Positions 1 to 64,000 of a stretch of DNA of 64,000 nucleotides are shown piece by piece. Every line of letters starts with the position of its first letter. The first letter of the stretch is position 1. Origin of the DNA: Psychroserpens sp. SPM9. Its GTDB lineage: Bacteria > Bacteroidota > Bacteroidia > Flavobacteriales > Flavobacteriaceae. Under the pieces are notes generated by a model that was not told where the DNA came from, searched no databases, and was given only the letters and a program-made list of their open reading frames with translations. The stretch covers positions 496,001-560,000 of the forward strand of contig NZ_JANZNR010000003.1 in assembly GCF_025153525.1 (NCBI RefSeq). Direction: 5' to 3'. The translations under genes and the position numbers were made by a program.

Positions 1-65
1 GGAATTTATTAGAAATAACCCACAGTCGCGTGGTCAAGATTTTACGTAAAGCAAAAGACAACTAA
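1..65 (+). CDS. C-terminal end of an unidentified protein (partial, 5' end outside window)
   Basis: Reading from base 3, an open frame runs off the left edge and ends in TAA at 63-65. It codes for the last 20 residues, NLLEITHSRVVKILRKAKDN, a basic and probably helical tail. Composition and codon use look like real coding sequence, and the other two forward frames stop within the first 52 bases. Too little remains to name a family; a nucleic-acid-binding or regulatory protein would fit the basic tail, but that is a guess. Confidence 0.4.
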   Translation, partial: NLLEITHSRVVKILRKAKDN

Positions 66-175
66 GAGGTGCTTATTTAAAAATGTACAGAGGATTGTGC
101 AGCATACTTAAATTATATAAGCCATTTATATTGTGTTTATTTTATAATTTTCAAACCTAGCCACAATTGGCTTGT

Positions 176-268
176 ACATAATTCTAAACGATATATAACA
201 GCGTAGCTGTCATAGATCTAGAATTATGTCTAATACCGCTAAAAAGCGCTATGACGCAAACGGTTATA
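176..268. repeat. Nested inverted repeats, attC-like or structured RNA
   Basis: Two overlapping foldbacks share this stretch. In the first, ACATAATTCTA (176-186) is the exact reverse complement of TAGAATTATGT (219-229), and it encloses a further near-perfect 13-bp stem with the loop GTA at 203-205. In the second, TATAAC (194-199) pairs with GTTATA (263-268), and GTCATAG (209-215) pairs with CTATGAC (249-255), leaving unpaired spacers of 9 and 7 nt. The second layout (outer box, spacer, inner box, variable middle, inner box, spacer, outer box) resembles an integron attC site, but no integrase is visible. It could equally be a structured RNA or a palindromic repeat element. Confidence 0.4.
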
Positions 269-440
269 AAATGCCCTATAATTTATATTATGTAAAATAG
301 AATTATTTGGTATTTCAGAGCTCTACTTTCTTTTCACCTGGTTTTAAAAGTTTATAAATGTTTTGCCTTGAGCAAATTACATAGTCTACGTATTTACAAA
401 ACCACGTAATTATACGCTTATAATATTAAGCCGTCTCTTC

Positions 441-448
441 TAAATTTG
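441..448 (+). promoter_or_regulatory. Candidate -7 element of the lipase gene
   Basis: TAAATTTG matches the Bacteroidota -7 consensus TAnnTTTG exactly and lies 23 bp upstream of the ATG at 471. No clear -33 TTG is seen at the usual distance. Confidence 0.4.
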
Positions 449-470
449 AATACACCAAAAACCTAAACGT

Positions 471-1406
471 ATGTCAACTCTCGATTTAAACTGCAAACTT
501 CTATGCGCTTCTGAAGCGGCCTATTGTATTTTGCCAAAAAGTAAACCCGGAAAATATAATCCTTGTGATTCTCATACTTCCGAAAATATCAAAAATCAGT
601 ACAACGCCGTTGGTTTTACCGAAGATCCTTATGTCTGTGTTAACGGCGAAATTGAAGCCGCACTGGTTGGAAAAACCGACTATGGCATCGTCGTAGCTTT
701 TAGAGGCACCTTACCGCCTGCATGGAATGTGCCAGCCATACTCGACTGGATCGAAAATATCTTTTTAGCAACGCCTACAGGTAATATCTATCTGCCAGGG
801 AAAGTCCATAGCGGATTCCTACTAGCGGTACAACTGCTCGAACATCAGGTTATTAACGCGATTCATTGCTTAGATCCGTATCACAAACTTCCACTTTACT
901 TAACAGGTCATAGTAAAGGTGGCGGCATGGTGCCGATTGCGGCTCACTATTTTGAAAATAAATACAATATTCACGCGACTCGTACTATTAGATTCGCTGG
1001 TCCTAAACCTGGAAATCAGGATTTTGCCGATGCTTTTGAAGCTAAATTTCGCTATGATGTGAATTTTCAAAACTACTTAGATATTGTACCTCTTTTAGCG
1101 CCTTCTGATGACTTTATCAAATTGTTATTGCTAATCCCTGGCTTGTCCAATAGATTAAGAGAGTTACTAATTGCTGCCAGTCATTGGGATTATGTAAATG
1201 TTGGTGCCGATGCCTATATCAATTCCGATGGACACCTAGCGGCTCCTCCTTCGATTGAAGATCGTATTGGTGAAATTTTCTTGAAGTTAATGGAATTAGA
1301 TGGTGCTGCAATTGCAGACGCACATCATATTAGTTGTGGACCAAATGCAACAGGAAGATATCGCTACATGCAAGGTGTTTGCCAAGGTCATGTTTGTAAA
1401 TTCTAA
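471..1406 (+). CDS. Lipase class 3 family protein
   Basis: A 311-residue alpha/beta-hydrolase of the class 3 (fungal-type) lipase family, expected to hydrolyse acylglycerol or other ester bonds. The nucleophile elbow is GHSKGG, with Ser148 as the likely catalytic residue. AFRGT near 76-80 fits the oxyanion loop, and FAGPKPGN at 175-182 matches the conserved strand after the nucleophile. Asp204 in LDIVP and His238 are likely triad partners by family pattern. No signal peptide is evident, so it may act in the cytoplasm or leave by another route. It is a single gene with a good terminator after it, next to unrelated DUF6090 genes on the other strand. The substrate is unknown. Confidence 0.85.
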   Translation: MSTLDLNCKLLCASEAAYCILPKSKPGKYNPCDSHTSENIKNQYNAVGFTEDPYVCVNGEIEAALVGKTDYGIVVAFRGTLPPAWNVPAILDWIENIFLATPTGNIYLPGKVHSGFLLAVQLLEHQVINAIHCLDPYHKLPLYLTGHSKGGGMVPIAAHYFENKYNIHATRTIRFAGPKPGNQDFADAFEAKFRYDVNFQNYLDIVPLLAPSDDFIKLLLLIPGLSNRLRELLIAASHWDYVNVGADAYINSDGHLAAPPSIEDRIGEIFLKLMELDGAAIADAHHISCGPNATGRYRYMQGVCQGHVCKF

Positions 1407-1431
1407 ATTGGTTAGTAGCAATTAATTTGAA

Positions 1432-1474
1432 AGTAACAGACTTTAGTTTCGGCTAAATCTGTTGCTTTTTTTTG
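1432..1474 (+). terminator. Rho-independent terminator after the lipase gene
   Basis: AGTAACAGA (1432-1440) pairs with TCTGTTGCT (1458-1466, one G-U), and TTTAG pairs with CTAAA inside it around the loop TTTCGG. A run of eight or more T follows. Confidence 0.85.
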
Positions 1475-1482
1475 CTGAACAA

Positions 1483-2205
1483 CTAATCTGCTATTAAACC
1501 CTCTAGCGTTGATTTTGTTCCTTGTAAGTCCTCTTGAAAATTATCGATGAGATTCCCATAACCACTTATATACAGAAAGCGTAAAGAGGCAATTCGAGCC
1601 TTATGGTCTTTATCTTTAAGTAGGTAACTAATACAGTCATTACGGCAAACAAAATCGGTGATAAACTCAGCATACCAGTCTTGGGTTTTCTCAATTTCGG
1701 CTAAATTAGTCGTCATTTTATCATAAATGATTTTCTCCAAATCATCAATGTCTTTTAAGTACAGTTTGTACATGCTATTTATCTCTATCAGTTTTTGAGA
1801 AGCTTCACTTTCATCCAAACTGGCATTATCAATCAAATTAATCAAATGCTTATCTAAGGATAAGGTATTCACATCAAACAAAATGGTACTTATCAAACTC
1901 CCGGCATTGACTTGGGTTTTGTCATATTCAAGATCTAATACCTTGCGATAGGTTTGATTTAAGCCTTCGAGGTTTTCTTTAAATGCGCTCACGGCTGTAA
2001 TGTCTTTTTCCAGTTGTACCAAAACCTTTTGTTGAAGCTCACGATTGTCATCTCGCAATTGACGTTCCTGGTTCCAGTTGTTAATCCCTAAGGCGAATAA
2101 GATGCCGATAATTACTAAAATAATCTCACCTAAAGCATAAACCAGATAATTTTTAAACCGCTTCCCTTCTACCATTTTAAATCGTATTTTATTAAATAAT
2201 TTCAT
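1483..2205 (-). CDS. DUF6090 family membrane protein (copy 2)
   Basis: A 240-residue protein with a short basic cytoplasmic N-terminus containing the family-typical NKIRFKM and YLVYALGEIILVIIGILFALG, one transmembrane helix at about 24-43, then the NNWN(Q/E) signature and a long alpha-helical domain outside the membrane. DUF6090 proteins are common in Flavobacteriia and have no established function. It lies 12 bp downstream of a paralogue with the same layout, so the two are probably co-transcribed. The soluble part is rich in leucine and charged residues and may form coiled coil. There are no catalytic motifs. Confidence 0.85.
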   Translation of the reverse strand: MKLFNKIRFKMVEGKRFKNYLVYALGEIILVIIGILFALGINNWNQERQLRDDNRELQQKVLVQLEKDITAVSAFKENLEGLNQTYRKVLDLEYDKTQVNAGSLISTILFDVNTLSLDKHLINLIDNASLDESEASQKLIEINSMYKLYLKDIDDLEKIIYDKMTTNLAEIEKTQDWYAEFITDFVCRNDCISYLLKDKDHKARIASLRFLYISGYGNLIDNFQEDLQGTKSTLEGLIAD

Positions 2206-2217
2206 AAACTTAGTGTT

Positions 2218-2946
2218 CTACTTTTCAGAATGTAAACGTTTATCAATTTCCTCCAAAATTGCTGTTTGATTCTTTTTTAATTGTGACAGAGTCGGATATA
2301 AATTCTGAAATACTAATCCGTAATGTACCGCCAAACGCGCTTTGTAGTGATCACTCAAAAAGTAAGGAAGCACATTGGGATTGGTCATCTTCCCTAACAG
2401 TAAATCTGCAATCCACGGCTCATTTTCTTTAAGATAAAGCATGTTATTATCAATATCATCTCCAATACGTTTGTTGATTTCCTGTAATTGGTTATCAAAA
2501 AGTCGGTGATTGGCTAATATCTGTGAAACCAAGGTGTCTTGTTCCACTTTGGTATTATCGACATAATTATCTAATAGATTAATCCCTTTTTCCTGAAGAC
2601 GAAACGGGCTATACGACAACGCTAACTGGAAGCCTTGTGGTTTTCGCATATAATCTACAGCTTCAACGGTATCACTTAAAAAAATATGAAACGCCTCTTT
2701 CCTATTATCGATATAATTTAAGGTGGCAGCAACTATGGTCGTATCAATAACTAAATCCTGATGATATACTTCTAAGTAACTGTTTAAGCGGTTTTTTGAC
2801 GCTTTTATTTCATTGTTGTTATTGATGCTAATGGCTATCAGGATTCCTATAACGACTAAAACAATCTCACCAATACCATACATAAGGTATTTGTAAAGTC
2901 CTTTTTTTGATATGAATCCCATACGTTTCTTATTAAAAATGCCCAT
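2218..2946 (-). CDS. DUF6090 family membrane protein (copy 1)
   Basis: A 242-residue paralogue of the next gene downstream. It has the same design: a basic N-terminus, one membrane helix (YLMYGIGEIVLVVIGILIAIS, about 20-40), a short NNN segment, and a helical soluble domain. Tandem DUF6090 copies are usual in this group and suggest duplication. It would be the first gene of a two-gene operon, with the terminator-rich spacer of the metalloprotease gene upstream of it. Function is unknown; a role as a membrane-anchored partner in an envelope complex is speculation. Confidence 0.85.
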   Translation of the reverse strand: MGIFNKKRMGFISKKGLYKYLMYGIGEIVLVVIGILIAISINNNNEIKASKNRLNSYLEVYHQDLVIDTTIVAATLNYIDNRKEAFHIFLSDTVEAVDYMRKPQGFQLALSYSPFRLQEKGINLLDNYVDNTKVEQDTLVSQILANHRLFDNQLQEINKRIGDDIDNNMLYLKENEPWIADLLLGKMTNPNVLPYFLSDHYKARLAVHYGLVFQNLYPTLSQLKKNQTAILEEIDKRLHSEK

Positions 2947-2994
2947 GTGTTTTGCGCTACACTTTGTAGGTTAAATATAGCTTAATGTTATGAC

Positions 2995-3030
2995 AATAAA
3001 AAAACACCTTTTAATAAGTACTAAAAGGTG
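2995..3030 (-). terminator. Terminator of the metalloprotease gene
   Basis: CACCTTTTA (3005-3013) and TAAAAGGTG (3022-3030) form a 9-bp perfect stem. Read on the minus strand it is followed by seven T, 37 bp beyond the stop codon of the metalloprotease gene. Confidence 0.85.
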
Positions 3031-3066
3031 CTTTATATAACTGAAATAAAAAAAGTTTCAATCGTA

Positions 3067-5541
3067 TTATTTCGGGTCTAAAATCGTTTCAATACGTTTC
3101 ACAATATCTCTGTAATGGTATTTCGTTTCTGTATTTACAGCTCTGTTGCCTGCGGCAGCGACTTGACGTTTTAAAGTGTTTAATTCACCACGAACTAAGG
3201 CTCTTATATCAGACTGTGAAACGTCAAAATATTGGTTGGTTCGTTGCGGATTGATCTCTTCTGTCATCAAATAAGCCATTCGGTCTACATAAGCACGTTG
3301 CAAATTACGACGGTATACATCTACGTTTTTGGTAAAGTTAACTTCACTCCAAATGCCTTTTCGTAACTCCTGAAGCATCGTTAACGCACTGTAGTTGGTC
3401 GCATCAATAGTATGATGATCTATTAAGCGTCCTAAACGGTCAAAACTCAATAAAGCATTTAAATAGCGGCTTTGTAAACGTCTCAAACGCTCAGTATAAC
3501 CTGCGTAATCAATATTTTGAAGCAAGGTTTTGTCTACCAGCCAATTTGGCGTTTCAAAAGCATTTTTGTGCAACCATTGCAAGGATGCCTGTTGTTTTGC
3601 TTTTGGTACTGTGGTGTAAGCAATACCGCCTTGTCTTGGTGTGGTTAAATATTCTTCAACACCGCCTACATTACCAAGAACATGACCTACATAGCGATTA
3701 TAACAGCCTAATAATTCGCCATATAACTCTTCTAAATCTTCATAATTATTGGTTTCATCACTGGTCCATTTTGGTAAATTAAGCGCCACATATTTTAAGT
3801 TTTTCAGAGCATAATTTGAGGCTTTAATCGCATCATTTCCAATATCTTCAGTCTGTGAGGTTGGGTCAAACCTACTACTCTGCTTTCCGAAGACATATTT
3901 AGGATCTCCTGCTTTATCCATAATCCACTTGTCTAAGGTTTTTTGCTCAGCTTCTGCCGATGTGGCGCCTGGAATTTGTCGGTAACCCCATTCTATCGCA
4001 TAGTGATCATAGGGTCCGATTTGACGAATAAATCGTATGTTTTCATCACCAGGTTGCGCAATATAATTGTAGCGCGCATAGTCCATAATTGTTGAAGCAA
4101 TCCCAAATTCTTGTGTAAAAGCGCCATTTCTGTAACTTTCAACATCATAAGCTTTACTCGCACTCATATTATGGGGTAAACCAAGCGCATGGCCAACCTC
4201 GTGAGCAATAACCATTTTCATCATCTCGCCTATCTCTGCTTCTGAAGTATTTAAGGTTCTTGCGGAGGGATTTGCCGCTCCCGTTTCAAGTAAATAGCGG
4301 TTTCTGTACGAACGTAAATGGTTGTGATACCAAATGATATCACTTTCAATAATCTCACCACTTCTGGGATCAGAAACGCTTGGTCCCATGGCATTTCGGG
4401 TTTCACTTGCTACATAGCGTACGACTGAATAACGAATGTCTTCCGGACTAAAATCAGGGTCTTCTTCTTTGCTTGGCGGATATTTTGCTATAATCGCATT
4501 TTTAAATCCGGCACTTTCAAAAGGACCTTGCCATAATTCAATACCTTCTTTGATATATTTTCGTAAACTTTCTGGAGTCGCAGGATCTAAGTAGTAAACA
4601 ATAGGTTTAACGGGCTCTACCAATTCGCCTCTGGCATAGGCTGCTGGATCTTTAGGTTCTAATTTCCAGCGACGAATATAAGTCTTTCTATCGGCCTTTA
4701 GTTTTTCACTACCGTAGTCAATCTGACTCATGGTAAACCAACCTACACGCTCATCTGCAAAACGTGGTTGCATTGGTTCTTCAGGGAGTAAAATCATCGA
4801 TTGATTCATTTGCAAACTAATCGTTTCTGCCGAACGTGCCGAAGGTGGCTGAGATGCATTATAGGTCATATCTTGTACAACTTCAATATTCAACGGAAAA
4901 CTTTTCATTGAGTTTATAAAACTGCGTGAGGCGTCTAGGTTACGGACTTTATAGGTGGTTCGTAACCGACTCTGAAGTCCGCTAATCGCTTTGACATCTG
5001 TACTATAAAACTTAGTCACATCAACAACCACAGCAGAAGAATCTTTACTAAAAGCTGCAATATCAAAGGCAAATAATGTTGGTTCGTAATTGTTTGATTT
5101 TACTGAAATACTAATCGGTAATTCGTCATCGGCCACCGAATTGTAAGAGCGTTCTTTAATCAAAACCTTGTCATTAAAACGTTCCCAGGCCACGAGGCGC
5201 TCTCCAGTTTTAGAACCTGCATTAATGTAACCACCACCTAAATTTGCTGGTAGTTTAGCAATACGGCTCACCAGAAGCATGTCTTTTCCTAAATGGGTGT
5301 GAGGAATTTCAAAAAAGTACTTCTCTCCTACTTTATGGACTTTAAACAAGCCATCATCGGTAACGGCGTCTTTAGTAATCACCTTATCATAAGGTTTAAT
5401 TTTGCCCTGGTTTTTACTTGGAACAGGAGTAGCAGCTTCAGTTTTTTGGTCTTTTTTCTTTTTACGTTTGGATTGTGATTGTAGAGACATTGGCATTACG
5501 CAAAAAAGTAATGCCAAAGCAAATAGCCCTAATTTTTTCAT
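3067..5541 (-). CDS. Exported zinc-dependent metalloprotease (DUF5117/DUF5118 type)
   Basis: An 824-residue protein with an N-terminal signal peptide (hydrophobic residues 4-20, followed by QSQS) and then a lysine-rich linker. The zinc site is HEVGHALGLPH at 447-457: two His and Glu of HExxH plus a third His, as in metzincins. The Met-turn candidate is STIMDYARYNY about 30 residues later. The N-terminal half matches the DUF5118/DUF5117 region and the C-terminus the DUF4953-like part of this Bacteroidota family. It probably acts in the periplasm or outside the cell as an endopeptidase; no T9SS tag is seen. It is a single gene with its own -33/-7 promoter and terminator. Substrate is unknown. 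Confidence 0.88.
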   Translation of the reverse strand: MKKLGLFALALLFCVMPMSLQSQSKRKKKKDQKTEAATPVPSKNQGKIKPYDKVITKDAVTDDGLFKVHKVGEKYFFEIPHTHLGKDMLLVSRIAKLPANLGGGYINAGSKTGERLVAWERFNDKVLIKERSYNSVADDELPISISVKSNNYEPTLFAFDIAAFSKDSSAVVVDVTKFYSTDVKAISGLQSRLRTTYKVRNLDASRSFINSMKSFPLNIEVVQDMTYNASQPPSARSAETISLQMNQSMILLPEEPMQPRFADERVGWFTMSQIDYGSEKLKADRKTYIRRWKLEPKDPAAYARGELVEPVKPIVYYLDPATPESLRKYIKEGIELWQGPFESAGFKNAIIAKYPPSKEEDPDFSPEDIRYSVVRYVASETRNAMGPSVSDPRSGEIIESDIIWYHNHLRSYRNRYLLETGAANPSARTLNTSEAEIGEMMKMVIAHEVGHALGLPHNMSASKAYDVESYRNGAFTQEFGIASTIMDYARYNYIAQPGDENIRFIRQIGPYDHYAIEWGYRQIPGATSAEAEQKTLDKWIMDKAGDPKYVFGKQSSRFDPTSQTEDIGNDAIKASNYALKNLKYVALNLPKWTSDETNNYEDLEELYGELLGCYNRYVGHVLGNVGGVEEYLTTPRQGGIAYTTVPKAKQQASLQWLHKNAFETPNWLVDKTLLQNIDYAGYTERLRRLQSRYLNALLSFDRLGRLIDHHTIDATNYSALTMLQELRKGIWSEVNFTKNVDVYRRNLQRAYVDRMAYLMTEEINPQRTNQYFDVSQSDIRALVRGELNTLKRQVAAAGNRAVNTETKYHYRDIVKRIETILDPK

Positions 5542-5581
5542 GAGTTAGATAGTTTCGTGTGATTTAATGCTTAAAATTAAT

Positions 5582-5615
5582 CAAACGTAGCTCAAAACAT
5601 GCGCATTTCACAAAA
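5582..5615 (-). promoter_or_regulatory. Promoter of the metalloprotease gene
   Basis: On the minus strand, TTTTG (5615-5611) is followed after 21 nt by TACGTTTG (5589-5582). This is an exact match to the Bacteroidota -33/-7 promoter with ideal spacing, 41 bp upstream of the ATG. Confidence 0.65.
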
Positions 5616-5744
5616 TTTTAAGTCTCATAGCATATGAGGTAATATTACTAAGGATACAGTCATTGTGATTTAATCTACAATAGTACTTTGTTAGCATAAA
5701 GAATAAATGAATCGTATTTATTCTACTCATTTAAAATACAAATT

Positions 5745-6047
5745 ATGACTATTAATTATGAATATCACGATGTTTCTGCAAGTGCTACTTTAGAAACATT
5801 TACAAAAGAAAAATTGGAACCTATCTTTAAACGCTATGACTTTGTTATTAGAGCTGATGTGTTTTTTAAAACTGAAAATACAACCAGCGATGCTACGGGA
5901 AAAATTTGTGGTATTAGGTTAAGCGCTCCAGGTCCTCGCCTATTTGCTGAATCGTCCCATGATAATTTTCAGGAGGCTGTTTCAGAAACGGCAAACGAAT
6001 TATTGCGTCAGCTTCAGAAACGAAAAGAAAAAATGAAAACCTTCTAA
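5745..6047 (+). CDS. HPF/RaiA family ribosome-associated protein
   Basis: A 100-residue protein with the HPF/RaiA fold pattern: an opening strand (TINYEYHDVSASATLE), a helix ending in KLEPIFKRYDFVIRADVFF, and a basic final helix (LLRQLQKRKEKMKTF). Family members bind the 30S decoding centre and slow translation or promote ribosome hibernation in stationary phase or stress. The length fits the short form with no dimerisation tail. It stands alone upstream of the OmpA lipoprotein gene with a 135-bp gap. The family call is firm; whether it hibernates ribosomes here is inferred. Confidence 0.8.
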   Translation: MTINYEYHDVSASATLETFTKEKLEPIFKRYDFVIRADVFFKTENTTSDATGKICGIRLSAPGPRLFAESSHDNFQEAVSETANELLRQLQKRKEKMKTF

Positions 6048-6182
6048 TTTTAAGGCAATCGCTTAACAGATGATTTTCAGTAATTAACATTGTATCGTTA
6101 ATAAAATTAAAGAGGATGAAAGTCCGAAACCGATTTTACCTCGTAGATATAAACGTAAACCAAAAACACTAATTAAAAGATT

Positions 6183-7010
6183 ATGAAACGAATTTCAGTA
6201 CTAATATTATCAGCATTATTTTTAACAGCCTGTGTTTCAAAAAAGAAATACTTAGCCTTAGAACAAGATAATGGTGAATTGAAAAGTGAATTAACTAAAA
6301 CTAAAGTTGAAAAGGAAGAATTAGAAACCAAATTTGCACGAATTCAAGAGCGTGTAGACAGCTACAATTCTAAAATAAATGAACTCACCGAAGACAATAA
6401 TGCCAAACTCGTATCTGTTGATGGTGTTGTGATTTCTGAAAATCAGAAAGAAGCCATGCGCGAGTCTCTTAAAAATGTGCCGCCAGCTTATATGGCAACT
6501 GCAAAAACGCTAAAAGATTCTATGAATTTAGCGATGCAGTTTAACTTAAAATCTTCTATGGAAAACATTGAAGAAGATGAAGATATCGCTATCAATATTG
6601 AAGAAACGGTAGTCATGATTTCTATTTCTGATAAGATGTTATTCAACTCTGGAAGCTATAAAATTAGCGACAAGGCCAATGATATTTTACAAAAGATTGC
6701 GAATGTGATCAATTCTGAAGAAAGCTTAGACGTTATGGTTGAAGGTCATACCGATAACAAGTTAATGAAAAGCAATGCTGCAATAAAAGACAACTGGGAT
6801 TTAAGCGTATTGCGTGCTACCGCCGTTGTTAAAAAATTACAAAATGATTACAATGTTGCTCCAGAACAGTTAATTGCTGCTGGACGTAGTTTTTATCAGC
6901 CGCTAACAGACAATGATACTAAAGAGAACAGAGCCAAAAACCGTAGAACACGTATCGTTATTTTACCAAATATCGATAAATTCTTTGCGATGATGGCTGC
7001 CGATAAATAG
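6183..7010 (+). CDS. OmpA family outer membrane lipoprotein
   Basis: A 275-residue protein with a lipoprotein signal (LFLTAC, lipidated Cys17), a coiled-coil stalk at about 24-75, and a C-terminal OmpA-like peptidoglycan-binding domain at about 140-262. The domain shows VEGHTDN (186-192), which includes the diaminopimelate-binding Asp, and NRRTRI (253-258). It probably anchors the outer membrane to peptidoglycan. The N-terminal half resembles flavobacterial OmpA proteins rather than a beta-barrel. It is followed by a strong terminator, so it is likely monocistronic. Confidence 0.88.
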   Translation: MKRISVLILSALFLTACVSKKKYLALEQDNGELKSELTKTKVEKEELETKFARIQERVDSYNSKINELTEDNNAKLVSVDGVVISENQKEAMRESLKNVPPAYMATAKTLKDSMNLAMQFNLKSSMENIEEDEDIAINIEETVVMISISDKMLFNSGSYKISDKANDILQKIANVINSEESLDVMVEGHTDNKLMKSNAAIKDNWDLSVLRATAVVKKLQNDYNVAPEQLIAAGRSFYQPLTDNDTKENRAKNRRTRIVILPNIDKFFAMMAADK

Positions 7011-7044
7011 TTAACTTGACCTATATATGGTTAATTAATCCATG

Positions 7045-7077
7045 AAAGACTATCACAAATGTGGTAGTCTTTTTTTT
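7045..7077 (+). terminator. Terminator after the OmpA-family gene
   Basis: AAAGACTATCACA (7045-7057) pairs with TGTGGTAGTCTTT (7060-7072, one G-U), followed by a T run. Confidence 0.88.
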
Positions 7078-7114
7078 GATGTATAGCGAATCAGGTCAAC
7101 AGTAACAAGAATCA

Positions 7115-7123
7115 TTTAATCGA
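7115..7123 (+). promoter_or_regulatory. TTTAATCGA element upstream of a T9SS cargo gene (site 1)
   Basis: TTTAATCGA lies 39 nt upstream of the -7 element at 7163 and 78 bp before the start codon. The same 9-mer, in the same orientation and at nearly the same distance from the -7 region, precedes the two other T9SS-tagged genes of the window. A regulator-binding role is inferred. Confidence 0.4.
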
Positions 7124-7140
7124 TATATCAAAGACTTTGT

Positions 7141-7170
7141 TTTGACAATCAGAAAAGTTTTCTACTTTTG
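7141..7170 (+). promoter_or_regulatory. Promoter of the haloperoxidase-like gene
   Basis: TTTG (7141-7144) is followed after 18 nt by TACTTTTG (7163-7170). Both match the Bacteroidota -33/-7 consensus, 31 bp before the ATG at 7201. Confidence 0.65.
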
Positions 7171-7200
7171 GTAGGTATAATTTTAACTTGCTGATTTCCA

Positions 7201-9378
7201 ATGAAAAAAATTACACTTCTCTTTTTAACGTTTTTGCTGTCTTTGTCAGCATTTGCACAACCTTCCATAGCACGTCAATGGAACGAAGTACTTTTAGATG
7301 CTGTTAGATCAGATTTTGCAAGACCAACAGTACACGCACGAAACTTGTTTCATTCGTCGGTAATTATGTACGATGCTTGGGCACTGTTTGACACCCAAGC
7401 CGAAACTGTATTTTTAGGTAAAACCTTCGGCGGTTATGATTGTGAATTTACAGGTATTACTACGCCTACTGATGTTGATGCAGCCCGACACGAAATTATA
7501 AGTTATGCCATGTACCGATTGCTAAATCACAGATTTGAGCAGTCACCAGGTGCCACCGAAATTGAGCAAGAGATTACAGATCTTTTTACAAGTTTTGGGT
7601 ATGATACTAATTTTTCTTCAACCAATTATAGTACTGGTTCTTATGCGGCACTGGGGAATTATCTGGCCAGTCAAATTATCGCTTTTGGTTTACAAGATAA
7701 CTCCAATGAGCAATTTGGATATGCGAATGCTTTTTACGTACCTGCAAATCCGCCATTAATTTTAGAAAACTACTACGAAACCAATGATATTAACCCTAAC
7801 CGCTGGCAACCTTTAGCTTTTGATGTATTTGTAGATCAAAGCGGCAACGAATTCCCTGCAAATACGCCTTCGTTTTTGAGTCCAGAATGGGGAGCCGTTA
7901 CACCATTTTCATTGTCGGTAGAAGATTTACAAATTTTAAATAACGGATTTGATAGTTATGTGTATAACGATCCAGGTCCTCCAGCATACATCCAGAACTC
8001 TAATGAAGATGGTATCGATGATCCTTACAAATGGAACTTTGCTTTGGTAGCCTCATGGTCGGCACATTTAGATCCTAATGATCCAACGATGATTGATATT
8101 TCTCCTGGAGCCATTGGAAATTACGATTTAGCCAATTACCCAGAAACTTTTGAAGAGTATCAGGCATTTTATGATTTCACCAATGGTGGTGATGCCAGTA
8201 CAGGTCATCTCTTGAATCCGGAAACCAATTTACCTTATGTACCTAATGTAGTCAAGCGTTCAGATTATGCGCGTGTGTTAGCTGAATTTTGGGCAGATGG
8301 TCCAGACTCCGAAACGCCACCAGGCCATTGGTTTACTTTATTAAACTATGTGAGCGACCATCCATCTATTGAAAAGCGAATTGCAGGTCAAGGTCCTATT
8401 GTAAGTGATTTAGAATGGGACGTAAAAGCTTATTTAGCACTTGGAGGTGCCATGCACGATTCGGCAATAAACACTTGGGGAATTAAAGGGTATTATGATT
8501 ATTTACGACCAATATCTGCCATTCGTTATATGGCTGGAAAAGGCCAAAGTACCAATGCGTCATTACCAAGTTATGATCCGCATGGCTTGCCCTTAATTGA
8601 CGGATTTATAGAATTGATTGGTGATACCGATCCGCTTCGAGGTGATAGTGGTGAGAATGTAGATCGGATTAAGATTAAGGCATGGAAAGGTCCCGATTTT
8701 ATTTCAGACCCAACAACCGATACTGCAGGTGTAGATTGGATTATTGGTACACATTGGTGGCCCTATCAACGCGGTACCTTTGTAACACCTCCATTTGCAG
8801 GTTATTTATCGGGTCACTCAACCTTTTCTCGAGCAGCTGCGGAAGTATTAACACGTCTTACAGGAGATCCGTTTTTTCCAGGAGGCATGGGGACTTTTGA
8901 TATCGAACAGAATAACTTTTTAGTCTTTGAAGTGGGACCTACAGAAAATATGACCTTACAATGGGCTACGTATCGCGATGCTTCAGACCAAACAAGTTTA
9001 TCTCGAATTTGGGGAGGAATCCATCCACCCGTTGACGATATCAAAGGTCGTATTATAGGAAACAAAATTGGAAATGAAGCTTTTGATTTAGCATTAGATT
9101 ATTTTGAAGGCACTTTAGATGTAACAACTGTTGAACAGCAAAACAGCATTACAATCTATCCGGTACCTTTTGAAAATGAATTGCACATTAAAAATCAGCT
9201 TCAGCAAGAACTCCGCTTAGAAATTTATAGTATAGATGGGAAACTTGTACACCAATCGAATCGTATTAACACTCATGAAACAGTAGCGCTTTCGGCATTA
9301 GAAACAGGCCTGTATGTGGTTAAAATTATGACGAAAGACAGCAACACAATACACGTTAAAAATGTGGTAAAATACTAG
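7201..9378 (+). CDS. Vanadium-dependent haloperoxidase/PAP2-family protein with T9SS sorting domain
   Basis: A 725-residue exported protein with a signal peptide at 1-19 (SAFA-Q cleavage) and a long helical domain of the vanadium haloperoxidase/acid phosphatase (PAP2) superfamily. The three motifs are K429-x6-RP, SGHS at 537-540, and SRIWGGIHPPVDD from 601, with Arg602 and His608 as likely vanadate or phosphate ligands. The last 75 residues (TIYPVPFENELHI to VVKY) are a type A T9SS C-terminal domain, so the protein is exported across the outer membrane and probably displayed or released. It is likely a halide oxidant producer or a phosphatase; the sequence alone does not decide. It has its own promoter. 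Confidence 0.85.
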   Translation: MKKITLLFLTFLLSLSAFAQPSIARQWNEVLLDAVRSDFARPTVHARNLFHSSVIMYDAWALFDTQAETVFLGKTFGGYDCEFTGITTPTDVDAARHEIISYAMYRLLNHRFEQSPGATEIEQEITDLFTSFGYDTNFSSTNYSTGSYAALGNYLASQIIAFGLQDNSNEQFGYANAFYVPANPPLILENYYETNDINPNRWQPLAFDVFVDQSGNEFPANTPSFLSPEWGAVTPFSLSVEDLQILNNGFDSYVYNDPGPPAYIQNSNEDGIDDPYKWNFALVASWSAHLDPNDPTMIDISPGAIGNYDLANYPETFEEYQAFYDFTNGGDASTGHLLNPETNLPYVPNVVKRSDYARVLAEFWADGPDSETPPGHWFTLLNYVSDHPSIEKRIAGQGPIVSDLEWDVKAYLALGGAMHDSAINTWGIKGYYDYLRPISAIRYMAGKGQSTNASLPSYDPHGLPLIDGFIELIGDTDPLRGDSGENVDRIKIKAWKGPDFISDPTTDTAGVDWIIGTHWWPYQRGTFVTPPFAGYLSGHSTFSRAAAEVLTRLTGDPFFPGGMGTFDIEQNNFLVFEVGPTENMTLQWATYRDASDQTSLSRIWGGIHPPVDDIKGRIIGNKIGNEAFDLALDYFEGTLDVTTVEQQNSITIYPVPFENELHIKNQLQQELRLEIYSIDGKLVHQSNRINTHETVALSALETGLYVVKIMTKDSNTIHVKNVVKY

Positions 9379-9398
9379 ATAATCTACTTTGCTTAAAG

Positions 9399-9406
9399 TA
9401 CTTTTG
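9399..9406 (+). promoter_or_regulatory. Candidate -7 element before the DUF3817 gene
   Basis: TACTTTTG matches TAnnTTTG exactly and lies 18 bp before the ATG at 9424. No -33 TTG is found at standard spacing. Confidence 0.35.
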
Positions 9407-9423
9407 CAGCAAATTAGTTGATT

Positions 9424-9714
9424 ATGTTTTCACTGTTAAATTGCTTTAGGATTATAGCGCTTTTAGAAGGTGTATCTTATATATTATTGTTATTTATTGC
9501 TTCGCCCTACAAACTCCTTACAGAGGATGATACTTATGTAAAATTATTAGGAATGCCACATGGTATTTTATTTCTTATTTACATTGTTCTGGCAATCATA
9601 GTAGGTCAAGAACTTAAATGGAATGCCAAAACGCAAGCCTTTGTGATTCTGGCTTCTATCATTCCGTTTGGAACCTTTTATGTTGAAAAAAAATATTTAA
9701 AGCCGAATAAATAA
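9424..9714 (+). CDS. DUF3817 domain-containing small membrane protein
   Basis: A 96-residue protein with three predicted membrane helices: LNCFRIIALLEGVSYILLLF, GMPHGILFLIYIVLAIIVG and AFVILASIIPFGTFYVEK. The order EGxSY...GMPHG...PFGTF is the DUF3817 signature. An in-frame TTG at 9418 could add two residues, but the ATG at 9424 gives the usual family start, FSLLNCFRI. The stop overlaps the ATG of the mechanosensitive channel (TAATG), so the two are translationally coupled. Function is unknown; the family is associated with membrane proteins of unknown role. Confidence 0.85.
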   Translation: MFSLLNCFRIIALLEGVSYILLLFIASPYKLLTEDDTYVKLLGMPHGILFLIYIVLAIIVGQELKWNAKTQAFVILASIIPFGTFYVEKKYLKPNK

Positions 9715-10955
9715 TGGAAAAAATTCAATGTTTTTTCTACGATTACTTCGTTTCTATTGGCGTTTCAGAGCTTTCCGCTAAGTACTTCAATATGATTTGC
9801 TTGTTGCTGATATTGATTATAATCATCTTTATAGCCGATCGCATTACAAGACGATTAATCATCAATTTTTCGAGCCGTTTTTCTGAACAAACCAAAACTA
9901 ACTTTGATGACTTGCTGGTCAATCATCGGGCACCAAGACGTATTGCTCATTTGGTGCCATTGGTATTAACCATCAAGTTATTTCCGATTGTATTTTTTGA
10001 CTTTCCGCATTTTGAAACCTACATCTTGATGTTGGTTAAAGTGTATGCCATTTTTTTGACTATATGGATTATTCGTAGTGTTTTAAAGACTTTTGAATCG
10101 TACTTTAAAACGCTACCAAGATTAAGAGATAAACCTATTGATAGTTATATTCAAGTAGTGATGCTGTTTATCTGGATTATTGGTATCGCTTCCATTTTGG
10201 CGATTTTAATTAATCTTTCGTTCTTAAAATTCTTTACCACTTTAGGAGCTGCTTCAGCCATTTTATTACTGATTTTTAAGGATACTATTTTAGGCTTTGT
10301 AGCGAGTATTCAAGTCGCTATTAATGATAGTGTGCGTATAGGTGATTGGATTACTATGGAAAAGTATGGTGCCGATGGAGAAGTGATTGAAATAAACCTG
10401 TCTACGGTTCAGGTTCAGAATTTCGACATGACCATTACCAACATTCCGACCTTTGCCTTAATTTCAGATTCGTATAAAAACTGGAGAGGTATGCAATCTT
10501 CTGGTGGCCGACGTATCAAACGTTCTATTATTCTGAAAGCTTCCAGTATTAAATACCTTACTGAAGATCGTATCGAAACGTTCAAGAAAATTCAGCTGAT
10601 TACAAATTATATAGAAACCCGTCAAAAGGATATTAATTCGTTTAATCAAAACCAGAATATTGACAAGGACATCTTGATTAATGGTCGTAATATGACCAAT
10701 TTAGGCGTGTTTAGAAAGTACTTACAAACCTATATTGAAAACCATTCGGCTATCAATAAAGAGATGTTTATTATGGTACGCCAGCTGGAACCTACACCTC
10801 AGGGCTTGCCTTTAGAAATTTACTGTTTTAGTAGTGATAAACGCTGGGAAAATTACGAATATATTATGTCTGATATATTTGATCATGCCCTCGCTGCAGT
10901 CCCTTATTTTGATCTCGAGATTTTCGAATTAACACCAGGTTTTAAGCCGTCTTAG
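9714..10955 (+). CDS. Mechanosensitive ion channel family protein (MscS type, large)
   Basis: A 413-residue protein with about five membrane segments in the first 200 residues, followed by the MscS pore helix region (FFTTLGAASAILLLIFKDTILGFVASIQVAINDSVRIGDWI) and a beta domain. The glycine/alanine-rich pore helix and the IGDWI motif are typical of MscS. The C-terminal extension and the domain order fit the YbdG/MscM-like subgroup. It probably releases solutes on hypo-osmotic shock. It shares one base with the upstream DUF3817 gene, and its stop overlaps by 4 bp with that of the convergent thioesterase gene. Confidence 0.88.
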   Translation: MEKIQCFFYDYFVSIGVSELSAKYFNMICLLLILIIIIFIADRITRRLIINFSSRFSEQTKTNFDDLLVNHRAPRRIAHLVPLVLTIKLFPIVFFDFPHFETYILMLVKVYAIFLTIWIIRSVLKTFESYFKTLPRLRDKPIDSYIQVVMLFIWIIGIASILAILINLSFLKFFTTLGAASAILLLIFKDTILGFVASIQVAINDSVRIGDWITMEKYGADGEVIEINLSTVQVQNFDMTITNIPTFALISDSYKNWRGMQSSGGRRIKRSIILKASSIKYLTEDRIETFKKIQLITNYIETRQKDINSFNQNQNIDKDILINGRNMTNLGVFRKYLQTYIENHSAINKEMFIMVRQLEPTPQGLPLEIYCFSSDKRWENYEYIMSDIFDHALAAVPYFDLEIFELTPGFKPS

Positions 10956-11341
10956 TCACTTAGTCGATCTTTTACAAATTCGACTTCTGTTTTTCCGTGA
11001 GGTGCAGGAAGGCCATCGGCTCCTAAGTTGACCATAATAATATTATCGACCGTTAATATTGTCTCTCTGGTCATTTTATTTCGAGCCTCACATTTTAAGG
11101 TCAATGAGGATTTTCCAAATTTGACAACTTCAATTCCGATTTCAACAATGTCTCCTTGCTTGGCAGAAGCCATAAAATTGATTTCTGAAATGTATTTGGT
11201 TACAATTTTAGAATTCTCTAATTGAATAATAGTATACAATGCTGCTTCTTCATCGATCCATGCTAAAAGCTGGCCTCCAAATAAGGTTTGATTCGGATTT
11301 AAATCTTCGGGTTTAACCCATTTACGTGTATGAAATCTCAT
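10952..11341 (-). CDS. Acyl-CoA thioesterase (hotdog fold, YciA/BFIT-like)
   Basis: A 129-residue single hotdog domain. NPNQTLFGGQLLAWIDEEAALYT (about 16-38) is the characteristic helix with the Asp used by YciA/BACH-type acyl-CoA thioesterases, followed by FMASAKQGDIVEIGIEVVKFGKSSLTL strands. It is likely a cytoplasmic acyl-CoA hydrolase; chain-length preference cannot be read from the sequence. It is convergent with the MscS gene and separated from the DUF72 gene by 50 bp, so the two may share a transcript. Confidence 0.85.
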   Translation of the reverse strand: MRFHTRKWVKPEDLNPNQTLFGGQLLAWIDEEAALYTIIQLENSKIVTKYISEINFMASAKQGDIVEIGIEVVKFGKSSLTLKCEARNKMTRETILTVDNIIMVNLGADGLPAPHGKTEVEFVKDRLSD

Positions 11342-11391
11342 TAATTTTATTGTTTTTACTTATATTATAATATTGTCCTCTGTACTGAAAA

Positions 11392-12276
11392 CTAAAACAA
11401 GGTGTTAGAATCCTCATTAGGAATGGTTAATTGACAACCCAATTCGGTGTTTAGTTTTTTAATAAAATAGGCCGATAACAACGGGGATTCTTTCTCAATA
11501 TTCTGATGAATAAAGAAATCTATTTCCTTGATGCCTTGCTCCTGCCACTCTTTTAACCGCACAACCCATTCGTCAAGTCTGGAATAATCACTCTCATGAT
11601 TCGCGCCAACATACCTAACAAATGCTGTTGGATTAGTGAGTCGCATATGCATTAAATCACGTCGTCCGGCAGTATCAACAATCACATTCGCTATATTATG
11701 CTGCTCAAACAGATTGTATAATTGGTTGGCGACTGCTTCATCATTATACCAATTGGTGTGTCTGAATTCTACAGCCAGCGGAATAGCTTTTGGCCAATGT
11801 TCGATAAAGTGCACGACTCTATCAAAATCTTTAGGCGCAAAGTTAGAATGTAGTTGCAGAAAAACAGTCCCGAGTTTTTCCTTCAGATGAACGGCATTAC
11901 TTAAATAGTGATCAACCACCGCCTGAACCTCTTTGAGACGTTTCCAATGACTTATTTCTTGACTCAGCTTCGGAAAAAACTTAAATCCTTTGGGTGTTTT
12001 ATCGTACCATTTTGAAAATTGTTCGGCAGGGAAAATTCGATAAAAAGTAGCATTCAGCTCGATAGCATTAAATTGGTTAGAATAATACGCCAATTCATCT
12101 TTGGTGCCTCTTGGATAAAACCCTTTTAAGTCGGCTTTATTCCACTTGGCACAACCTACATAAATCTCAGGAGTATTGTCGTCTTTAACTTGATTAAGTG
12201 TTCTGGCCGTATCTATGTGATCTTGAGGCAAACTTAGATCTAAATCTTGCGGATTATCAACGCTTCCAAATTTCAT
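11392..12276 (-). CDS. DUF72 domain-containing protein
   Basis: A 294-residue protein with the TIM-barrel-like DUF72 pattern: YVGCAKWNKADLKGFYPRGTKDELAYYSNQFNAIELNATFYR near the start, FFPKLSQEISHWKRL in the middle, and LAVEFRHTNWY later. DUF72 proteins resemble sugar isomerase/AP-endonuclease barrels, but no reaction is established. It is probably cytoplasmic. The nearest upstream gene is divergent. Family assignment is strong, function unknown. Confidence 0.88.
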   Translation of the reverse strand: MKFGSVDNPQDLDLSLPQDHIDTARTLNQVKDDNTPEIYVGCAKWNKADLKGFYPRGTKDELAYYSNQFNAIELNATFYRIFPAEQFSKWYDKTPKGFKFFPKLSQEISHWKRLKEVQAVVDHYLSNAVHLKEKLGTVFLQLHSNFAPKDFDRVVHFIEHWPKAIPLAVEFRHTNWYNDEAVANQLYNLFEQHNIANVIVDTAGRRDLMHMRLTNPTAFVRYVGANHESDYSRLDEWVVRLKEWQEQGIKEIDFFIHQNIEKESPLLSAYFIKKLNTELGCQLTIPNEDSNTLF

Positions 12277-12471
12277 TTACTTGTTTTTACCAAAGGTAGT
12301 TTTTTCATTTCCGAAATAAAACGATATGGTATTAGAAAAATCTATAGACTTATCACTATTCTCAAATTTGTTAATAAGACCGTTGACAACATAAAAAAGA
12401 GGTCACTAAACACGAAGACATTATTTCTATTTTAGTAAGAGTTATTAACTATTATAACACAAACTAAAGCC

Positions 12472-12885
12472 ATGAATGATCGATCTACCAATCTCAAATC
12501 CATACGTCCGACGATAGCTTCAGCTCTAGTCAATGAACAGATGAGTGTTGACGAATGTTTTCAAAATGCGACCTTACGACCAATTATAAAAATGCAAAAT
12601 CACTTGTTGATTGTTGTGTTTAGAAACTATATTTCAAAACATAAAAATGTGTTTTACGACTTATCGGTACCGAAACAACTCGCCTATATCGAAAATGCGA
12701 TTCATAAGGATATGAAGTTTAGAAATTCAGTAAAAGGAATGATTATAGGGCAGTTTACGGTTGAAGAATACGAGTTGTATATTCAAAACTCTTCGGCTTT
12801 AAACAAACGTATGATGACCATTGTTAAAGAACGTCTGGTGAGTAATGTTCAATTGTTTTCTCAACCACTTGCCAAAGCCATATGA
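12472..12885 (+). CDS. Conserved hypothetical protein
   Basis: A 137-residue soluble, mostly helical protein I cannot place in a characterised family. It shows FQNATLRPIIKMQNHLLIVVFRNYISKHKNVFYDLS and a C-terminal stretch MIIGQFTVEEYELYIQNSS that look conserved in Flavobacteriaceae. No enzyme motif, signal peptide or membrane segment is visible. Its stop overlaps the start of the GreA-like gene by 4 bp (ATGA), so the two are translationally coupled and may act together. From memory, homologues are sometimes labelled glyoxalase, but no glyoxalase motif is seen here. Confidence 0.7.
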   Translation: MNDRSTNLKSIRPTIASALVNEQMSVDECFQNATLRPIIKMQNHLLIVVFRNYISKHKNVFYDLSVPKQLAYIENAIHKDMKFRNSVKGMIIGQFTVEEYELYIQNSSALNKRMMTIVKERLVSNVQLFSQPLAKAI

Positions 12886-13331
12886 GTGCTTTAAAATCTC
12901 AGCTTTTAGAGGTTTGTTTTAGTTATGTAAACAAACGCATTGCTAATTATAAAGATGAAATTGAAACCATTAAAGATGCTATTGATAATAATGACAAAAG
13001 CGATGATGATGGCGATGATTCGGGCAACGGAAAGCTTTTTAATGACTTAGAAAAAAATGCACAATACCTGAGTGACGCTCATAGAATGTTAGATACGCTT
13101 AAAGGAATCAATCCCAATACAACACATACACATGTCGTTTTAGGAAGTCTTGTGAAAACAAATGTGTCTAATTTTTATCTGGCGGTAAGCATCGGGAAAG
13201 TGGATATAGCAAACAACAGTTACTTTGTTATTTCAAAGTCCTCTCCTATTGGTGAATTGCTGTACAATAAAACGAGTGGAGATTCTATAACGTTTAACCA
13301 GTCGACCTATAAGATTCTCGACATTAAATAA
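12882..13331 (+). CDS. GreA/GreB C-terminal domain-like protein
   Basis: A 149-residue protein. Residues 1-75 are predicted coiled coil with a charged break (NNDKSDDDGDDSGNGK), and the C-terminal half (VVLGSLVKTNVSNFYLAVSIGK ... YFVISKSSPIGELLYNKTSGDSI) matches the FKBP-like C-terminal domain of GreA/GreB elongation factors. The layout, a helical hairpin then this domain, suggests it binds RNA polymerase through the secondary channel and affects elongation or cleavage. The acidic residues needed at a GreA hairpin tip may be those in the D-rich loop. Homologues are sometimes mislabelled 3-oxoacyl-ACP synthase. It overlaps the convergent DUF2461 gene by 8 bp. Confidence 0.7.
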   Translation: MSALKSQLLEVCFSYVNKRIANYKDEIETIKDAIDNNDKSDDDGDDSGNGKLFNDLEKNAQYLSDAHRMLDTLKGINPNTTHTHVVLGSLVKTNVSNFYLAVSIGKVDIANNSYFVISKSSPIGELLYNKTSGDSITFNQSTYKILDIK

Positions 13332-14004
13332 TGGATTCCCCATTTAAATTGGTCGTCAGCACATCGCTCATATAATCAAAAAAGGGTCTGATGGCTTTAA
13401 AAGACGCATTAACATCATCAATGAAGCTGTCGCTGGCCACTTGAGCATCTGTGTATTTTTTTACAAAGATATATTGCTTTTTACGAATCAAATCGATTGC
13501 AGGATGTGCTTTGTCAAAATCTCTTGGAGCCGTTTTAAGTTCGTCACCTACAAAATCACCCCAGATTGATTTAAATTTTTTATTACTAATAATCGAACGA
13601 ATGGTCTCATCATCTTGTTCGAACTCACGACGAATTCGCAATAAATCATCTTTGTTGGGTTCCCAGAAACCAGTGGCGATAAACGATTCATTATTAGGTT
13701 GAATATGCACATAGTAACCACCTCTTAATTCGGGTTTTTTTCTGTGGAAAGAGCCACCAAAATGAGTCTTATATGGCAATTTGTTTTTAGAGAACCGTAC
13801 ATCTCTGTAAATTCTGAAGAGTTTAAATGTATCAATAACATCATGCTTGTTCAAGGCGTCATTAATACTTTTATAAGCCGCTTTTGCTTGCGCTTCGTTA
13901 GTTTTAAATTCTTTTTTATGGTCGTTAAACCAATCTCTATCGTTGTTTTTTTCTAGTTTTTTAAAGAAGTCGAGGATGTCCTTCGAGAATTTAGGCGTTG
14001 TCAT
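13324..14004 (-). CDS. DUF2461 domain-containing protein
   Basis: A 226-residue protein with the DUF2461 signature: LDFFKKLEKNNDRDWFNDHKKEF at the start, then FRIYRDVRFSKNKLPYKTHFGGSFHR and GGYYVHIQPNNESFIATGFW. It is probably cytoplasmic. The family is widespread and has no known activity. Single gene; its 3' end overlaps that of the convergent GreA-like gene. Confidence 0.9.
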   Translation of the reverse strand: MTTPKFSKDILDFFKKLEKNNDRDWFNDHKKEFKTNEAQAKAAYKSINDALNKHDVIDTFKLFRIYRDVRFSKNKLPYKTHFGGSFHRKKPELRGGYYVHIQPNNESFIATGFWEPNKDDLLRIRREFEQDDETIRSIISNKKFKSIWGDFVGDELKTAPRDFDKAHPAIDLIRKKQYIFVKKYTDAQVASDSFIDDVNASFKAIRPFFDYMSDVLTTNLNGESII

Positions 14005-14036
14005 AGGCTGTTGTTTTCAGAATAAAAGTACAAAAA

Positions 14037-14058
14037 AGCCTCGATAAAAATCGAGACT
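14037..14058 (-). terminator. Terminator after the small lipoprotein gene
   Basis: CTCGAT (14040-14045) and ATCGAG (14050-14055) close on a 4-nt loop, with an AAG/CTT extension past one mismatch. On the minus strand six T follow, so it ends the 14083-14301 gene. Confidence 0.7.
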
Positions 14059-14082
14059 TTGGTGTTTCTAAGGTATTCCTTA

Positions 14083-14301
14083 TTAATGATTGTCATCACC
14101 AGCTTCTTCAGCAGCTTCTTCAATTTCGTCTTCAAGATCTTCAGCCGCATCTTTAACATCGTCTGAAGCATCTTCTATGTCGTCTTTGACGTTATCAATG
14201 GCTTCTTCAACTTTTTCGTCTGGTGTTTTTTCCTCTCTACAACTCGTCGTGAATAAACTTAGTGTAAATAAGGCGATAAATAAATATGTGCACTTTTTCA
14301 T
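14083..14301 (-). CDS. Small acidic lipoprotein
   Basis: A 72-residue protein with a lipoprotein signal (ALFTLSLFTTSC, Cys21) and a mature part of some 50 residues made almost entirely of repeated acidic helical units such as VKDDIEDASDDVKDAAEDLEDEIEEAAEEAG. The 7-11-residue periodicity with Val/Ile/Leu spacing predicts an extended amphipathic helix or coiled coil, like LEA or YtxH-like surface proteins. It is probably attached to the outer or inner membrane. Function is unknown. The serine-rich open frame on the opposite strand is a compositional shadow. Confidence 0.75.
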   Translation of the reverse strand: MKKCTYLFIALFTLSLFTTSCREEKTPDEKVEEAIDNVKDDIEDASDDVKDAAEDLEDEIEEAAEEAGDDNH

Positions 14302-14358
14302 TGTATTAGATTTTAAGAGTTACTATTTGTTGTTTAAATGTGTTTTTTTTGTTTGTGT

Positions 14359-15261
14359 TTAATTATCAGAAAAACTTTTTTCCAGCTCCGGTGAATCAAC
14401 ATTCAGTTTATTTCCAAACTGTAACGTTCGTATTGGAAACGGAATATTAATAGCTTCCTTATCGTAAGCCTTTTTGATTTCAATAATGGCTTTGGTTTTA
14501 GCCCTTAATTTTTCAAGCATGTTTTCGGCATCAATCCAAAATCTGCATAAATAGTTAATTGAGCTGTCACCAAATTCGGTGTAATAAAATTCTACATCAT
14601 CTGCACTCTTTACTTGTTCGAATGCATTGGCGATGGTTGTTTTGGTTAATGTTTCAACCTGTTCCAGATCTGATTCATAACCGACGCCACACTCTATAAA
14701 AACTCTCATTTTAGTTGTTAATGAGTAATTTTTTAGTGGATTTTCTAAAATCATTTTATTGGGAATCACCACGAGATTATTATCGGCTTCTTTAAGCGTG
14801 AAATCTTTTAAGTTGATATCCATAATCTCACCAGAATAACCATTGGTTTCGACCCAATTGCCAATTTGTATTTTTTTTCGGAAAGAAATCACAATACCAG
14901 CAATGGTATTTGACAGCGTTCCTTGTAGTGCTAAACCAATCACTAAACCAGCAACACCTGCTCCAGTTATTAATGAGGTTAAGGTTTTACTCAGGTCTAA
15001 TATTCCTAGAGCCAAAAAGAGTCCGACCAAAACGACCATTACAGCACTAATTCTTGAGATAATGCTGCTAATAGATTCTTGCTGTACTTTTTTAGACACT
15101 AATTTATAGGTGATTTTATTCACATACTTAGCTATAAAATAGGCACTTATAAGCACAATGATTGCTAAAGCTAAATTTGGTAAGTTTTGAATAATGGCAT
15201 CCAGCCAACCTAACAGTTTTGTTGTTAAATTATCAAATGCCTTATTTATTTGTTCATTCAT
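14359..15261 (-). CDS. Mechanosensitive ion channel family protein (small MscS type)
   Basis: A 300-residue protein with three membrane helices at the N-terminus: LALAIIVLISAYFIAKYV, ISAVMVVLVGLFLALGIL, and the pore helix LITGAGVAGLVIGLALQGTLSNTIAGIVI. These are followed by KKIQIGNWVETNGYSGEIMDINLKDFTLKEADNNLVVIPNK, the MscS beta domain. This is the canonical short MscS architecture and a likely safety valve for turgor. A second, larger MscS homologue is encoded at 9714-10955. A long inverted repeat lies in the gap between this gene and dps. Confidence 0.9.
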   Translation of the reverse strand: MNEQINKAFDNLTTKLLGWLDAIIQNLPNLALAIIVLISAYFIAKYVNKITYKLVSKKVQQESISSIISRISAVMVVLVGLFLALGILDLSKTLTSLITGAGVAGLVIGLALQGTLSNTIAGIVISFRKKIQIGNWVETNGYSGEIMDINLKDFTLKEADNNLVVIPNKMILENPLKNYSLTTKMRVFIECGVGYESDLEQVETLTKTTIANAFEQVKSADDVEFYYTEFGDSSINYLCRFWIDAENMLEKLRAKTKAIIEIKKAYDKEAINIPFPIRTLQFGNKLNVDSPELEKSFSDN

Positions 15262-15311
15262 TTTTTGTCTTGTTTAGGTAGTGATTTTTGTGTGTAGATG
15301 TTTTGATTTGA

Positions 15312-15354
15312 CTATCAAACCAATACTGTAAATATCACAATATTGGTCTGATAG
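15312..15354. repeat. Long inverted repeat between dps and the small mscS gene
   Basis: CTATCA (15312-15317) with TGATAG (15349-15354), and ACCAATA (15319-15325) with TATTGGT (15341-15347), form a 13-bp stem with one mismatch and a 15-nt loop. There is no T run on either side, so it is not a classical terminator; it could be an mRNA stabiliser or processing site of the dps transcript, or a protein-binding site. Confidence 0.5.
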
Positions 15355-15411
15355 GCTTAGCTCATATCATGAAGATATTAGTGCTAATGCTGTTTGAAAG
15401 TTTGGATTAGA

Positions 15412-15915
15412 TTAAGATTCCAGAATATTTTGCTTCAATTTTTCTGAAGATTTCTTAGTCCATGCATCTAGCATCCAACTTGCTTTTTCGAGTTCTCTAA
15501 TATAGGCGCCAATAAGATCTATGGTTCCTTCGTCACCAGCATTGTCGGCGTTTTTAACGACAGTACTCATTTGTGCTAACAAGAGTTTATGGTCTTTAAT
15601 GACTTCAACAACCATCTCTTTATCAGATTGCAACGGTGAGATTTCTTTGATTTCAGAAATTTCCAGATAATCAGACAATTTGCTCATAGGATGGTATCTT
15701 AGCGTTAATATACGCTCGGCAATTTCGTCAATTTTCGTTCGTGCATCGGTGTACAAATTTTCAAAAGTTTGGTGAAGGTCGAAAAAATTCTCGCCTAAGA
15801 CATTCCAGTGAAAATTTCTAAGTTTCTGATAGTAGATATGGTAATTGGCAAGTAATGTATTTAATTCTACGACTACTGGGATTAACTTTTCATCATTCAT
15901 GTTCAAATAACTCAT
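15412..15915 (-). CDS. dps: Dps family DNA-binding/ferritin-like protein
   Basis: A 167-residue ferritin-like protein. YYQKLRNFHWNVLGENFFDLHQTFENLYTDARTKIDEIAERILTL carries the Dps ferroxidase ligands: His in NFHWN, His/Asp in the second helix, and the D-x3-E pair. The four-helix pattern continues to the C-terminus. Dps 12-mers oxidise and store iron and protect DNA in starvation and oxidative stress. A second possible start is the Met at residue 6. It stands alone between mscS and corA, both on the same strand but with gaps over 100 bp. Confidence 0.9.
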   Translation of the reverse strand: MSYLNMNDEKLIPVVVELNTLLANYHIYYQKLRNFHWNVLGENFFDLHQTFENLYTDARTKIDEIAERILTLRYHPMSKLSDYLEISEIKEISPLQSDKEMVVEVIKDHKLLLAQMSTVVKNADNAGDEGTIDLIGAYIRELEKASWMLDAWTKKSSEKLKQNILES

Positions 15916-16033
15916 TTCGTTTGTTTTTTAGTGTTAATAATTAATTACACTATATAAACTATAGGATATTTGAAATTTGTCAAGGGATTTAACAGCCTTT
16001 AACGATTTTAGGAATGAGTTAACATAAATTACG

Positions 16034-17104
16034 TTAAAGCCATCGCTTTCTTCTAAAATAAATTAACATAAGAATGAATAGTACAAACATCACTCCTAGC
16101 AACACAAAATAACCATTTTCAGTATTGAGTTCGGGCATGTTTTTAAAATTCATACCATAGATGCCAGCAATGAATGTTAGCGGAATAAAAATAGTAGCTA
16201 TAATGGTAAGCACTTTCATGATCTCATTCATTTTATTGCTTATAATAGTCATGTACATATCCATTAAACTCCAAATCATTTCACGATATAAATCAACAGA
16301 TTCACTCACCTGGATGATATGGTCATACAAGTCACGCAGATAACTATGGGTTTTTTCTTCGATAAAGGCACAATCTGTTTTTTCCATACGGTTGATGACT
16401 TCTCTTAGCGGATAAATAGACCGACGCATTTTGAGAATCTCTTGTTTTAATTGCTGAATTTGTCCAGGTGTACGATCGTCGGCTTGATTAGATTGAAAAA
16501 GTAAACCTTCTAAATCTTCAACTTTGTCACCCAAAACTTCAATAACCGTAAAATAATTATCGACTACAGCATCTAAGATGGAATACATGAGATAGTCTGA
16601 GCTTTGAGCGCGAATACGTCCTTTAGCTAAATTTAAACGTTCTCTCAAATCGTCAAACACATCACCATCGGCTTCTTGAAATGTTAATACATAATCATCT
16701 CCAAAAATCAAGCTTAAATGTTCGTAGTGAATTTCATCATCATTTTTGATGAAGAGCATTTTAAAAACAACAAACATATAATGCTCAAACTCTTCCAGCT
16801 TAGGTCGCTGACTCGTATTTACAATATCTTCTAGGGTTAAAGGGTGTAGTTTGTAATGTGTTCCTAAGGTTTCAATATCTCCTACATTGTTGAGACCGTT
16901 TATGTTAATCCAAGTTACCTGATCGTTTCCTTTAAAATTGAAAGCATCCTGAACCGAGTTACTATTGATCGTTTTACAATCATCTTTTGAGTAATTTATA
17001 ATCTCAATGGCAGTAATTGCTGATTGTTTTTTTCCTTTATAAGCAATGGTTCCTGGAGGAAGATTGGATGCTTTGTAAGATTTTTTTTTCTTTTTTACTC
17101 TCAT
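16034..17104 (-). CDS. corA: CorA family magnesium/cobalt transporter
   Basis: A 356-residue protein with a large N-terminal cytoplasmic domain, a long stalk helix (about 205-285) and two C-terminal membrane helices. The pore signature YGMNFKNMP follows the first helix, and the protein ends with the basic tail FRRKRWL. This is the CorA pattern of a homopentameric Mg2+/Co2+ channel in the inner membrane. It starts with an unusually lysine-rich stretch (MRVKKKKKSYK). Single gene. Confidence 0.92.
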   Translation of the reverse strand: MRVKKKKKSYKASNLPPGTIAYKGKKQSAITAIEIINYSKDDCKTINSNSVQDAFNFKGNDQVTWININGLNNVGDIETLGTHYKLHPLTLEDIVNTSQRPKLEEFEHYMFVVFKMLFIKNDDEIHYEHLSLIFGDDYVLTFQEADGDVFDDLRERLNLAKGRIRAQSSDYLMYSILDAVVDNYFTVIEVLGDKVEDLEGLLFQSNQADDRTPGQIQQLKQEILKMRRSIYPLREVINRMEKTDCAFIEEKTHSYLRDLYDHIIQVSESVDLYREMIWSLMDMYMTIISNKMNEIMKVLTIIATIFIPLTFIAGIYGMNFKNMPELNTENGYFVLLGVMFVLFILMLIYFRRKRWL

Positions 17105-17220
17105 AATTAATCATACAGTATGATACAGCTAAAAGTATAAAAACTTTTTGGTATAGCAGATGTCTATACTGAAATTAGAATAAGCAATATAAATTACTGG
17201 TTTTAAGCGAATAATTGGTA

Positions 17221-17228
17221 TAATTTTG
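17221..17228 (+). promoter_or_regulatory. -7 element that sets the start of the next gene
   Basis: TAATTTTG matches TAnnTTTG exactly. The first in-frame TTG (17226) of the following reading frame lies inside it, so transcription would begin after that codon and translation must start further down. Confidence 0.4.
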
Positions 17229-17273
17229 AATAATTATAAATTAGCCTTGCATATTGAGTTATTTTTTACTAAT

Positions 17274-17528
17274 ATGCAAGACTATTACTACAAATACAGA
17301 TACATGGGAAGACCTCCAACAAGACCAATAAAATTCAGAGACGGATTTTATATCGAAATAAGAAACAAAGGTAAAAATACCGGAATTAAATTACACAGAG
17401 ACACTAAAGAACAAATGTTACGTACCATAAAAGAATATGAGCAAACGAAAGATGTTCTTATTCTTGGTGAATCTAAAAACGGAAAATGGGTTAATAAAAC
17501 ACCTGTGATGCACGTGGTCGAAGATTAA
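17274..17528 (+). CDS. Conserved hypothetical protein, basic, small
   Basis: An 84-residue protein if started at the ATG at 17274. An in-frame TTG at 17226 sits inside a likely -7 element and is rejected; the ATG at 17304 (MGRPPTRP) is a third option. The product is basic, with a start resembling MGRPPTRPIKFRDGFYIEIR, then two short strands and a helix (KEQMLRTIKEYEQTKDV). It may be a small nucleic-acid-binding protein, but no known domain is recognised. It is followed by a strong terminator. Confidence 0.65.
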   Translation: MQDYYYKYRYMGRPPTRPIKFRDGFYIEIRNKGKNTGIKLHRDTKEQMLRTIKEYEQTKDVLILGESKNGKWVNKTPVMHVVED

Positions 17529-17552
17529 TAAATTAACACCTTTCTAGTGTTG

Positions 17553-17602
17553 AAAACTCAACTTCATTTTATGTTATTCGTAAAATTGAGTTGAGTTTTT
17601 TT
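17553..17602 (+). terminator. Terminator after the small hypothetical gene
   Basis: AAAACTCAACT (17553-17563) pairs with AGTTGAGTTTT (17589-17599), with a TTTTA/TAAAA inner stem and a T run following. Confidence 0.85.
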
Positions 17603-17660
17603 AATTTATATCATTAATTTTTATAAATTGTTGCGTTTAACTAACTAAATACTACTAAAC

Positions 17661-18083
17661 ATGACAAATTATTCAAACACCAAACCGCCTGTGTGGTTTT
17701 GGATTGTAGCCGTTGTTGCCTTAATTTGGAATGGTATGGGAGTTATGGCTTATTTAGCCAGAGCTTTTGCTACCGACGAAATGATTGCAGCGATGACAGA
17801 AGAACAACAAGCAGAGTTTTTGTACGAGCATCCCGCTTGGTACACTGCCTTATTTGCACTAGCTGTTTTTTGTGGCGCACTAGCCTGTATTGCACTTTTG
17901 ATTAGAAAGAAATGGGCTTATTTACTGTTTATCATTTCTTTTTTATGTGCAACCGTTCAGCAAGTGTATCTTATGATGGAAATTGAAGGTATAAGTAAAA
18001 TTATGCCGATAATGATTATCGTCATTTGTGCCGTTTTAGTATGGTTCTCAAAAATGTCCATATCAAAAGGATGGATAAGATAA
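17661..18083 (+). CDS. Hypothetical four-helix membrane protein
   Basis: A 140-residue protein with four predicted membrane segments: VWFWIVAVVALIWNGMGVMAYL, WYTALFALAVFCGALACIALLI, WAYLLFIISFLCATVQQVYLM and IMPIMIIVICAVLVWFS. Between the first and second is an acidic loop with FATDEMIAAMTEEQQAEFLYEHP. The family is frequent in marine Flavobacteriia and is uncharacterised. No charged residues typical of a transporter are visible inside the membrane. It sits alone between two terminators. Confidence 0.75.
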   Translation: MTNYSNTKPPVWFWIVAVVALIWNGMGVMAYLARAFATDEMIAAMTEEQQAEFLYEHPAWYTALFALAVFCGALACIALLIRKKWAYLLFIISFLCATVQQVYLMMEIEGISKIMPIMIIVICAVLVWFSKMSISKGWIR

Positions 18084-18106
18084 AGGTTTAACCAACCATT
18101 TATTCA

Positions 18107-18140
18107 AAAAAAAGGCATTAGAATTTCTAATGCCTTTTTT
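18107..18140. terminator. Bidirectional terminator
   Basis: AAAGGCATTAGA and TCTAATGCCTTT form a 12-bp stem around a 3-base loop, with A and T runs on both sides. It can end both the membrane protein gene on the plus strand and the kinase gene coming from the right. Confidence 0.85.
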
Positions 18141-18198
18141 ATATAAATAGTATAACAACTTAAAATGAGTTGTATTTAGATAGTTAATCGCTTTATAT

Positions 18199-19059
18199 CT
18201 ACAGCTGATTGGTATGGTAAGTCACTAAACCTTCAATTGGTCTTCTTTCAAAATTACCAACTTTAAATCCTAGTTCTTCTGCTACTTCACGGATTTCAGT
18301 TTCAGCAAAAAATGCTATCGAACCTGCAAAATGAACAGGAACTGTTTTTAATTCTTCACGATATTGAAAGATCATATGGTTAGCAAATTCACGAATCCCC
18401 TTGCAAATCAGCTTTTTGATATAGGAAGAATCTTTGTTTAAAAACATAAATTCGGCAAAACTGGCCAAATAGGCATTGGGATTGGGTTGTTTGTATAAAT
18501 TATACTTGATATAATCGGCATCCAGGTTGTATTTGTGTTCAAAAGCAACTTTTATATCCTCAGGCATCTTATTATAGTAGTAATCTTTGATTAATTCTTT
18601 CCCGTAATAATTACCAGAGGCATCATCCATAAGCGTATACCCTAAAGATAAAACACGTTGATGTAAGCGTTGCCCATCATAATAGCTACAATTAGAACCC
18701 GTTCCCATAATACAAACTACTGCCGCTTCATTTTCGTGACTCAGTGTTGCTCTTACAGCAGCCATAGTATCTTCATGAACTTCTATTTCAGCATTAATAA
18801 AAATGGATTTAAGAACTTCGGTAAGCATCAGTTTTGGATTTTCAGTACCGCAACCTGCTCCATAAAAAAACACATGAGTGACCTCGTGGTTAAATGCCAT
18901 GAGTTCATCACTTTTTCTGATGATTTTTTTTAATTTTTTATCCTTAAGAATAGCTGGATTAAGCCCTTTGGTTCTAATTTTTTCGTGTAATTGTTTGCCG
19001 TTATTATCAACAACTATCCAATCGCACTTTGTTGAGCCACCATCAGTGATTAAAATCAT
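18199..19059 (-). CDS. BadF/BadG family ATPase, N-acetylglucosamine kinase-like
   Basis: An ASKHA-fold sugar kinase of 286 residues. LITDGGSTKCDWIVVD is the phosphate-1 loop, with GTGSNCSYYDG and HFAGSIAF further on; this is the N-acetylglucosamine kinase/BadF-type pattern. It would phosphorylate an amino sugar, perhaps from cell-wall recycling. A start seven codons upstream (MFYSKL) is possible, but the Met beginning MILITDGGS fits the family. It is the last gene of a pfkA-gap-kinase run, 61 bp after gap, so it likely shares their transcript. Confidence 0.8.
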   Translation of the reverse strand: MILITDGGSTKCDWIVVDNNGKQLHEKIRTKGLNPAILKDKKLKKIIRKSDELMAFNHEVTHVFFYGAGCGTENPKLMLTEVLKSIFINAEIEVHEDTMAAVRATLSHENEAAVVCIMGTGSNCSYYDGQRLHQRVLSLGYTLMDDASGNYYGKELIKDYYYNKMPEDIKVAFEHKYNLDADYIKYNLYKQPNPNAYLASFAEFMFLNKDSSYIKKLICKGIREFANHMIFQYREELKTVPVHFAGSIAFFAETEIREVAEELGFKVGNFERRPIEGLVTYHTNQL

Positions 19060-19120
19060 GAGTTTTGAGTAAAACAAAATTGGTAGTTACAAGAACTACC
19101 AATTTTAGATTAATAATTTA

Positions 19121-21155
<2,035 letters not shown>

Positions 21156-21292
21156 GTAGTTTCTGTTTCAAAAAGTAAACTTAGTAAACAAATACTACAA
21201 TAAAAATGGAATTGAACTTTATTTAACAGGTCTTTAAAAACTCAAACGTTTTCGTTAATAAAAAAGATTAAAATTGTTAAAAACCGAGTAAA

Positions 21293-24200
21293 TTAATTGC
21301 TTATTGAGTCCTTTTCTGTTTTGAATTTCATAAACTCTGGAGTCATTTTGACGTCAGTTTCTTCTTGTTTCTTTTCCTCCTTTTTGTCTTTGTCTTTGTT
21401 TTTTCCTGAGAAGATAATTTGCAGGAGTTCTTTAAAGGTATCAAACTCGACATTATAGGTTAAACCAGCACCTTGCGTATAGCCAATTTCTTCACCAAAA
21501 TTTCGAATGCTATTTTCTCTATTAAAAAAGGTAGCTTTGAGCGTACCATCGTCATTTAAAAGCACATCGATTTGTACATCACCAGCGATCACAGTCTGGT
21601 TAACACCACCAATAGGGACACCTACTTTACCATTAATTAAAACCCGATCACTAATTTTAGTGCTTAGTGTTAATCCGATTTCATCCCTGGTTTCATAATC
21701 TGAAGTTACCGTACCTGCTTCATAATTAACGCCAATACTAAGTTTACCATCTTCATCAGTCAAGAAGCTATTAAAAAAGGCATTTACACGATCAGAAATG
21801 GTGCCATAGGCTTGCTGTCCTAAACTCAATTCACTAGCAAACGACCCTGTAGATAATAAGAATAAAGCCTGATTGGTTCTGCTTTCTTTTGTTTCTAATC
21901 GGTATTCTAATTCTGATCTGATATTTGAATCTACAGTTGGAAAATTAAAAGTAAAATCTGGATCTGGCTGTTCAAGTTGTCCAGACAAATTCACTTCTAC
22001 TTCTACGTCGATACTTCTATTTATTGGCGCATCAAGTAATACTGAAGGGTTAGCGCGTGTTGCATAAATAGCTGTTAAACCAACTTCGGCTTTTAGAGGA
22101 TCACCTTCCCAACGTAAATAACCTCCAGGTTGTACTGTAAGTTTCTTTTGTACCAATCCTGCATAAGCAAAATTGTAAGTTCCTTCAACGATTTGAAAAT
22201 CACCAAACATTTGAAATTTACCATTCGTATTAATATCGAATAAAAGGTTACCGTTACCTTTTCCTTGAATGGTACTTCCTGAATTTTTATCAATCAATAT
22301 TTCTATGTCGGCGTAAGGGTTGACGAATAAGTTGAACTCTAACTCTAAACCTTTAACTTCGGTAGTATTGACGATTTCGCCTCGCAATCGGGCTTCTTTT
22401 TCTTCCGGACTTAAAAAATGGATATAGGAATTGTCACCATAGGTTTCAAAATCACTCAACGGAATTTTAAATATGGTGCCTTGAGCAGTGCTTCCGTTGA
22501 ATTCTATTTTAAGTTCGTCTGTAGGGCCCGAAATTTCTGCTTTACCATCAACGAAAGCTGTTCCGTAGTACAATTCATCTTCATTAAATTCGGTGTCTAA
22601 CACCAGTAAACGATTGGTATCTATTTCTAAACCGAGTTTCCAATCGGAAAAATTCTGGTGGCCAATATAACCATTAAGTACCGCTTTTGAGAAGTATTTA
22701 GAATCGGTAATATCCACATTCTGAAAGATGAATTTTTGAGATTCTAATTTTACTTGTGAGTCAAAATCAAAACTGTAATCGATATTTAAATACGGAATTG
22801 TCAATCCGGCATTATCAAGTAGTAAATCACCATTAAATTGCGGGTTTTTCAGACTTCCAGTCACTGTAGCATTACCCGTAACCAAACCTCGAATATTAGT
22901 AATAACACCTTCACCAAACGGATTTAAAGGATCTAACAGAAACTCTTCAAACGCCACATCAAGATTGATTGTATTGGCATCAACATCTAATGTTCCTTTA
23001 GCATCCAGTGATTTTAAATTGTCATTTTTAAGCGTGACGTCAACATTATAATTGGTCAAAGATTGGTTTCCTGAAACGAGTGCTCTTAGTTCGCCTAATT
23101 CAAAGTCGTTAGCTTTTAAATCACTTATAACTACTGAAGAATTTGGCAGATAAACACCTTCTTTTTGCAGAAGATCCAGCTTTCCATTGACGCGACCTTC
23201 AAGGAGTAAACTGTCAATTCTTGGTGTGATTTTTTTGAGGTCTACATCCGTAAAATCTAATTTTAAATCTTTATACGCATCGCCAATAATTTGTCCTGAA
23301 AGTTCGATGCGCTCTTCAAAATGATTCATAACCATTTCGCTTATATCGAAATTTTTAAAATCTCGGGTAAACGCAATCTTATTTTTCTTGTTTTTATCTT
23401 CATTAATCGCCCACTTATTCCCTTTGAATGTTACATCCGATTTTCTAAAACCAACAACCGATTTGTTGTCTTCATCAATCGTATAATACATGCTCAGGTT
23501 AAAATCATCAGCATTTGCTTTTCCGCCTTTAAATTCAGATTTGATAAACAGCGTATCCCGTTGCGTTACATTAATTAAACTAAACTTGGACACATCGTAA
23601 TATTTGGTACTCAGTGTGTCAATTTCTACATAAGTATTAAAAAGCGGATTACTATTATCGATTAGCACTGAAATATCATTTGCAAAATAATCGAAGAGTT
23701 TAATTTGTGGTGAATTAAATGTGAGGTTAAACTGTTTCTCATCGGTTTCAATACGACCTTTAACCGTTGTGTTTGGACCTAGTTCTAGATCGTGATAAAA
23801 GACCTCGACAATCTTGTTGTAAATTTTAAAGTTAAATTCAAGATACTGATCGGTTTCAATTTCATTCGGAATATAATTGGTGTAGATACTTCCAACCGAA
23901 TTTTCCACTAGTTTACCAATATCTTTAAATTTGAAATTTCCGCTCATGGTGCCTTCAATGATATCGGGCGAATTGATAGTTAGAACTCGTTTGTTAGCGC
24001 TAAACTGTGACTCAATTTTAAAATCCTTAAAATAGTATTCATCATTTTCATTGATGTAGGTGGTGTTTTCAAAATTTAATGTTCCGAAGGCATCATCAAT
24101 ACTAGCACCTTTCATTGAGGTTGTTACATTGCCTCTAAATACCGAAATACTATCTTTTGTAATAAAATTAAGCGCTCTTAAGTTGGCATATTCAACATTA

Positions 24201-25693
24201 GCTTTAAAATCAAAGGCTTTAATTTCTTTAGATAAATCGGCTAAACCATTAAACTGAAATTTAAAATTTTCATCTTTAGATTCTAATAATCCGTTGAATA
24301 TCTGATTTCCTAACTTCCCTGAAATATCAACATTCTGATACTTATAGTCGTTATATTCCACATGAAAAATTTGTCCAGTAACCTGAGTGCTCAAATTATC
24401 AAGTGTAAAGCCTTTTCCATCAACATCCAGATTAAACGACGTTGTTTTTACTTTAGGATCGTTAAGTAAAACACCTAAATCGAACTCGTCAAATACGACA
24501 TTTCCAACATAGCTCGCATTGTCAATATCATTAACACGTGTCATTTTCATATCAGACACAATGAGTCCCAAATCGGTATAAATATCTAAATCGGCATCTA
24601 TAGTTGTGTTCGTAATTAAGGAGGTTCCTGTAATTCGGAAATCACCTAATTTCGAAAACACCGACGGAATAGATGCTCCTAAAATATTGGGTAATAAGGC
24701 TCTTAAATCGTAGTAATTGGAAGCTAAATTATCGAAGCGCCCATTCATTGAAAAGTCCCCTTCTTCAGAACTAAACAGGTTTTTGAAAACAATATCACCA
24801 TATATTTTACTTCGTCCACTCGCATTGAGTTTAAGGTTTTGCGCTTTTAAGTCGTTGAGAGTTCCTGAAAGATTTACATCGAGTTTTGCTTTTTGATTGA
24901 CGCCAAATTCATTGTAAAAGGTATTGAGGTCATTCAAATAAATTTCTGAATCTTTAAAATTAGCCGAAACCAATACTTTGTCTTCAAAATCTTTAAAATC
25001 TTCACGATTGTAATCAAACCGTATGTTTCCGTCAAGGTGTGAATTTTCGGTTTTAATACTTAAATTATTAAAACTCATATGGTCTAAGGTGTACTCAAAA
25101 TCGGTAACCATATTTTTTACATAAGCACCTCGACTGTCTTTAAATGTAAGTGTGTTAATACGTGCGTTAACATCGCTGGCAGCAATAACAAAATTTGTTG
25201 CATTGATATTTAAATCATAAAATTCTAAGACTTTATGAGTCTCTCTGTTTTCGTCAATAAGTCTGAAAGTTCCGTCATAAATTGACACATCGCTTGAGGA
25301 TAATAAAAAATCACTTTTTTCTTTACGCGGATTATCTTCATCAAATTTTTCAACAAAAATATCGAGGTTTGTATCGGTTGCGCCTTTATAGGTTTTTACA
25401 TTGAATGTTAAATCCATAACATCGATATCTCCAAAATTAAGCTTCCCATTATAAAGATTACTGAAGCTTAGAATAGACGTATTGAGTTCTCCAATAGCGA
25501 TTAAGGTGTCTTTCTTGTAGTCTTTAATAAAAATTTCTTTGAGCTCTACGTCCCCATTAAATTGGAGTCCGACCTTCCCAATATTAATATTAGTACCAAA
25601 GTCTTCGTTGATACGATCTGTAGCATATCTCCCTAAACTGGTTTGCACAGCAGGAATAGAAAGTACCAACACCAAAATGATGAACAATAGCAA
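21293..25693 (-). CDS. TamB-like translocation/assembly module protein (start codon uncertain)
   Basis: A 1466-residue protein with an N-terminal membrane anchor, a very long beta-rich middle of repeated hydrophobic-groove segments (AsmA/TamB-type, including LDVDGKG- and DLSG-like turns), and a C-terminal TamB domain (about 1080-1430). Such bridges span the periplasm and are thought to move phospholipids to the outer membrane or aid barrel assembly. The start shown is the first TTG. The frame stays open upstream to TAA at 25751-25753 and there encodes a basic stretch, KRIKKFLKIVSK, that would be a normal cytoplasmic flank for the anchor, yet no ATG, GTG or TTG precedes it. It is divergent from tsaD, with overlapping promoters. 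Confidence 0.85.
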   Translation of the reverse strand: MLLFIILVLVLSIPAVQTSLGRYATDRINEDFGTNINIGKVGLQFNGDVELKEIFIKDYKKDTLIAIGELNTSILSFSNLYNGKLNFGDIDVMDLTFNVKTYKGATDTNLDIFVEKFDEDNPRKEKSDFLLSSSDVSIYDGTFRLIDENRETHKVLEFYDLNINATNFVIAASDVNARINTLTFKDSRGAYVKNMVTDFEYTLDHMSFNNLSIKTENSHLDGNIRFDYNREDFKDFEDKVLVSANFKDSEIYLNDLNTFYNEFGVNQKAKLDVNLSGTLNDLKAQNLKLNASGRSKIYGDIVFKNLFSSEEGDFSMNGRFDNLASNYYDLRALLPNILGASIPSVFSKLGDFRITGTSLITNTTIDADLDIYTDLGLIVSDMKMTRVNDIDNASYVGNVVFDEFDLGVLLNDPKVKTTSFNLDVDGKGFTLDNLSTQVTGQIFHVEYNDYKYQNVDISGKLGNQIFNGLLESKDENFKFQFNGLADLSKEIKAFDFKANVEYANLRALNFITKDSISVFRGNVTTSMKGASIDDAFGTLNFENTTYINENDEYYFKDFKIESQFSANKRVLTINSPDIIEGTMSGNFKFKDIGKLVENSVGSIYTNYIPNEIETDQYLEFNFKIYNKIVEVFYHDLELGPNTTVKGRIETDEKQFNLTFNSPQIKLFDYFANDISVLIDNSNPLFNTYVEIDTLSTKYYDVSKFSLINVTQRDTLFIKSEFKGGKANADDFNLSMYYTIDEDNKSVVGFRKSDVTFKGNKWAINEDKNKKNKIAFTRDFKNFDISEMVMNHFEERIELSGQIIGDAYKDLKLDFTDVDLKKITPRIDSLLLEGRVNGKLDLLQKEGVYLPNSSVVISDLKANDFELGELRALVSGNQSLTNYNVDVTLKNDNLKSLDAKGTLDVDANTINLDVAFEEFLLDPLNPFGEGVITNIRGLVTGNATVTGSLKNPQFNGDLLLDNAGLTIPYLNIDYSFDFDSQVKLESQKFIFQNVDITDSKYFSKAVLNGYIGHQNFSDWKLGLEIDTNRLLVLDTEFNEDELYYGTAFVDGKAEISGPTDELKIEFNGSTAQGTIFKIPLSDFETYGDNSYIHFLSPEEKEARLRGEIVNTTEVKGLELEFNLFVNPYADIEILIDKNSGSTIQGKGNGNLLFDINTNGKFQMFGDFQIVEGTYNFAYAGLVQKKLTVQPGGYLRWEGDPLKAEVGLTAIYATRANPSVLLDAPINRSIDVEVEVNLSGQLEQPDPDFTFNFPTVDSNIRSELEYRLETKESRTNQALFLLSTGSFASELSLGQQAYGTISDRVNAFFNSFLTDEDGKLSIGVNYEAGTVTSDYETRDEIGLTLSTKISDRVLINGKVGVPIGGVNQTVIAGDVQIDVLLNDDGTLKATFFNRENSIRNFGEEIGYTQGAGLTYNVEFDTFKELLQIIFSGKNKDKDKKEEKKQEETDVKMTPEFMKFKTEKDSISN

Positions 25694-25732
25694 AATAATT
25701 GCTAAAATTTTAGATACTATTTTCAGGAATTT

Positions 25733-25761
25733 TTTGATACGCTTTGAAAGTTATAACTTTG
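25733..25761 (+). promoter_or_regulatory. Divergent promoter shared by tsaD and the tamB-like gene
   Basis: TTTG (25733-25736) is followed after 17 nt by TAACTTTG (25754-25761), a good tsaD promoter. The -7 lies in the perfect 14-bp palindrome AAAGTTATAACTTT, and read on the other strand gives TAACTTTC, a near-match -7 for the tamB-like gene, with a TTG 21 nt upstream of it. The two genes may compete for the same site. Confidence 0.5.
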
Positions 25762-25799
25762 ACCTCAAAATTAACAATTATTGTGCCTAATTTGTATTA

Positions 25800-26822
25800 A
25801 TGACCTCACAAAATATATATATTCTTGCTATTGAGTCTTCCTGTGATGATACAGCTGCTGCTGTAATGCATAACGGTAAAATATTAAGTAACATTATAGC
25901 CAGTCAAAAAATTCATGAAGACTATGGTGGCGTTGTGCCAGAACTAGCATCTAGAGCGCATCAGCAAAATATAGTTCCAGTGGTTGATCAAGCGCTTAAA
26001 AAAGCGGGCGTTAAGAAGTCGCAGTTAAGTGCTATTGCATTTACGCGTGGCCCAGGTTTAATGGGATCTTTATTAGTAGGAACCTCTTTTGCAAAATCCT
26101 TGGCTTACGGTTTGAATATTCCATTAATTGATGTTAATCATATGCAAGCTCATATTTTAGCACATTTTATTGACGAAGCCGATTTTAAAAAGCCGTCTTT
26201 CCCGTTTTTGGCAATGACAATTTCTGGTGGTCACACTCAAATTGTTAAGGTGACTTCCTATTTTGAAATGGAAGTTATTGGCGAAACTATCGATGATGCT
26301 GTAGGCGAAGCATTTGATAAAAGCGGAAAACTCTTAGGTTTAGGTTATCCTGCAGGTCCCGAAATTGATAAACGTGCTAAATTGGGAAATCCCAAAGCCT
26401 TTGCTTTTACAAAACCGAAAGTTGACGGATTGAATTTTAGCTTTTCAGGATTAAAAACTGCCATTTTATATTTTGTTCAGAAGCAGGTAAAACTCAACCC
26501 GAATTTTATTGAAGAGCACTTGAATGATATTTGTGCTTCAATTCAGTATACCATTATTGGCATTTTAATTGACAAACTTAAATTAGCGTCTAAAGACACA
26601 GGTATCAAGCACATTGCGATTGGTGGAGGTGTTTCGGCTAATTCTGGAATCCGTCAAGCTTTAAAAGATGGTGAGCATAAGTTTGGCTGGACGACGTATA
26701 TTCCAAAGTTTGAATACACGACCGATAATGCGGCCATGATTGCTATTGTTGGCTATCTCAAATTTTTAGAAGGAGATTATGCGGACCAAAGTGTGATGGC
26801 TTCGGCACGATTGAAAATATAA
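25800..26822 (+). CDS. tsaD: tRNA N6-adenosine threonylcarbamoyltransferase TsaD
   Basis: A 340-residue TsaD/Kae1 ATPase. The opening ILAIESSCDDTAAAV holds the ATP phosphate loop, and NHMQAHILAHF supplies the metal-binding His-x3-His (about 111 and 115). GGHTQIV and GGGVSANSGIR follow. It transfers the threonylcarbamoyl group to A37 of ANN-decoding tRNAs (t6A), together with TsaB and TsaE; tsaE lies 28 kb away in this window. It is divergent from the tamB-like gene. Confidence 0.97.
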   Translation: MTSQNIYILAIESSCDDTAAAVMHNGKILSNIIASQKIHEDYGGVVPELASRAHQQNIVPVVDQALKKAGVKKSQLSAIAFTRGPGLMGSLLVGTSFAKSLAYGLNIPLIDVNHMQAHILAHFIDEADFKKPSFPFLAMTISGGHTQIVKVTSYFEMEVIGETIDDAVGEAFDKSGKLLGLGYPAGPEIDKRAKLGNPKAFAFTKPKVDGLNFSFSGLKTAILYFVQKQVKLNPNFIEEHLNDICASIQYTIIGILIDKLKLASKDTGIKHIAIGGGVSANSGIRQALKDGEHKFGWTTYIPKFEYTTDNAAMIAIVGYLKFLEGDYADQSVMASARLKI

Positions 26823-26886
26823 AAAAGTAATGAGTAATTAGTGTTCAGTATTACAGCACTTACTATGTTGCGCTTTTTTTAAGAGT

Positions 26887-27669
26887 TTATTCAAATTCCA
26901 CCGAATTCAAAATCAATCCTGATGCAGGTGCAATAAAATCCATCACCTCGGTACTTTCAAACTGGAGTGAATCTTTGATATAATTTAAGTCTACTTCACC
27001 TCTACCTAATTTGATGAGTGTTCCCATCATTAAACGAATCTGGTTGCGTCCAAAACCTTTTCCTTTGACAATGAGTGTGTAGGTGTTTTCTGGAAAGAAA
27101 TTAGCTGTAAACAATTGGTTTTTAGTAAGTGTGCAGCTATCAACGGTTCTTTCGTATAAGCCATTATCTGTGGCTCTAAAACAATAAGGTTTAAAATTAT
27201 GTGTGCCTTCAAATAATTGCGCACCTTGAATCATGAGATCGATATCCAAATCGTCAAGAATGGTTGTCATTATTGGCGCACAAAACGGATGACATTTTTG
27301 TCCGTAGGCAAATAAATACACATACTCTTTAATTTTTGAATGCTGAATAATATTAAATTCGGCATCTACTTCTTCAATAGCTAAGGCTCTTAAATCTTGA
27401 GGAAGGTTATGATTAAACAATTCTAAAAAAGCGATTTCATCTTCTATTTTTTCATAGATAAATAATTCGAAAGCGGTTTCATTGGCAGACACCATAGCAT
27501 CTGTGCGACCAGAACCTAAGGTTTTAAATTTTTTTCCGTCGAGAATAAAATTTAGAGTTCTGTCAATCATTAAATGAATGGTTTTCAGTTTGGGTTGTTT
27601 TTGCCAACCATGAAAACGATACCCTAAATATTGAATTTTTATTAAGTAATAATAGCGTTTGTTAAACAT
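26887..27669 (-). CDS. tRNA pseudouridine synthase A family protein
   Basis: A 260-residue TruA-family enzyme. IQYLGYRFHGWQKQP near the start and GSGRTDAMVSANETAFEL hold the catalytic Asp in GRTD. LPQDLRALAIEEVDAEF and KGKGFGRNQIRLMMGTLIKLGRG are typical later motifs. It converts uridine to pseudouridine in the anticodon stem of tRNA. The sequence differs from classic TruA in places (an alternative paralogue type in Bacteroidota), so the exact positions modified are not certain. Confidence 0.85.
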   Translation of the reverse strand: MFNKRYYYLIKIQYLGYRFHGWQKQPKLKTIHLMIDRTLNFILDGKKFKTLGSGRTDAMVSANETAFELFIYEKIEDEIAFLELFNHNLPQDLRALAIEEVDAEFNIIQHSKIKEYVYLFAYGQKCHPFCAPIMTTILDDLDIDLMIQGAQLFEGTHNFKPYCFRATDNGLYERTVDSCTLTKNQLFTANFFPENTYTLIVKGKGFGRNQIRLMMGTLIKLGRGEVDLNYIKDSLQFESTEVMDFIAPASGLILNSVEFE

Positions 27670-27750
27670 AAAAGCAAGAACGCTATTTTATGAGTTTTTA
27701 CAAAATTTTTGGAAGTATACTTCTTTGTAGTCTGATAATAGAGCAAATAA

Positions 27751-27787
27751 AATAAGCCGCCATAATTAAAGATCACGACGGCTTATT
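27751..27787 (-). terminator. Terminator after the T9SS-tagged gene
   Basis: AATAAGCCG (27751-27759) pairs with CGGCTTATT (27779-27787). On the minus strand it lies 22 bp after the stop codon and is followed by TTTATTT. Confidence 0.75.
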
Positions 27788-27808
27788 TAGATTGTGGTTT
27801 GTTAAGTA

Positions 27809-29548
27809 TTATTGTATGATTAATTTTTGCATTCGTTTTTCATTTGCAGTGTTGTTTATTTCCAGCATGTAAATACCAGAACTAAACGGACTCGTATTAA
27901 TTGTATTTTGAGTGGTGGCAGCATTTAAAGTGTTTGTAAATAGCAAACGACCATTCACATCATATAATTTTGCTACTGTTCCATTTTGTAATTCACCAGA
28001 CACTATAATTGTTTTATCTTTTGTGTTGCTGTATATGCTTAGTGTCTCTAAGTTAGATTTGTTAGCGTTTAGCACATCTGAAGCAAACCGAAGAAAAAAG
28101 CGACCTGTTCCAGATAAATCAGTGTTTGGCGTGTAAACAAAATCATTAGTGGTTAACAAGGTAAGTGAATTGTTAACAGTGTCTTCTAAATAAATATCGA
28201 TAGTATCAGGCATGTCTGTTTCTACAATACTGATTGTGATTTCCTGTCCTTGAGTTGCATTAATACCTAAAGGAACAGAAACATCATACATGGCATCAGG
28301 ATTTAGTGACTGAATAGCAAAAGCGGTTCCTGTGTTATTTTCCACTAAATGTGAATAAATTGAAAACGCTGAAGGTCCGCCGTAAACCGCTGCATCATAA
28401 CCTGGATCAAACCCTTCAGAAGCATTACTATTAAAATAAAAGTCGGTACTATAATTCGCATTGCTAGAATTTAAACTTAGTTTTATATGTCCGTGATGTG
28501 CCGATGTTGCATTTCGTCCTAAAATAAAATCATCAGATGTACCAGAACAACGCATCGATGTGGTAAAATCTATAAATCCGCCTCCAGATTTAGCTTTTAC
28601 GAAGAAAGCCTGACCAGGCGCAATCAATTCTGTGATCGCTGGCGAATCAATTGTAGCTTGATTCCAAACAGTCCATCCATCTGAAGCATCACCATCATAA
28701 CCATAAATAGCCTGATAAGAAGCATTATCAAATTGTGATTTGTTTAAATCAAAAAAAGCATTGAAGTCAAGGTATGACGGATAAGGGTTTCCAATTAAAT
28801 TCCAGGCGTCACCAGCAGCAGCATCAGAAATTGGGATATCTAACACATCATCGGTTCTAATGGTTCCTGAAAACGTTAAAGTACTTCCACTATTGGTCGC
28901 CACTCTGTATCCAATACCAGATTCAATTGCTGTTAATGCATTCGTAAGGATATTGTAATTTTGATAAGCTCCAGCGACTGTATTATAAGGAGCAAAAGCC
29001 CTTATGAAGCCCGAAGCTGCTAATTCACCAGTATTGAGTAACGCGAAAGCTTCAAATAACTGGTTAGAAACAGGTGATGAAATCAAGTCATTCGTTCCAA
29101 TTTGAGAAGCAAATCTGTGGTAATTTACCTCGCCTATAATTATGCCATCAGCAATTAAGCTTGAGAACATTTGAGATGTAGAATTTAAATCGACAACAGC
29201 AGATGTTAGGGTTGCTCCTGCGTCAATGGTTACTGCAGCTCCAGGGTTAATGACTAAGTTATCACAAACTGTATTAGTGGAAATATTTACAGTTCCTGAT
29301 TCTATAACAATTGCATCAATTGAAGTGGCAATTCCTATTGGGTTGCTAGGAAACCAACCATCATCAAAGGTGTAAGTAATTGGCAATAGTCGATTTAAGT
29401 TGGCTTCTTCATTAGCGGAATTTTGAAGTTTACTCTCATGGACTATGTCCTGGTTTTGGATATAAAATCCGGGTTTTTCTTGTGCATCTGAATATTTAAT
29501 TAAGCACAAAAAAAATGATAAAACTAAAGTAGGTGTAAAGTTTTTCAT
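27809..29548 (-). CDS. T9SS-exported surface protein of unknown function
   Basis: A 579-residue protein with a signal peptide (cleavage near SDA-QEK), a repetitive beta-rich middle starting with a region that resembles a parallel-beta adhesin (INTSTNTVCDNLVINPGAAVTIDAGATL), and a C-terminal T9SS type A sorting domain (about 500-579, ending in MQKLIIQ). No catalytic motif was found. It is therefore exported across the outer membrane and probably attached to the surface. The upstream region carries the TTTAATCGA element shared with the other T9SS genes. Single gene with a terminator. Confidence 0.82.
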   Translation of the reverse strand: MKNFTPTLVLSFFLCLIKYSDAQEKPGFYIQNQDIVHESKLQNSANEEANLNRLLPITYTFDDGWFPSNPIGIATSIDAIVIESGTVNISTNTVCDNLVINPGAAVTIDAGATLTSAVVDLNSTSQMFSSLIADGIIIGEVNYHRFASQIGTNDLISSPVSNQLFEAFALLNTGELAASGFIRAFAPYNTVAGAYQNYNILTNALTAIESGIGYRVATNSGSTLTFSGTIRTDDVLDIPISDAAAGDAWNLIGNPYPSYLDFNAFFDLNKSQFDNASYQAIYGYDGDASDGWTVWNQATIDSPAITELIAPGQAFFVKAKSGGGFIDFTTSMRCSGTSDDFILGRNATSAHHGHIKLSLNSSNANYSTDFYFNSNASEGFDPGYDAAVYGGPSAFSIYSHLVENNTGTAFAIQSLNPDAMYDVSVPLGINATQGQEITISIVETDMPDTIDIYLEDTVNNSLTLLTTNDFVYTPNTDLSGTGRFFLRFASDVLNANKSNLETLSIYSNTKDKTIIVSGELQNGTVAKLYDVNGRLLFTNTLNAATTQNTINTSPFSSGIYMLEINNTANEKRMQKLIIQ

Positions 29549-29589
29549 AAGATTTGGGTGAAAATTTAGTTAAACAATTTTTGTCAGAA

Positions 29590-29597
29590 CAAACTTA
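29590..29597 (-). promoter_or_regulatory. -7 element of the T9SS-tagged gene
   Basis: On the minus strand TAAGTTTG matches TAnnTTTG exactly, 42 bp before the ATG. No TTG lies at the standard -33 distance, so an activator may be needed. Confidence 0.45.
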
Positions 29598-29635
29598 AAA
29601 AATCACCAAAAAAAACCGTTGAAATCAAAAATTAT

Positions 29636-29644
29636 TCGATTAAA
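29636..29644 (-). promoter_or_regulatory. TTTAATCGA element upstream of a T9SS cargo gene (site 2)
   Basis: Minus-strand TTTAATCGA ends 38 nt before the -7 element. It continues as TTTAATCGAATAAT, which is identical over 14 bases to site 3 before the 1651-residue protein. Confidence 0.45.
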
Positions 29645-29691
29645 AAAAACATTAATCGATAATATGCGAAAATATTCGACAAAATACACTT

Positions 29692-30291
29692 TTACTTGAC
29701 AGCTCTCTGCTCCAAAATTTTTATTATGTCATTAATTTCAAAGCCTTTAGCTTGTAGTAAAATTAAATAATGAAATAACAAATCGGCACTTTCATTTAAA
29801 AATAAATCATCATTAGAATCTTTAGCTTCAATAACAACTTCCACTGCCTCCTCGCCTACTTTTTGAGCAATTTTATTAATGCCTTTTGCAAATAAAGATG
29901 CGACATAAGATGTGTCTTCAGCAGCATTATTTTTTCTATCAGCAATAATAGTTTCTAATGTTGTTAAAAAACCATAATCTCGAATATTATCTTCATTCCA
30001 GCAGGTATCAGATCCTTTGTGACATGTTGGTCCTTCAGGCGTTACTTTAATTAAAAGTGTGTCACTATCACAATCTAGTTTTATACTCACCAACTTAAGC
30101 ACATGTCCGCTCTCTTCACCTTTAGTCCATAAGCGTTGTTTTGTTCTGCTAAAAAATGTCACCAGTTGCGTTTCTAATGTTTTATTTAGCGCCTCTTGAT
30201 TCATATAACCCAACATCAATACCTTGTGTGTCGTTTCATCTTGAATAATTGCAGGAACAAGTCCGTTATTTTTAGTATAATCTATATTCAT
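29692..30291 (-). CDS. hisIE: Bifunctional phosphoribosyl-AMP cyclohydrolase / phosphoribosyl-ATP pyrophosphatase
   Basis: A 199-residue fusion. Residues 1-105 are HisI (MLGYMNQEALNKTL, WTKGEESGHVL, and the Zn ligands in DCDSDTLL and CHKGSDTCW), and residues 110-199 are HisE (a MazG-like helical fold with KVGEEAVEVVIEAK and DLLFHYLILLQAKG). It performs steps 2 and 3 of histidine synthesis. It is the last gene of the his operon, 49 bp after hisF. Confidence 0.96.
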   Translation of the reverse strand: MNIDYTKNNGLVPAIIQDETTHKVLMLGYMNQEALNKTLETQLVTFFSRTKQRLWTKGEESGHVLKLVSIKLDCDSDTLLIKVTPEGPTCHKGSDTCWNEDNIRDYGFLTTLETIIADRKNNAAEDTSYVASLFAKGINKIAQKVGEEAVEVVIEAKDSNDDLFLNESADLLFHYLILLQAKGFEINDIIKILEQRAVK

Positions 30292-30340
30292 AGGATCTAT
30301 TTTGATTATTACTACTGAAATGTCTTCAGTAAAAATCGAC

Positions 30341-31096
30341 TTAAAGCCGTATTTCTATATGCTGTTTTTTTAATTCTTTTTTTAAATCTATAATATCGAT
30401 TTCACCAAAGTGAAAAACACTGGCCGCCAAAGCAGCATCAGCTTTTCCAATTTTAAACGTGTCGATAAAATGCTGTATAGTTCCTGCGCCACCGGAAGCA
30501 ATTATTGGAATATTAACCGTTTCAGCCAGTTTTGCTAATGCTTCATTTGCGAAGCCTGATTTAGTTCCGTCGTTATTCATTGACGTAAATAAAATCTCTC
30601 CAGCACCTCTGCTTTCAACTTCTTTAGCCCAGTCAAATAAATAATGCTTCGTCGGAATTGTGCCACCAGCCAAATGCACCATCCACTCGTTATCAATTTG
30701 TTTGGCGTCGATAGCGACAACCACACATTGGCTTCCAAATTTATCGGCCAATTCATTGATAAGCTCTGGTCTTTTAATAGCGCTCGAATTGATTGAAACT
30801 TTATCGGCACCACAATGGAGTAAGTCGTCTACATCTTTAATTGAAGAAATGCCACCACCAACTGTAAATGGAATATTGACCTGTTCTGCCACTTTAAGTA
30901 CCATGTCATGCATGGTTTTTCGACCTTCTAGTGTTGCCGAAATATCTAAAAACACCAATTCGTCTGCACCAAGTCTGGCATACTGTTTGGCTAATTCTAC
31001 TGGATCACCAGCATCGCGTAAGTTTACAAAATTGACACCTTTTACAGTTCTGCCATTTTTGATGTCTAAACACGGAATAATACGTTTTGTAAGCAT
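30341..31096 (-). CDS. hisF: Imidazole glycerol phosphate synthase subunit HisF
   Basis: A 251-residue (beta/alpha)8 barrel. [14 protein letters not shown]-type start, then [20 protein letters not shown], and [13 protein letters not shown] mark HisF. The catalytic Asp residues are at CLDIKNG and VAIDAK. It is the cyclase of the HisF-HisH glutamine amidotransferase pair that makes imidazole glycerol phosphate and AICAR. It follows hisA with only 3 bp between. Confidence 0.97.
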
Positions 31097-31099
31097 AGC

Positions 31100-31816
31100 C
31101 TATGAATAAGTTTCTAAATCTCTCAAACTTATGTGACCTTCATAAAGTGCTTTGCCAATAATAGCAGCTTCACAGCCTAAATCTTCTAGAACATTAAGGT
31201 CATTTATAGAAGTTACGCCTCCAGAGGCAATTAGTTTAATATGTTTGGTCTCGCTTAAAATTCGTTTATACAAATCGAATGAAGGACCTTCGAGCATGCC
31301 ATCTTTAGCTATATCGGTACAAATAACATAATTAACGCCTTTTAATTCATAAGATTTTATAAAGGGAATGATGTTTATGTTACTAGCTTCTTGCCAGCCA
31401 CTTACTGCTATTTTTTCATCATTACAATCTGCTCCAAGGATAATTTTTGTGCCGCCATATTTTGAAATCCAACCTTCAAAAACGTTCGGATTTTTAACAG
31501 CAATACTTCCACCTGTAATTTGTTTTGCTCCAGAATTGAAGGCGATATGTAAATCTTCATCAGATTTTAAGCCGCCGCCAAAATCAATTTTAAGGTTTGT
31601 TTTAGATGTGATTTGCTCTAAAACTTTATAATTGACAATGTGTTGTGCTTTAGCTCCATCTAAATCCACTAGGTGCAAATATTGTATTCCTGCGCCTTCA
31701 AATTCTTTGGCAACTTCTATCGGATTTTCATTATATATGGTTTTGGTATTGTAGTCCCCTTGTGTGAGACGTACACATTTACCATCTATAATATCTATTG
31801 CGGGTATAATTCTCAT
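31100..31816 (-). CDS. hisA: Phosphoribosylformimino-5-aminoimidazole carboxamide ribotide isomerase
   Basis: A 238-residue barrel enzyme. [21 protein letters not shown] carries the first catalytic Asp, and [23 protein letters not shown] and [10 protein letters not shown] follow. It isomerises ProFAR to PRFAR, step 4 of the pathway. Its start overlaps the end of hisH by 4 bp (ATGA), indicating translational coupling. Confidence 0.97.
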
Positions 31817-32394
31817 AAATTTAAAAAGTTTTTTAATAGTCGTTCTCCTGCTAAACTGCTTTTCTCTGGATGAAATTGAACGCCATAAAAGTTATCACTT
31901 TTCAAGGCTGTGGAGTATTCAGATTCATAATGAGATGTGGCAATGGTTTCTTGACATATTTCAGCATAATAACTATGTACAAGATACATGAACTCTGCGT
32001 CATTAATGTTATGAAATAAATTTGATTTTAAATTGTGAATGGTATTCCATCCCATTTGCGGTACTTTAACGGCTTTAGAAAATCGTTTCACTTCCACATC
32101 AAAAATACCAAGTCCGTTTGTTTGACCTTCATCGCTATGGTTGCACATTAATTGCATCCCTAAACAGATGCCTAAAACGGGCTGTGTTAACTTTGGAATC
32201 AACCTGTCTAAACCGCTTTGTTTAAGCATATGCATTGCAGAACTCGCCTCACCAACACCAGGAAAGATAACTTTATCAGCGGCTTCTATCGCTTCCGGAT
32301 CCTTCGAAAGTTGAGCATCAACACCTAATCGTTTAAAAGCAAACTGGATACTTTTAATATTTCCGGCACCATAATTTATAATAACTGTTTTCAT
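31813..32394 (-). CDS. hisH: Imidazole glycerol phosphate synthase subunit HisH
   Basis: A 193-residue class I glutamine amidotransferase. [30 protein letters not shown], the nucleophile elbow GICLGMQLM, and the triad His in VQFHPEKSS are all present. It releases ammonia from glutamine for HisF. A TTG two codons upstream is open, but the ATG at 32394 is the normal start. Confidence 0.97.
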
Positions 32395-32403
32395 TGACAA
32401 TAT

Positions 32404-33537
32404 TTAGAGTACGCCTTTAGTACTAGGCAAAATCATTTTTTCCACATCGCGTTTAACGGCCATTTTTATAGCCTTTGCAAAAGCTTTAAATATAGCTTCA
32501 ATTTTGTGATGCTCATTGGTGCCTTCAGCTTTAATATTGAGATTGCATTTGGCACCATCGGTAAAGGATTTAAAAAAGTGATAAAACATTTCAGTGGGCA
32601 TTTTACCAATCATTTCACGTTTAAATTCAGCATCCCAAACCAACCAGTTTCGTCCACCAAAATCTATGGCAACCTGTGCAAAACAATCATCCATAGGCAA
32701 TGCGAATCCGTAGCGTTCAATTCCTAATTTATTACCCAATGTTGTAGCGAATACTTCACCAAGCGCAATAGCAGTATCTTCGATGGTGTGGTGTTCGTCA
32801 ACATCTAAGTCACCATCTACTTTAATCGCCAAATCTAGTTGTCCGTGACGCGCAATTTGGTCTAACATATGATCAAAAAAGGCAATTCCGGTATCTATAT
32901 TACTTTGACCTTTGCCATCTAGATTTACATCAATTTTAATTTTTGTTTCATTGGTATTTCGCTCAATACTTCCTGTTCTAGCATCCGTTTTTAAGAAGCT
33001 ATAAATCACTTCCCAATCGTTACTTTCTAGCGCGATAAATTTATCAAGAGTTTCACGCTTTACGGTGATTTCATCAGTCCCTAAATTGGTATTATCATTG
33101 ATAAAAATTCCTTTAGAACCAAGATTTTTAGCAAGTTCAATATCAGTTAATCGATCACCAATAACAAATGAATTTTCTAAATCGTATGCCGAAGAAAAAT
33201 ACTTGGTTAACAAGCCCGTATTTGGTTTGCGTGTTGGTGCATTATCTTTTGCAAATGTTCGGTCAATAAATTGTTCTTCAAAACTAATACCTTCGGCTTC
33301 AAAGGTTTTGATAATAAAATTGTGCACTGGCCAGAAGGTGTTCTCTGGATAAACCGAAGTTCCTAAACCATCCTGATTGGTAATCATAACGATTTCAAAA
33401 TCCAGTTCTTTAGCAATTTTGCTTAAATACTGAAAGACTTTTGGGTAGAATTCCAGTTTTTCAAATGCATCAATTTGCTCATCTGCTGGCTCTTTAATGA
33501 GTGTGCCGTCTCTATCTATAAATAATACTCGTTTCAT
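32404..33537 (-). CDS. hisB: Bifunctional histidinol-phosphatase / imidazoleglycerol-phosphate dehydratase
   Basis: A 377-residue HisB fusion. The N-terminal HAD phosphatase has [14 protein letters not shown] (nucleophile Asp and acid/base Asp) and [14 protein letters not shown]. The C-terminal half is the IGP dehydratase with [18 protein letters not shown] and [15 protein letters not shown] (metal-binding His). It performs steps 6 and 8. It lies 3 bp after hisC. Confidence 0.97.
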
Positions 33538-33539
33538 GA

Positions 33540-34604
33540 TTATGATAATGATTTTAATGCTGAAATTAATTTACTGTTTTCTTCTGGTGAACCGACTGTA
33601 AAACGCAAACAATTGTTGCATAAAGGCTGGTTGGTTCTGTTGCGTATAACCAAACCTTTAGATATTAACTCATCATATCGTTTGGTGGCATCGTCAACTT
33701 TAGCTAAAATAAAGTTTGCATCAGAAGGCTGAACACTTTTAATACAAGATATATTTTGTAAGGCTTCCATCAAGACCTTTCGTTGTTCTAAAATCTTTTG
33801 AATGTCTTCGGAAAGTGTTTGTGGTTTGCTTAAAAGTTCTAGGGCTTTTTGCTGCGTAAGCGTGTTAACATTGTATGGCGGTTTTATTCGGTTTAATACT
33901 GAAATAATAGCTTCAGAAGCATAACAAATTCCCAGTCGGATTCCTGCCATTCCATAAGCTTTGGATAAAGTTTGTATAACAATTAAATTTGAAAATTCAT
34001 CCAGTCTACGAATCCAACTTTCCTGATTTGAAAAGTCAATATAAGCTTCGTCTATAACCACAATACCATTAAAATTGGTCACTAATTTTTCGATGGTTTT
34101 AGCCTTAAAACTATTTGACGTCGGATTATTTGGCGAGCATAAAAACAAAATTTTAGTTGCTGTTGTAGCAGCCTTCAGAATCACATCAACTCTAGGTTCG
34201 AAATTCGCATCCAATTCAATTTTTTGAACAGCAATTGCATTTAGACTTGCTAACACCTCATACATGCCATAGGTTGGTGGCAAAGTGATAACCGAATCTT
34301 GGTTAGGTTCACAAAATGCTCTAAAGATTAAATCCAAAACTTCGTCACTTCCGTTTCCTAAAAGTAGTTGTTCTTCAGCAACCCTTTTTAAAGTGCTTAA
34401 ACGTGACTTTAGTTGTTTTTGTTGCGGATCAGGATAGCGATTTACACCATTGTCAAACGGATTCTCATTGGCATCTAAAAACACCATACCCTCTTCATTC
34501 TCTTTAAACTCATCTCGAGCCGAAGCATAAGGTTTTAGGGCTTTTATATTTGGTCTAATATAATCGTTTAGACTAAACTTAAACTTTAAGGTTTCGTTAT
34601 TCAT
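33540..34604 (-). CDS. hisC: Histidinol-phosphate aminotransferase
   Basis: A 354-residue fold type I PLP enzyme. [18 protein letters not shown] at the start, [38 protein letters not shown] and the PLP lysine in [14 protein letters not shown] are HisC marks. It makes histidinol phosphate (step 7). It is 7 bp downstream of hisD. Confidence 0.96.
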
Positions 34605-34611
34605 AACTCGA

Positions 34612-35898
34612 TTATTTTTTTAAATCGTTTAATCGCAATGTCACTGCATTTTTATGGGCTTGCAGCCCTTCTGCTTCGGCCATTAACTCAATGGTATTTC
34701 CAATATTTAAAATACCTTCTTTGGAAATCTTCTGAAACGTAATGCTCTTGGTAAAACTATCCAGGTTAACCCCAGAATAGGCTTTACTAAATCCGTTAGT
34801 AGGCAATGTATGATTGGTGCCAGACGCATAATCACCAGCACTTTCCGGAGTGTAATTCCCTATAAAAACCGAACCAGCATTTTCAATTTGATCGACATAA
34901 AAATCGTTATTATTTGTACATACGATTAAGTGTTCGGGGGCATATGCGTTAATCATTTTTAAAGCTACCACATCGGAATCTACATAAATAAGTTTTGAAT
35001 TATCGATTGCTTTTTGCGCGAAAGCCTTTCGTGGTAAGTTTTGAATTTGCGTTTCAACTTCTTCAGAAACCTTAGCGATTAGTGACTTTGAGGTTGAGAC
35101 TAAAATCACCTGGCTATCACTGCCATGTTCTGCCTGGCTTAGTAAATCTGATGCTACATAAGCCGCATTTGCAGAATCATCGGCAACGACGAGTAATTCA
35201 CTTGGGCCCGCAGGCATATCGATAGCAACCCCATATTTAGTGGCTAATTGTTTGGCAACTGTCACGTATTGGTTTCCGGGTCCGAAAATTTTATAGACCT
35301 TCGGTATCGCTGTGGTTCCAAAAGTTAATCCGGCAATAGCCTGAATACCTCCAACTTTAATGATTTTTGTAACGCCACATAATTGGGCTGCGTAGAGGAT
35401 TTCATTAGCAATTTTTCCTTCTCTGTTTGGTGGCGAACATAAAACAATCTCTTTACAACCTGCAATTTGAGCAGGCACAGCAAGCATTAAAACTGTAGAA
35501 AATAAAGGTGCTGTTCCGCCAGGAATATACAAACCTACTTTTTGTATCGGACGTTTATCTTGCCAACATTCAATTCCTACAGCAGTTTGAACACTTACAC
35601 GTTCTGTTTTTTGTGCACTGTGAAAAAGTTGTATGTTTTGTTTAGCTGTTTGAATGGCTTGTTTTAATTCTTCTGAAACCTGATTTGTTGCGTCTGCAAT
35701 TTCATTAGCGCTTACAATTACAGATTCTAAAGTTGCACCATCAAATAATTCGGTATACTTATTAATCGCTTTGTCGCCACTTCTTTCAACGTCACTAAAT
35801 ATTTGATTGACCGTATTTTCAATATTTTCTAGAGTCTGCGTTGGTCTTTTTAATAAGTCAGACCAGCTTGATGTTTTAGGATTTATGATTGTTTTCAT
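34612..35898 (-). CDS. hisD: Histidinol dehydrogenase
   Basis: A 428-residue zinc enzyme. VGLYIPGGTAPLFSTVLML, IFGPGNQYVTVAKQ, AGPSELLVVADD, QAEHGSDSQVIL and YAPEHLIV are HisD signatures, with Zn-binding residues in AEHG and the later EHL. It oxidises histidinol to histidine. The frame is open nine codons further upstream, but the ATG at 35898 shares one base with the hisG stop codon (TAATG), the usual coupled start. Confidence 0.97.
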   Translation of the reverse strand: MKTIINPKTSSWSDLLKRPTQTLENIENTVNQIFSDVERSGDKAINKYTELFDGATLESVIVSANEIADATNQVSEELKQAIQTAKQNIQLFHSAQKTERVSVQTAVGIECWQDKRPIQKVGLYIPGGTAPLFSTVLMLAVPAQIAGCKEIVLCSPPNREGKIANEILYAAQLCGVTKIIKVGGIQAIAGLTFGTTAIPKVYKIFGPGNQYVTVAKQLATKYGVAIDMPAGPSELLVVADDSANAAYVASDLLSQAEHGSDSQVILVSTSKSLIAKVSEEVETQIQNLPRKAFAQKAIDNSKLIYVDSDVVALKMINAYAPEHLIVCTNNNDFYVDQIENAGSVFIGNYTPESAGDYASGTNHTLPTNGFSKAYSGVNLDSFTKSITFQKISKEGILNIGNTIELMAEAEGLQAHKNAVTLRLNDLKK

Positions 35899-36755
35899 TA
35901 TAAAACCATGTTTTCGATTGGACATACTAAAATTCCTTCTGCGCCATTTAGCTTGAGTTCATCAATAATTTCCCAAAACTCATGCTTATTAATCACAGAG
36001 TGTAACGAGCTCCAGCCTTTTTTAGCAAGCGGCAAAATTGTGGGACTGTTCATTCCTGGTAAGATATTAACAATAGCTTCCAGCTTTTCGTCGGGTGCAT
36101 TTAGCAATACATATTTGCTCTGTCGGCCTCTTAATACCGATTGTAATCTAAATTGAAGTTTGTTTAATATTTGTTTGTTTTCCGAAGAAATTAAAGGCGA
36201 AACAGCTAAAACTGCTTCAGATTTCAATAAAACTTCCACCTCTTTTAATCCGTTTTTAAACAAGGTGCTACCGCTGGAAACAATATCAACAATGGCATCG
36301 GCCAACCCAATGTTTGGAGCAATTTCAACCGATCCGTTAATGATGTGTAATTTTGCATTCACTTGTTGCTCCTCTAAAAACTGACTGACAGTATTTGGGT
36401 ATGAGGTGGCAATTCGCTTGCCTTCAAGGTCTTTAATAGATGTATAGGTTTTTGATTTCGGAACAGCTACAGAAACTTTACAACTTGAAAATCCAAGTTT
36501 TTCAATGAATGAAATGCCTTGACCTTTTTCGACTAGAATATTTTCGCCAATGATAGCGGCATCAACAACACCGTCTTTTAAATACTGTGGAATATCGCCA
36601 TTTCTCAAATAGAAGACCTCTAAAGGAAAGTTTTTTGCTGAAGCTTTAAGTTGATCTTTTCCGTTATCGACTAAAATACCGACATCCTTTAGGATTTTCA
36701 TAGAGTCGTCGTATAGTCTTCCCGATTTTTGTACTGCAATTTTTAATTTACTCAT
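35898..36755 (-). CDS. hisG: ATP phosphoribosyltransferase (long form)
   Basis: A 285-residue HisG of the long type with a C-terminal ACT-like regulatory domain (about 210-285), the site of histidine feedback in the family. LKIAVQKSGRLYDDS, VDAAIIGENIL, and the PRPP loop DAIVDIVSSGSTLFKNGL are present. It performs step 1. It is the first structural gene of the operon, controlled by the leader peptide and terminator upstream. Confidence 0.97.
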   Translation of the reverse strand: MSKLKIAVQKSGRLYDDSMKILKDVGILVDNGKDQLKASAKNFPLEVFYLRNGDIPQYLKDGVVDAAIIGENILVEKGQGISFIEKLGFSSCKVSVAVPKSKTYTSIKDLEGKRIATSYPNTVSQFLEEQQVNAKLHIINGSVEIAPNIGLADAIVDIVSSGSTLFKNGLKEVEVLLKSEAVLAVSPLISSENKQILNKLQFRLQSVLRGRQSKYVLLNAPDEKLEAIVNILPGMNSPTILPLAKKGWSSLHSVINKHEFWEIIDELKLNGAEGILVCPIENMVL

Positions 36756-36814
36756 TGTGGTTTTATTGTGTTTGAGTAAATCGTTTTGGAGAAATTTCTT
36801 AAAGATGAAGAAAT

Positions 36815-36846
36815 AAAAAACCGTTTGATTTACTCAAACGGTTTTT
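36815..36846 (-). terminator. his operon attenuator (Rho-independent terminator in the leader)
   Basis: CCGTTTGA (36821-36828) pairs with TCAAACGG (36834-36841) around a 5-nt loop, extended by A-T pairs. On the minus strand it ends in TTTTTT and lies between the leader peptide and hisG. The segment CGTTTGAGT of its 5' arm is complementary to ACTCAAGCG in the leader peptide (36881-36889), which allows an antiterminator. Confidence 0.85.
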
Positions 36847-36874
36847 AAATATCTTGATTTTATTCAATACATTT

Positions 36875-36931
36875 TCAGCTCGCTTGAGTGCCAGTATGAA
36901 AATGATGATGATGTAATTGAATAAATGTCAT
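36875..36931 (-). CDS. hisL: his operon leader peptide with five His codons
   Basis: An 18-codon reading frame, MTFIQLHHHHFHTGTQAS, starting with ATG at 36931 and ending with TGA at 36875. Five of 18 residues are histidine, four of them consecutive (CAT CAT CAT CAT), as in attenuator leader peptides. It is 119 bp upstream of hisG, with the terminator at 36815-36846 between. Segment 36911-36925 pairs with 36859-36872 (14 bp, one bulge), and 36881-36889 pairs with the 5' arm of the terminator. Low charged His-tRNA should stall the ribosome on the His run, free the latter segment and prevent termination. Confidence 0.85.
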   Translation of the reverse strand: MTFIQLHHHHFHTGTQAS

Positions 36932-37033
36932 GTCTTTGTTTTGTCTTTACAAATATTGCAAATTAAAATTCAATAATCCTAATCTAATAATACGTTTTAT
37001 GAATTTATTAATATTAAGCCTTTAAATTAAGAA

Positions 37034-37585
37034 TTACTCATCATACTTAGGACAGGTTGTCCAAGGATAAGCACATTGGTCTTTAAAACTAAGCCAACCA
37101 ATCACCTCTTTTTTAGCAACAACAAAACTCACTTTTGCCCATAAATCATTGGTTTCTAAAACATTTACCCGTTTAAAGCTGTCAATTTTATGGATTTTAT
37201 TAGATGATTTCCTAGGTTCATCATAGAGATAAGCACGATGGTTCTCTCCGTAAACATCCACAGAAATCAAGAAATTAGTTGATCTCACCCAATGGTTTTC
37301 ATGATCGTAGTTTTTGTATGAACCTGGAAGGCGTTGGATATTTTTAATTTTAAACCAGCCATAATCACTATCTAAGATAGCAATTTTATACCAAGCATGT
37401 TTGTCATCAATATTATGAAGTGTGTCTATAATTTTTCCGTTCATGCGATCGTAAATAAACAGCGGCTGCTTCGTTTGTTTATCATAATACGATTCGACCA
37501 AATCAAGATAATGCAATTGATCATCTTCCTGAGCAAACAGGTTGAGACTACAAAATGCAAAGAGAAAAAGTAAGCTTCGTTTCAC
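37034..37585 (-). CDS. Exported SH3-like domain protein
   Basis: A 183-residue protein with a signal peptide (SLLFLFAFCSLNLFAQ) and what look like two bacterial SH3-like segments: IDTLHNIDDKHAWYKIAILDSDYGWFKI at about 50-80 and SNKIHKIDSFKRVNVLETNDLWAKVSF near 125-152. Bacterial SH3 domains bind peptidoglycan or other wall polymers. Cys residues near the C-terminus (CAYPWTTC) may form a disulphide. It is probably periplasmic or outer membrane. Family not certain. Confidence 0.6.
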   Translation of the reverse strand: MKRSLLFLFAFCSLNLFAQEDDQLHYLDLVESYYDKQTKQPLFIYDRMNGKIIDTLHNIDDKHAWYKIAILDSDYGWFKIKNIQRLPGSYKNYDHENHWVRSTNFLISVDVYGENHRAYLYDEPRKSSNKIHKIDSFKRVNVLETNDLWAKVSFVVAKKEVIGWLSFKDQCAYPWTTCPKYDE

Positions 37586-37592
37586 TTATATC

Positions 37593-38408
37593 TTATTGAT
37601 TCCCCAAAATAATAGGCATTCCAGAATCTCCAGAACCAATGACAATCACTTTGCTGTTAGGAGACTCCGAAAGTTTAATCGTAGCGTCAATTCCTTTATC
37701 CTGAAGAATTTTATCAGTAAGTGACGCACTTAATATTTTATTGGCATCAGCTTTACCTTGTGCCTCGATTCGCACCTTTTGTGCTTCTTTTTCTGCGGTA
37801 ACGAGTCTAAATTCGTATTCTAACGATTCTTGTTCTTGCTTCAGTTTACGTTCAATAGCCTGCTTAATCGTTGGTGGTAAGGTCACATCACGGATTAAAA
37901 TATCATTAATTTGAATAAATTGAGGTTCTACAATTTTTTTAGTTTCTTCTAAGATTTCATCCTGAATGGCATCACGCTTTGAAGAGTATAACTGTTCTGG
38001 TGTATAGCGACCAACAACACTTCTTGCGGCACTTCTGATGGCTGGTTGTAAAACTCTGCTCATATACTCCTGCCCTTTTTCATTGTGTAATCTTCCCAAA
38101 TTATTAAAATCTGGCTCGTATAATACCGAAGCATCGAGTTTTATATCTAAACCATTAGATGATAATACCGACATTTTTTCTGGCATTTCTTGCTGACGTG
38201 TCTCATAATCTATAACACGATTCCAAGGCGCGATAATATGAAATCCAGGTCCTAAAGGAGGTTCATTTGGGTCTACACCTTGCCCTAGAGTTTCGTGTAC
38301 AACGCCGGCATGACCAGAATCGATGGTAACTGCCGATTTAAATAATAAAATAAGTACGACCACAATACCAAAAAGAACTGGTAATGCGATTTTAGGTAAT
38401 TTTTCCAT
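37593..38408 (-). CDS. Prohibitin/SPFH family membrane protein
   Basis: A 271-residue protein with one N-terminal membrane helix (LPVLFGIVVVLILLF) and an SPFH domain (VDYETRQQEMPEKMSVLSSNGLDIKLDASVLYEP, RDVTLPPTIKQAIERKLKQEQESLEYEF), with a coiled-coil C-terminal part. SPFH proteins form large membrane rings and influence protease or membrane-domain function. Close to the VWA protein gene (11 bp) and 7 bp before the SH3-like gene, so all three are probably one operon. Confidence 0.88.
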   Translation of the reverse strand: MEKLPKIALPVLFGIVVVLILLFKSAVTIDSGHAGVVHETLGQGVDPNEPPLGPGFHIIAPWNRVIDYETRQQEMPEKMSVLSSNGLDIKLDASVLYEPDFNNLGRLHNEKGQEYMSRVLQPAIRSAARSVVGRYTPEQLYSSKRDAIQDEILEETKKIVEPQFIQINDILIRDVTLPPTIKQAIERKLKQEQESLEYEFRLVTAEKEAQKVRIEAQGKADANKILSASLTDKILQDKGIDATIKLSESPNSKVIVIGSGDSGMPIILGNQ

Positions 38409-38419
38409 AGTTTTTGTTT

Positions 38420-40453
38420 TTATATAAGTCCGTTATATTTTCTTATAAACCACTCAGTCGCAAGACTTAACGCGATGAGTCCCAGAAGGTATTTCCAGTC
38501 TATCAAAGGTACGACTTTTTTAGTGCTTTTTTGAATAGTTGCAAACCTAGAATCGTTGAGTAAATCATTAATAACCGAACTTGTATTGTCTATAAAATAA
38601 GCTGTTCCTTCACTTTGACTCGCTAAACTTTCAAGTTTAGTGACATTGGCATTTAAGAATTGTTGTTCGACATTATAATCCAGTATTTTGAGTTCACCAG
38701 ATTTTGAAATATTTTCAGTGTTCACCTTAACCGTAAAACTATAGGTTCCAGCTTCTAATCCGCTTAAATCGACCTCATAATTCGTGTTTTTTAGCACAAA
38801 AGGAAAAGTAACCGTTTTATCGGTCTCATTATTTTTAAGCGTTATATTGAGATTGGCATTGGTTTCAAATTCGTAATTCTTATTAAAAAACTGAGCCGTA
38901 ATGCTTACATTATCATTGCCATTATAAAAAGACTCATAATTTACATTGAGACGTGTACGACGTTGGTTGGTACTTAAATACTGTACTAATTTGCCGATGA
39001 AGTTATCGAAAGTATGAAATGAGTTTTCGTTGAGATACGCCTGAGCACGCCATCTCCAAATCCCTTCGCCTAAGATTAAGGCTTCCCGTTTCTCATTGAT
39101 TTCAAACGTAGCTAGTAAAGGTTCGTTTAAATCGTTTCCGTTGACGCTTTTATATAGTAACGTTTCATAAGGTACCGCAAACGAAGTTTCACCAAACTCA
39201 CCTTGAAGTGGCGGAAACTCACTAAAATTCAAATTATCAACAATAAAGGTAGCGTAGTTTTGATTCAGACTGGCCTGATAGTCTTCCGTTTGATTGGTTT
39301 GTTGTTGCTTGTAATTACCTTGCAACTGATTGAGTAATGACCAGTTGGTTTTGGTACCAGTAATCACGATTTTATTCAGTTTTAGACGTTCAATCTCATT
39401 GAAAAGCGACCTAAAGTTATTATTTGGCTGATAGACAATAACCAGTTGAAAATCATTAGGTTTTAATAAAAAATCTGTCGAGGATAATATCTCTGCATGG
39501 CGTTGTTCATTACTTTCAATAGATTTCTTGAGTGCGCCTAAATCGGGATGTAATATGTCGGATACAATAGCCACATTCGTCTTTTGATCAATCACTTCTA
39601 CAGCGAAGTTTTTACTATTGTTGATTGTATTTTTTTCGTTATCTAACGGAATAACTTCTGCTTTATAACTCGTCACGCCTACACGATTAGCAGGTAAGGT
39701 TAGATTAACAATTTGAGACGTTTGGGTTTTACTAAATGTGAGTGGTTTTGAAAAAACAGTACTGGCTCCTACCGAAATCTTCAACTGCGAATTGACTGTC
39801 GAATTGCCATTGTAGGTGGCTATGATTTCAACAGGAAACTTGTTTTTTAAATAGGCATAGCGGTTAACGTTTAACTGTTGAATTTTAAGATCTGTATAAG
39901 TGGTTGTATCGCCAAGAATGACAGGAAACACAGCTTGTTTATAACGTTTGGTTAAATAAGCATAATCGGTTCCGTAGGTTTGATTTCCATCAGAAATAAG
40001 TAGGGTTGGCGAAATGGAATTGCTATACACTTCAGCTAAGCGTTCAAATACTAAAGCAAGGTTAGACTGTTTTTCGTCGAATGCTAATGAATCTGTTTGC
40101 CGCACTTCTTTTCCGAAGCTAAAAAACTCTAAATTAAAATTTTCATTAAGCGCTTCATTTTCTTTTAAAGAATTGATGAAATCTGAAGTGTTTTGCGACT
40201 GATTGAGGTAGGTAATCGATTCTGAATTATCGACTGCTACAACGAGATTTGGCTTTTCATTAAAATATGTGACTTTATCGAATTTCGGATTAATGAGTAG
40301 TAGAAATACCGAAAACAATGTTATAAAGCGCAAAGCCGTTAGCAGAATAGCTCTTTTGCCCTTAATCTTTGACTTGTATACATACTGAAAAAGCGCTAGT
40401 AAAAGCGCTATGATTCCAGATATGATAATATATGTTATTGTTTCAGTTTGCAA
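38420..40453 (-). CDS. Large VWA-like membrane protein
   Basis: A 677-residue protein with two N-terminal membrane helices (ITYIIISGIIALLLALFQYVY; ALRFITLFSVFLLLINP), one at the C-terminus (LIDWKYLLGLIALSLATEWFI), and between them a von Willebrand A-like region beginning LVVAVDNSESI, the MIDAS DxSxS motif. A beta-sandwich-rich stretch follows. It resembles Bacteroidota BatA/B-type or DUF-type membrane VWA proteins of unknown role, perhaps complex assembly in the periplasm. It is 16 bp from fabG. Confidence 0.7.
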   Translation of the reverse strand: MQTETITYIIISGIIALLLALFQYVYKSKIKGKRAILLTALRFITLFSVFLLLINPKFDKVTYFNEKPNLVVAVDNSESITYLNQSQNTSDFINSLKENEALNENFNLEFFSFGKEVRQTDSLAFDEKQSNLALVFERLAEVYSNSISPTLLISDGNQTYGTDYAYLTKRYKQAVFPVILGDTTTYTDLKIQQLNVNRYAYLKNKFPVEIIATYNGNSTVNSQLKISVGASTVFSKPLTFSKTQTSQIVNLTLPANRVGVTSYKAEVIPLDNEKNTINNSKNFAVEVIDQKTNVAIVSDILHPDLGALKKSIESNEQRHAEILSSTDFLLKPNDFQLVIVYQPNNNFRSLFNEIERLKLNKIVITGTKTNWSLLNQLQGNYKQQQTNQTEDYQASLNQNYATFIVDNLNFSEFPPLQGEFGETSFAVPYETLLYKSVNGNDLNEPLLATFEINEKREALILGEGIWRWRAQAYLNENSFHTFDNFIGKLVQYLSTNQRRTRLNVNYESFYNGNDNVSITAQFFNKNYEFETNANLNITLKNNETDKTVTFPFVLKNTNYEVDLSGLEAGTYSFTVKVNTENISKSGELKILDYNVEQQFLNANVTKLESLASQSEGTAYFIDNTSSVINDLLNDSRFATIQKSTKKVVPLIDWKYLLGLIALSLATEWFIRKYNGLI

Positions 40454-40469
40454 TGAATATAAAACGATA

Positions 40470-41216
40470 TTAAGTTAACATTCCGCCATCAACATTTAAG
40501 GTCTGCCCAGTGATATAAGCACTCATGTCACTAGCTAAAAACACACAAGCGTTGGCAATGTCTTCAGGGTTTCCGCCACGTTTTAACGGAATAGCATTAC
40601 GCCAGCCTTTCACTGTTTCTTCGTCTAATTTGGCAGTCATTTCAGTTTCTATAAAACCAGGCGCAATCACGTTACTTCTAATATTTCTAGATCCTAGTTC
40701 TAGCGCCACAGATTTTGAAAATCCAATAATACCAGCTTTAGAAGCCGCATAATTAGTTTGACCAGCATTCCCTTTGACACCAACAACAGAACTCATATTA
40801 ATTATAGAACCTTTACGTTGTTTTAACATGGTACGTTGAACCGCTTTGGTCATATTAAACACAGATTTTAAGTTGACTTCGATGACTTTATCAAAATCCT
40901 CCTCTCCCATTCTCATAAGAAGATTGTCTTTAGTGATTCCAGCGTTATTGATTAAAATATCGATGCTACCAAATTCGGCTAAAACAGCTTCAGCGAGTTG
41001 CTGAGCCTCTTCAAAATTTGCAGCATTACTTTGATAGCCTTTAGCTTTAATGCCCTGACTATTTAATTCTTTTTCTAATGCATTTGCAGCTTCAACAGAA
41101 GCGCTGTATGTAAATGCAACATTAGCTCCATGTTGCGCAAAAACTTCAGCAATACCTTTACCAATTCCGCGGCTAGCGCCAGTAATAATTGCAGTTTTTC
41201 CTTCTAATAATTTCAT
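40470..41216 (-). CDS. fabG: 3-oxoacyl-[acyl-carrier-protein] reductase
   Basis: A 248-residue short-chain dehydrogenase. The NADP site is ITGASRGIGKGIA, the catalytic triad Ser in NMSSVVGVKG and Tyr-x3-Lys in YAASKAG, and the end is VDGGMLT. It reduces 3-ketoacyl-ACP in fatty acid synthesis. The frame is open 3 codons upstream (ATG at 41225), but MKLLEGKTAIITGASRG fits the family start better. Confidence 0.92.
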   Translation of the reverse strand: MKLLEGKTAIITGASRGIGKGIAEVFAQHGANVAFTYSASVEAANALEKELNSQGIKAKGYQSNAANFEEAQQLAEAVLAEFGSIDILINNAGITKDNLLMRMGEEDFDKVIEVNLKSVFNMTKAVQRTMLKQRKGSIINMSSVVGVKGNAGQTNYAASKAGIIGFSKSVALELGSRNIRSNVIAPGFIETEMTAKLDEETVKGWRNAIPLKRGGNPEDIANACVFLASDMSAYITGQTLNVDGGMLT

Positions 41217-41241
41217 TATATACATTTTAATAGTTGGTATT

Positions 41242-41249
41242 CAAATATA
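41242..41249 (-). promoter_or_regulatory. -7 element of fabG
   Basis: On the minus strand TATATTTG is an exact TAnnTTTG match, 26 bp before the ATG at 41216, with TTG 16 nt upstream (slightly short spacing). Confidence 0.45.
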
Positions 41250-41273
41250 TGAAATACAAGTTGCACAACATAT

Positions 41274-41303
41274 AAAAACCTCACAAATTCTTGTGAGGTT
41301 TTT
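41274..41303 (-). terminator. Terminator after the M16 peptidase gene
   Basis: AAAAACCTCACAA (41274-41286) pairs with TTGTGAGGTTTTT (41291-41303) around 4 nt. On the minus strand the T run follows directly, 53 bp after the stop codon. Confidence 0.88.
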
Positions 41304-41355
41304 AACAGTTTTAATCTATTAGATATTCTATAAAATGAATCTTATTTATTGAGAT

Positions 41356-44328
41356 TTACATTTTAATTTCTTCAGGCTGTTCGTAGTTAAAAAGATAGTC
41401 AATATCCATTTCCTGAACTTTACCTAATTTTTCTAAGGCTTTAAAATCGACATCCTTTTTATTGCCAATCACCATAACATTATAGTTTTCACCTTTAATG
41501 TTTGTATTAAAGAACTCACGTAAATCTGCCATTGTCATATTTTTTATGGCATTGTACATTTCTTCTCGGTTGTCATTATCGATACCAAGTTTTTTAAGAC
41601 GCTCATAACTCCAGAACACACTTGATTTTGTAATACGCTGCGCTGCTAATTTTTTAAGAGTAGCTTCTTTTGCCGCGTTAAATTGTTCTTCGGCTTCTGG
41701 CATGTTGGTCATTAGTTCCATCATTGCATCAACAGCTTGCGGCATTTTGTTAGCCTGCGTTCCCATGTAAGCCATCACGTAGTTATTATCTTCTTTTTTG
41801 CTTGCTGTACTGTAGCTAGAAAATGCAGAATAGGCTAAAGATTTAGATTCTCTAATTTCCTGGAAGACGATAGATGATAATCCGCTACCAAAGTAAGTAT
41901 TAAACAAAGTAGAAGCTGCCATATTTTCGGCTTTGAAAGGCTCACCTTTTGCTAAGAATAACATTTCAGATTGCACCATATCAAAATCTACGAAATACAC
42001 ATTGCCGCCTGTTTCTTTTTCCAGATACGCCATAGCTTCAGGATATGATTTTAAATCTTCAGCTACTTTATGACTCGTATTCAAAGCAGTTACAGCAGCA
42101 TCGATATCTTTTCCGTAGTAAAAAACACGTTGTTCAAAGTTTTTCATTTCTTTAATAATATCTACCAATTCAGCAGGATCCATAGCTTTCAATTCATTTG
42201 CTTGAAAGATATTTCTCAAACGTGAATTTTCACCGTATTTACCATAATTCATCAGACCGTTCCATAGGATATTTCCTTTTTGAGATTTGCCATCAACTCT
42301 ACCTTTTACGATAGACTCTACATATTTGTCGTATGCCTCTTGATCTGGTACGGCGTTATTCCAAAGGTGTTCTAAAAGCTCTAAACCTTTAGGTAAGTTT
42401 TCCTTTAAACCATTTAGTCCAACATAAGTCGTTTCACCACCAGCGCTCACATAATAGTTAACACCGAGTTTGTAGAATTCTTTTTTAAGTTCTTCCGCAG
42501 TATATTTATCGGTACCTAAGTATTCCATATATCCAGCGGCAAGTCCTAGCTTTTTATCGTTATCACTTCCCATATCAAAAATGATATTCATATCAAACAA
42601 GTCGTTTTTCTCATTGTTGATATAGGCTACTTTAATACCATTATCAGTATTGGTTTCTTTGATTTCCTTTTTGTAATCAATAAATTTTGGCTGTAATGGC
42701 TTAGATTCAAGTTTATTAAAGTTTAATAAGAATGGAGAGCTCATTTCTCTATTCACATTAACAGGTGTGATTCCTGGGTTTTCAACTTTAACTATTGAAG
42801 AGTCCTCACCTTGTCTTTTGTAGGTGATGACATAATTATCTTTATAAAACGTATTAGCAAAATCTACCAATTCTTGTTTAGAGATTTTCTTCAAATCATC
42901 TAAAAATTGCACACGTTGTTTCCAGTTTTGCTCTTTAATAAAAGCGTCAACATACATATCGGCTAAAGCAGAATTGTTTTCATATTGCTGTGTCTGACTT
43001 AATTTTAAGTCATTAATTACGGCATCCATCATCCATTCGTCAAACTCCCCTTTTTTAAGTTTTTCAACTTGAGCTAAAAGCAATACTTTCACTTCATCTA
43101 AAGTTTGTCCTTCTTTAGGGCTACCCGAAAAAGTGTGATACCCATATTCTTTAAGGAATGTTGGGCTACAACCTGCATATTGCACCAATTGCTTCTGGTT
43201 TAAGTTTAAATCGATAAGTCCTGCATTTCCATTCGCCAAAATCATATCAGCCATAGTGACTAATTTCTCTTGTTCAGTTCCCATAGCTTCAGTTCTAAAA
43301 GCAATAGAAACACTTTCGGCAGTAGGTCCAAAAACTTCGTTAACAACAGGCGCTGTGATTGCTTCTTCTTTTGGTAAGGTAGGATGAACCAACTCTTTCT
43401 TTTCAAATTTTCCGAAGACATCATTGACTTCTTTAATCGTTTTATCAAAATCGATATCACCAACCAGTACCATCGCCATATTATTTGGCACATAGTAAGT
43501 GTCGAAATAATTATGAATATCGACCATTGACGGATTTTTTAAGTGCTCACCAGTTCCAATAGTTGTTTGTTGACCATAAGGGTGATTTGGAAATAGGCCT
43601 TCAAGCATTGCTGCGTAACGCTTACGTCCATCATTATCCTGACCACGATTAAATTCTTCAAAAACAGCTTCTAATTCTGTATGAAATAAACGCAGTACAA
43701 GTTGACTAAAACGTTCTCCTTCTAAATGCAACCACTTTTCTAATTCGTTTGCAGGGATTTTATTAGTGTACACGGTTTGCTCAAACCAAGTATAAGCATT
43801 GGTTCCTGTAGCTCCAAGTGACGCCATCATTTTGTCGTACTCATTGGCAATGCTATAATTTGAAGCCTCAAGAGATACTTCGTCAATCTTTTTATAAAGC
43901 TCTAATTTTTTTGCAGGATCGGTTTCAGCTCTATGTTGTTCATACAATTCTGAAATTTGGTCTAAATACACTTTTTCTTTTTCCCAGTCTGCTGCACCAA
44001 TTTCATCTGTACCTTTAAAGACCATGTGTTCTAAATAGTGTGCTAAACCTGTAGACTCTTTTGGGTCGTAATTTGAACCTGCTTTAACAGCGATATAGGT
44101 TTGGATTTTTGGCTCATCTACATTCTTACTTAGATAAACTTTAAGTCCGTTATCCAAAGTATACAAACGTAAACCTGTTGGGTCATTTTCAACCGATTCA
44201 TAAGAGAATCCGTTTGCATCTGTTTTAGATTCAACAGCATAGGCTAAATCTTTGTTTTCATTTTCAGTTTTACAGTTGTATGCTAATGTGATCATACAAA
44301 TTGCAAACCATAGTTTGATGTGTTTCAT
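41356..44328 (-). CDS. M16 family zinc metallopeptidase (lipoprotein-like, two-domain)
   Basis: A 990-residue protein. The signal region ends in a weak lipobox (TLAYNC). The inverted zinc motif HYLEH (HxxEH) is at 97-101, with a further Glu in LEAVFEEFNRG. A helical insertion (WEKEKVYLDQISELYEQHR...) separates the two metal-binding parts more than in short M16 members, as in pitrilysin-like enzymes. The second half is the inactive M16 partner domain. It is probably on the periplasmic face of the outer membrane and cuts peptides. It is isolated from neighbours by terminators. Confidence 0.9.
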   Translation of the reverse strand: MKHIKLWFAICMITLAYNCKTENENKDLAYAVESKTDANGFSYESVENDPTGLRLYTLDNGLKVYLSKNVDEPKIQTYIAVKAGSNYDPKESTGLAHYLEHMVFKGTDEIGAADWEKEKVYLDQISELYEQHRAETDPAKKLELYKKIDEVSLEASNYSIANEYDKMMASLGATGTNAYTWFEQTVYTNKIPANELEKWLHLEGERFSQLVLRLFHTELEAVFEEFNRGQDNDGRKRYAAMLEGLFPNHPYGQQTTIGTGEHLKNPSMVDIHNYFDTYYVPNNMAMVLVGDIDFDKTIKEVNDVFGKFEKKELVHPTLPKEEAITAPVVNEVFGPTAESVSIAFRTEAMGTEQEKLVTMADMILANGNAGLIDLNLNQKQLVQYAGCSPTFLKEYGYHTFSGSPKEGQTLDEVKVLLLAQVEKLKKGEFDEWMMDAVINDLKLSQTQQYENNSALADMYVDAFIKEQNWKQRVQFLDDLKKISKQELVDFANTFYKDNYVITYKRQGEDSSIVKVENPGITPVNVNREMSSPFLLNFNKLESKPLQPKFIDYKKEIKETNTDNGIKVAYINNEKNDLFDMNIIFDMGSDNDKKLGLAAGYMEYLGTDKYTAEELKKEFYKLGVNYYVSAGGETTYVGLNGLKENLPKGLELLEHLWNNAVPDQEAYDKYVESIVKGRVDGKSQKGNILWNGLMNYGKYGENSRLRNIFQANELKAMDPAELVDIIKEMKNFEQRVFYYGKDIDAAVTALNTSHKVAEDLKSYPEAMAYLEKETGGNVYFVDFDMVQSEMLFLAKGEPFKAENMAASTLFNTYFGSGLSSIVFQEIRESKSLAYSAFSSYSTASKKEDNNYVMAYMGTQANKMPQAVDAMMELMTNMPEAEEQFNAAKEATLKKLAAQRITKSSVFWSYERLKKLGIDNDNREEMYNAIKNMTMADLREFFNTNIKGENYNVMVIGNKKDVDFKALEKLGKVQEMDIDYLFNYEQPEEIKM

Positions 44329-44344
44329 TTAGATTGATTTGATT

Positions 44345-44384
44345 AAAAAAAAAATTCCGTTGACAAGTTACTGTCAACGGAATT
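44345..44384 (-). terminator. Terminator after sucD
   Basis: AATTCCGTTGACA (44353-44365) pairs with TGTCAACGGAATT (44372-44384), a 13-bp stem. On the minus strand a run of nine T follows. Confidence 0.9.
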
Positions 44385-44427
44385 ATAACGAATCCATTTT
44401 ATATTTATTTTAACAGCCTAAGTACTA

Positions 44428-45300
44428 TTAATTTAGAACTTCGGCTACTTTTTTACCAATTTCTGCAGGTGAGTCAACAACATGAATTCCACAAGCTCTC
44501 ATAATTTTCTTTTTAGCTTGAGCGGTATCATCACTTCCGCCAACAATAGCACCAGCATGTCCCATAGTACGACCAGCAGGAGCCGTTTCACCAGCGATGA
44601 ATCCTACAACTGGTTTTTTACTTCCACTTGCTTTGTACCAATTAGCTGCATCGGCTTCTAACTGACCACCAATTTCACCAATCATCACAACCGCTTCAGT
44701 TTCTGGGTCATTGATTAATAATTCTACAGCTTCTTTAGTTGTTGTTCCGATAATTGGGTCACCACCAATTCCGATTGCTGTTGTGATTCCGAGACCTTGT
44801 TTTACAACCTGATCTGCAGCTTCATAAGTTAAGGTTCCTGATTTAGAAACGATACCTACTTTTCCTTTTTTAAACACAAATCCAGGCATAATACCAACTT
44901 TTGCTTCACCTGGTGTGATCACGCCCGGACAATTTGGTCCGATTAAGCGACAGTCTTTACCTTTAATATAATCTGAAGCCTTAATCATATCAGCAACAGG
45001 AATCCCTTCAGTAATGGTGATAATCACTTTAATACCAGCATCTGCAGCTTCCATAATAGCATCAGCAGCAAAAGCAGGTGGAACAAATATGATTGTTGTA
45101 TCTGCACCTAATTCTTTAACAGCTTTTTCAACCGTATTAAAAACAGGCTTATCAAGATGTGTTTGACCGCCTTTTCCAGGTGTCACACCTCCAACAACAT
45201 TGGTTCCATATTCAATCATTTGTTCGGCATGAAACGTTCCTTCACTACCTGTAAATCCTTGAACTATTATTTTTGAATCTTTATTAACTAAAACGCTCAT
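44428..45300 (-). CDS. sucD: Succinate-CoA ligase subunit alpha
   Basis: A 290-residue Suc[24 protein letters not shown] is the CoA-binding start, and the phosphohistidine lies in the GHAGAIVGG loop near 243. It catalyses the substrate-level phosphorylation step of the TCA cycle with SucC, which is not in this window. A 9-bp inverted repeat lies at the expected transcription start. Confidence 0.96.
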
Positions 45301-45340
45301 TTGTGTTTGTTTTATATGATTTTTATTTGACTAAGTTATG

Positions 45341-45378
45341 CTTCGGAAAGATTTTTTATACTGATTTAATTTCCGAAG
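45341..45378 (-). repeat. 9-bp inverted repeat at the 5' end of the sucD message
   Basis: CTTCGGAAA (45341-45349) and TTTCCGAAG (45370-45378) are perfect reverse complements separated by 20 nt, starting about where the transcript should begin. It may fold in the mRNA or bind a dimeric regulator. Confidence 0.5.
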
Positions 45379-45379
45379 A

Positions 45380-45387
45380 CAAAAGTA
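45380..45387 (-). promoter_or_regulatory. -7 element of sucD
   Basis: On the minus strand TACTTTTG is an exact TAnnTTTG match, 80 bp before the ATG and directly followed by the inverted repeat. Confidence 0.45.
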
Positions 45388-45415
45388 AGTTTTTGTATAG
45401 GAATTATAAATTTTT

Positions 45416-45820
45416 TTAAACTTTTATTTCAGAATAAGAATTTAAACTCTCTGAACTGTTATCGACTGGCTGACTTATTTCATAGCCTCTATAAAGTTTG
45501 CCATCTTTTACTTCCCAAATAGAGATAAAGTGAGCTAAAGGATCTTCTTTTTCTGGACGTTCGATAGACGTTACATAAATGGTATATCTAGCTGTTACTG
45601 TATTGCCTTCTTCTAGTAAATGACTCACCCGATAAGTAAAGGATAAAAATGATTTCCTCAAACCGTTTAGCATTTCTTTAATACCATTATAATCTAAAGA
45701 GGTGAAACCATTACTGCTATTCCAAAGCAGTTTACAATCCTTGTGAATTAAATTTATAGCGTCCTCAGATTTTGCCAAATCCATATCATAAAACGCTTTA
45801 ACCACTTCTTTTGCTGACAT
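45416..45820 (-). CDS. SnoaL/NTF2-like protein
   Basis: A 134-residue protein with the NTF2 cone-fold pattern: a helix (SAKEVVKAFYDMDLAKSEDAINLIHKDCKLLW), then strands ending in HFISIWEVKDGKLYRGYEIS. Members bind small hydrophobic or lactone substrates or act as accessory domains; no catalytic set can be assigned. It directly follows the second lpxD-like gene. Confidence 0.75.
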   Translation of the reverse strand: MSAKEVVKAFYDMDLAKSEDAINLIHKDCKLLWNSSNGFTSLDYNGIKEMLNGLRKSFLSFTYRVSHLLEEGNTVTARYTIYVTSIERPEKEDPLAHFISIWEVKDGKLYRGYEISQPVDNSSESLNSYSEIKV

Positions 45821-46756
45821 TTAAATATTTTTTAGTTTTTCTAAAATTTCAGGAATTTTACGTATGGCGGCGATTTCTTTGTATTTACTTCTAAAATCAT
45901 CTGCAGGCACACCAAAATAACTTTTATGCCCTTCTAAGGATTTGCTCACGCCTGCTTTGGCAGATATGACCGCTTTTTTTCCTATGGTAATACCGCTGGT
46001 AATACCAACTTGTCCCCAAATAGTAACTTCATCTTCTATAACCACACAGCCAGCAATACCGACTTGTGAAGCAATCAGGCATTTTTTTCCGATAACGGTA
46101 TCATGACCTACTTGAATTTGATTATCAAGTTTTGAACCTTCTCCAATTATGGTATCTGCGGTAACCCCTTTATCTATAGTACATAAAGCGCCTATGTCGA
46201 CATTATTTTGAATAACAACACGACCACCAGAACGCAACTGATCGAAGCCTTCAGGGCGGTTTTTATAATAAAATGCACTGCCACCTAAAACGGCTCCAGC
46301 ATGAATAATAACATTATCACCAATAACCGTATCGTCATAAAGACTAACATTAGAATGAATGACACAATTGTCGCCAATAGTTACATTATGACCAATAAAA
46401 CAATTAGGTTGTATAATGGTGTTTTTTCCAATCGTTGCCGAAGACGATATAGCGCTATTAGCCGACTGAAAAGGTTTAAAGTGTAATGTTAATTTATTAA
46501 AATCTCTAAACGGGTCATCACTAATTAGCAAGGCCTTACCTTCTGGGCAATCTACTTTTTTATTGATAAGAACAATCGTTGCTGCAGACGCTAAAGCTTT
46601 GTCATAATACTTAGGATGGTCTACAAATACAATATCACCCGATTGGACCACATGAATTTCGTTCATACCTAACACCGGAAAATCATCAGCACCTACATAG
46701 TCTGTAGAAATGAGTTCAGCAATCGCTTTAAGTGTTTGCGGTTTAGGAAATTTCAT
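45821..46756 (-). CDS. LpxD-like UDP-3-O-acylglucosamine N-acyltransferase (second copy)
   Basis: A 311-residue hexapeptide-repeat acyltransferase. After an N-terminal helical domain come left-handed beta-helix repeats such as [26 protein letters not shown] and [34 protein letters not shown], ending in a helical tail. It resembles LpxD but differs enough from the 342-residue LpxD encoded nearby to suggest another acceptor or a paralogue function. A second LpxD-like gene after efp is a conserved feature in Bacteroidota lipid A clusters. Confidence 0.8.
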
Positions 46757-47323
46757 TTATTCTTTGATACGTTCTTTGTAGGTTCCTTTTTCTGTTTCAA
46801 TTTTAATTTTATCGCCTTCATTAATAAATAAAGGGACATTAACAGTTGCTCCTGTCTCAACAGTCGCCGGTTTAGTCGCATTAGTTGCTGTATTTCCTTT
46901 AACGCCAGGCTCAGTAGCAATTACTTCTAAAACCACACTTGCAGGCATATCAACAGAAAGCGGCATATTGTCTTCGGTGTTAATTAGAACAGTAACAACT
47001 TCACCTTCTTTCATTAATTCCGGCGTATCTAATGCAGCTTCTAATAAACGAATTTGAGTGTAATCTGCTTCATTCATAAAGTGATAAAATTCACCGTCGT
47101 TGTATAGATATTGAAATTTATGAGTTTCAACACGTACATCTTCAATTTTATGTCCGGCAGAAAAGGTGTTATCAATAACTTTTCCTGTTGTAACACTTTT
47201 TAGCTTGGTTCTTACGAACGCTGGACCTTTACCAGGTTTTACATGTAAAAATTCTATGATTTTGAAGATATCATGATTGTATCTAATACATAATCCATTT
47301 CTTATATCTGAAGTACTTGCCAT
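46757..47323 (-). CDS. efp: Translation elongation factor P
   Basis: A 188-residue EF-P with three beta domains. The modification site loop is KPGKGPAFVRTKL, with Lys32 as the residue to be modified. It relieves ribosome stalling at polyproline. It ends one base before the lpxD-like gene and 20 bp after lpxA. Confidence 0.95.
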   Translation of the reverse strand: MASTSDIRNGLCIRYNHDIFKIIEFLHVKPGKGPAFVRTKLKSVTTGKVIDNTFSAGHKIEDVRVETHKFQYLYNDGEFYHFMNEADYTQIRLLEAALDTPELMKEGEVVTVLINTEDNMPLSVDMPASVVLEVIATEPGVKGNTATNATKPATVETGATVNVPLFINEGDKIKIETEKGTYKERIKE

Positions 47324-47343
47324 AATATGTTTGGTCTAATTTA

Positions 47344-48129
47344 TTAATTTGATTTAAAGTATCCTTTCATGATTCCGCGATGCGAGTTTTTAATAAACTG
47401 AAGGATTTCATCACGTTCGGGAGTTGCCTCCATTTCGGCTTCTATTAAATCGGAAGCCTGAGTATTGTTATAATTTTTCTGATATAATATTCTGTATATA
47501 TCTTGAATTTCTCTAATTTTTTCTGTTGAAAATCCGCGGCGACGTAAGCCTACAGAATTAATTCCAACATAAGATAAAGGTTCACGTGCAGCTTTTACAA
47601 AAGGAGGCACATCTTTTCTTACTAACGAACCGCCAGTTACAAAGGCGTGATTTCCGATAGAACAAAACTGATGTACAGCTGTCATTCCCGCTAAAACCAC
47701 ATAGTCACCAACGCTAATGTGTCCGGCCAATGTACTATTATTTGAAAAGATACAATTATTACCAACAATACAATCGTGAGCAACGTGGCAATAGGCCATG
47801 ATTAAACAGTTGTTTCCTATAACTGTTTTCATTTTATCTGTAGTTCCTCTGTTAATCGTAACACACTCTCTTATAGTAACGTTATCCCCTATTATCGTAA
47901 GTGTATCTTCATCATTGTATTTTAAATCTTGAGGCACAGCAGAAATAACTGAACCAGGAAAAATATTACAATTTTTACCAATACGAGCACCTTCCATGAT
48001 GGTAACATTACTACCAATCCAAGTGCCTTCTCCAATAGTCACATTATTATAGATAGTTGTAAACGGTTCTATGACGACATTCTTTGCAATTTTAGCACCA
48101 GGATGTACGTAAGCTAAAGGTTGGTTCAT
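47344..48129 (-). CDS. lpxA: UDP-N-acetylglucosamine acyltransferase
   Basis: A 261-residue hexapeptide acyltransferase. It starts MNQPLAYVHPGAKIAKNVVIEPFTTIYNNVTIG and carries the catalytic-region motif CHVAHDCIVGNNCIFSNNSTLAGHISVGD with the general-base His, ending with the helical LpxA C-terminus. It transfers an acyl chain to UDP-GlcNAc, step 1 of lipid A synthesis. Lies between lpxC-fabZ and efp. Confidence 0.95.
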   Translation of the reverse strand: MNQPLAYVHPGAKIAKNVVIEPFTTIYNNVTIGEGTWIGSNVTIMEGARIGKNCNIFPGSVISAVPQDLKYNDEDTLTIIGDNVTIRECVTINRGTTDKMKTVIGNNCLIMAYCHVAHDCIVGNNCIFSNNSTLAGHISVGDYVVLAGMTAVHQFCSIGNHAFVTGGSLVRKDVPPFVKAAREPLSYVGINSVGLRRRGFSTEKIREIQDIYRILYQKNYNNTQASDLIEAEMEATPERDEILQFIKNSHRGIMKGYFKSN

Positions 48130-48136
48130 TTGTTTT

Positions 48137-49543
48137 TTATTTAACTTTTGAAATTTGTGCCATTAGTTCTGCTTCAGCACAGAGCTTACCATTGGCATAG
48201 GCATAGCCTTGCATGTGACAAATACCACGACGTATAGGCGTTATAAGATCACATTTAAAAATAAGTGTATCACCAGGAACCACTTTTTGTTTGAACTTTA
48301 CTTTGTCAATTTTCATAAAGAACGTAAGGTAGTTTTCCGGATCTGGCACAGTGCTTAGTACTAAAATCCCTCCTGTTTGCGCCATAGCTTCAACAATTAA
48401 AACGCCAGGCATAACTGGAGCTCCAGGAAAATGTCCTTTGAAAAACTCTTCGTTCATGGTTACGTTTTTAACTCCGATGACATGAGAATCAGATAATTCA
48501 AAAACCTTATCCAGTAACAAAAATGGTTGTCTGTGCGGCAACATTTCCATAATTTGTATCACGTCCATTAAAGGCTCCTGATTTAAATCAATAGAAGGTA
48601 CATTATTCCGTCTTTCATTTTTGATGATCTTCGACAGTTTTTTTGCGAACTGCGTATTGACAAAATGTCCAGGCTTATTGGCAATCACTTTACCTTTGAT
48701 ACGCGTTCCAACTAAAGCCAGATCACCAACAACATCTAATAATTTATGTCTTGCGGCTTCATTAGGATGGTGAAGTGTTAAGTTATCTAGAATGCCATTA
48801 GGTTTAACAGCAATCGAATCTTTTTTAAATGCGACACGCAGTTTGTCCATGGTTTCAGGAGATAGCTCTTTATCCACGTAAACTATAGCATTGTTAAGAT
48901 CACCACCTTTAATCAGGCCATGTTCTAATAAGGTTTCGAGTTCGTGCAAAAAGCTAAAAGTTCTAGAATCAGAAATATCCTCTTTAAAATCGGAGATATG
49001 ATTTAAGGTTGCATTTTGAGTGCCTAATACTTTGGTACCGAAATCAACCATGGTGGTTACCTGATATTCTTTAGCAGGCATAACAATTATTTCACTTCCT
49101 GATTCTTCATCAGAATAAGATACCACATCGGTTACCACATATTCTTCTCTAAAATCGTCCTGCTCAACAATTCCTGCTTTTTCTAAAGCTTCAACAAAAA
49201 ACTTTGAAGAACCATCCATTATAGGAGGTTCGGAAGCATTGAGTTGAATTATAGTGTTGTCAATATCGAGGCCAACTAAAGCTGCTAAAACATGCTCTGA
49301 AGTTTGAATGGTCACGCCATTTTTTTCTAAACACGTGCCACGTTGTGTGTTGGTGACATAGTTAGCATCGGCTTCTATAATAGGTTCGCCTTCTAAATCG
49401 ACACGTTTAAAAGCAAAACCAGTATTAACTGGTGCAGGACAAAAGGTTAAAGTAACATCCTTACCTGTGTGAAGCCCAACTCCTGTTAGTGAAATTTCTT
49501 TCTCTATTGTTTTTTGTTTGACGTCTGTTTTAATTATTCCCAT
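48137..49543 (-). CDS. lpxC-fabZ: Bifunctional LpxC deacetylase / FabZ 3-hydroxyacyl-ACP dehydratase
   Basis: A 468-residue fusion. Residues 1-300 are Lpx[17 protein letters not shown] and [14 protein letters not shown] hold the Zn-binding His and Asp residues. Residues 320-468 are Fab[40 protein letters not shown] with the catalytic His. It combines lipid A committed deacetylation with fatty acid elongation. This fusion is typical of Bacteroidota. It overlaps lpxD by 14 bp. Confidence 0.97.
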
Positions 49544-50558
49544 TGACTTTTTTTTCTAAATCATTTATGGATTTAACAATTTTCGGTAAATTTTTAAAGT
49601 ATACGTATGATTTGTTCCAATCTCCATAATTAAATGAAGGTGAGCCTTGCAGTACTTCATTATCTTTTACATGTCTTCCAATACCAGATTGCGCTTGAAT
49701 TTTTACATTATTTCCAATGTTTAAATGTCCGGCGAAACCAACTTGGCCACCAATAATACAATTCTCTCCTATTTTGGTAGAACCTGCAATTCCTGTTTGA
49801 GCAGCAATCACAGTGTTTTTTCCAATCTCAACATTGTGAGCAATTTGTATTTGGTTATCTAATTTGACTCCTCTTCTAATAACTGTAGAACCTAAAGTTG
49901 CTCTATCAATTGTTGTCGCCGCTCCAATGTCGACAAAGTCTTCAATAATAACGTTTCCGGTTTGTGGTACTTTGTTGTATTCCCCTGTTTCATCAGGCAC
50001 AAAACCAAATCCGTCAGCACCAATAATAACACCAGAATTGATGACACAATTATTTCCTATGACACATTCCGAATACACTTTAGCTCCAGAAAACAGAATG
50101 GTATTATCACCAATAGTCACATTATCACCAATGTATGAATTAGGAAAAATTTTCACGTTTTTTCCGATGGTTACATTATCTCCTATATAACTGAATGCGC
50201 CAACATAGATATCATCACCTACTTGCGCAGATTCAGAAATAAAGGATGGTTGTTCAATACCGTGTTTATTCAGTTTTACCTGGTTGTAATATTCTAAGAG
50301 TTTAGAAAACGACTTATAGGCATCATCAACCTTTATAAGCGTCGTAGTTATATCATTTTCTGGTTCAAAAGTCTTATTCACGATTGTAATCGAAGCTTTT
50401 GTAGAATAGATATATGACTTATACTTAGGGTTAGCTAAAAAGGTCAAAGAGCCTTCTGTCCCTTCTTCAATTTTTGAAAGTTTAGAAACTTCTACCTCTG
50501 GATCTCCAATGATATCACCTTCTAAAATTCCAGCTATTTGTTGTGCTGTAAAGTTCAT
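49530..50558 (-). CDS. lpxD: UDP-3-O-acylglucosamine N-acyltransferase LpxD
   Basis: A 342-residue LpxD: an N-terminal uridine-binding domain ([33 protein letters not shown]), a long hexapeptide beta-helix, and the catalytic-region [30 protein letters not shown] with its general-base His, ending in a C-terminal helix. It adds the second acyl chain in lipid A synthesis. It is the first gene of lpxD-lpxC/fabZ-lpxA-efp-lpxD2. Confidence 0.95.
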
Positions 50559-50573
50559 TCTCGCAAAAATAGG

Positions 50574-50581
50574 AAAAATGT
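50574..50581 (-). promoter_or_regulatory. -7 element of the lpxD operon
   Basis: On the minus strand TATTTTTG matches TAnnTTTG exactly, 16 bp before the lpxD ATG, giving a short leader. Confidence 0.4.
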
Positions 50582-50730
50582 ATAATATATTTATAGTTGT
50601 TATCGAGTTACTTATGAACCACCTACTAATAAAAACCTTTAGATAGAGCGTTAATCATGTCATACATTCTGAAAATCATTATTTTAAACCTAAACAATCT
50701 GAAGTAATTCTGAAGACATGCACCAAAATC

Positions 50731-51963
50731 CTAGTCTTTAGGATAGCAAATATAATATTTGGTTATGGGTTTAGAGAGCGCTTTCATACTAAATTGATCT
50801 GAAGCTTTAGTAATATCGACAACCTTGCCTGTTTTTTGTAAAATCTTAATGTTTTGTGTTTTAGACTGATAAGCTTGATTTGAAATTTCGTCGATGAACA
50901 CAAAATATTCAGCATCCGCTTTAGAAATATTGTACTTGAGAGTGAGCTTGGTGATGTGCTTATTCAAAGTACTGGATTTAATCGGTTTGTTTTTCAGCTT
51001 AATTTTCAGCAAATCACGATTAATAATCATGCTGGACAGGTGTTTCAGAATAAAATCGTCGTGGTATTGCCAATCTTTCATTGCTGAGATGATATCGGTA
51101 TCGTCTAATCTGGAAAAGGTTTCTAAGCTTTCTGAAGTGAAGTTTTTTTCTGAAATCTCATTCCTAAGAAAATAGGACAAGGCATCACTAGCTTTTAATT
51201 TCACGCCTTGATGACTAAGTTCTTTTGCACGTTTCAATACACGAGTTAATAACTGTTCGGCTACTAATCCTGTTTTGTGCAGATAGACTTGCCAATACAT
51301 AAAACGGCGTGCTACTAAGAATTTTTCAACACTATAAATTCCTTTTTCTTCCACAACCAATCTGTCGTCAACCACATTAAGCATGGTGATGAGACGTTCA
51401 CTATTAATATTACCTTCGGCAACACCAGTATAAAAACTATCGCGTTTTAGGTAATCGGCTCTATCCATATCAAACTGACTAGAAATAAGCTCACATAAAA
51501 ACGGTCTGTGGTATTTCCCTTCAAAAATTTGAATGGCTAGCGTTAAACTTCCGTTAAATTCTGCATTGAGTTTTTGCATGAATAGCATCGAAATTTCTTC
51601 ATGAGTAATACCATTTACTATACTATGTTCCATCGCATGCGAGAATGGACCATGACCAATATCGTGTAATAAAATAGCGATATAAAGGGCTCTTTCTTCG
51701 TTTTCAGAAATCGATACACCCTTGAAACGTAAGACATTAACTGCTTTTTGCATGAGATGCATGCAGCCAATGGCATGATGAAAACGCGTGTGATGCGCAC
51801 CAGGATATACCAAATAAGATAAGCCCATTTGTGAAATTCTACGAAGTCGTTGAAAGTATTTATGTTCAATTAAATCGAAAATATCAGAATTCGGAATCGT
51901 AATAAATCCGTAAATTGGGTCGTTAAAGATTTTAAGTTTGTTGCTTGACTTCAAACGCTGCAC
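50731..51963 (-). CDS. HD domain phosphohydrolase (dGTPase/SAMHD1-like)
   Basis: A protein of about 410 residues with an HD-domain metal site: GAHHTRFHHAIG, LLHDIGHGPFSHAMEH, and FDMDRADYLKRDSFYTGV. It begins NKLKIFNDPIYGFITIPNSDIFDLIEHKYFQRLRRISQMG, the typical family start. Likely hydrolyses nucleoside triphosphates or other phosphate esters. No ATG is available: the first TTG at 51984 lies inside the -7 box of its own promoter, so GTG at 51963 or TTG at 51954 is the probable start. It is divergent from porX with a minimal gap. Confidence 0.85.
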   Translation of the reverse strand: MQRLKSSNKLKIFNDPIYGFITIPNSDIFDLIEHKYFQRLRRISQMGLSYLVYPGAHHTRFHHAIGCMHLMQKAVNVLRFKGVSISENEERALYIAILLHDIGHGPFSHAMEHSIVNGITHEEISMLFMQKLNAEFNGSLTLAIQIFEGKYHRPFLCELISSQFDMDRADYLKRDSFYTGVAEGNINSERLITMLNVVDDRLVVEEKGIYSVEKFLVARRFMYWQVYLHKTGLVAEQLLTRVLKRAKELSHQGVKLKASDALSYFLRNEISEKNFTSESLETFSRLDDTDIISAMKDWQYHDDFILKHLSSMIINRDLLKIKLKNKPIKSSTLNKHITKLTLKYNISKADAEYFVFIDEISNQAYQSKTQNIKILQKTGKVVDITKASDQFSMKALSKPITKYYICYPKD

Positions 51964-51981
51964 TTTTACATTAATTTTAAA

Positions 51982-51989
51982 CAAATATA
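51982..51989 (-). promoter_or_regulatory. -7 element of the HD gene, adjacent to porX start
   Basis: On the minus strand TATATTTG is an exact TAnnTTTG match and lies just 2 bp from the porX ATG at 51991. Transcription should begin near 51975, ruling out TTG at 51984 as start. Confidence 0.5.
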
Positions 51990-51990
51990 C

Positions 51991-53544
51991 ATGAACACTA
52001 TAAATATTCTTTGGGTTGACGACGAAATCGATCTTTTAAAACCACATATTATCTTTTTAGAACAAAAACAATACAAGGTTACAACCTGTCAAAGTGGTAC
52101 TGAAGCCATCGAAATTATTGACGATACGAACTTCGACATTGTCTTTTTAGATGAAAACATGCCAGGTCTTACCGGATTAGAAACGCTGAATGAAATCAAG
52201 GAAAGACGTGCCAACCTTCCCGTTGTGATGATTACGAAAAGTGAGGAAGAATATATCATGGAACAAGCTATTGGAAATAAAATTGCAGATTATTTAATCA
52301 AGCCTGTGAACCCGAATCAGATTCTGTTGAGCTTAAAAAAGAATTTAGACCATTCAAGGCTTGTTTCGGAGAAGACAACATCTAATTATCAGCAAGAATT
52401 CAGAAAAATTGCCATGGATATGTCTATGGTGAACAGTTTTGAAGAATGGAGTGATTTATATCAAAAGCTGATTTATTGGGAATTGCAATTAGAAGATATT
52501 GAAGACATTGGAATGACCGAAATTTTAGAATCTCAAAAAAACGAAGCCAATGTTCAATTTGGTAAATTCATTGATAAAAATTATGCCGATTGGTTTGACC
52601 ATAATTCAGAGGCACCAACACTTTCTCATAACTTATTTAAAGATAAAGTTGTTCCCGAAATAAGTAAAGACCAGCCGACATTGTTAATTGTTATAGACAA
52701 CCTTAGGTATGATCAATGGAAAGCCTTTGAGCCGATTGTAAATAATTATTATAAGAAGGAATCTGAAGAGCCTTTTTACAGTATTTTACCTACAGCAACA
52801 CAGTATGCAAGAAATGCCATTTTCTCTGGTTTAATGCCAGCTGACATGGAAAAGTTACATCCAAATTTATGGAAAAACGATACTGATGAAGGTGGAAAAA
52901 ATTTACATGAAAATGATTTCTTACAAGCACAACTGAAGCGTTTAGGTTTGCAACATTTAAAAACAGATTATCATAAAATAACGAACCTACGATCTGGTAA
53001 GAAATTGGTCGAAAATTTTAAAATGCTAAAGGATAATGATTTATCGGTTATCGTGTACAACTTTGTAGACATGCTGTCGCATTCTAAAACAGAAATGGAT
53101 GTCGTAAAAGAATTAGCATCCAATGATAAGGCTTATCGTTCGTTAACCGTTAGCTGGTTTAAAAACTCTCCTTTATTGGAAATGATTCAGCAAGCGCAAC
53201 AGTTAAGTTTCAAACTCATTTTAACTACAGATCATGGCACTATTAACGTGAAAAACCCATCCAAAGTGATTGGCGATAGAGACACAAGTTTAAACTTGCG
53301 TTATAAAACAGGACGTAGTCTCACTTATGAAGACCGTGAAGTTTTAGTAGCCAAGGATCCTAAGCAGTTTCACTTGCCATCCATTACGATGAGTAGTTCA
53401 TTTATTTTTGCAAAAAGTGATTACTTTTTAGCCTATCCAAACAATTACAATCATTATGTAAGTTACTACCGAAATACCTATCAGCATGGTGGAGTTTCAT
53501 TAGAAGAAATGATTATTCCGTTTGTGGTGATGAATCCGAAATAG
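51991..53544 (+). CDS. porX: PorX: response regulator with PglZ domain, T9SS regulator
   Basis: A 517-residue protein. Residues 1-120 are a CheY receiver: ILWVDDEIDLL (Asp10, Asp11), the phosphoacceptor FLDENMPG (Asp54), Thr82 and Lys104. A helical linker follows, and residues from about 230 on form a PglZ/alkaline phosphatase-like domain with LLIVIDNLRYDQWK and LTTDHGTINV for metal binding. In relatives PorX works with the PorY kinase and SigP to control T9SS genes, and hydrolyses cyclic or linear oligonucleotides. The window also holds three T9SS cargo genes. porY is not present here. Confidence 0.95.
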   Translation: MNTINILWVDDEIDLLKPHIIFLEQKQYKVTTCQSGTEAIEIIDDTNFDIVFLDENMPGLTGLETLNEIKERRANLPVVMITKSEEEYIMEQAIGNKIADYLIKPVNPNQILLSLKKNLDHSRLVSEKTTSNYQQEFRKIAMDMSMVNSFEEWSDLYQKLIYWELQLEDIEDIGMTEILESQKNEANVQFGKFIDKNYADWFDHNSEAPTLSHNLFKDKVVPEISKDQPTLLIVIDNLRYDQWKAFEPIVNNYYKKESEEPFYSILPTATQYARNAIFSGLMPADMEKLHPNLWKNDTDEGGKNLHENDFLQAQLKRLGLQHLKTDYHKITNLRSGKKLVENFKMLKDNDLSVIVYNFVDMLSHSKTEMDVVKELASNDKAYRSLTVSWFKNSPLLEMIQQAQQLSFKLILTTDHGTINVKNPSKVIGDRDTSLNLRYKTGRSLTYEDREVLVAKDPKQFHLPSITMSSSFIFAKSDYFLAYPNNYNHYVSYYRNTYQHGGVSLEEMIIPFVVMNPK

Positions 53545-53591
53545 CTAGTAATCAGACTTGTTAACAAATCCATATACTGCATAAAAATCCG

Positions 53592-53648
53592 ATGAAATAC
53601 ACTTTTTTCTTGGTTTTAACATTAAATATCCTTATTATTGCTCAATAA
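53592..53648 (+). pseudogene. Orphan signal-peptide-like open frame (possible gene remnant)
   Basis: ATG at 53592 opens an 18-codon frame, MKYTFFLVLTLNILIIAQ, that ends with TAA at 53646-53648. It has the exact shape of a flavobacterial signal peptide up to the -AQ cleavage region and nothing else. It may be the decayed start of an exported protein gene or a tiny membrane peptide. Confidence 0.3.
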
Positions 53649-53682
53649 ATTAGGCTAATAACACTTTTGATACACATAGAAT

Positions 53683-54147
53683 ATGTCGGTAATTTTAGAC
53701 ATTACTTATCCGATAGATGCAATAGAATCTGTTGCAAAACAGATTTTATCTCATGTGAATTCTAGAACGATTTTATTTTATGGTGATATTGGAGCTGGAA
53801 AAACAACTCTAATTAAATCTTTAGTAAAATTACTAGGAAGTTCAGAAGATGTGAGCAGCCCAACATTCTCGATTGTTAATGAATATATGTTAGATGATAG
53901 TTCGATTTATCATTTTGATTTATATAGAATTAAGGATGAAGAAGAAGCTTTAAATTTTGGTATTGAAGACTATTTATACACCTCAAATTGGGTGTTTATT
54001 GAATGGCCCGATCATGCTAAAAATTTGCTTCCTGAAGATGTAAATTGTATTGAGATTACACATATAGATAAGACCTCAAGATCCCTCAAATTGAGCCAGA
54101 ACACAATATTAACCCAGAAAAACGCTATGGAGCAGTACAAAATTTAG
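53683..54147 (+). CDS. tsaE: tRNA threonylcarbamoyladenosine biosynthesis protein TsaE
   Basis: A 154-residue P-loop ATPase. FYGDIGAGKTTLIKSLVKLLG is the Walker A motif, and SPTFSIVNEYMLDDSSIYHFDLYRI and FIEWPDHAKNLLPED follow, as in TsaE. It is the ATPase that supports TsaB-TsaD in t6A37 formation. In relatives it is commonly followed by alanine dehydrogenase, but here an accessory block separates them. Confidence 0.95.
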   Translation: MSVILDITYPIDAIESVAKQILSHVNSRTILFYGDIGAGKTTLIKSLVKLLGSSEDVSSPTFSIVNEYMLDDSSIYHFDLYRIKDEEEALNFGIEDYLYTSNWVFIEWPDHAKNLLPEDVNCIEITHIDKTSRSLKLSQNTILTQKNAMEQYKI

Positions 54148-54269
54148 TAAATAAATTGATAACCTAACACCGCGTCATTGTTGGATTCTACGGAAAAACC
54201 GTAACGTATAGGTGATTATCAGAGTGGTTTTTAACACTCGTTTAACTGTTCAAAAGCGTGTACGCATGT

Positions 54270-54277
54270 TATATTTG
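54270..54277 (+). promoter_or_regulatory. -7 element of the small exported peptide gene
   Basis: TATATTTG is an exact TAnnTTTG match, 30 bp before the ATG at 54307. It supports expression of the small peptide and of the overlapping membrane protein. Confidence 0.45.
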
Positions 54278-54306
54278 AGCAATTAATTAATTTAATCCCT
54301 TATATT

Positions 54307-54450
54307 ATGAAAACTAAGAAGTACGTACTAGCAATTGCAATTTTCGGTGGTATGTTGTTTACAGCTCACGCAACTGATTTAATCAACTTAGATGGACAAG
54401 TTAAAACCGAAATCGACAAAAGAAAGCTTAAAATCCGAACGCACGGATAA
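54307..54450 (+). CDS. Small exported peptide (47 aa)
   Basis: ATG at 54307 to TAA at 54448-54450 gives 47 residues: MKTKKYVLAIAIFGGMLF starts a clear signal peptide (cleavage near AHA), followed by a short mature part ending in TEIDKRKLKIRTHG. Similar short secreted peptides with a lysine-rich, Gly-ending tail are known in Flavobacteriaceae, but their role is unknown. It overlaps the next gene by 59 bp in another frame. A good -7 element lies upstream. Confidence 0.6.
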   Translation: MKTKKYVLAIAIFGGMLFTAHATDLINLDGQVKTEIDKRKLKIRTHG

Positions 54451-54946
54451 TAAAGACAGTAACAAAAGCATCTTAATTGGGAGTATTATAGCTACATTTA
54501 TAGCTTCTACTCCCTTTATTTTTTATTTATATGAGTACGTACCTCAAACAGAAACTTGGGATATGTACCTTTTTGTTTATAAGAGTAGTTTTTATAAAGA
54601 TTCACAAGTTGGTATTTGGTCAATTTTAATGAAATTAGTGCCTCTACTTCTTTTATTTGTTTGGTTTTTCACATGTCGCCATTGGTGGTATCATGCTCTA
54701 TTAGTTCCAATTGCTATGTATTCTTATCAAATTTTTGGAGCAATAAATGAAGACATGGTCTTTTTTGATGAGTTTCAACTTCTATACCTAGTCCCTTTAA
54801 TGGCTATAATAATTCCTTCTATATATTTAATTAGAGCACGAATGTTTAATAAGATTAATGATGCCAACAAAACCATGCAGGAGTTAGAAGAAGAGTTTAC
54901 CGTAAAACCAAAAGGTGTATGGGCGCAAGTTAAACAGTATTTTTAA
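54392..54946 (+). CDS. Membrane protein of a local three-member family (copy A)
   Basis: A 184-residue protein, starting at the ATG that directly follows an in-frame TAG, so no longer start exists. It has a charged N-terminal tail, then four predicted membrane helices: SILIGSIIATFIASTPFIFYLY, LMKLVPLLLLFVWFFTC, LVPIAMYSYQIFGAI and LVPLMAIIIPSIYLIRA. Conserved features shared with the two minus-strand genes at 55466 and 56061 are WFFTC(R/K)HWW and the following (L/I)VP. Its 5' end overlaps the small exported peptide gene. Function unknown. Confidence 0.65.
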   Translation: MDKLKPKSTKESLKSERTDNKDSNKSILIGSIIATFIASTPFIFYLYEYVPQTETWDMYLFVYKSSFYKDSQVGIWSILMKLVPLLLLFVWFFTCRHWWYHALLVPIAMYSYQIFGAINEDMVFFDEFQLLYLVPLMAIIIPSIYLIRARMFNKINDANKTMQELEEEFTVKPKGVWAQVKQYF

Positions 54947-54964
54947 AAATATAAACGAATTTAT

Positions 54965-54998
54965 AAAAGCACAACTTAGTAAGTTGTGCTTTTTTTTT
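54965..54998 (+). terminator. Terminator after membrane protein copy A
   Basis: AAAAGCACAACTT pairs with AAGTTGTGCTTTT around AGT; a run of nine T follows. Confidence 0.9.
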
Positions 54999-55106
54999 GT
55001 TAATATTTTCTTAGAAAATATTCTATGTAGAGTATATTAATTCAAAAAAAATTACATTTGTAATTATTAAGTTATTAATTATTCACTCTAGAACCCTAAT
55101 TAGAAA

Positions 55107-55469
55107 ATGAGTAAAACCATTCATCGCATCATGCAATTGGTATCCAGTTTAAACATGAGCGCCAGACAATTTGATATTTCTATTGGCACTGCTAATGGCT
55201 ATATTTTAAGAATGCAAAAAAACAATGCTTCTGTTGGTAGTGATGTGATCGAACGTATTGTTAAAGAGTATCCGCAAGTCAATTTGGTTTGGCTACTAAC
55301 GGGACAAGGCGATATGTTTATCAACGATGCTCCAAAACCTAAAGTTAGATCGAAACAGGAGATTGAAGCTTATATCGATGACCGTTTGAAAGCACAATGG
55401 TCTGATGAAAAAAAAGCACTTTTGGATGAAATTTTAAATGAAATTGAACAAGCAAATAAAAACAACTAA
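55107..55469 (+). CDS. Helix-turn-helix DNA-binding protein
   Basis: A 120-residue protein. The first 65 residues are a lambda-repressor-like HTH (MSARQFDISIGTANGYILRMQKNNASVGSDVIERIVKEYPQVNLVWLLTGQGDMF), with the WLLTGxGxM tail typical of phage or plasmid repressors. The rest is a charged helix, KQEIEAYIDDRLKAQW, that may dimerise. It lies between the three related membrane proteins and is a likely local regulator. Its last 4 bp overlap the 3' end of membrane copy B. Confidence 0.75.
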   Translation: MSKTIHRIMQLVSSLNMSARQFDISIGTANGYILRMQKNNASVGSDVIERIVKEYPQVNLVWLLTGQGDMFINDAPKPKVRSKQEIEAYIDDRLKAQWSDEKKALLDEILNEIEQANKNN

Positions 55470-56059
55470 ATAGTCATTTTATCTCTTAATTCTATTAGTT
55501 TTATTAGGTATTCCTTCTTCTCATAAGTCTCTTTTTCTTTTTTCAATATTCTTAGTTGCCTTTTTAAGAAGAGAGAATCGCTTTTTTTAAAAATTGAAAG
55601 TTCCTTCATTAAATAATAAATTTCACTATCGAGTTTTGATCTTATGTTTTTTTTTGAAGAATAATACCCTGCCTTGATTGATAAAAAATAAATTAATAAA
55701 GTATATATGATAAGTGCTGGTAATGAATTAACAAATTGGTAATCTTCATAAAACTCATATCTATCATTTATAAAGCTTATAAAATTATAAACAGCAAAAA
55801 GCAAAGGAATAAGTAAAACTAGTCTCCACCAGTATTTACAAGTTATAAACCAAATTGTAATAATTAAAATCGTCAAAATTTTATATGAATATATCCATAA
55901 ATAGTTTCTAACTTTTTCAAAATAGCCAGCATCAATTGTAAAAAACAATGTCTCCCAAGTTTGGGTTTTGGGTGCAAATACATGTAAATAAAAAGCAAAG
56001 GGAGATATTATTAATATTAAAATAATAGCCAGATCTTTTCTTAACTTTATTTTTTCCAT
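55466..56059 (-). CDS. Membrane protein of a local three-member family (copy B)
   Basis: A 197-residue protein with about four membrane helices: LAIILILIISPFAFYLHVF, ILTILIITIWFITC, LVLLIPLLFAVYNFISFI and ALIIYTLLIYFLSIKAGYY, then a charged coiled-coil tail. It shares with copies A and C the motif W-(F/I)-x-T-C-K-(Y/H)-WW and the TW after PKTQ. It lies 1 bp after copy C. Very low GC (long A/T runs) compared with neighbours hints at horizontal acquisition. Function unknown. Confidence 0.65.
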   Translation of the reverse strand: MEKIKLRKDLAIILILIISPFAFYLHVFAPKTQTWETLFFTIDAGYFEKVRNYLWIYSYKILTILIITIWFITCKYWWRLVLLIPLLFAVYNFISFINDRYEFYEDYQFVNSLPALIIYTLLIYFLSIKAGYYSSKKNIRSKLDSEIYYLMKELSIFKKSDSLFLKRQLRILKKEKETYEKKEYLIKLIELRDKMTI

Positions 56060-56060
56060 T

Positions 56061-56645
56061 TTAATAAAATTTATTTCTTAGTTCAATTAATTTTTTTAAA
56101 TATTCTGTTCTTTTATATGAGTCCTTTTCTGTTTTCAAAGATTGAAAGCTGATGATTAATTTATCATCATCTATAATATTTTTATTGATTTCATTAAAAG
56201 TGTTCTCTATTTCAGAATTCAAATCTTTATATATTACTTGATGATTATGAAATTGATTAACCCTTTTAGAAAGAAATATAATAGAAAAAATTAAAGGTAT
56301 TGTGATAGGTATGCTAGTTATAAAATCTATTTCATCAAAACTCTCTACTTTAGTATTAAAAAAACTAATTAATTTAAAAAACTCTAGTGTCATTGGGACT
56401 AATAATGCATTCTTCCACCAATGTTGTGAAGTAAAATACCATATAATAAGCAAAATTATTACTTGTAATTTGACTGCTAGGAACCATAATAAAATGTCAT
56501 AACTAATATCAAAACCCTCTACGGTTGAGTTCAATTTCTCTACTGATAATAGTTCTTTAACATAAAATAATAATGGCACTTGGGCAATTATTAAAATTAT
56601 GACTAAGTCAGTAAGATAATTTTTTATGGTACTTATTTTTTTCAT
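56061..56645 (-). CDS. Membrane protein of a local three-member family (copy C)
   Basis: A protein of about 194 residues if started at the ATG at 56645 (MKKISTIKNYL); a GTG at 56684 would add 13 residues. It has about four membrane helices with IWYFTSQHWWKNALLVPMTLEFFKLISFF, which aligns with copies A and B, then a helical charged tail with LKTEKDSYKRTEYLKKLIELRNKF, nearly the same ending as copy B (ETYEKKEYLIKLIELRDKM). The tail marks B and C as the closest pair. Strongly AT-rich. Confidence 0.65.
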   Translation of the reverse strand: MKKISTIKNYLTDLVIILIIAQVPLLFYVKELLSVEKLNSTVEGFDISYDILLWFLAVKLQVIILLIIWYFTSQHWWKNALLVPMTLEFFKLISFFNTKVESFDEIDFITSIPITIPLIFSIIFLSKRVNQFHNHQVIYKDLNSEIENTFNEINKNIIDDDKLIISFQSLKTEKDSYKRTEYLKKLIELRNKFY

Positions 56646-56729
56646 AGAAAATAATCTACAACCAATATAAAACTTATTTTGCACATATTAAATTTTTATT
56701 TGTAATTTGAGTAACCAATTAAAACCACA

Positions 56730-57929
56730 ATGAGCAAATCATTATCGCCATTTACAAAAGCACAACTTTTACCCCAAGAAGAAACCCTTGAAGTCTATAA
56801 AAAGAAAGGTGATCTTTTTATTGGAATCCCCAAAGAAACACACTTTCAAGAGAAACGTGTTTGCCTTACTCCTGATGCTGTCTCTGCATTAGTCTCTAAT
56901 GGCCATCGCGTTATGATTGAATCTGGTGCTGGTGAAGGTGCTAATTTTAAAGACAAAACCTATAGCGAAGCGGGTGCCGAAGTCACCAAAGACACCTCAA
57001 AAGTCTTCTCCTGCCCTATTTTACTTAAAGTTGAACCGCCTTCATTAGATGAAGTGAAACTTATAAATCCGCAAACATTACTCATTTCTGCACTCCAATT
57101 AAAAACACAAAGCAAAAAATATTTTGAAGCTTTAGCGTCTAAGCGCATTACTGCTCTGGCTTTCGAGTTTATTAAAGATGAAGATGGCGCTTATCCTGCT
57201 GTACGATCTTTAAGCGAAATTGCCGGAACTGCTTCTATATTAATTGCTTCTGAATTGTTGTCTAATATTAATGGTGGTAACGGACTCATGTTTGGGAATA
57301 TTAGTGGTGTGCCTCCAACCGAAGTCGTTATTATTGGCGCTGGTACTGTTGGCGAATTTGCTGCACGTTCAGCAATCGGATTAGGCGCTAATGTCAAAAT
57401 TTTTGATAATTCCATTACCAAATTACGCTGTGTGCAATCCAATCTTGGTCGTACCTTATACACGTCTACGATTCAGCCTAAAAATCTGGTGAAAGCCTTA
57501 AAGCGTTGCGATGTCGCTATTGGTGCTGTACGCGGAAAAAACCGATCACCTATTGTCGTGACCGAAGCTATGGTAAACACCATGAAATCTGGAGCCGTAG
57601 TGATTGATGTGAGTATCGATATGGGAGGTTGCTTCGAAACCAGCGAAGTCACCAATCACGACAAACCTACCTTTGAGCACAATGGTGTTATTCATTATTG
57701 TGTGCCAAATATTCCAGCACGCTATTCTCGATCTGCCTCAGTATCAATTAGTAATATCTTCACACCTTACTTATTAAAAATTGCTGAAGATGGCGGCATA
57801 GAAAATGCCATTCGTTTTGATCGCGGATTAAAAAATGGGTTGTATTTTTACCACGGAATTTTAACGAACAAATCGGTTGCGAATTGGTTTGACCTCGATT
57901 GTAGTGATGTCAACTTGTTAATTTTCTAG
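56730..57929 (+). CDS. ald: Alanine dehydrogenase
   Basis: A 399-residue AlaDH/PNT family enzyme. GIPKETHFQEKRVCLTPDAVSALVSNGHRVMIESGAG is the N-terminal motif, and VVIIGAGTVGEFAARSAIGLGANVKIFDNS the NAD-binding Rossmann fold. It interconverts alanine with pyruvate and ammonia. The N-terminal extension and IFDNS (Asp at the end of beta-2) fit NAD+ use. The transhydrogenase alpha subunit is a close relative, but the length and the lack of a beta partner support alanine dehydrogenase. Confidence 0.9.
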   Translation: MSKSLSPFTKAQLLPQEETLEVYKKKGDLFIGIPKETHFQEKRVCLTPDAVSALVSNGHRVMIESGAGEGANFKDKTYSEAGAEVTKDTSKVFSCPILLKVEPPSLDEVKLINPQTLLISALQLKTQSKKYFEALASKRITALAFEFIKDEDGAYPAVRSLSEIAGTASILIASELLSNINGGNGLMFGNISGVPPTEVVIIGAGTVGEFAARSAIGLGANVKIFDNSITKLRCVQSNLGRTLYTSTIQPKNLVKALKRCDVAIGAVRGKNRSPIVVTEAMVNTMKSGAVVIDVSIDMGGCFETSEVTNHDKPTFEHNGVIHYCVPNIPARYSRSASVSISNIFTPYLLKIAEDGGIENAIRFDRGLKNGLYFYHGILTNKSVANWFDLDCSDVNLLIF

Positions 57930-57943
57930 AAAAAAATATCATT

Positions 57944-58315
57944 ATGAAATTAATTCATCGAATAGGCTACTATTTGGGAGGTTTCTCAATTGGCCTTATT
58001 TTACTCGCCTTTTTTTTAAGCGGAAAAAAAACATCTTGTGATTATGGTCCCAATGCTAGAACCGTTAAAAATATTAGCATCAAAAAACGGATGTTTTCTC
58101 AAACGGCTAAAGACCAAATGACCTATCACAATATTGATACTCTTACCATTTCAAATCTGATAAAAACAGGTAACGTAAACTTTTCAAAAAGTGATACCAA
58201 AGCCGATTCTTGCAAAACTTACTTAATTGAAAATCAATTAGACGAAAAGGCTGTTGAGCTTTGGATTAAAAACTGTGATTCTACAGCAACTATTCAATCG
58301 CTTTTGGTTAAATAA
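57944..58315 (+). CDS. DUF4258 domain-containing protein
   Basis: A 123-residue protein with one N-terminal membrane helix (YYLGGFSIGLILLAFFL), then CDYGPNARTVKNI and a small periplasmic alpha/beta domain with conserved Cys in DSCKTYLIE and KNCDSTA. It matches DUF4258 of Flavobacteriia; function unknown. It begins 14 bp after ald, so the two are likely co-transcribed. Confidence 0.75.
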   Translation: MKLIHRIGYYLGGFSIGLILLAFFLSGKKTSCDYGPNARTVKNISIKKRMFSQTAKDQMTYHNIDTLTISNLIKTGNVNFSKSDTKADSCKTYLIENQLDEKAVELWIKNCDSTATIQSLLVK

Positions 58316-58317
58316 AA

Positions 58318-58350
58318 AACCATTGCTGATCACGCGCACCAGCAATGGTT
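58318..58350 (-). terminator. Terminator of the large T9SS gene
   Basis: AACCATTGCTG (58318-58328) pairs with CAGCAATGGTT (58340-58350). On the minus strand a TTTTTT run follows, 35 bp after the stop codon. Confidence 0.85.
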
Positions 58351-58384
58351 CATAAATAACTAATTCAAACACTAATTAATACCG

Positions 58385-61300
58385 TTATTGTATAGGGATT
58401 TTCTTGATTAAACTTGTGCCATCGTAAATAAGTCTGATAATATAAATACCTCTAGAATACGTTGAAGTATCTAGTTCTTTGGTCATTTCAGATTGATTTT
58501 GTAATGCTGCCTGGTCAAAGTTTTCAGTATGTAAAACTTTTCCTGATAAATCGTAAATTGTAAATCCTGATGCTGAAATCGATTGTAATCCGTCAATTTT
58601 AATTTTTAAGATATCTGTAATCGGATCTTGATACACCACAAAATCAAAGGCATCATTCGTTCCTGGATTTTCAACAATATTACACTGTTCAACATAAACC
58701 ACTACGGTATCTTCATCACTACTTAAAGCATTATAAACTAATACGGAGTATTCGGTGTCTTCGTCTGGAGAAACTTCAATACTTTGAGTGGTTTCCCCTG
58801 TATTCCATAAATACTCATCACCTCCATTTGCTGTTAAGGTTATTGTTTCATCATTACAAATCGTCAAATCTTCACCAGCATCTGCTTCAACAATTTCAAC
58901 CACATTTACCATTAAAGAGGCTGTGTCTTCACAATTGTTAATATAACCTGTAACTTCGTAGCTTGTGGTTACTGACGGACTTACAGCAATGTTTGGTTGC
59001 GTTGCACCATTATTCCATAAGTACGTATTGGCACCTGCAGCAGAAAGCGTTACAAATTCACCTTCTAAAATTGTGACATCACTTCCATTAGTAATAATCA
59101 CATTCGGATTTGGGTTCACAGAAACCGTAACATCAGCATCATCTTGATGTTCACCAATAAACACTGTTACAGTATAGGTTTGGGTATTAGAAGGATTGAC
59201 AGTTATACTTTGCGTCGTTTCACCTGTGCTCCATAAATAAGCATCACCTTCACTAGCGGTAAGTGTCGTTTCATAACCCTGACAAATATTTTGATCTCCA
59301 CCAGCACTTGCTTCAAATTCAAAAGCCTCTAGCGTAACTACAACCTCATCAGTAGATTCACATCCATTCGAAAATCCTGTTACCGAATAAATAGTCGTCG
59401 TTTCTGGTGTCACCGAAATACTGGCAGTTGTTTCACCTGTACTCCATAGATAAGTGTCAGCTCCTAAAGCTGTTAATGTTGTTGATTCGCCTTCCGTAAT
59501 AGTTATATCTGCACCAGCATTTGTAGAAGGTAATTCATTGACAGTCACTGTTACTGAATCTTCATCTGAAGCGGTTTGCGCTGAATTAAAAGCGGTAACG
59601 GTATAAGTTGTTGTTGTGTTTGGACTCACCGAAATACTCGCAGTGGTCGCTCCTGTGTTCCATAAATAAGTGGTACCACCAGAGGCCGTTAATGTTGTCG
59701 TTTCACCATTACAAATCGCAATATCTTGTCCTGCATTTGCTGAAACGTTTTCTATTTCAACAGAAACAGTTACTTCATCTGAAGTTTCACAGCCATTGGT
59801 AAATCCAGTAACACTATAGGACGTTGTACTTGTTGGTGATACTGCAATAGTTGCTGTAGTTTCACCTGTACTCCATAGATAAGTATCGGCTCCTGAAGCC
59901 GTTAATGTTGTTGATTCGCCTTCCGTAATAGTCATATCTGCACCAGCATTTGTAGAAGGTAATTCATTGACCGTCACTATTACTGAATCTTCATCTGAAG
60001 CGGTTTGTGCTGAATTAAATGCGGTAACGGTATAAGTTGTTGTTGTGTTTGGACTCACCGAAATACTCGCAGTAGTCTCACCTGTATTCCATAGATAAGT
60101 TGTACCACCAGAGGCCGTTAAGGTTGTCGTTTCACCATTACAAATCGCAATATCTTGTCCTGCATTTGCTGAAACGTTTTCCGTTTCAACGGAAACAGTT
60201 ACTTCATCTGAAGTTTCACAGCCATTGGTAAATCCAGTAACACTATAGGTCGTAGTACTTGTTGGTGACACTGTAATAGTTGCTGTAGTTTCGCCTGTAC
60301 TCCATAGATAAGTATCGGCACCTGAAGCCGTTAATGTTGTTGATTCGCCTTCCGTAATAGTCATATCGCTTCCTGCATTTGTAGAAGGTAATTCATTCAC
60401 AGTCACCATTACTGAATCCTCGTCTGAAACCGTTTGTGCCGAATTAAACGCGGTAACCGTATAGGTTGTTGTTGTATTTGGACTCACCGAAATACTTGCA
60501 GTGGTCGCTCCTGTATTCCATAAGTAAGTTGTACCTCCACTTGCAGTTAGAGTTGTCGTTTCTCCATTACAAATTACCATATCTTCTCCTGCATTTGCAG
60601 TAATGGTTTCACTTTCTACGGAAACGGTTACGATGTCTTCAGATTCACAATCTCCAGAAAACCCAGTAACTGTATATGTTGTTGTGCTATTTGGCGTCAC
60701 TGTAATAGTTGCTGTGGTTTCACCTGTACTCCATAAATACGTGTTGGCACCCGAAGCGGTTAACGTAGTTGATTCACCATCGGTAATAGTCACATCGGCT
60801 CCTGCATTGGTTGCTGGTAAAGGCAATACATTGACTAACACCTCGTCTGAACTCGAACAGTTATTTTCAAAGACTTCAACAGAATAGGTTGTGGTTTCAT
60901 TAGGAGCGACAGTTATCGAGGCCGTTGTTTCACCTGTACTCCATAAATACGATGTTCCTCCAGTTGCGGTTAGTGTTGTTGAGTTTCCGAAGCAAATTTC
61001 AGTATCATTTCCTGCATTCGCCGTTGGAATGTCATTAACAGTCACTGTAACCGAGTCGTCTTCAAAATTGGTACCTGAGATACTAAAAGCGGTTACCGTA
61101 TAAGTTGTTGTAGTTGTGGGCGAAACATCAATACTTGCTGTCGTTTCTCCTGTATTCCATACATAGGTTGTTCCTCCGGTTGCTGTAAGTGTAATAGTGT
61201 CGCCAGTACAAATCTCCGTGTCAGCTCCAGCATTAGCATTGACACTGTCATCTAGCAAAAAAACGGTAACGGAATCTGTGTTTTCGCAGGTATTAGTGGT

Positions 61301-63340
61301 TCCAGTTACAGAATATGAGGTATCTAATATTGGACTTACCGTGATACTTTGTGTTGTTTCTCCTGTGCTCCATAAGTAAGAGTCAGCGCCCGTAGCAGTT
61401 AAAGTAATCGATTCACCAACAAAGATGGTTTCATCTTCTCCTGCATCGACTTCCGGAATCTCGTTTACGATAACAACGACTTCATCGGTACTCACACAAT
61501 CATTTTGTGATACTTCAACAGAAAAAGTGGTTGTTTCACTTGGGTTAACTGTTATTGTTGCTGTTGTGGCACCATTACTCCACTCGTAAGATGTTCCACC
61601 AGAGGCTGTTAAAGTTACAGGTGTTCCAAAGCAAGTTTCAACATCTTCTCCAGCATCAGCCGTTGGCATTGGATTTACTGTAATCGTTATTTCATCTTGA
61701 GTTACGTTCCCATCAGAATTTGAACCAGACACAGTATATGTCGTCGTTTCTGATGGTGATACTGTAATAGTTGGTGACGTTGCACCATTGTGTTCCCACA
61801 CAAATGAATCGGCACCAGATGCGGTTAAAATAACCTCTTCTCCAACACAAATTGTATCATTATCTGCAGTAACACTAACTTCAACACCTTGAGCATCAAA
61901 ATCGACACCGTTTAGAAAATCTTCAATATCTGTATACCCATTACCATCAGTATCTGATTGACCATTATTATTTAAATGTCCGAAATTAGCCATTTCCCAT
62001 TCATCTGGCATACCATCATTATCGGTATCATAACTATCTGGATGTACATTAATTGGTGTTGTACTAATAGAGTTTAAAAACTGAGCTCTATGTGTGGTGT
62101 TAAGGACATTATCCTGAGTATATTGAACAACGATATCGTTTTGAACATTCGTTAAGTAAATTTCATCTAAAGCATCAATTTCTTCTACGCTATTACCGTT
62201 TCCTAATAATCGTGCATTGGCACCAACATTATGTCTTACATCATCAAAAGCATCTACAGCAGATAAAATTGTAAACGGATTTCCGAGTTGAGTAAACGGA
62301 TTAAAGGTTCTGAAATCTTCGGTTAACGGACTCTCACTTCCGGCACCAGAATAAGGTGTTCCAGAAGGATTAAATCTAAAGCGCCACATAAACCAGTTAT
62401 CAGCTTCAGGATCTGTTAATACCGAATTGATATAATTTCCAGACGTATAAATTGTTGGAAAATGAGTCGTATTAGGAATCCACAGCATACCTCTAACATC
62501 GGTATCTGCTGGTGGATTACTCGTGTAATGCATGTAATAATTGTTAATATGATTAACCTCGAAGCCTCCTAGAGGGACAGACATACGTGTTCTCCAGTTC
62601 CATACCACATTATTGATTACATCTACTCTTCCATCAGATTGAAAGTTTGGAAACCTGTGGCTACAGTTATAAAACATATTATTGACAAAACTTAGGTTTT
62701 CAGAAAGGTTAGCTTCACCTCCCATAATCATTCCTGTTTTGTTACTCTCTGCAAATAAATTTCTTTGCCATGTATAATTACTCCCATTTCCACTATCGGC
62801 AGCTTCATCTGTTCCCCAAGAAAACGAACAATGATCGATAATGTAATTACTACAATTAAATATTTCGAATGCATCAATTTCGGTCGATGGATATGGTGAA
62901 TATCCAGGACGGATTCTAATGTATCGCATGATAAGATTATTGACATTTTGAAATCTTAATCGGTAATTAGCAATTGTGATTCCGCCTTCAGGAGCCGTTT
63001 GACCCGCAATAGTAATATTGTCTTGATTGGTGAAATAAATTTGACTTGTCAGATTGATAGTACCAGATACTTCAAAAGTAATAATTCCACCATCTGTGGT
63101 TTTAGTGTTTTCAAGAGCTTGTCTAAAACTACCTGGACCAGAATTATTAAGATTGGTCACAATATACACTGGTTTTCCTCTACCGCCAGTAGTATATGAA
63201 CCTGCTCCACTAGCCGTTGGGAATGCCAATTGCGTTTGAGAGTTAAGCGTTGGCGCTGTAAAGAAAAATGTAAAAACTATTAAAATTAAGCAATAAGCTT
63301 GAATACCAAATACATGGTTTAGGGATTTTGGGGATGTCAT
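58385..63340 (-). CDS. Giant T9SS-exported pectate lyase-like beta-helix protein with about 15 Ig-like repeats
   Basis: A 1651-residue protein. A signal peptide (cleavage near SQTQ) is followed by a right-handed beta-helix resembling family 1 pectate lyases (about 35-400: IVTNLNNSGPGSFRQAL, FEVSGTINLTSQIYF, MRYIRIRPG, DHCSFSWGTDEA, NNVVWNWRTR). A Ca2+-binding thrombospondin-type segment (DTDNDGMPDEWE ... DTDGNGYTDIEDFLNG) comes next, then about 15 Ig-like units of about 70 residues such as SANAGQDIAICNGETTTLTA and TYLWSTGETTATITVSP (about 485-1560). A T9SS type A domain closes the protein (ending IIRLIYDGTSLIKKIPIQ). It is probably a cell-surface polysaccharide-binding or -cutting protein; the substrate is not readable. 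Confidence 0.88.
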   Translation of the reverse strand: MTSPKSLNHVFGIQAYCLILIVFTFFFTAPTLNSQTQLAFPTASGAGSYTTGGRGKPVYIVTNLNNSGPGSFRQALENTKTTDGGIITFEVSGTINLTSQIYFTNQDNITIAGQTAPEGGITIANYRLRFQNVNNLIMRYIRIRPGYSPYPSTEIDAFEIFNCSNYIIDHCSFSWGTDEAADSGNGSNYTWQRNLFAESNKTGMIMGGEANLSENLSFVNNMFYNCSHRFPNFQSDGRVDVINNVVWNWRTRMSVPLGGFEVNHINNYYMHYTSNPPADTDVRGMLWIPNTTHFPTIYTSGNYINSVLTDPEADNWFMWRFRFNPSGTPYSGAGSESPLTEDFRTFNPFTQLGNPFTILSAVDAFDDVRHNVGANARLLGNGNSVEEIDALDEIYLTNVQNDIVVQYTQDNVLNTTHRAQFLNSISTTPINVHPDSYDTDNDGMPDEWEMANFGHLNNNGQSDTDGNGYTDIEDFLNGVDFDAQGVEVSVTADNDTICVGEEVILTASGADSFVWEHNGATSPTITVSPSETTTYTVSGSNSDGNVTQDEITITVNPMPTADAGEDVETCFGTPVTLTASGGTSYEWSNGATTATITVNPSETTTFSVEVSQNDCVSTDEVVVIVNEIPEVDAGEDETIFVGESITLTATGADSYLWSTGETTQSITVSPILDTSYSVTGTTNTCENTDSVTVFLLDDSVNANAGADTEICTGDTITLTATGGTTYVWNTGETTASIDVSPTTTTTYTVTAFSISGTNFEDDSVTVTVNDIPTANAGNDTEICFGNSTTLTATGGTSYLWSTGETTASITVAPNETTTYSVEVFENNCSSSDEVLVNVLPLPATNAGADVTITDGESTTLTASGANTYLWSTGETTATITVTPNSTTTYTVTGFSGDCESEDIVTVSVESETITANAGEDMVICNGETTTLTASGGTTYLWNTGATTASISVSPNTTTTYTVTAFNSAQTVSDEDSVMVTVNELPSTNAGSDMTITEGESTTLTASGADTYLWSTGETTATITVSPTSTTTYSVTGFTNGCETSDEVTVSVETENVSANAGQDIAICNGETTTLTASGGTTYLWNTGETTASISVSPNTTTTYTVTAFNSAQTASDEDSVIVTVNELPSTNAGADMTITEGESTTLTASGADTYLWSTGETTATIAVSPTSTTSYSVTGFTNGCETSDEVTVSVEIENVSANAGQDIAICNGETTTLTASGGTTYLWNTGATTASISVSPNTTTTYTVTAFNSAQTASDEDSVTVTVNELPSTNAGADITITEGESTTLTALGADTYLWSTGETTASISVTPETTTIYSVTGFSNGCESTDEVVVTLEAFEFEASAGGDQNICQGYETTLTASEGDAYLWSTGETTQSITVNPSNTQTYTVTVFIGEHQDDADVTVSVNPNPNVIITNGSDVTILEGEFVTLSAAGANTYLWNNGATQPNIAVSPSVTTSYEVTGYINNCEDTASLMVNVVEIVEADAGEDLTICNDETITLTANGGDEYLWNTGETTQSIEVSPDEDTEYSVLVYNALSSDEDTVVVYVEQCNIVENPGTNDAFDFVVYQDPITDILKIKIDGLQSISASGFTIYDLSGKVLHTENFDQAALQNQSEMTKELDTSTYSRGIYIIRLIYDGTSLIKKIPIQ
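59333..60619 (-). repeat. Three tandem 429-bp repeats inside the giant T9SS gene
   Basis: The same wording of bases recurs at an exact 429-bp period: the marker TAATTCATT begins at 59531, 59960 and 60389. Each unit encodes 143 residues, an A-type Ig-like unit (ANAGxDxxICNGETTTLTA) plus a B-type unit (NAGxDxTITEGESTTLTA). The neighbouring units outside this stretch are more divergent, so this part is a recent expansion. Confidence 0.85.
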
Positions 63341-63677
63341 TTTTATTAATTTGGGGCTTAATAAGTGAGCAATCTATACAATAAAATTCAAAAAATACGT
63401 TTAAAGTATCTATTATTCGATTAAACGTAAATATTTGAAACTATTTTCCTACAAATTGTGATTCATCTATTAATATTCGCTAAAATTCATTAGTATAAGT
63501 ACGATGAAGTGCTATAAAAAGACGTTTAACAACTAAACTTTAACGTTTGTAGGAATTTATTTGCTTTAAATGACGGCCATTAACACCTAAAAAAGTATTT
63601 TAGCAATACACAATAAAATCAATATAAGTACTTACATTTATATCTGATATTTTTACCAAATCGTTTTAAAACACACC
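63341..63677. other. 337-bp divergent intergenic region
   Basis: AT-rich stretch between the giant T9SS gene and the glycosyltransferase. It contains the TTTAATCGA element listed below and no open frame of note. A clean -7 for the glycosyltransferase was not found. Confidence 0.4.
63417..63425 (-). promoter_or_regulatory. TTTAATCGA element upstream of a T9SS cargo gene (site 3)
   Basis: Minus-strand TTTAATCGA, part of TTTAATCGAATAAT that is identical to site 2, lies 77 bp before the ATG. A weak -7-like TATAGATTG begins 38 nt downstream, which matches the spacing at sites 1 and 2. Confidence 0.45.
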
Positions 63678-64000
63678 ATGGATTTAAGCGCCTATATACC
63701 AAGCCTGAAAACTATTAAAGACGACACCTTTCAATATACCTTTAGTGTTTTTACGCCTGCCTATAATGCTGAAAAGACTATAGAACGAGTACATAAATCT
63801 TTAAGCAATCAAACCTTTCAAGATTTTGAATGGATTATTATTAATGATGGCTCTACAGATCATTCTCATGAAGTCATCTCTAAAATGGTGGCCACTTCAA
63901 AACTGAATATTAATTACGTCAACAATTTAGAGAACAAGCATAAAATGGCTTGCTTTTTACAAGCTGTCGATTTAGCCAAAGGGAATTTATTTTTAACATT
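63678..64000 (+). CDS. Family 2 glycosyltransferase (partial, 3' end outside window)
   Basis: ATG at 63678 opens a frame that runs off the right edge (107 codons). It shows the GT2 N-terminus: FSVFTPAYNAEKTIERVHKSLSNQTFQDFEWIIINDGSTDHSHEV, with the DGS nucleotide-sugar motif. Family 2 enzymes use NDP-sugars to build surface polysaccharides. No signal or membrane segment is seen in the available part. Confidence 0.88.
   Translation, partial: MDLSAYIPSLKTIKDDTFQYTFSVFTPAYNAEKTIERVHKSLSNQTFQDFEWIIINDGSTDHSHEVISKMVATSKLNINYVNNLENKHKMACFLQAVDLAKGNLFLT

Follow-up and report, generated by a model that had tools for sequence, protein, structure and literature searches.

A putative ribosome-mediated his operon attenuator in Psychroserpens and its relatives, with a co-varying element between terminator and hisG

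The his operon and its leader

The window analysed here is the whole 64,000-nucleotide stretch of Psychroserpens sp. SPM9 contig NZ_JANZNR010000003.1 (positions 496,001 to 560,000), and all coordinates are counted from its first letter. On its minus strand it carries a complete histidine operon; the closest named relatives belong to Psychroserpens, with a HisG identity of 89%. The operon and the features that we recognize upstream of it are as follows.

36755 down to 29692, minus strand: complete his operon, hisG-D-C-B-H-A-F-IE
35898 to 36755, minus strand: hisG (TIGR00070), the first gene of the operon
29692 to 35925, minus strand: the remaining genes hisD, hisC, bifunctional hisB, hisH, hisA, hisF and hisIE
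36950 to 36982, minus strand: predicted promoter of the Flavobacteria type, with a -33-like TTAGG at 36982-36978 and a -7-like AATATTTG at 36957-36950
36875 to 36931, minus strand: leader peptide ORF, MTFIQLHHHHFHTGTQAS followed by TGA, 18 codons, five of them His
36913 to 36902 and 36898 to 36896, minus strand: the His codons, four consecutive CAT and then a fifth
36912 to 36925, minus strand: S1, TTTATTCAATTACA, a pre-emptor strand within the leader ORF that is the partner of S3
36881 to 36889, minus strand: S2, ACTCAAGCG, the antiterminator strand, situated in the final codons of the leader ORF
36859 to 36871, minus strand: S3, TGTATTGAATAAA, the partner of S1 when the ribosome is absent
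36847 to 36874, minus strand: predicted small hairpin of S3 with the downstream TCAAGATATTT, nested in the antiterminator under a stalled ribosome
36815 to 36846, minus strand: intrinsic terminator, with 5' arm T5 (36846-36834), loop GUAAA, 3' arm T3 (36828-36816) and a U run at its end

The operon is thus preceded by a run of five His codons, and an intrinsic terminator with a predicted stem of 13 base pairs lies between the leader ORF and the first gene. Most of these parts had been named in the original prediction, which proposed a complete his attenuator at this place. The 18-codon minus-strand frame at 36931-36875, with its four consecutive CAT codons and one more, was located again, as was the complementarity of S1 and S3, which runs from 36925-36912 against 36871-36859 with one bulged U. 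The predicted pairing of 36881-36889 with the 5' arm of the terminator is likewise present, the partner of S2 being CGTTTGAGT with one G-U, and the terminator and its T run lie before hisG at 36815-36846. All parts named there exist, but the picture was incomplete because it omitted a further element, D, which lies between the terminator and hisG and is described below.

The predicted promoter would place the start of transcription near 36945, upstream of the leader ORF, and not downstream of 36931, where a start would have told against a leader peptide. A motif of the form TT[TA]G-N16-22-NANNTTTG is found 5' of the leader ORF in 142 of 203 aligned regions, as against 0.8% of shuffled sequences; the -7 consensus given for Flavobacteria is TAnnTTTG (PMC9723704).

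Conservation among relatives

We compared two sets of sequences. The near-relative set holds hisG upstream regions from 22 of 23 genus genomes (those with hisG) and from the best 80 of 556 relatives, with HisG proteins 77-89% identical; its 102 loci comprise 94 distinct regions. The wider set of 203 rows derives from 216 gathered regions, of which 204 were distinct and one (L140) was left unparsed. Excluded beforehand were L108 (start misparsed), L114 (the window again, identical to L019), L124 and L153 (no hisG found), L151, L152 and L154 (another architecture) and L165-L181.

Relatives devoid of His leaders or of the pairings would have spoken against the original prediction, and what we find is that both the His run and the pairings are kept. 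All 94 distinct near-relative regions have a His leader ahead of hisG, and in all 102 loci the leader ORF begins with ATG and has 16-18 codons with 3-6 His codons. In the window, the folding of the leader is more stable than that of all 200 dinucleotide shuffles (z -4.96). Across the 94-row alignment, S1:S3 and the terminator together give a covariation score of 0.120 (0.069 when shuffled, with 0 of 500 shuffles reaching the observed value), and 99.7% of terminator cells are paired. The expectation of conserved His runs and covarying stems is therefore borne out for the His run, for S1:S3 and for the terminator, but not for S2:T5, which shows no covariation in the 94 rows because this pairing is nearly invariant (94.9% of cells paired).

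The wider set holds more variation in this pairing. T5 reads GTCTGA in 13 of 203 rows, and the S2 base that faces the C is G in all of them, 12 being scored by script and the last one (L148) by eye; among the 189 rows with GTTTGA, S2 contains CAAGC in 145. This base has changed at least twice on the hisG tree (182 rows). A further two-sided change in the antiterminator is seen in L147, where T5 is CTGTCTGA and S2 is TCAGGCAA, such that a U-A pair replaces the usual C-G.

The codons of the leader also bear on what is being conserved. His-rich peptides are able to bind metals, and one could suppose that the leader product is itself a regulatory or structural peptide, for example a metal-binding one, with the RNA structures incidental. 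In the QA motif at the end of the leader (absent from 12 of 203 rows), however, the Ala codon is GCG in 184 of 191 motif-bearing leaders, whereas GCG accounts for 182 of the 1985 Ala codons found over the first 450 nt of hisG. The stop is shifted ahead of the QA codons in L197 and L221, and the frame itself is shifted in L250, yet the letters of S2 are kept in all three, with one change in L221. The GCG bias and the retention of S2 in shortened and shifted leaders argue that the end of the leader is conserved as RNA and not as peptide. The His count, moreover, ranges from 3 to 6, and the leader adjoins hisG in all but one of 110 family loci (the exception, L124, lies near a contig end), so we regard a functional peptide as hardly credible. 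The His codons are themselves CAT in 835 of 882 cases in the leaders and in 137 of 298 cases in hisG.

Distribution in the family and the class

A covariance model of the leader, R1, matches 181 of 199 family genomes and 180 of 198 genera (E up to 0.001). Of the 18 genomes that it misses, 16 are without hisG; in the remaining two (L165, L166), hisG is preceded by a His leader whose sequence differs. hisG lies just downstream in 29 of 30 R1 model loci and in 80 of 80 further family loci inspected, some other matches being weak; the exception among the 30 is L124, a short stretch near a contig end. One genome (G142) has two strong R1 matches, on contigs C126 (23073) and C81 (9276), and one of these, L124, is without hisG in its stretch.

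In a sample of the class, R1 matches 48 of 247 genomes, 9 of them Flavobacteriaceae, and the weak matches among these are a mixture, so that the figure of 48 should not be read as the number of his leaders. hisG was found in 18 of 29 loci from this search, and the 11 without it all have E values of 1.2e-5 or worse. Some weak matches are nevertheless linked to hisG, among them L154 (E 1.7e-5) and two that lie within about 200 nt before the gene, in G242 (E 2e-4) and G306 (E 5e-4). Good matches reach other families (L143, L144, L146-L150), where HisG is 54-62% identical. In one other family, L151, L152 and L154 have by eye a like architecture in unrelated letters, and the D element is not visible in these three loci; in L151, S2 aggcgggcc stands against T5 ggcttgcct.

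Among 40 class genomes with no match or a weak one, 14 have hisG, and in 13 of these 14 a His-rich short ORF lies upstream by a filter used without a shuffle control, which called for at least 3 His in at most 40 codons within 300 nt. The class-level leaders L167-L180 were picked by this filter, and for L168, L170 and L174 it is unsettled where hisG begins. The leaders in other families, together with those in 13 of the 14 unmatched hisG genomes, suggest that his attenuators look common in the class, with turnover of their sequences.

Folding as a function of ribosome position

We propose the following mechanism. When charged tRNA-His is short, a ribosome would stall on the His run and cover S1, and S2, left free by the stalling, would pair with the emerging 5' arm of the terminator, so that the polymerase reads through. 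With sufficient histidine, the ribosome would get to the stop codon and cover S2, and the terminator would form. With no ribosome, S1:S3 would tend to trap S2 in a loop, and again the terminator would form. These are the three states of the original prediction, and we folded them with the relevant segments blocked, using RNA that extends through the terminator loop with the 3' arm absent and with an approximate ribosome footprint.

In the window RNA, S2:T5 forms with the ribosome on His1, His2 or His4 and does not form with the ribosome on His5 or on the leader stop; without a ribosome, S1:S3 forms. Over the 203 rows, S2:T5 forms in 202 when everything up to a ribosome on His2 is blocked and in 5 when the ribosome is at the leader stop; a control with shuffled tails gives 352 of 1015. 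In these folds, then, the strand of the antiterminator, a structure that excludes the terminator, is freed by stalling and is covered at the stop. The stalled and stop states thus behave as had been proposed. The state without a ribosome does so in the window and is less clean in the 203 rows, where S1:S3 forms with at least 6 pairs in 123 and S2:T5 forms nonetheless in 72. We conclude that the predicted His-codon logic is robust, and that the protective role predicted for S1:S3 is only partly robust.

When the 3' arm is included, the terminator is the minimum-energy fold of the window RNA in every state tried, which means that read-through must depend on the timing and order of events. The predicted hairpin of S3 with TCAAGATATTT may serve as a pause hairpin. 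As a whole, the proposed attenuation steps are supported by comparison and by folding.

A co-varying element downstream of the terminator

The element that the earlier picture lacked is complementary to part of the terminator itself.

36770 to 36782, minus strand: D, GATTTACTCAAAC, 13 nt, past the terminator, with 14 nt separating it from the hisG start
36827 to 36839, minus strand: T segment, GTTTGAGTAAATC, the partner of D, made up of the loop and a portion of the terminator 5' arm

D is a perfect complement of T, and in this genome it is also complementary to the start of hisG (TGAGTAAAT). Shuffling of the 59-nt interval between the terminator and hisG reaches 13 of 13 pairs in 2 of 40000 trials. 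In the 94 near-relative rows, each region's own T:D duplex has a mean energy of -15.8 kcal/mol, as opposed to -12.0 when partners are swapped among regions (z -15.4), a signal that exceeds those of S1:S3 (z -3.8) and S2:T (z -3.9). In the wider set, T and D pair at 12 or 13 of the 13 positions in 133 of 203 rows versus 0.3% of shuffles, and the mean number of pairs is 11.72 for own partners and 10.37 for swapped ones (z 20). The pairing is weak, with at most 9 of 13 pairs, in 21 of the 203 rows.

The loop positions show how closely the two strands follow each other. At one of them, the 203 rows comprise 78 T-A, 66 A-T, 27 C-G, 10 T-G and 22 mismatched or rare combinations. With D anchored on the core alone (n=148, leaving out 48 rows as ambiguous and 7 as unanchored), an average of 4.31 of the five loop positions pair with the own partner and 2.94 with a swapped one. 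Counts on the tree (FastTree, about 480 nt of hisG) were restricted to independent pairs across supported branches, taking A/T contrasts at loop positions 7-10: D follows T about 10.5 times, opposes it 0.2 times and stays unchanged about 12.4 times. No single position is significant in these pairs, there being too few per position, and position 11 yields nothing; tree counts on well-pairing rows are biased, and the core-anchored test is to be preferred. Selection on the T:D pairing is on this evidence well supported.

Taken together, we hold at a probability of about 0.9 that the leader is a ribosome-mediated attenuator of the his operon and that it is accompanied by an element, D, complementary to T5 and the loop, whose pairing is under selection.

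Of the 156 rows with at least 11 pairs, 133 have D ending at a distance of 11-25 nt from hisG, and in 23 of the 94 near-relative rows it lies 28-49 nt away. We considered whether its spacing is held more tightly to hisG than to the terminator: the interquartile range is 15-20 for the distance to hisG and 14-24 for that to the T run, but the standard deviations (8.8 and 7.4) say otherwise, and this disagreement means that the spacing is not decisive. Several relatives (e.g. L048, L057, L043) have palindromes such as attcctg...caggaat between the terminator and D, and some have other small hairpins between D and hisG.

What the D element may do

Since D is transcribed after the termination decision has been made, it can act in cis only in read-through RNA. 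S2:T5 leaves the loop open to D, and the terminator hairpin hides the 5' arm, from which we infer a role in translation. Free D would tend to pair with the hisG start region and lock it. In antiterminated RNA, the 5' arm and the open loop would draw D away and expose the hisG start; in leaky RNA that carries the terminator hairpin, the 5' arm would be trapped and D would remain on the start. This translational lock is a tentative proposal, to which we give rather less than even odds. The same modest odds apply to its corollary, that T5 and the loop are contested by S2, T3 and D, such that one decision by a stalled ribosome would govern operon transcription together with hisG translation. If it is true, the mRNA would remember its antitermination, and hisG would be unlocked only where the terminator had never formed.

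The folding predictions bear on this lock in both directions. The unpaired probability of the hisG start rises from 0.45 when D is free to 0.66 when it is masked and 0.60 when it is shuffled (156 rows, which are not independent), and in the window it is 0.35 with D free as against 0.69 with D masked; in some loop groups, D has no effect on the predicted openness of the start. The pairing of D with the start barely co-varies, with 7.20 own and 7.16 swapped pairs in a fixed register (z 1.0) and a duplex-energy z of -5.2 (182 rows). When the stretch from terminator to hisG is folded in isolation (156 rows with at least 11 T:D pairs), the minimum-energy structure pairs the 5' arm with T3 in preference to D in 125 rows; for the full leader of the window, T:D appears in the minimum-energy fold but the terminator in the centroid. 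We also considered T as a mimic of the hisG start, the match being complete (9 of 9 positions) for 43 of 182 rows. Swapped partners do nearly as well (6.79, own 6.92), so that most of the resemblance can be put down to descent and to a hisG start that is fixed, and we rejected this idea.

The T:D helix could itself be the repressing structure, forming in leaky read-through RNA under histidine sufficiency and hindering 30S loading before hisG; this is opposite in sign to the lock. The position of D, close before hisG in most well-pairing rows, and the T:D minimum-energy state of the full window leader fit such a role. The helix, however, usually ends some 15-20 nt short of the start codon (by quartiles) and leaves the start region open, and the start is predicted to be more accessible when D is masked, which together make repression by the helix rather unlikely. 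A plainer role, in which T:D merely opens the terminator hairpin in the finished mRNA and serves its stability, its processing or the passage of ribosomes with no regulation, would suit an element that appears in the RNA once termination has been decided and whose partner is the very strand that builds the terminator. The narrower interquartile range of D's distance to hisG is a weak point against it, weakened further by the larger standard deviation, and we consider this role unlikely.

The T segment is complete in the terminated leader RNA, where the loop is exposed, and that RNA could act in trans as an attenuator-derived small RNA whose terminator loop pairs with the D of a read-through his mRNA. 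Covariation of T and D fits action in cis and in trans equally; the cis pairing is intramolecular and should for that reason be favoured, and we judge action in trans to be quite improbable. As an inverted repeat in the DNA, T and D could also be the half-sites of an operator or loop for a repressor, with no RNA pairing involved. Against this, the distance from the T run to D varies from 0 to 41 nt, and T and D drift in step instead of holding to one consensus. An excess of G-U pairs had looked like a strong sign of RNA but proved to be partly an artefact of anchoring; the five unanchored loop positions give 48 G-U pairs and 17 A-C mismatches in 740 cells, a modest lean towards RNA. A DNA operator is thus highly improbable.

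Relation to known attenuators

No Rfam family reaches its cut-off on the window, and a search of the leader at E up to 10 gives 18 weak matches, none of them near cut-off. Rfam His_leader (hisL), which we take to be RF00514, has no match in the window at its gathering score and is not among these 18, and no T-box riboswitch is matched in the window or, at E up to 10, in the leader. The best leader match, to a plastid 3' UTR motif (RF04347; E 0.0007, 29 bits of 51.5), falls on the terminator hairpin and is taken as chance; trpB (RF04312) gives a weak leader match of 20 bits of 59. In Bacillus subtilis, the read-through transcript of trpE under TRAP is likewise also shut translationally, by structure near the first gene, but the sensor there is a protein and not a ribosome, and the pairing logic differs from that of the his leader described here.

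The likeness to enterobacterial hisL, as described in the available passages of PMC9413887, lies in the run of His codons in a short leader ORF, in ribosome position as the sensor, in the his operon as the target and in the mutual exclusion of antiterminator and terminator. In contrast to hisL, the leader here has its antiterminator strand within the 18-codon ORF and carries D in the interval from terminator to hisG. The same passages describe His attenuators of the Firmicutes, with 3-5 consecutive His codons and a terminator and antiterminator before his operons; in that other phylum, termination is replaced in some attenuators by sequestration of the ribosome binding site, the two not being combined (PMC9413887). 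Bacteria of the group studied here are said not to rely on Shine-Dalgarno sequences (PMC9723704).

Closest to our locus is a structured element 5' of hisG in Flavobacterium psychrophilum, found in other genera too and without an Rfam match, from a study whose available text also reports strong clues to leader-peptide attenuation before amino-acid operons in Flavobacterium (PMC9723704). It shares with the present leader the family Flavobacteriaceae, the position upstream of hisG and the lack of an Rfam match; section 19 of that paper treats it without sequence, structure, pairing test or D, and its supplement may contain a drawing of the hisG leader. Bacteroid-trp RNA (RF01692), likewise a candidate cis-regulatory RNA of Bacteroidetes and by its name suggestive of a trp leader (PMC2864571, in the part available), has no match in the window. 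Leader-like small ORFs are known in Bacteroides thetaiotaomicron, histidine going unmentioned in the accessible passages (PMC7366714), and a paper on the his genes of the phylum mentions attenuation for S. enterica and E. coli, the word leader being absent from its available text (PMC8305728). In the titles, abstract openings and passages covered (including PMC4833913 and PMC2864571, with subscription papers mostly outside), we found no description of D or of this architecture. As far as that literature extends, the D element is new here; a conserved structured hisG 5' element, and leader-peptide attenuation as a proposal for Flavobacterium, were already in print (PMC9723704).

Our data support classical ribosome-mediated his attenuation as the rule in histidine-making Flavobacteriaceae, and suggest that it extends to other families of the class, in some with unrelated leader sequences. 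With the co-varying D, the idea of a dual attenuator of transcription and translation becomes open to direct test, and a new RNA family, absent from Rfam, could be built from the alignment.

Other attenuators in the same genome

Leader-peptide attenuation seems, from sequence, to be general in this organism. A trpE leader, MNTNLNHTWWWNSRNNNFVN, and a pheA leader, MNTLNHTYYNWFYFFFSEKRETLYV, both have a terminator behind them, no more than about 15 nt from the gene, the gene names resting on the Pfam families searched and on ORF positions; by eye, ilvD of the same genome has no clear leader. The trpE and pheA terminators leave no room for D, so D is not a general part of the attenuators here. 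The leader ORFs before the trpE-like and pheA-like genes (L265, G000:C39 near 77208; L262, G000:C11 near 111513) bear WWW and are rich in Tyr and Phe, in that order.
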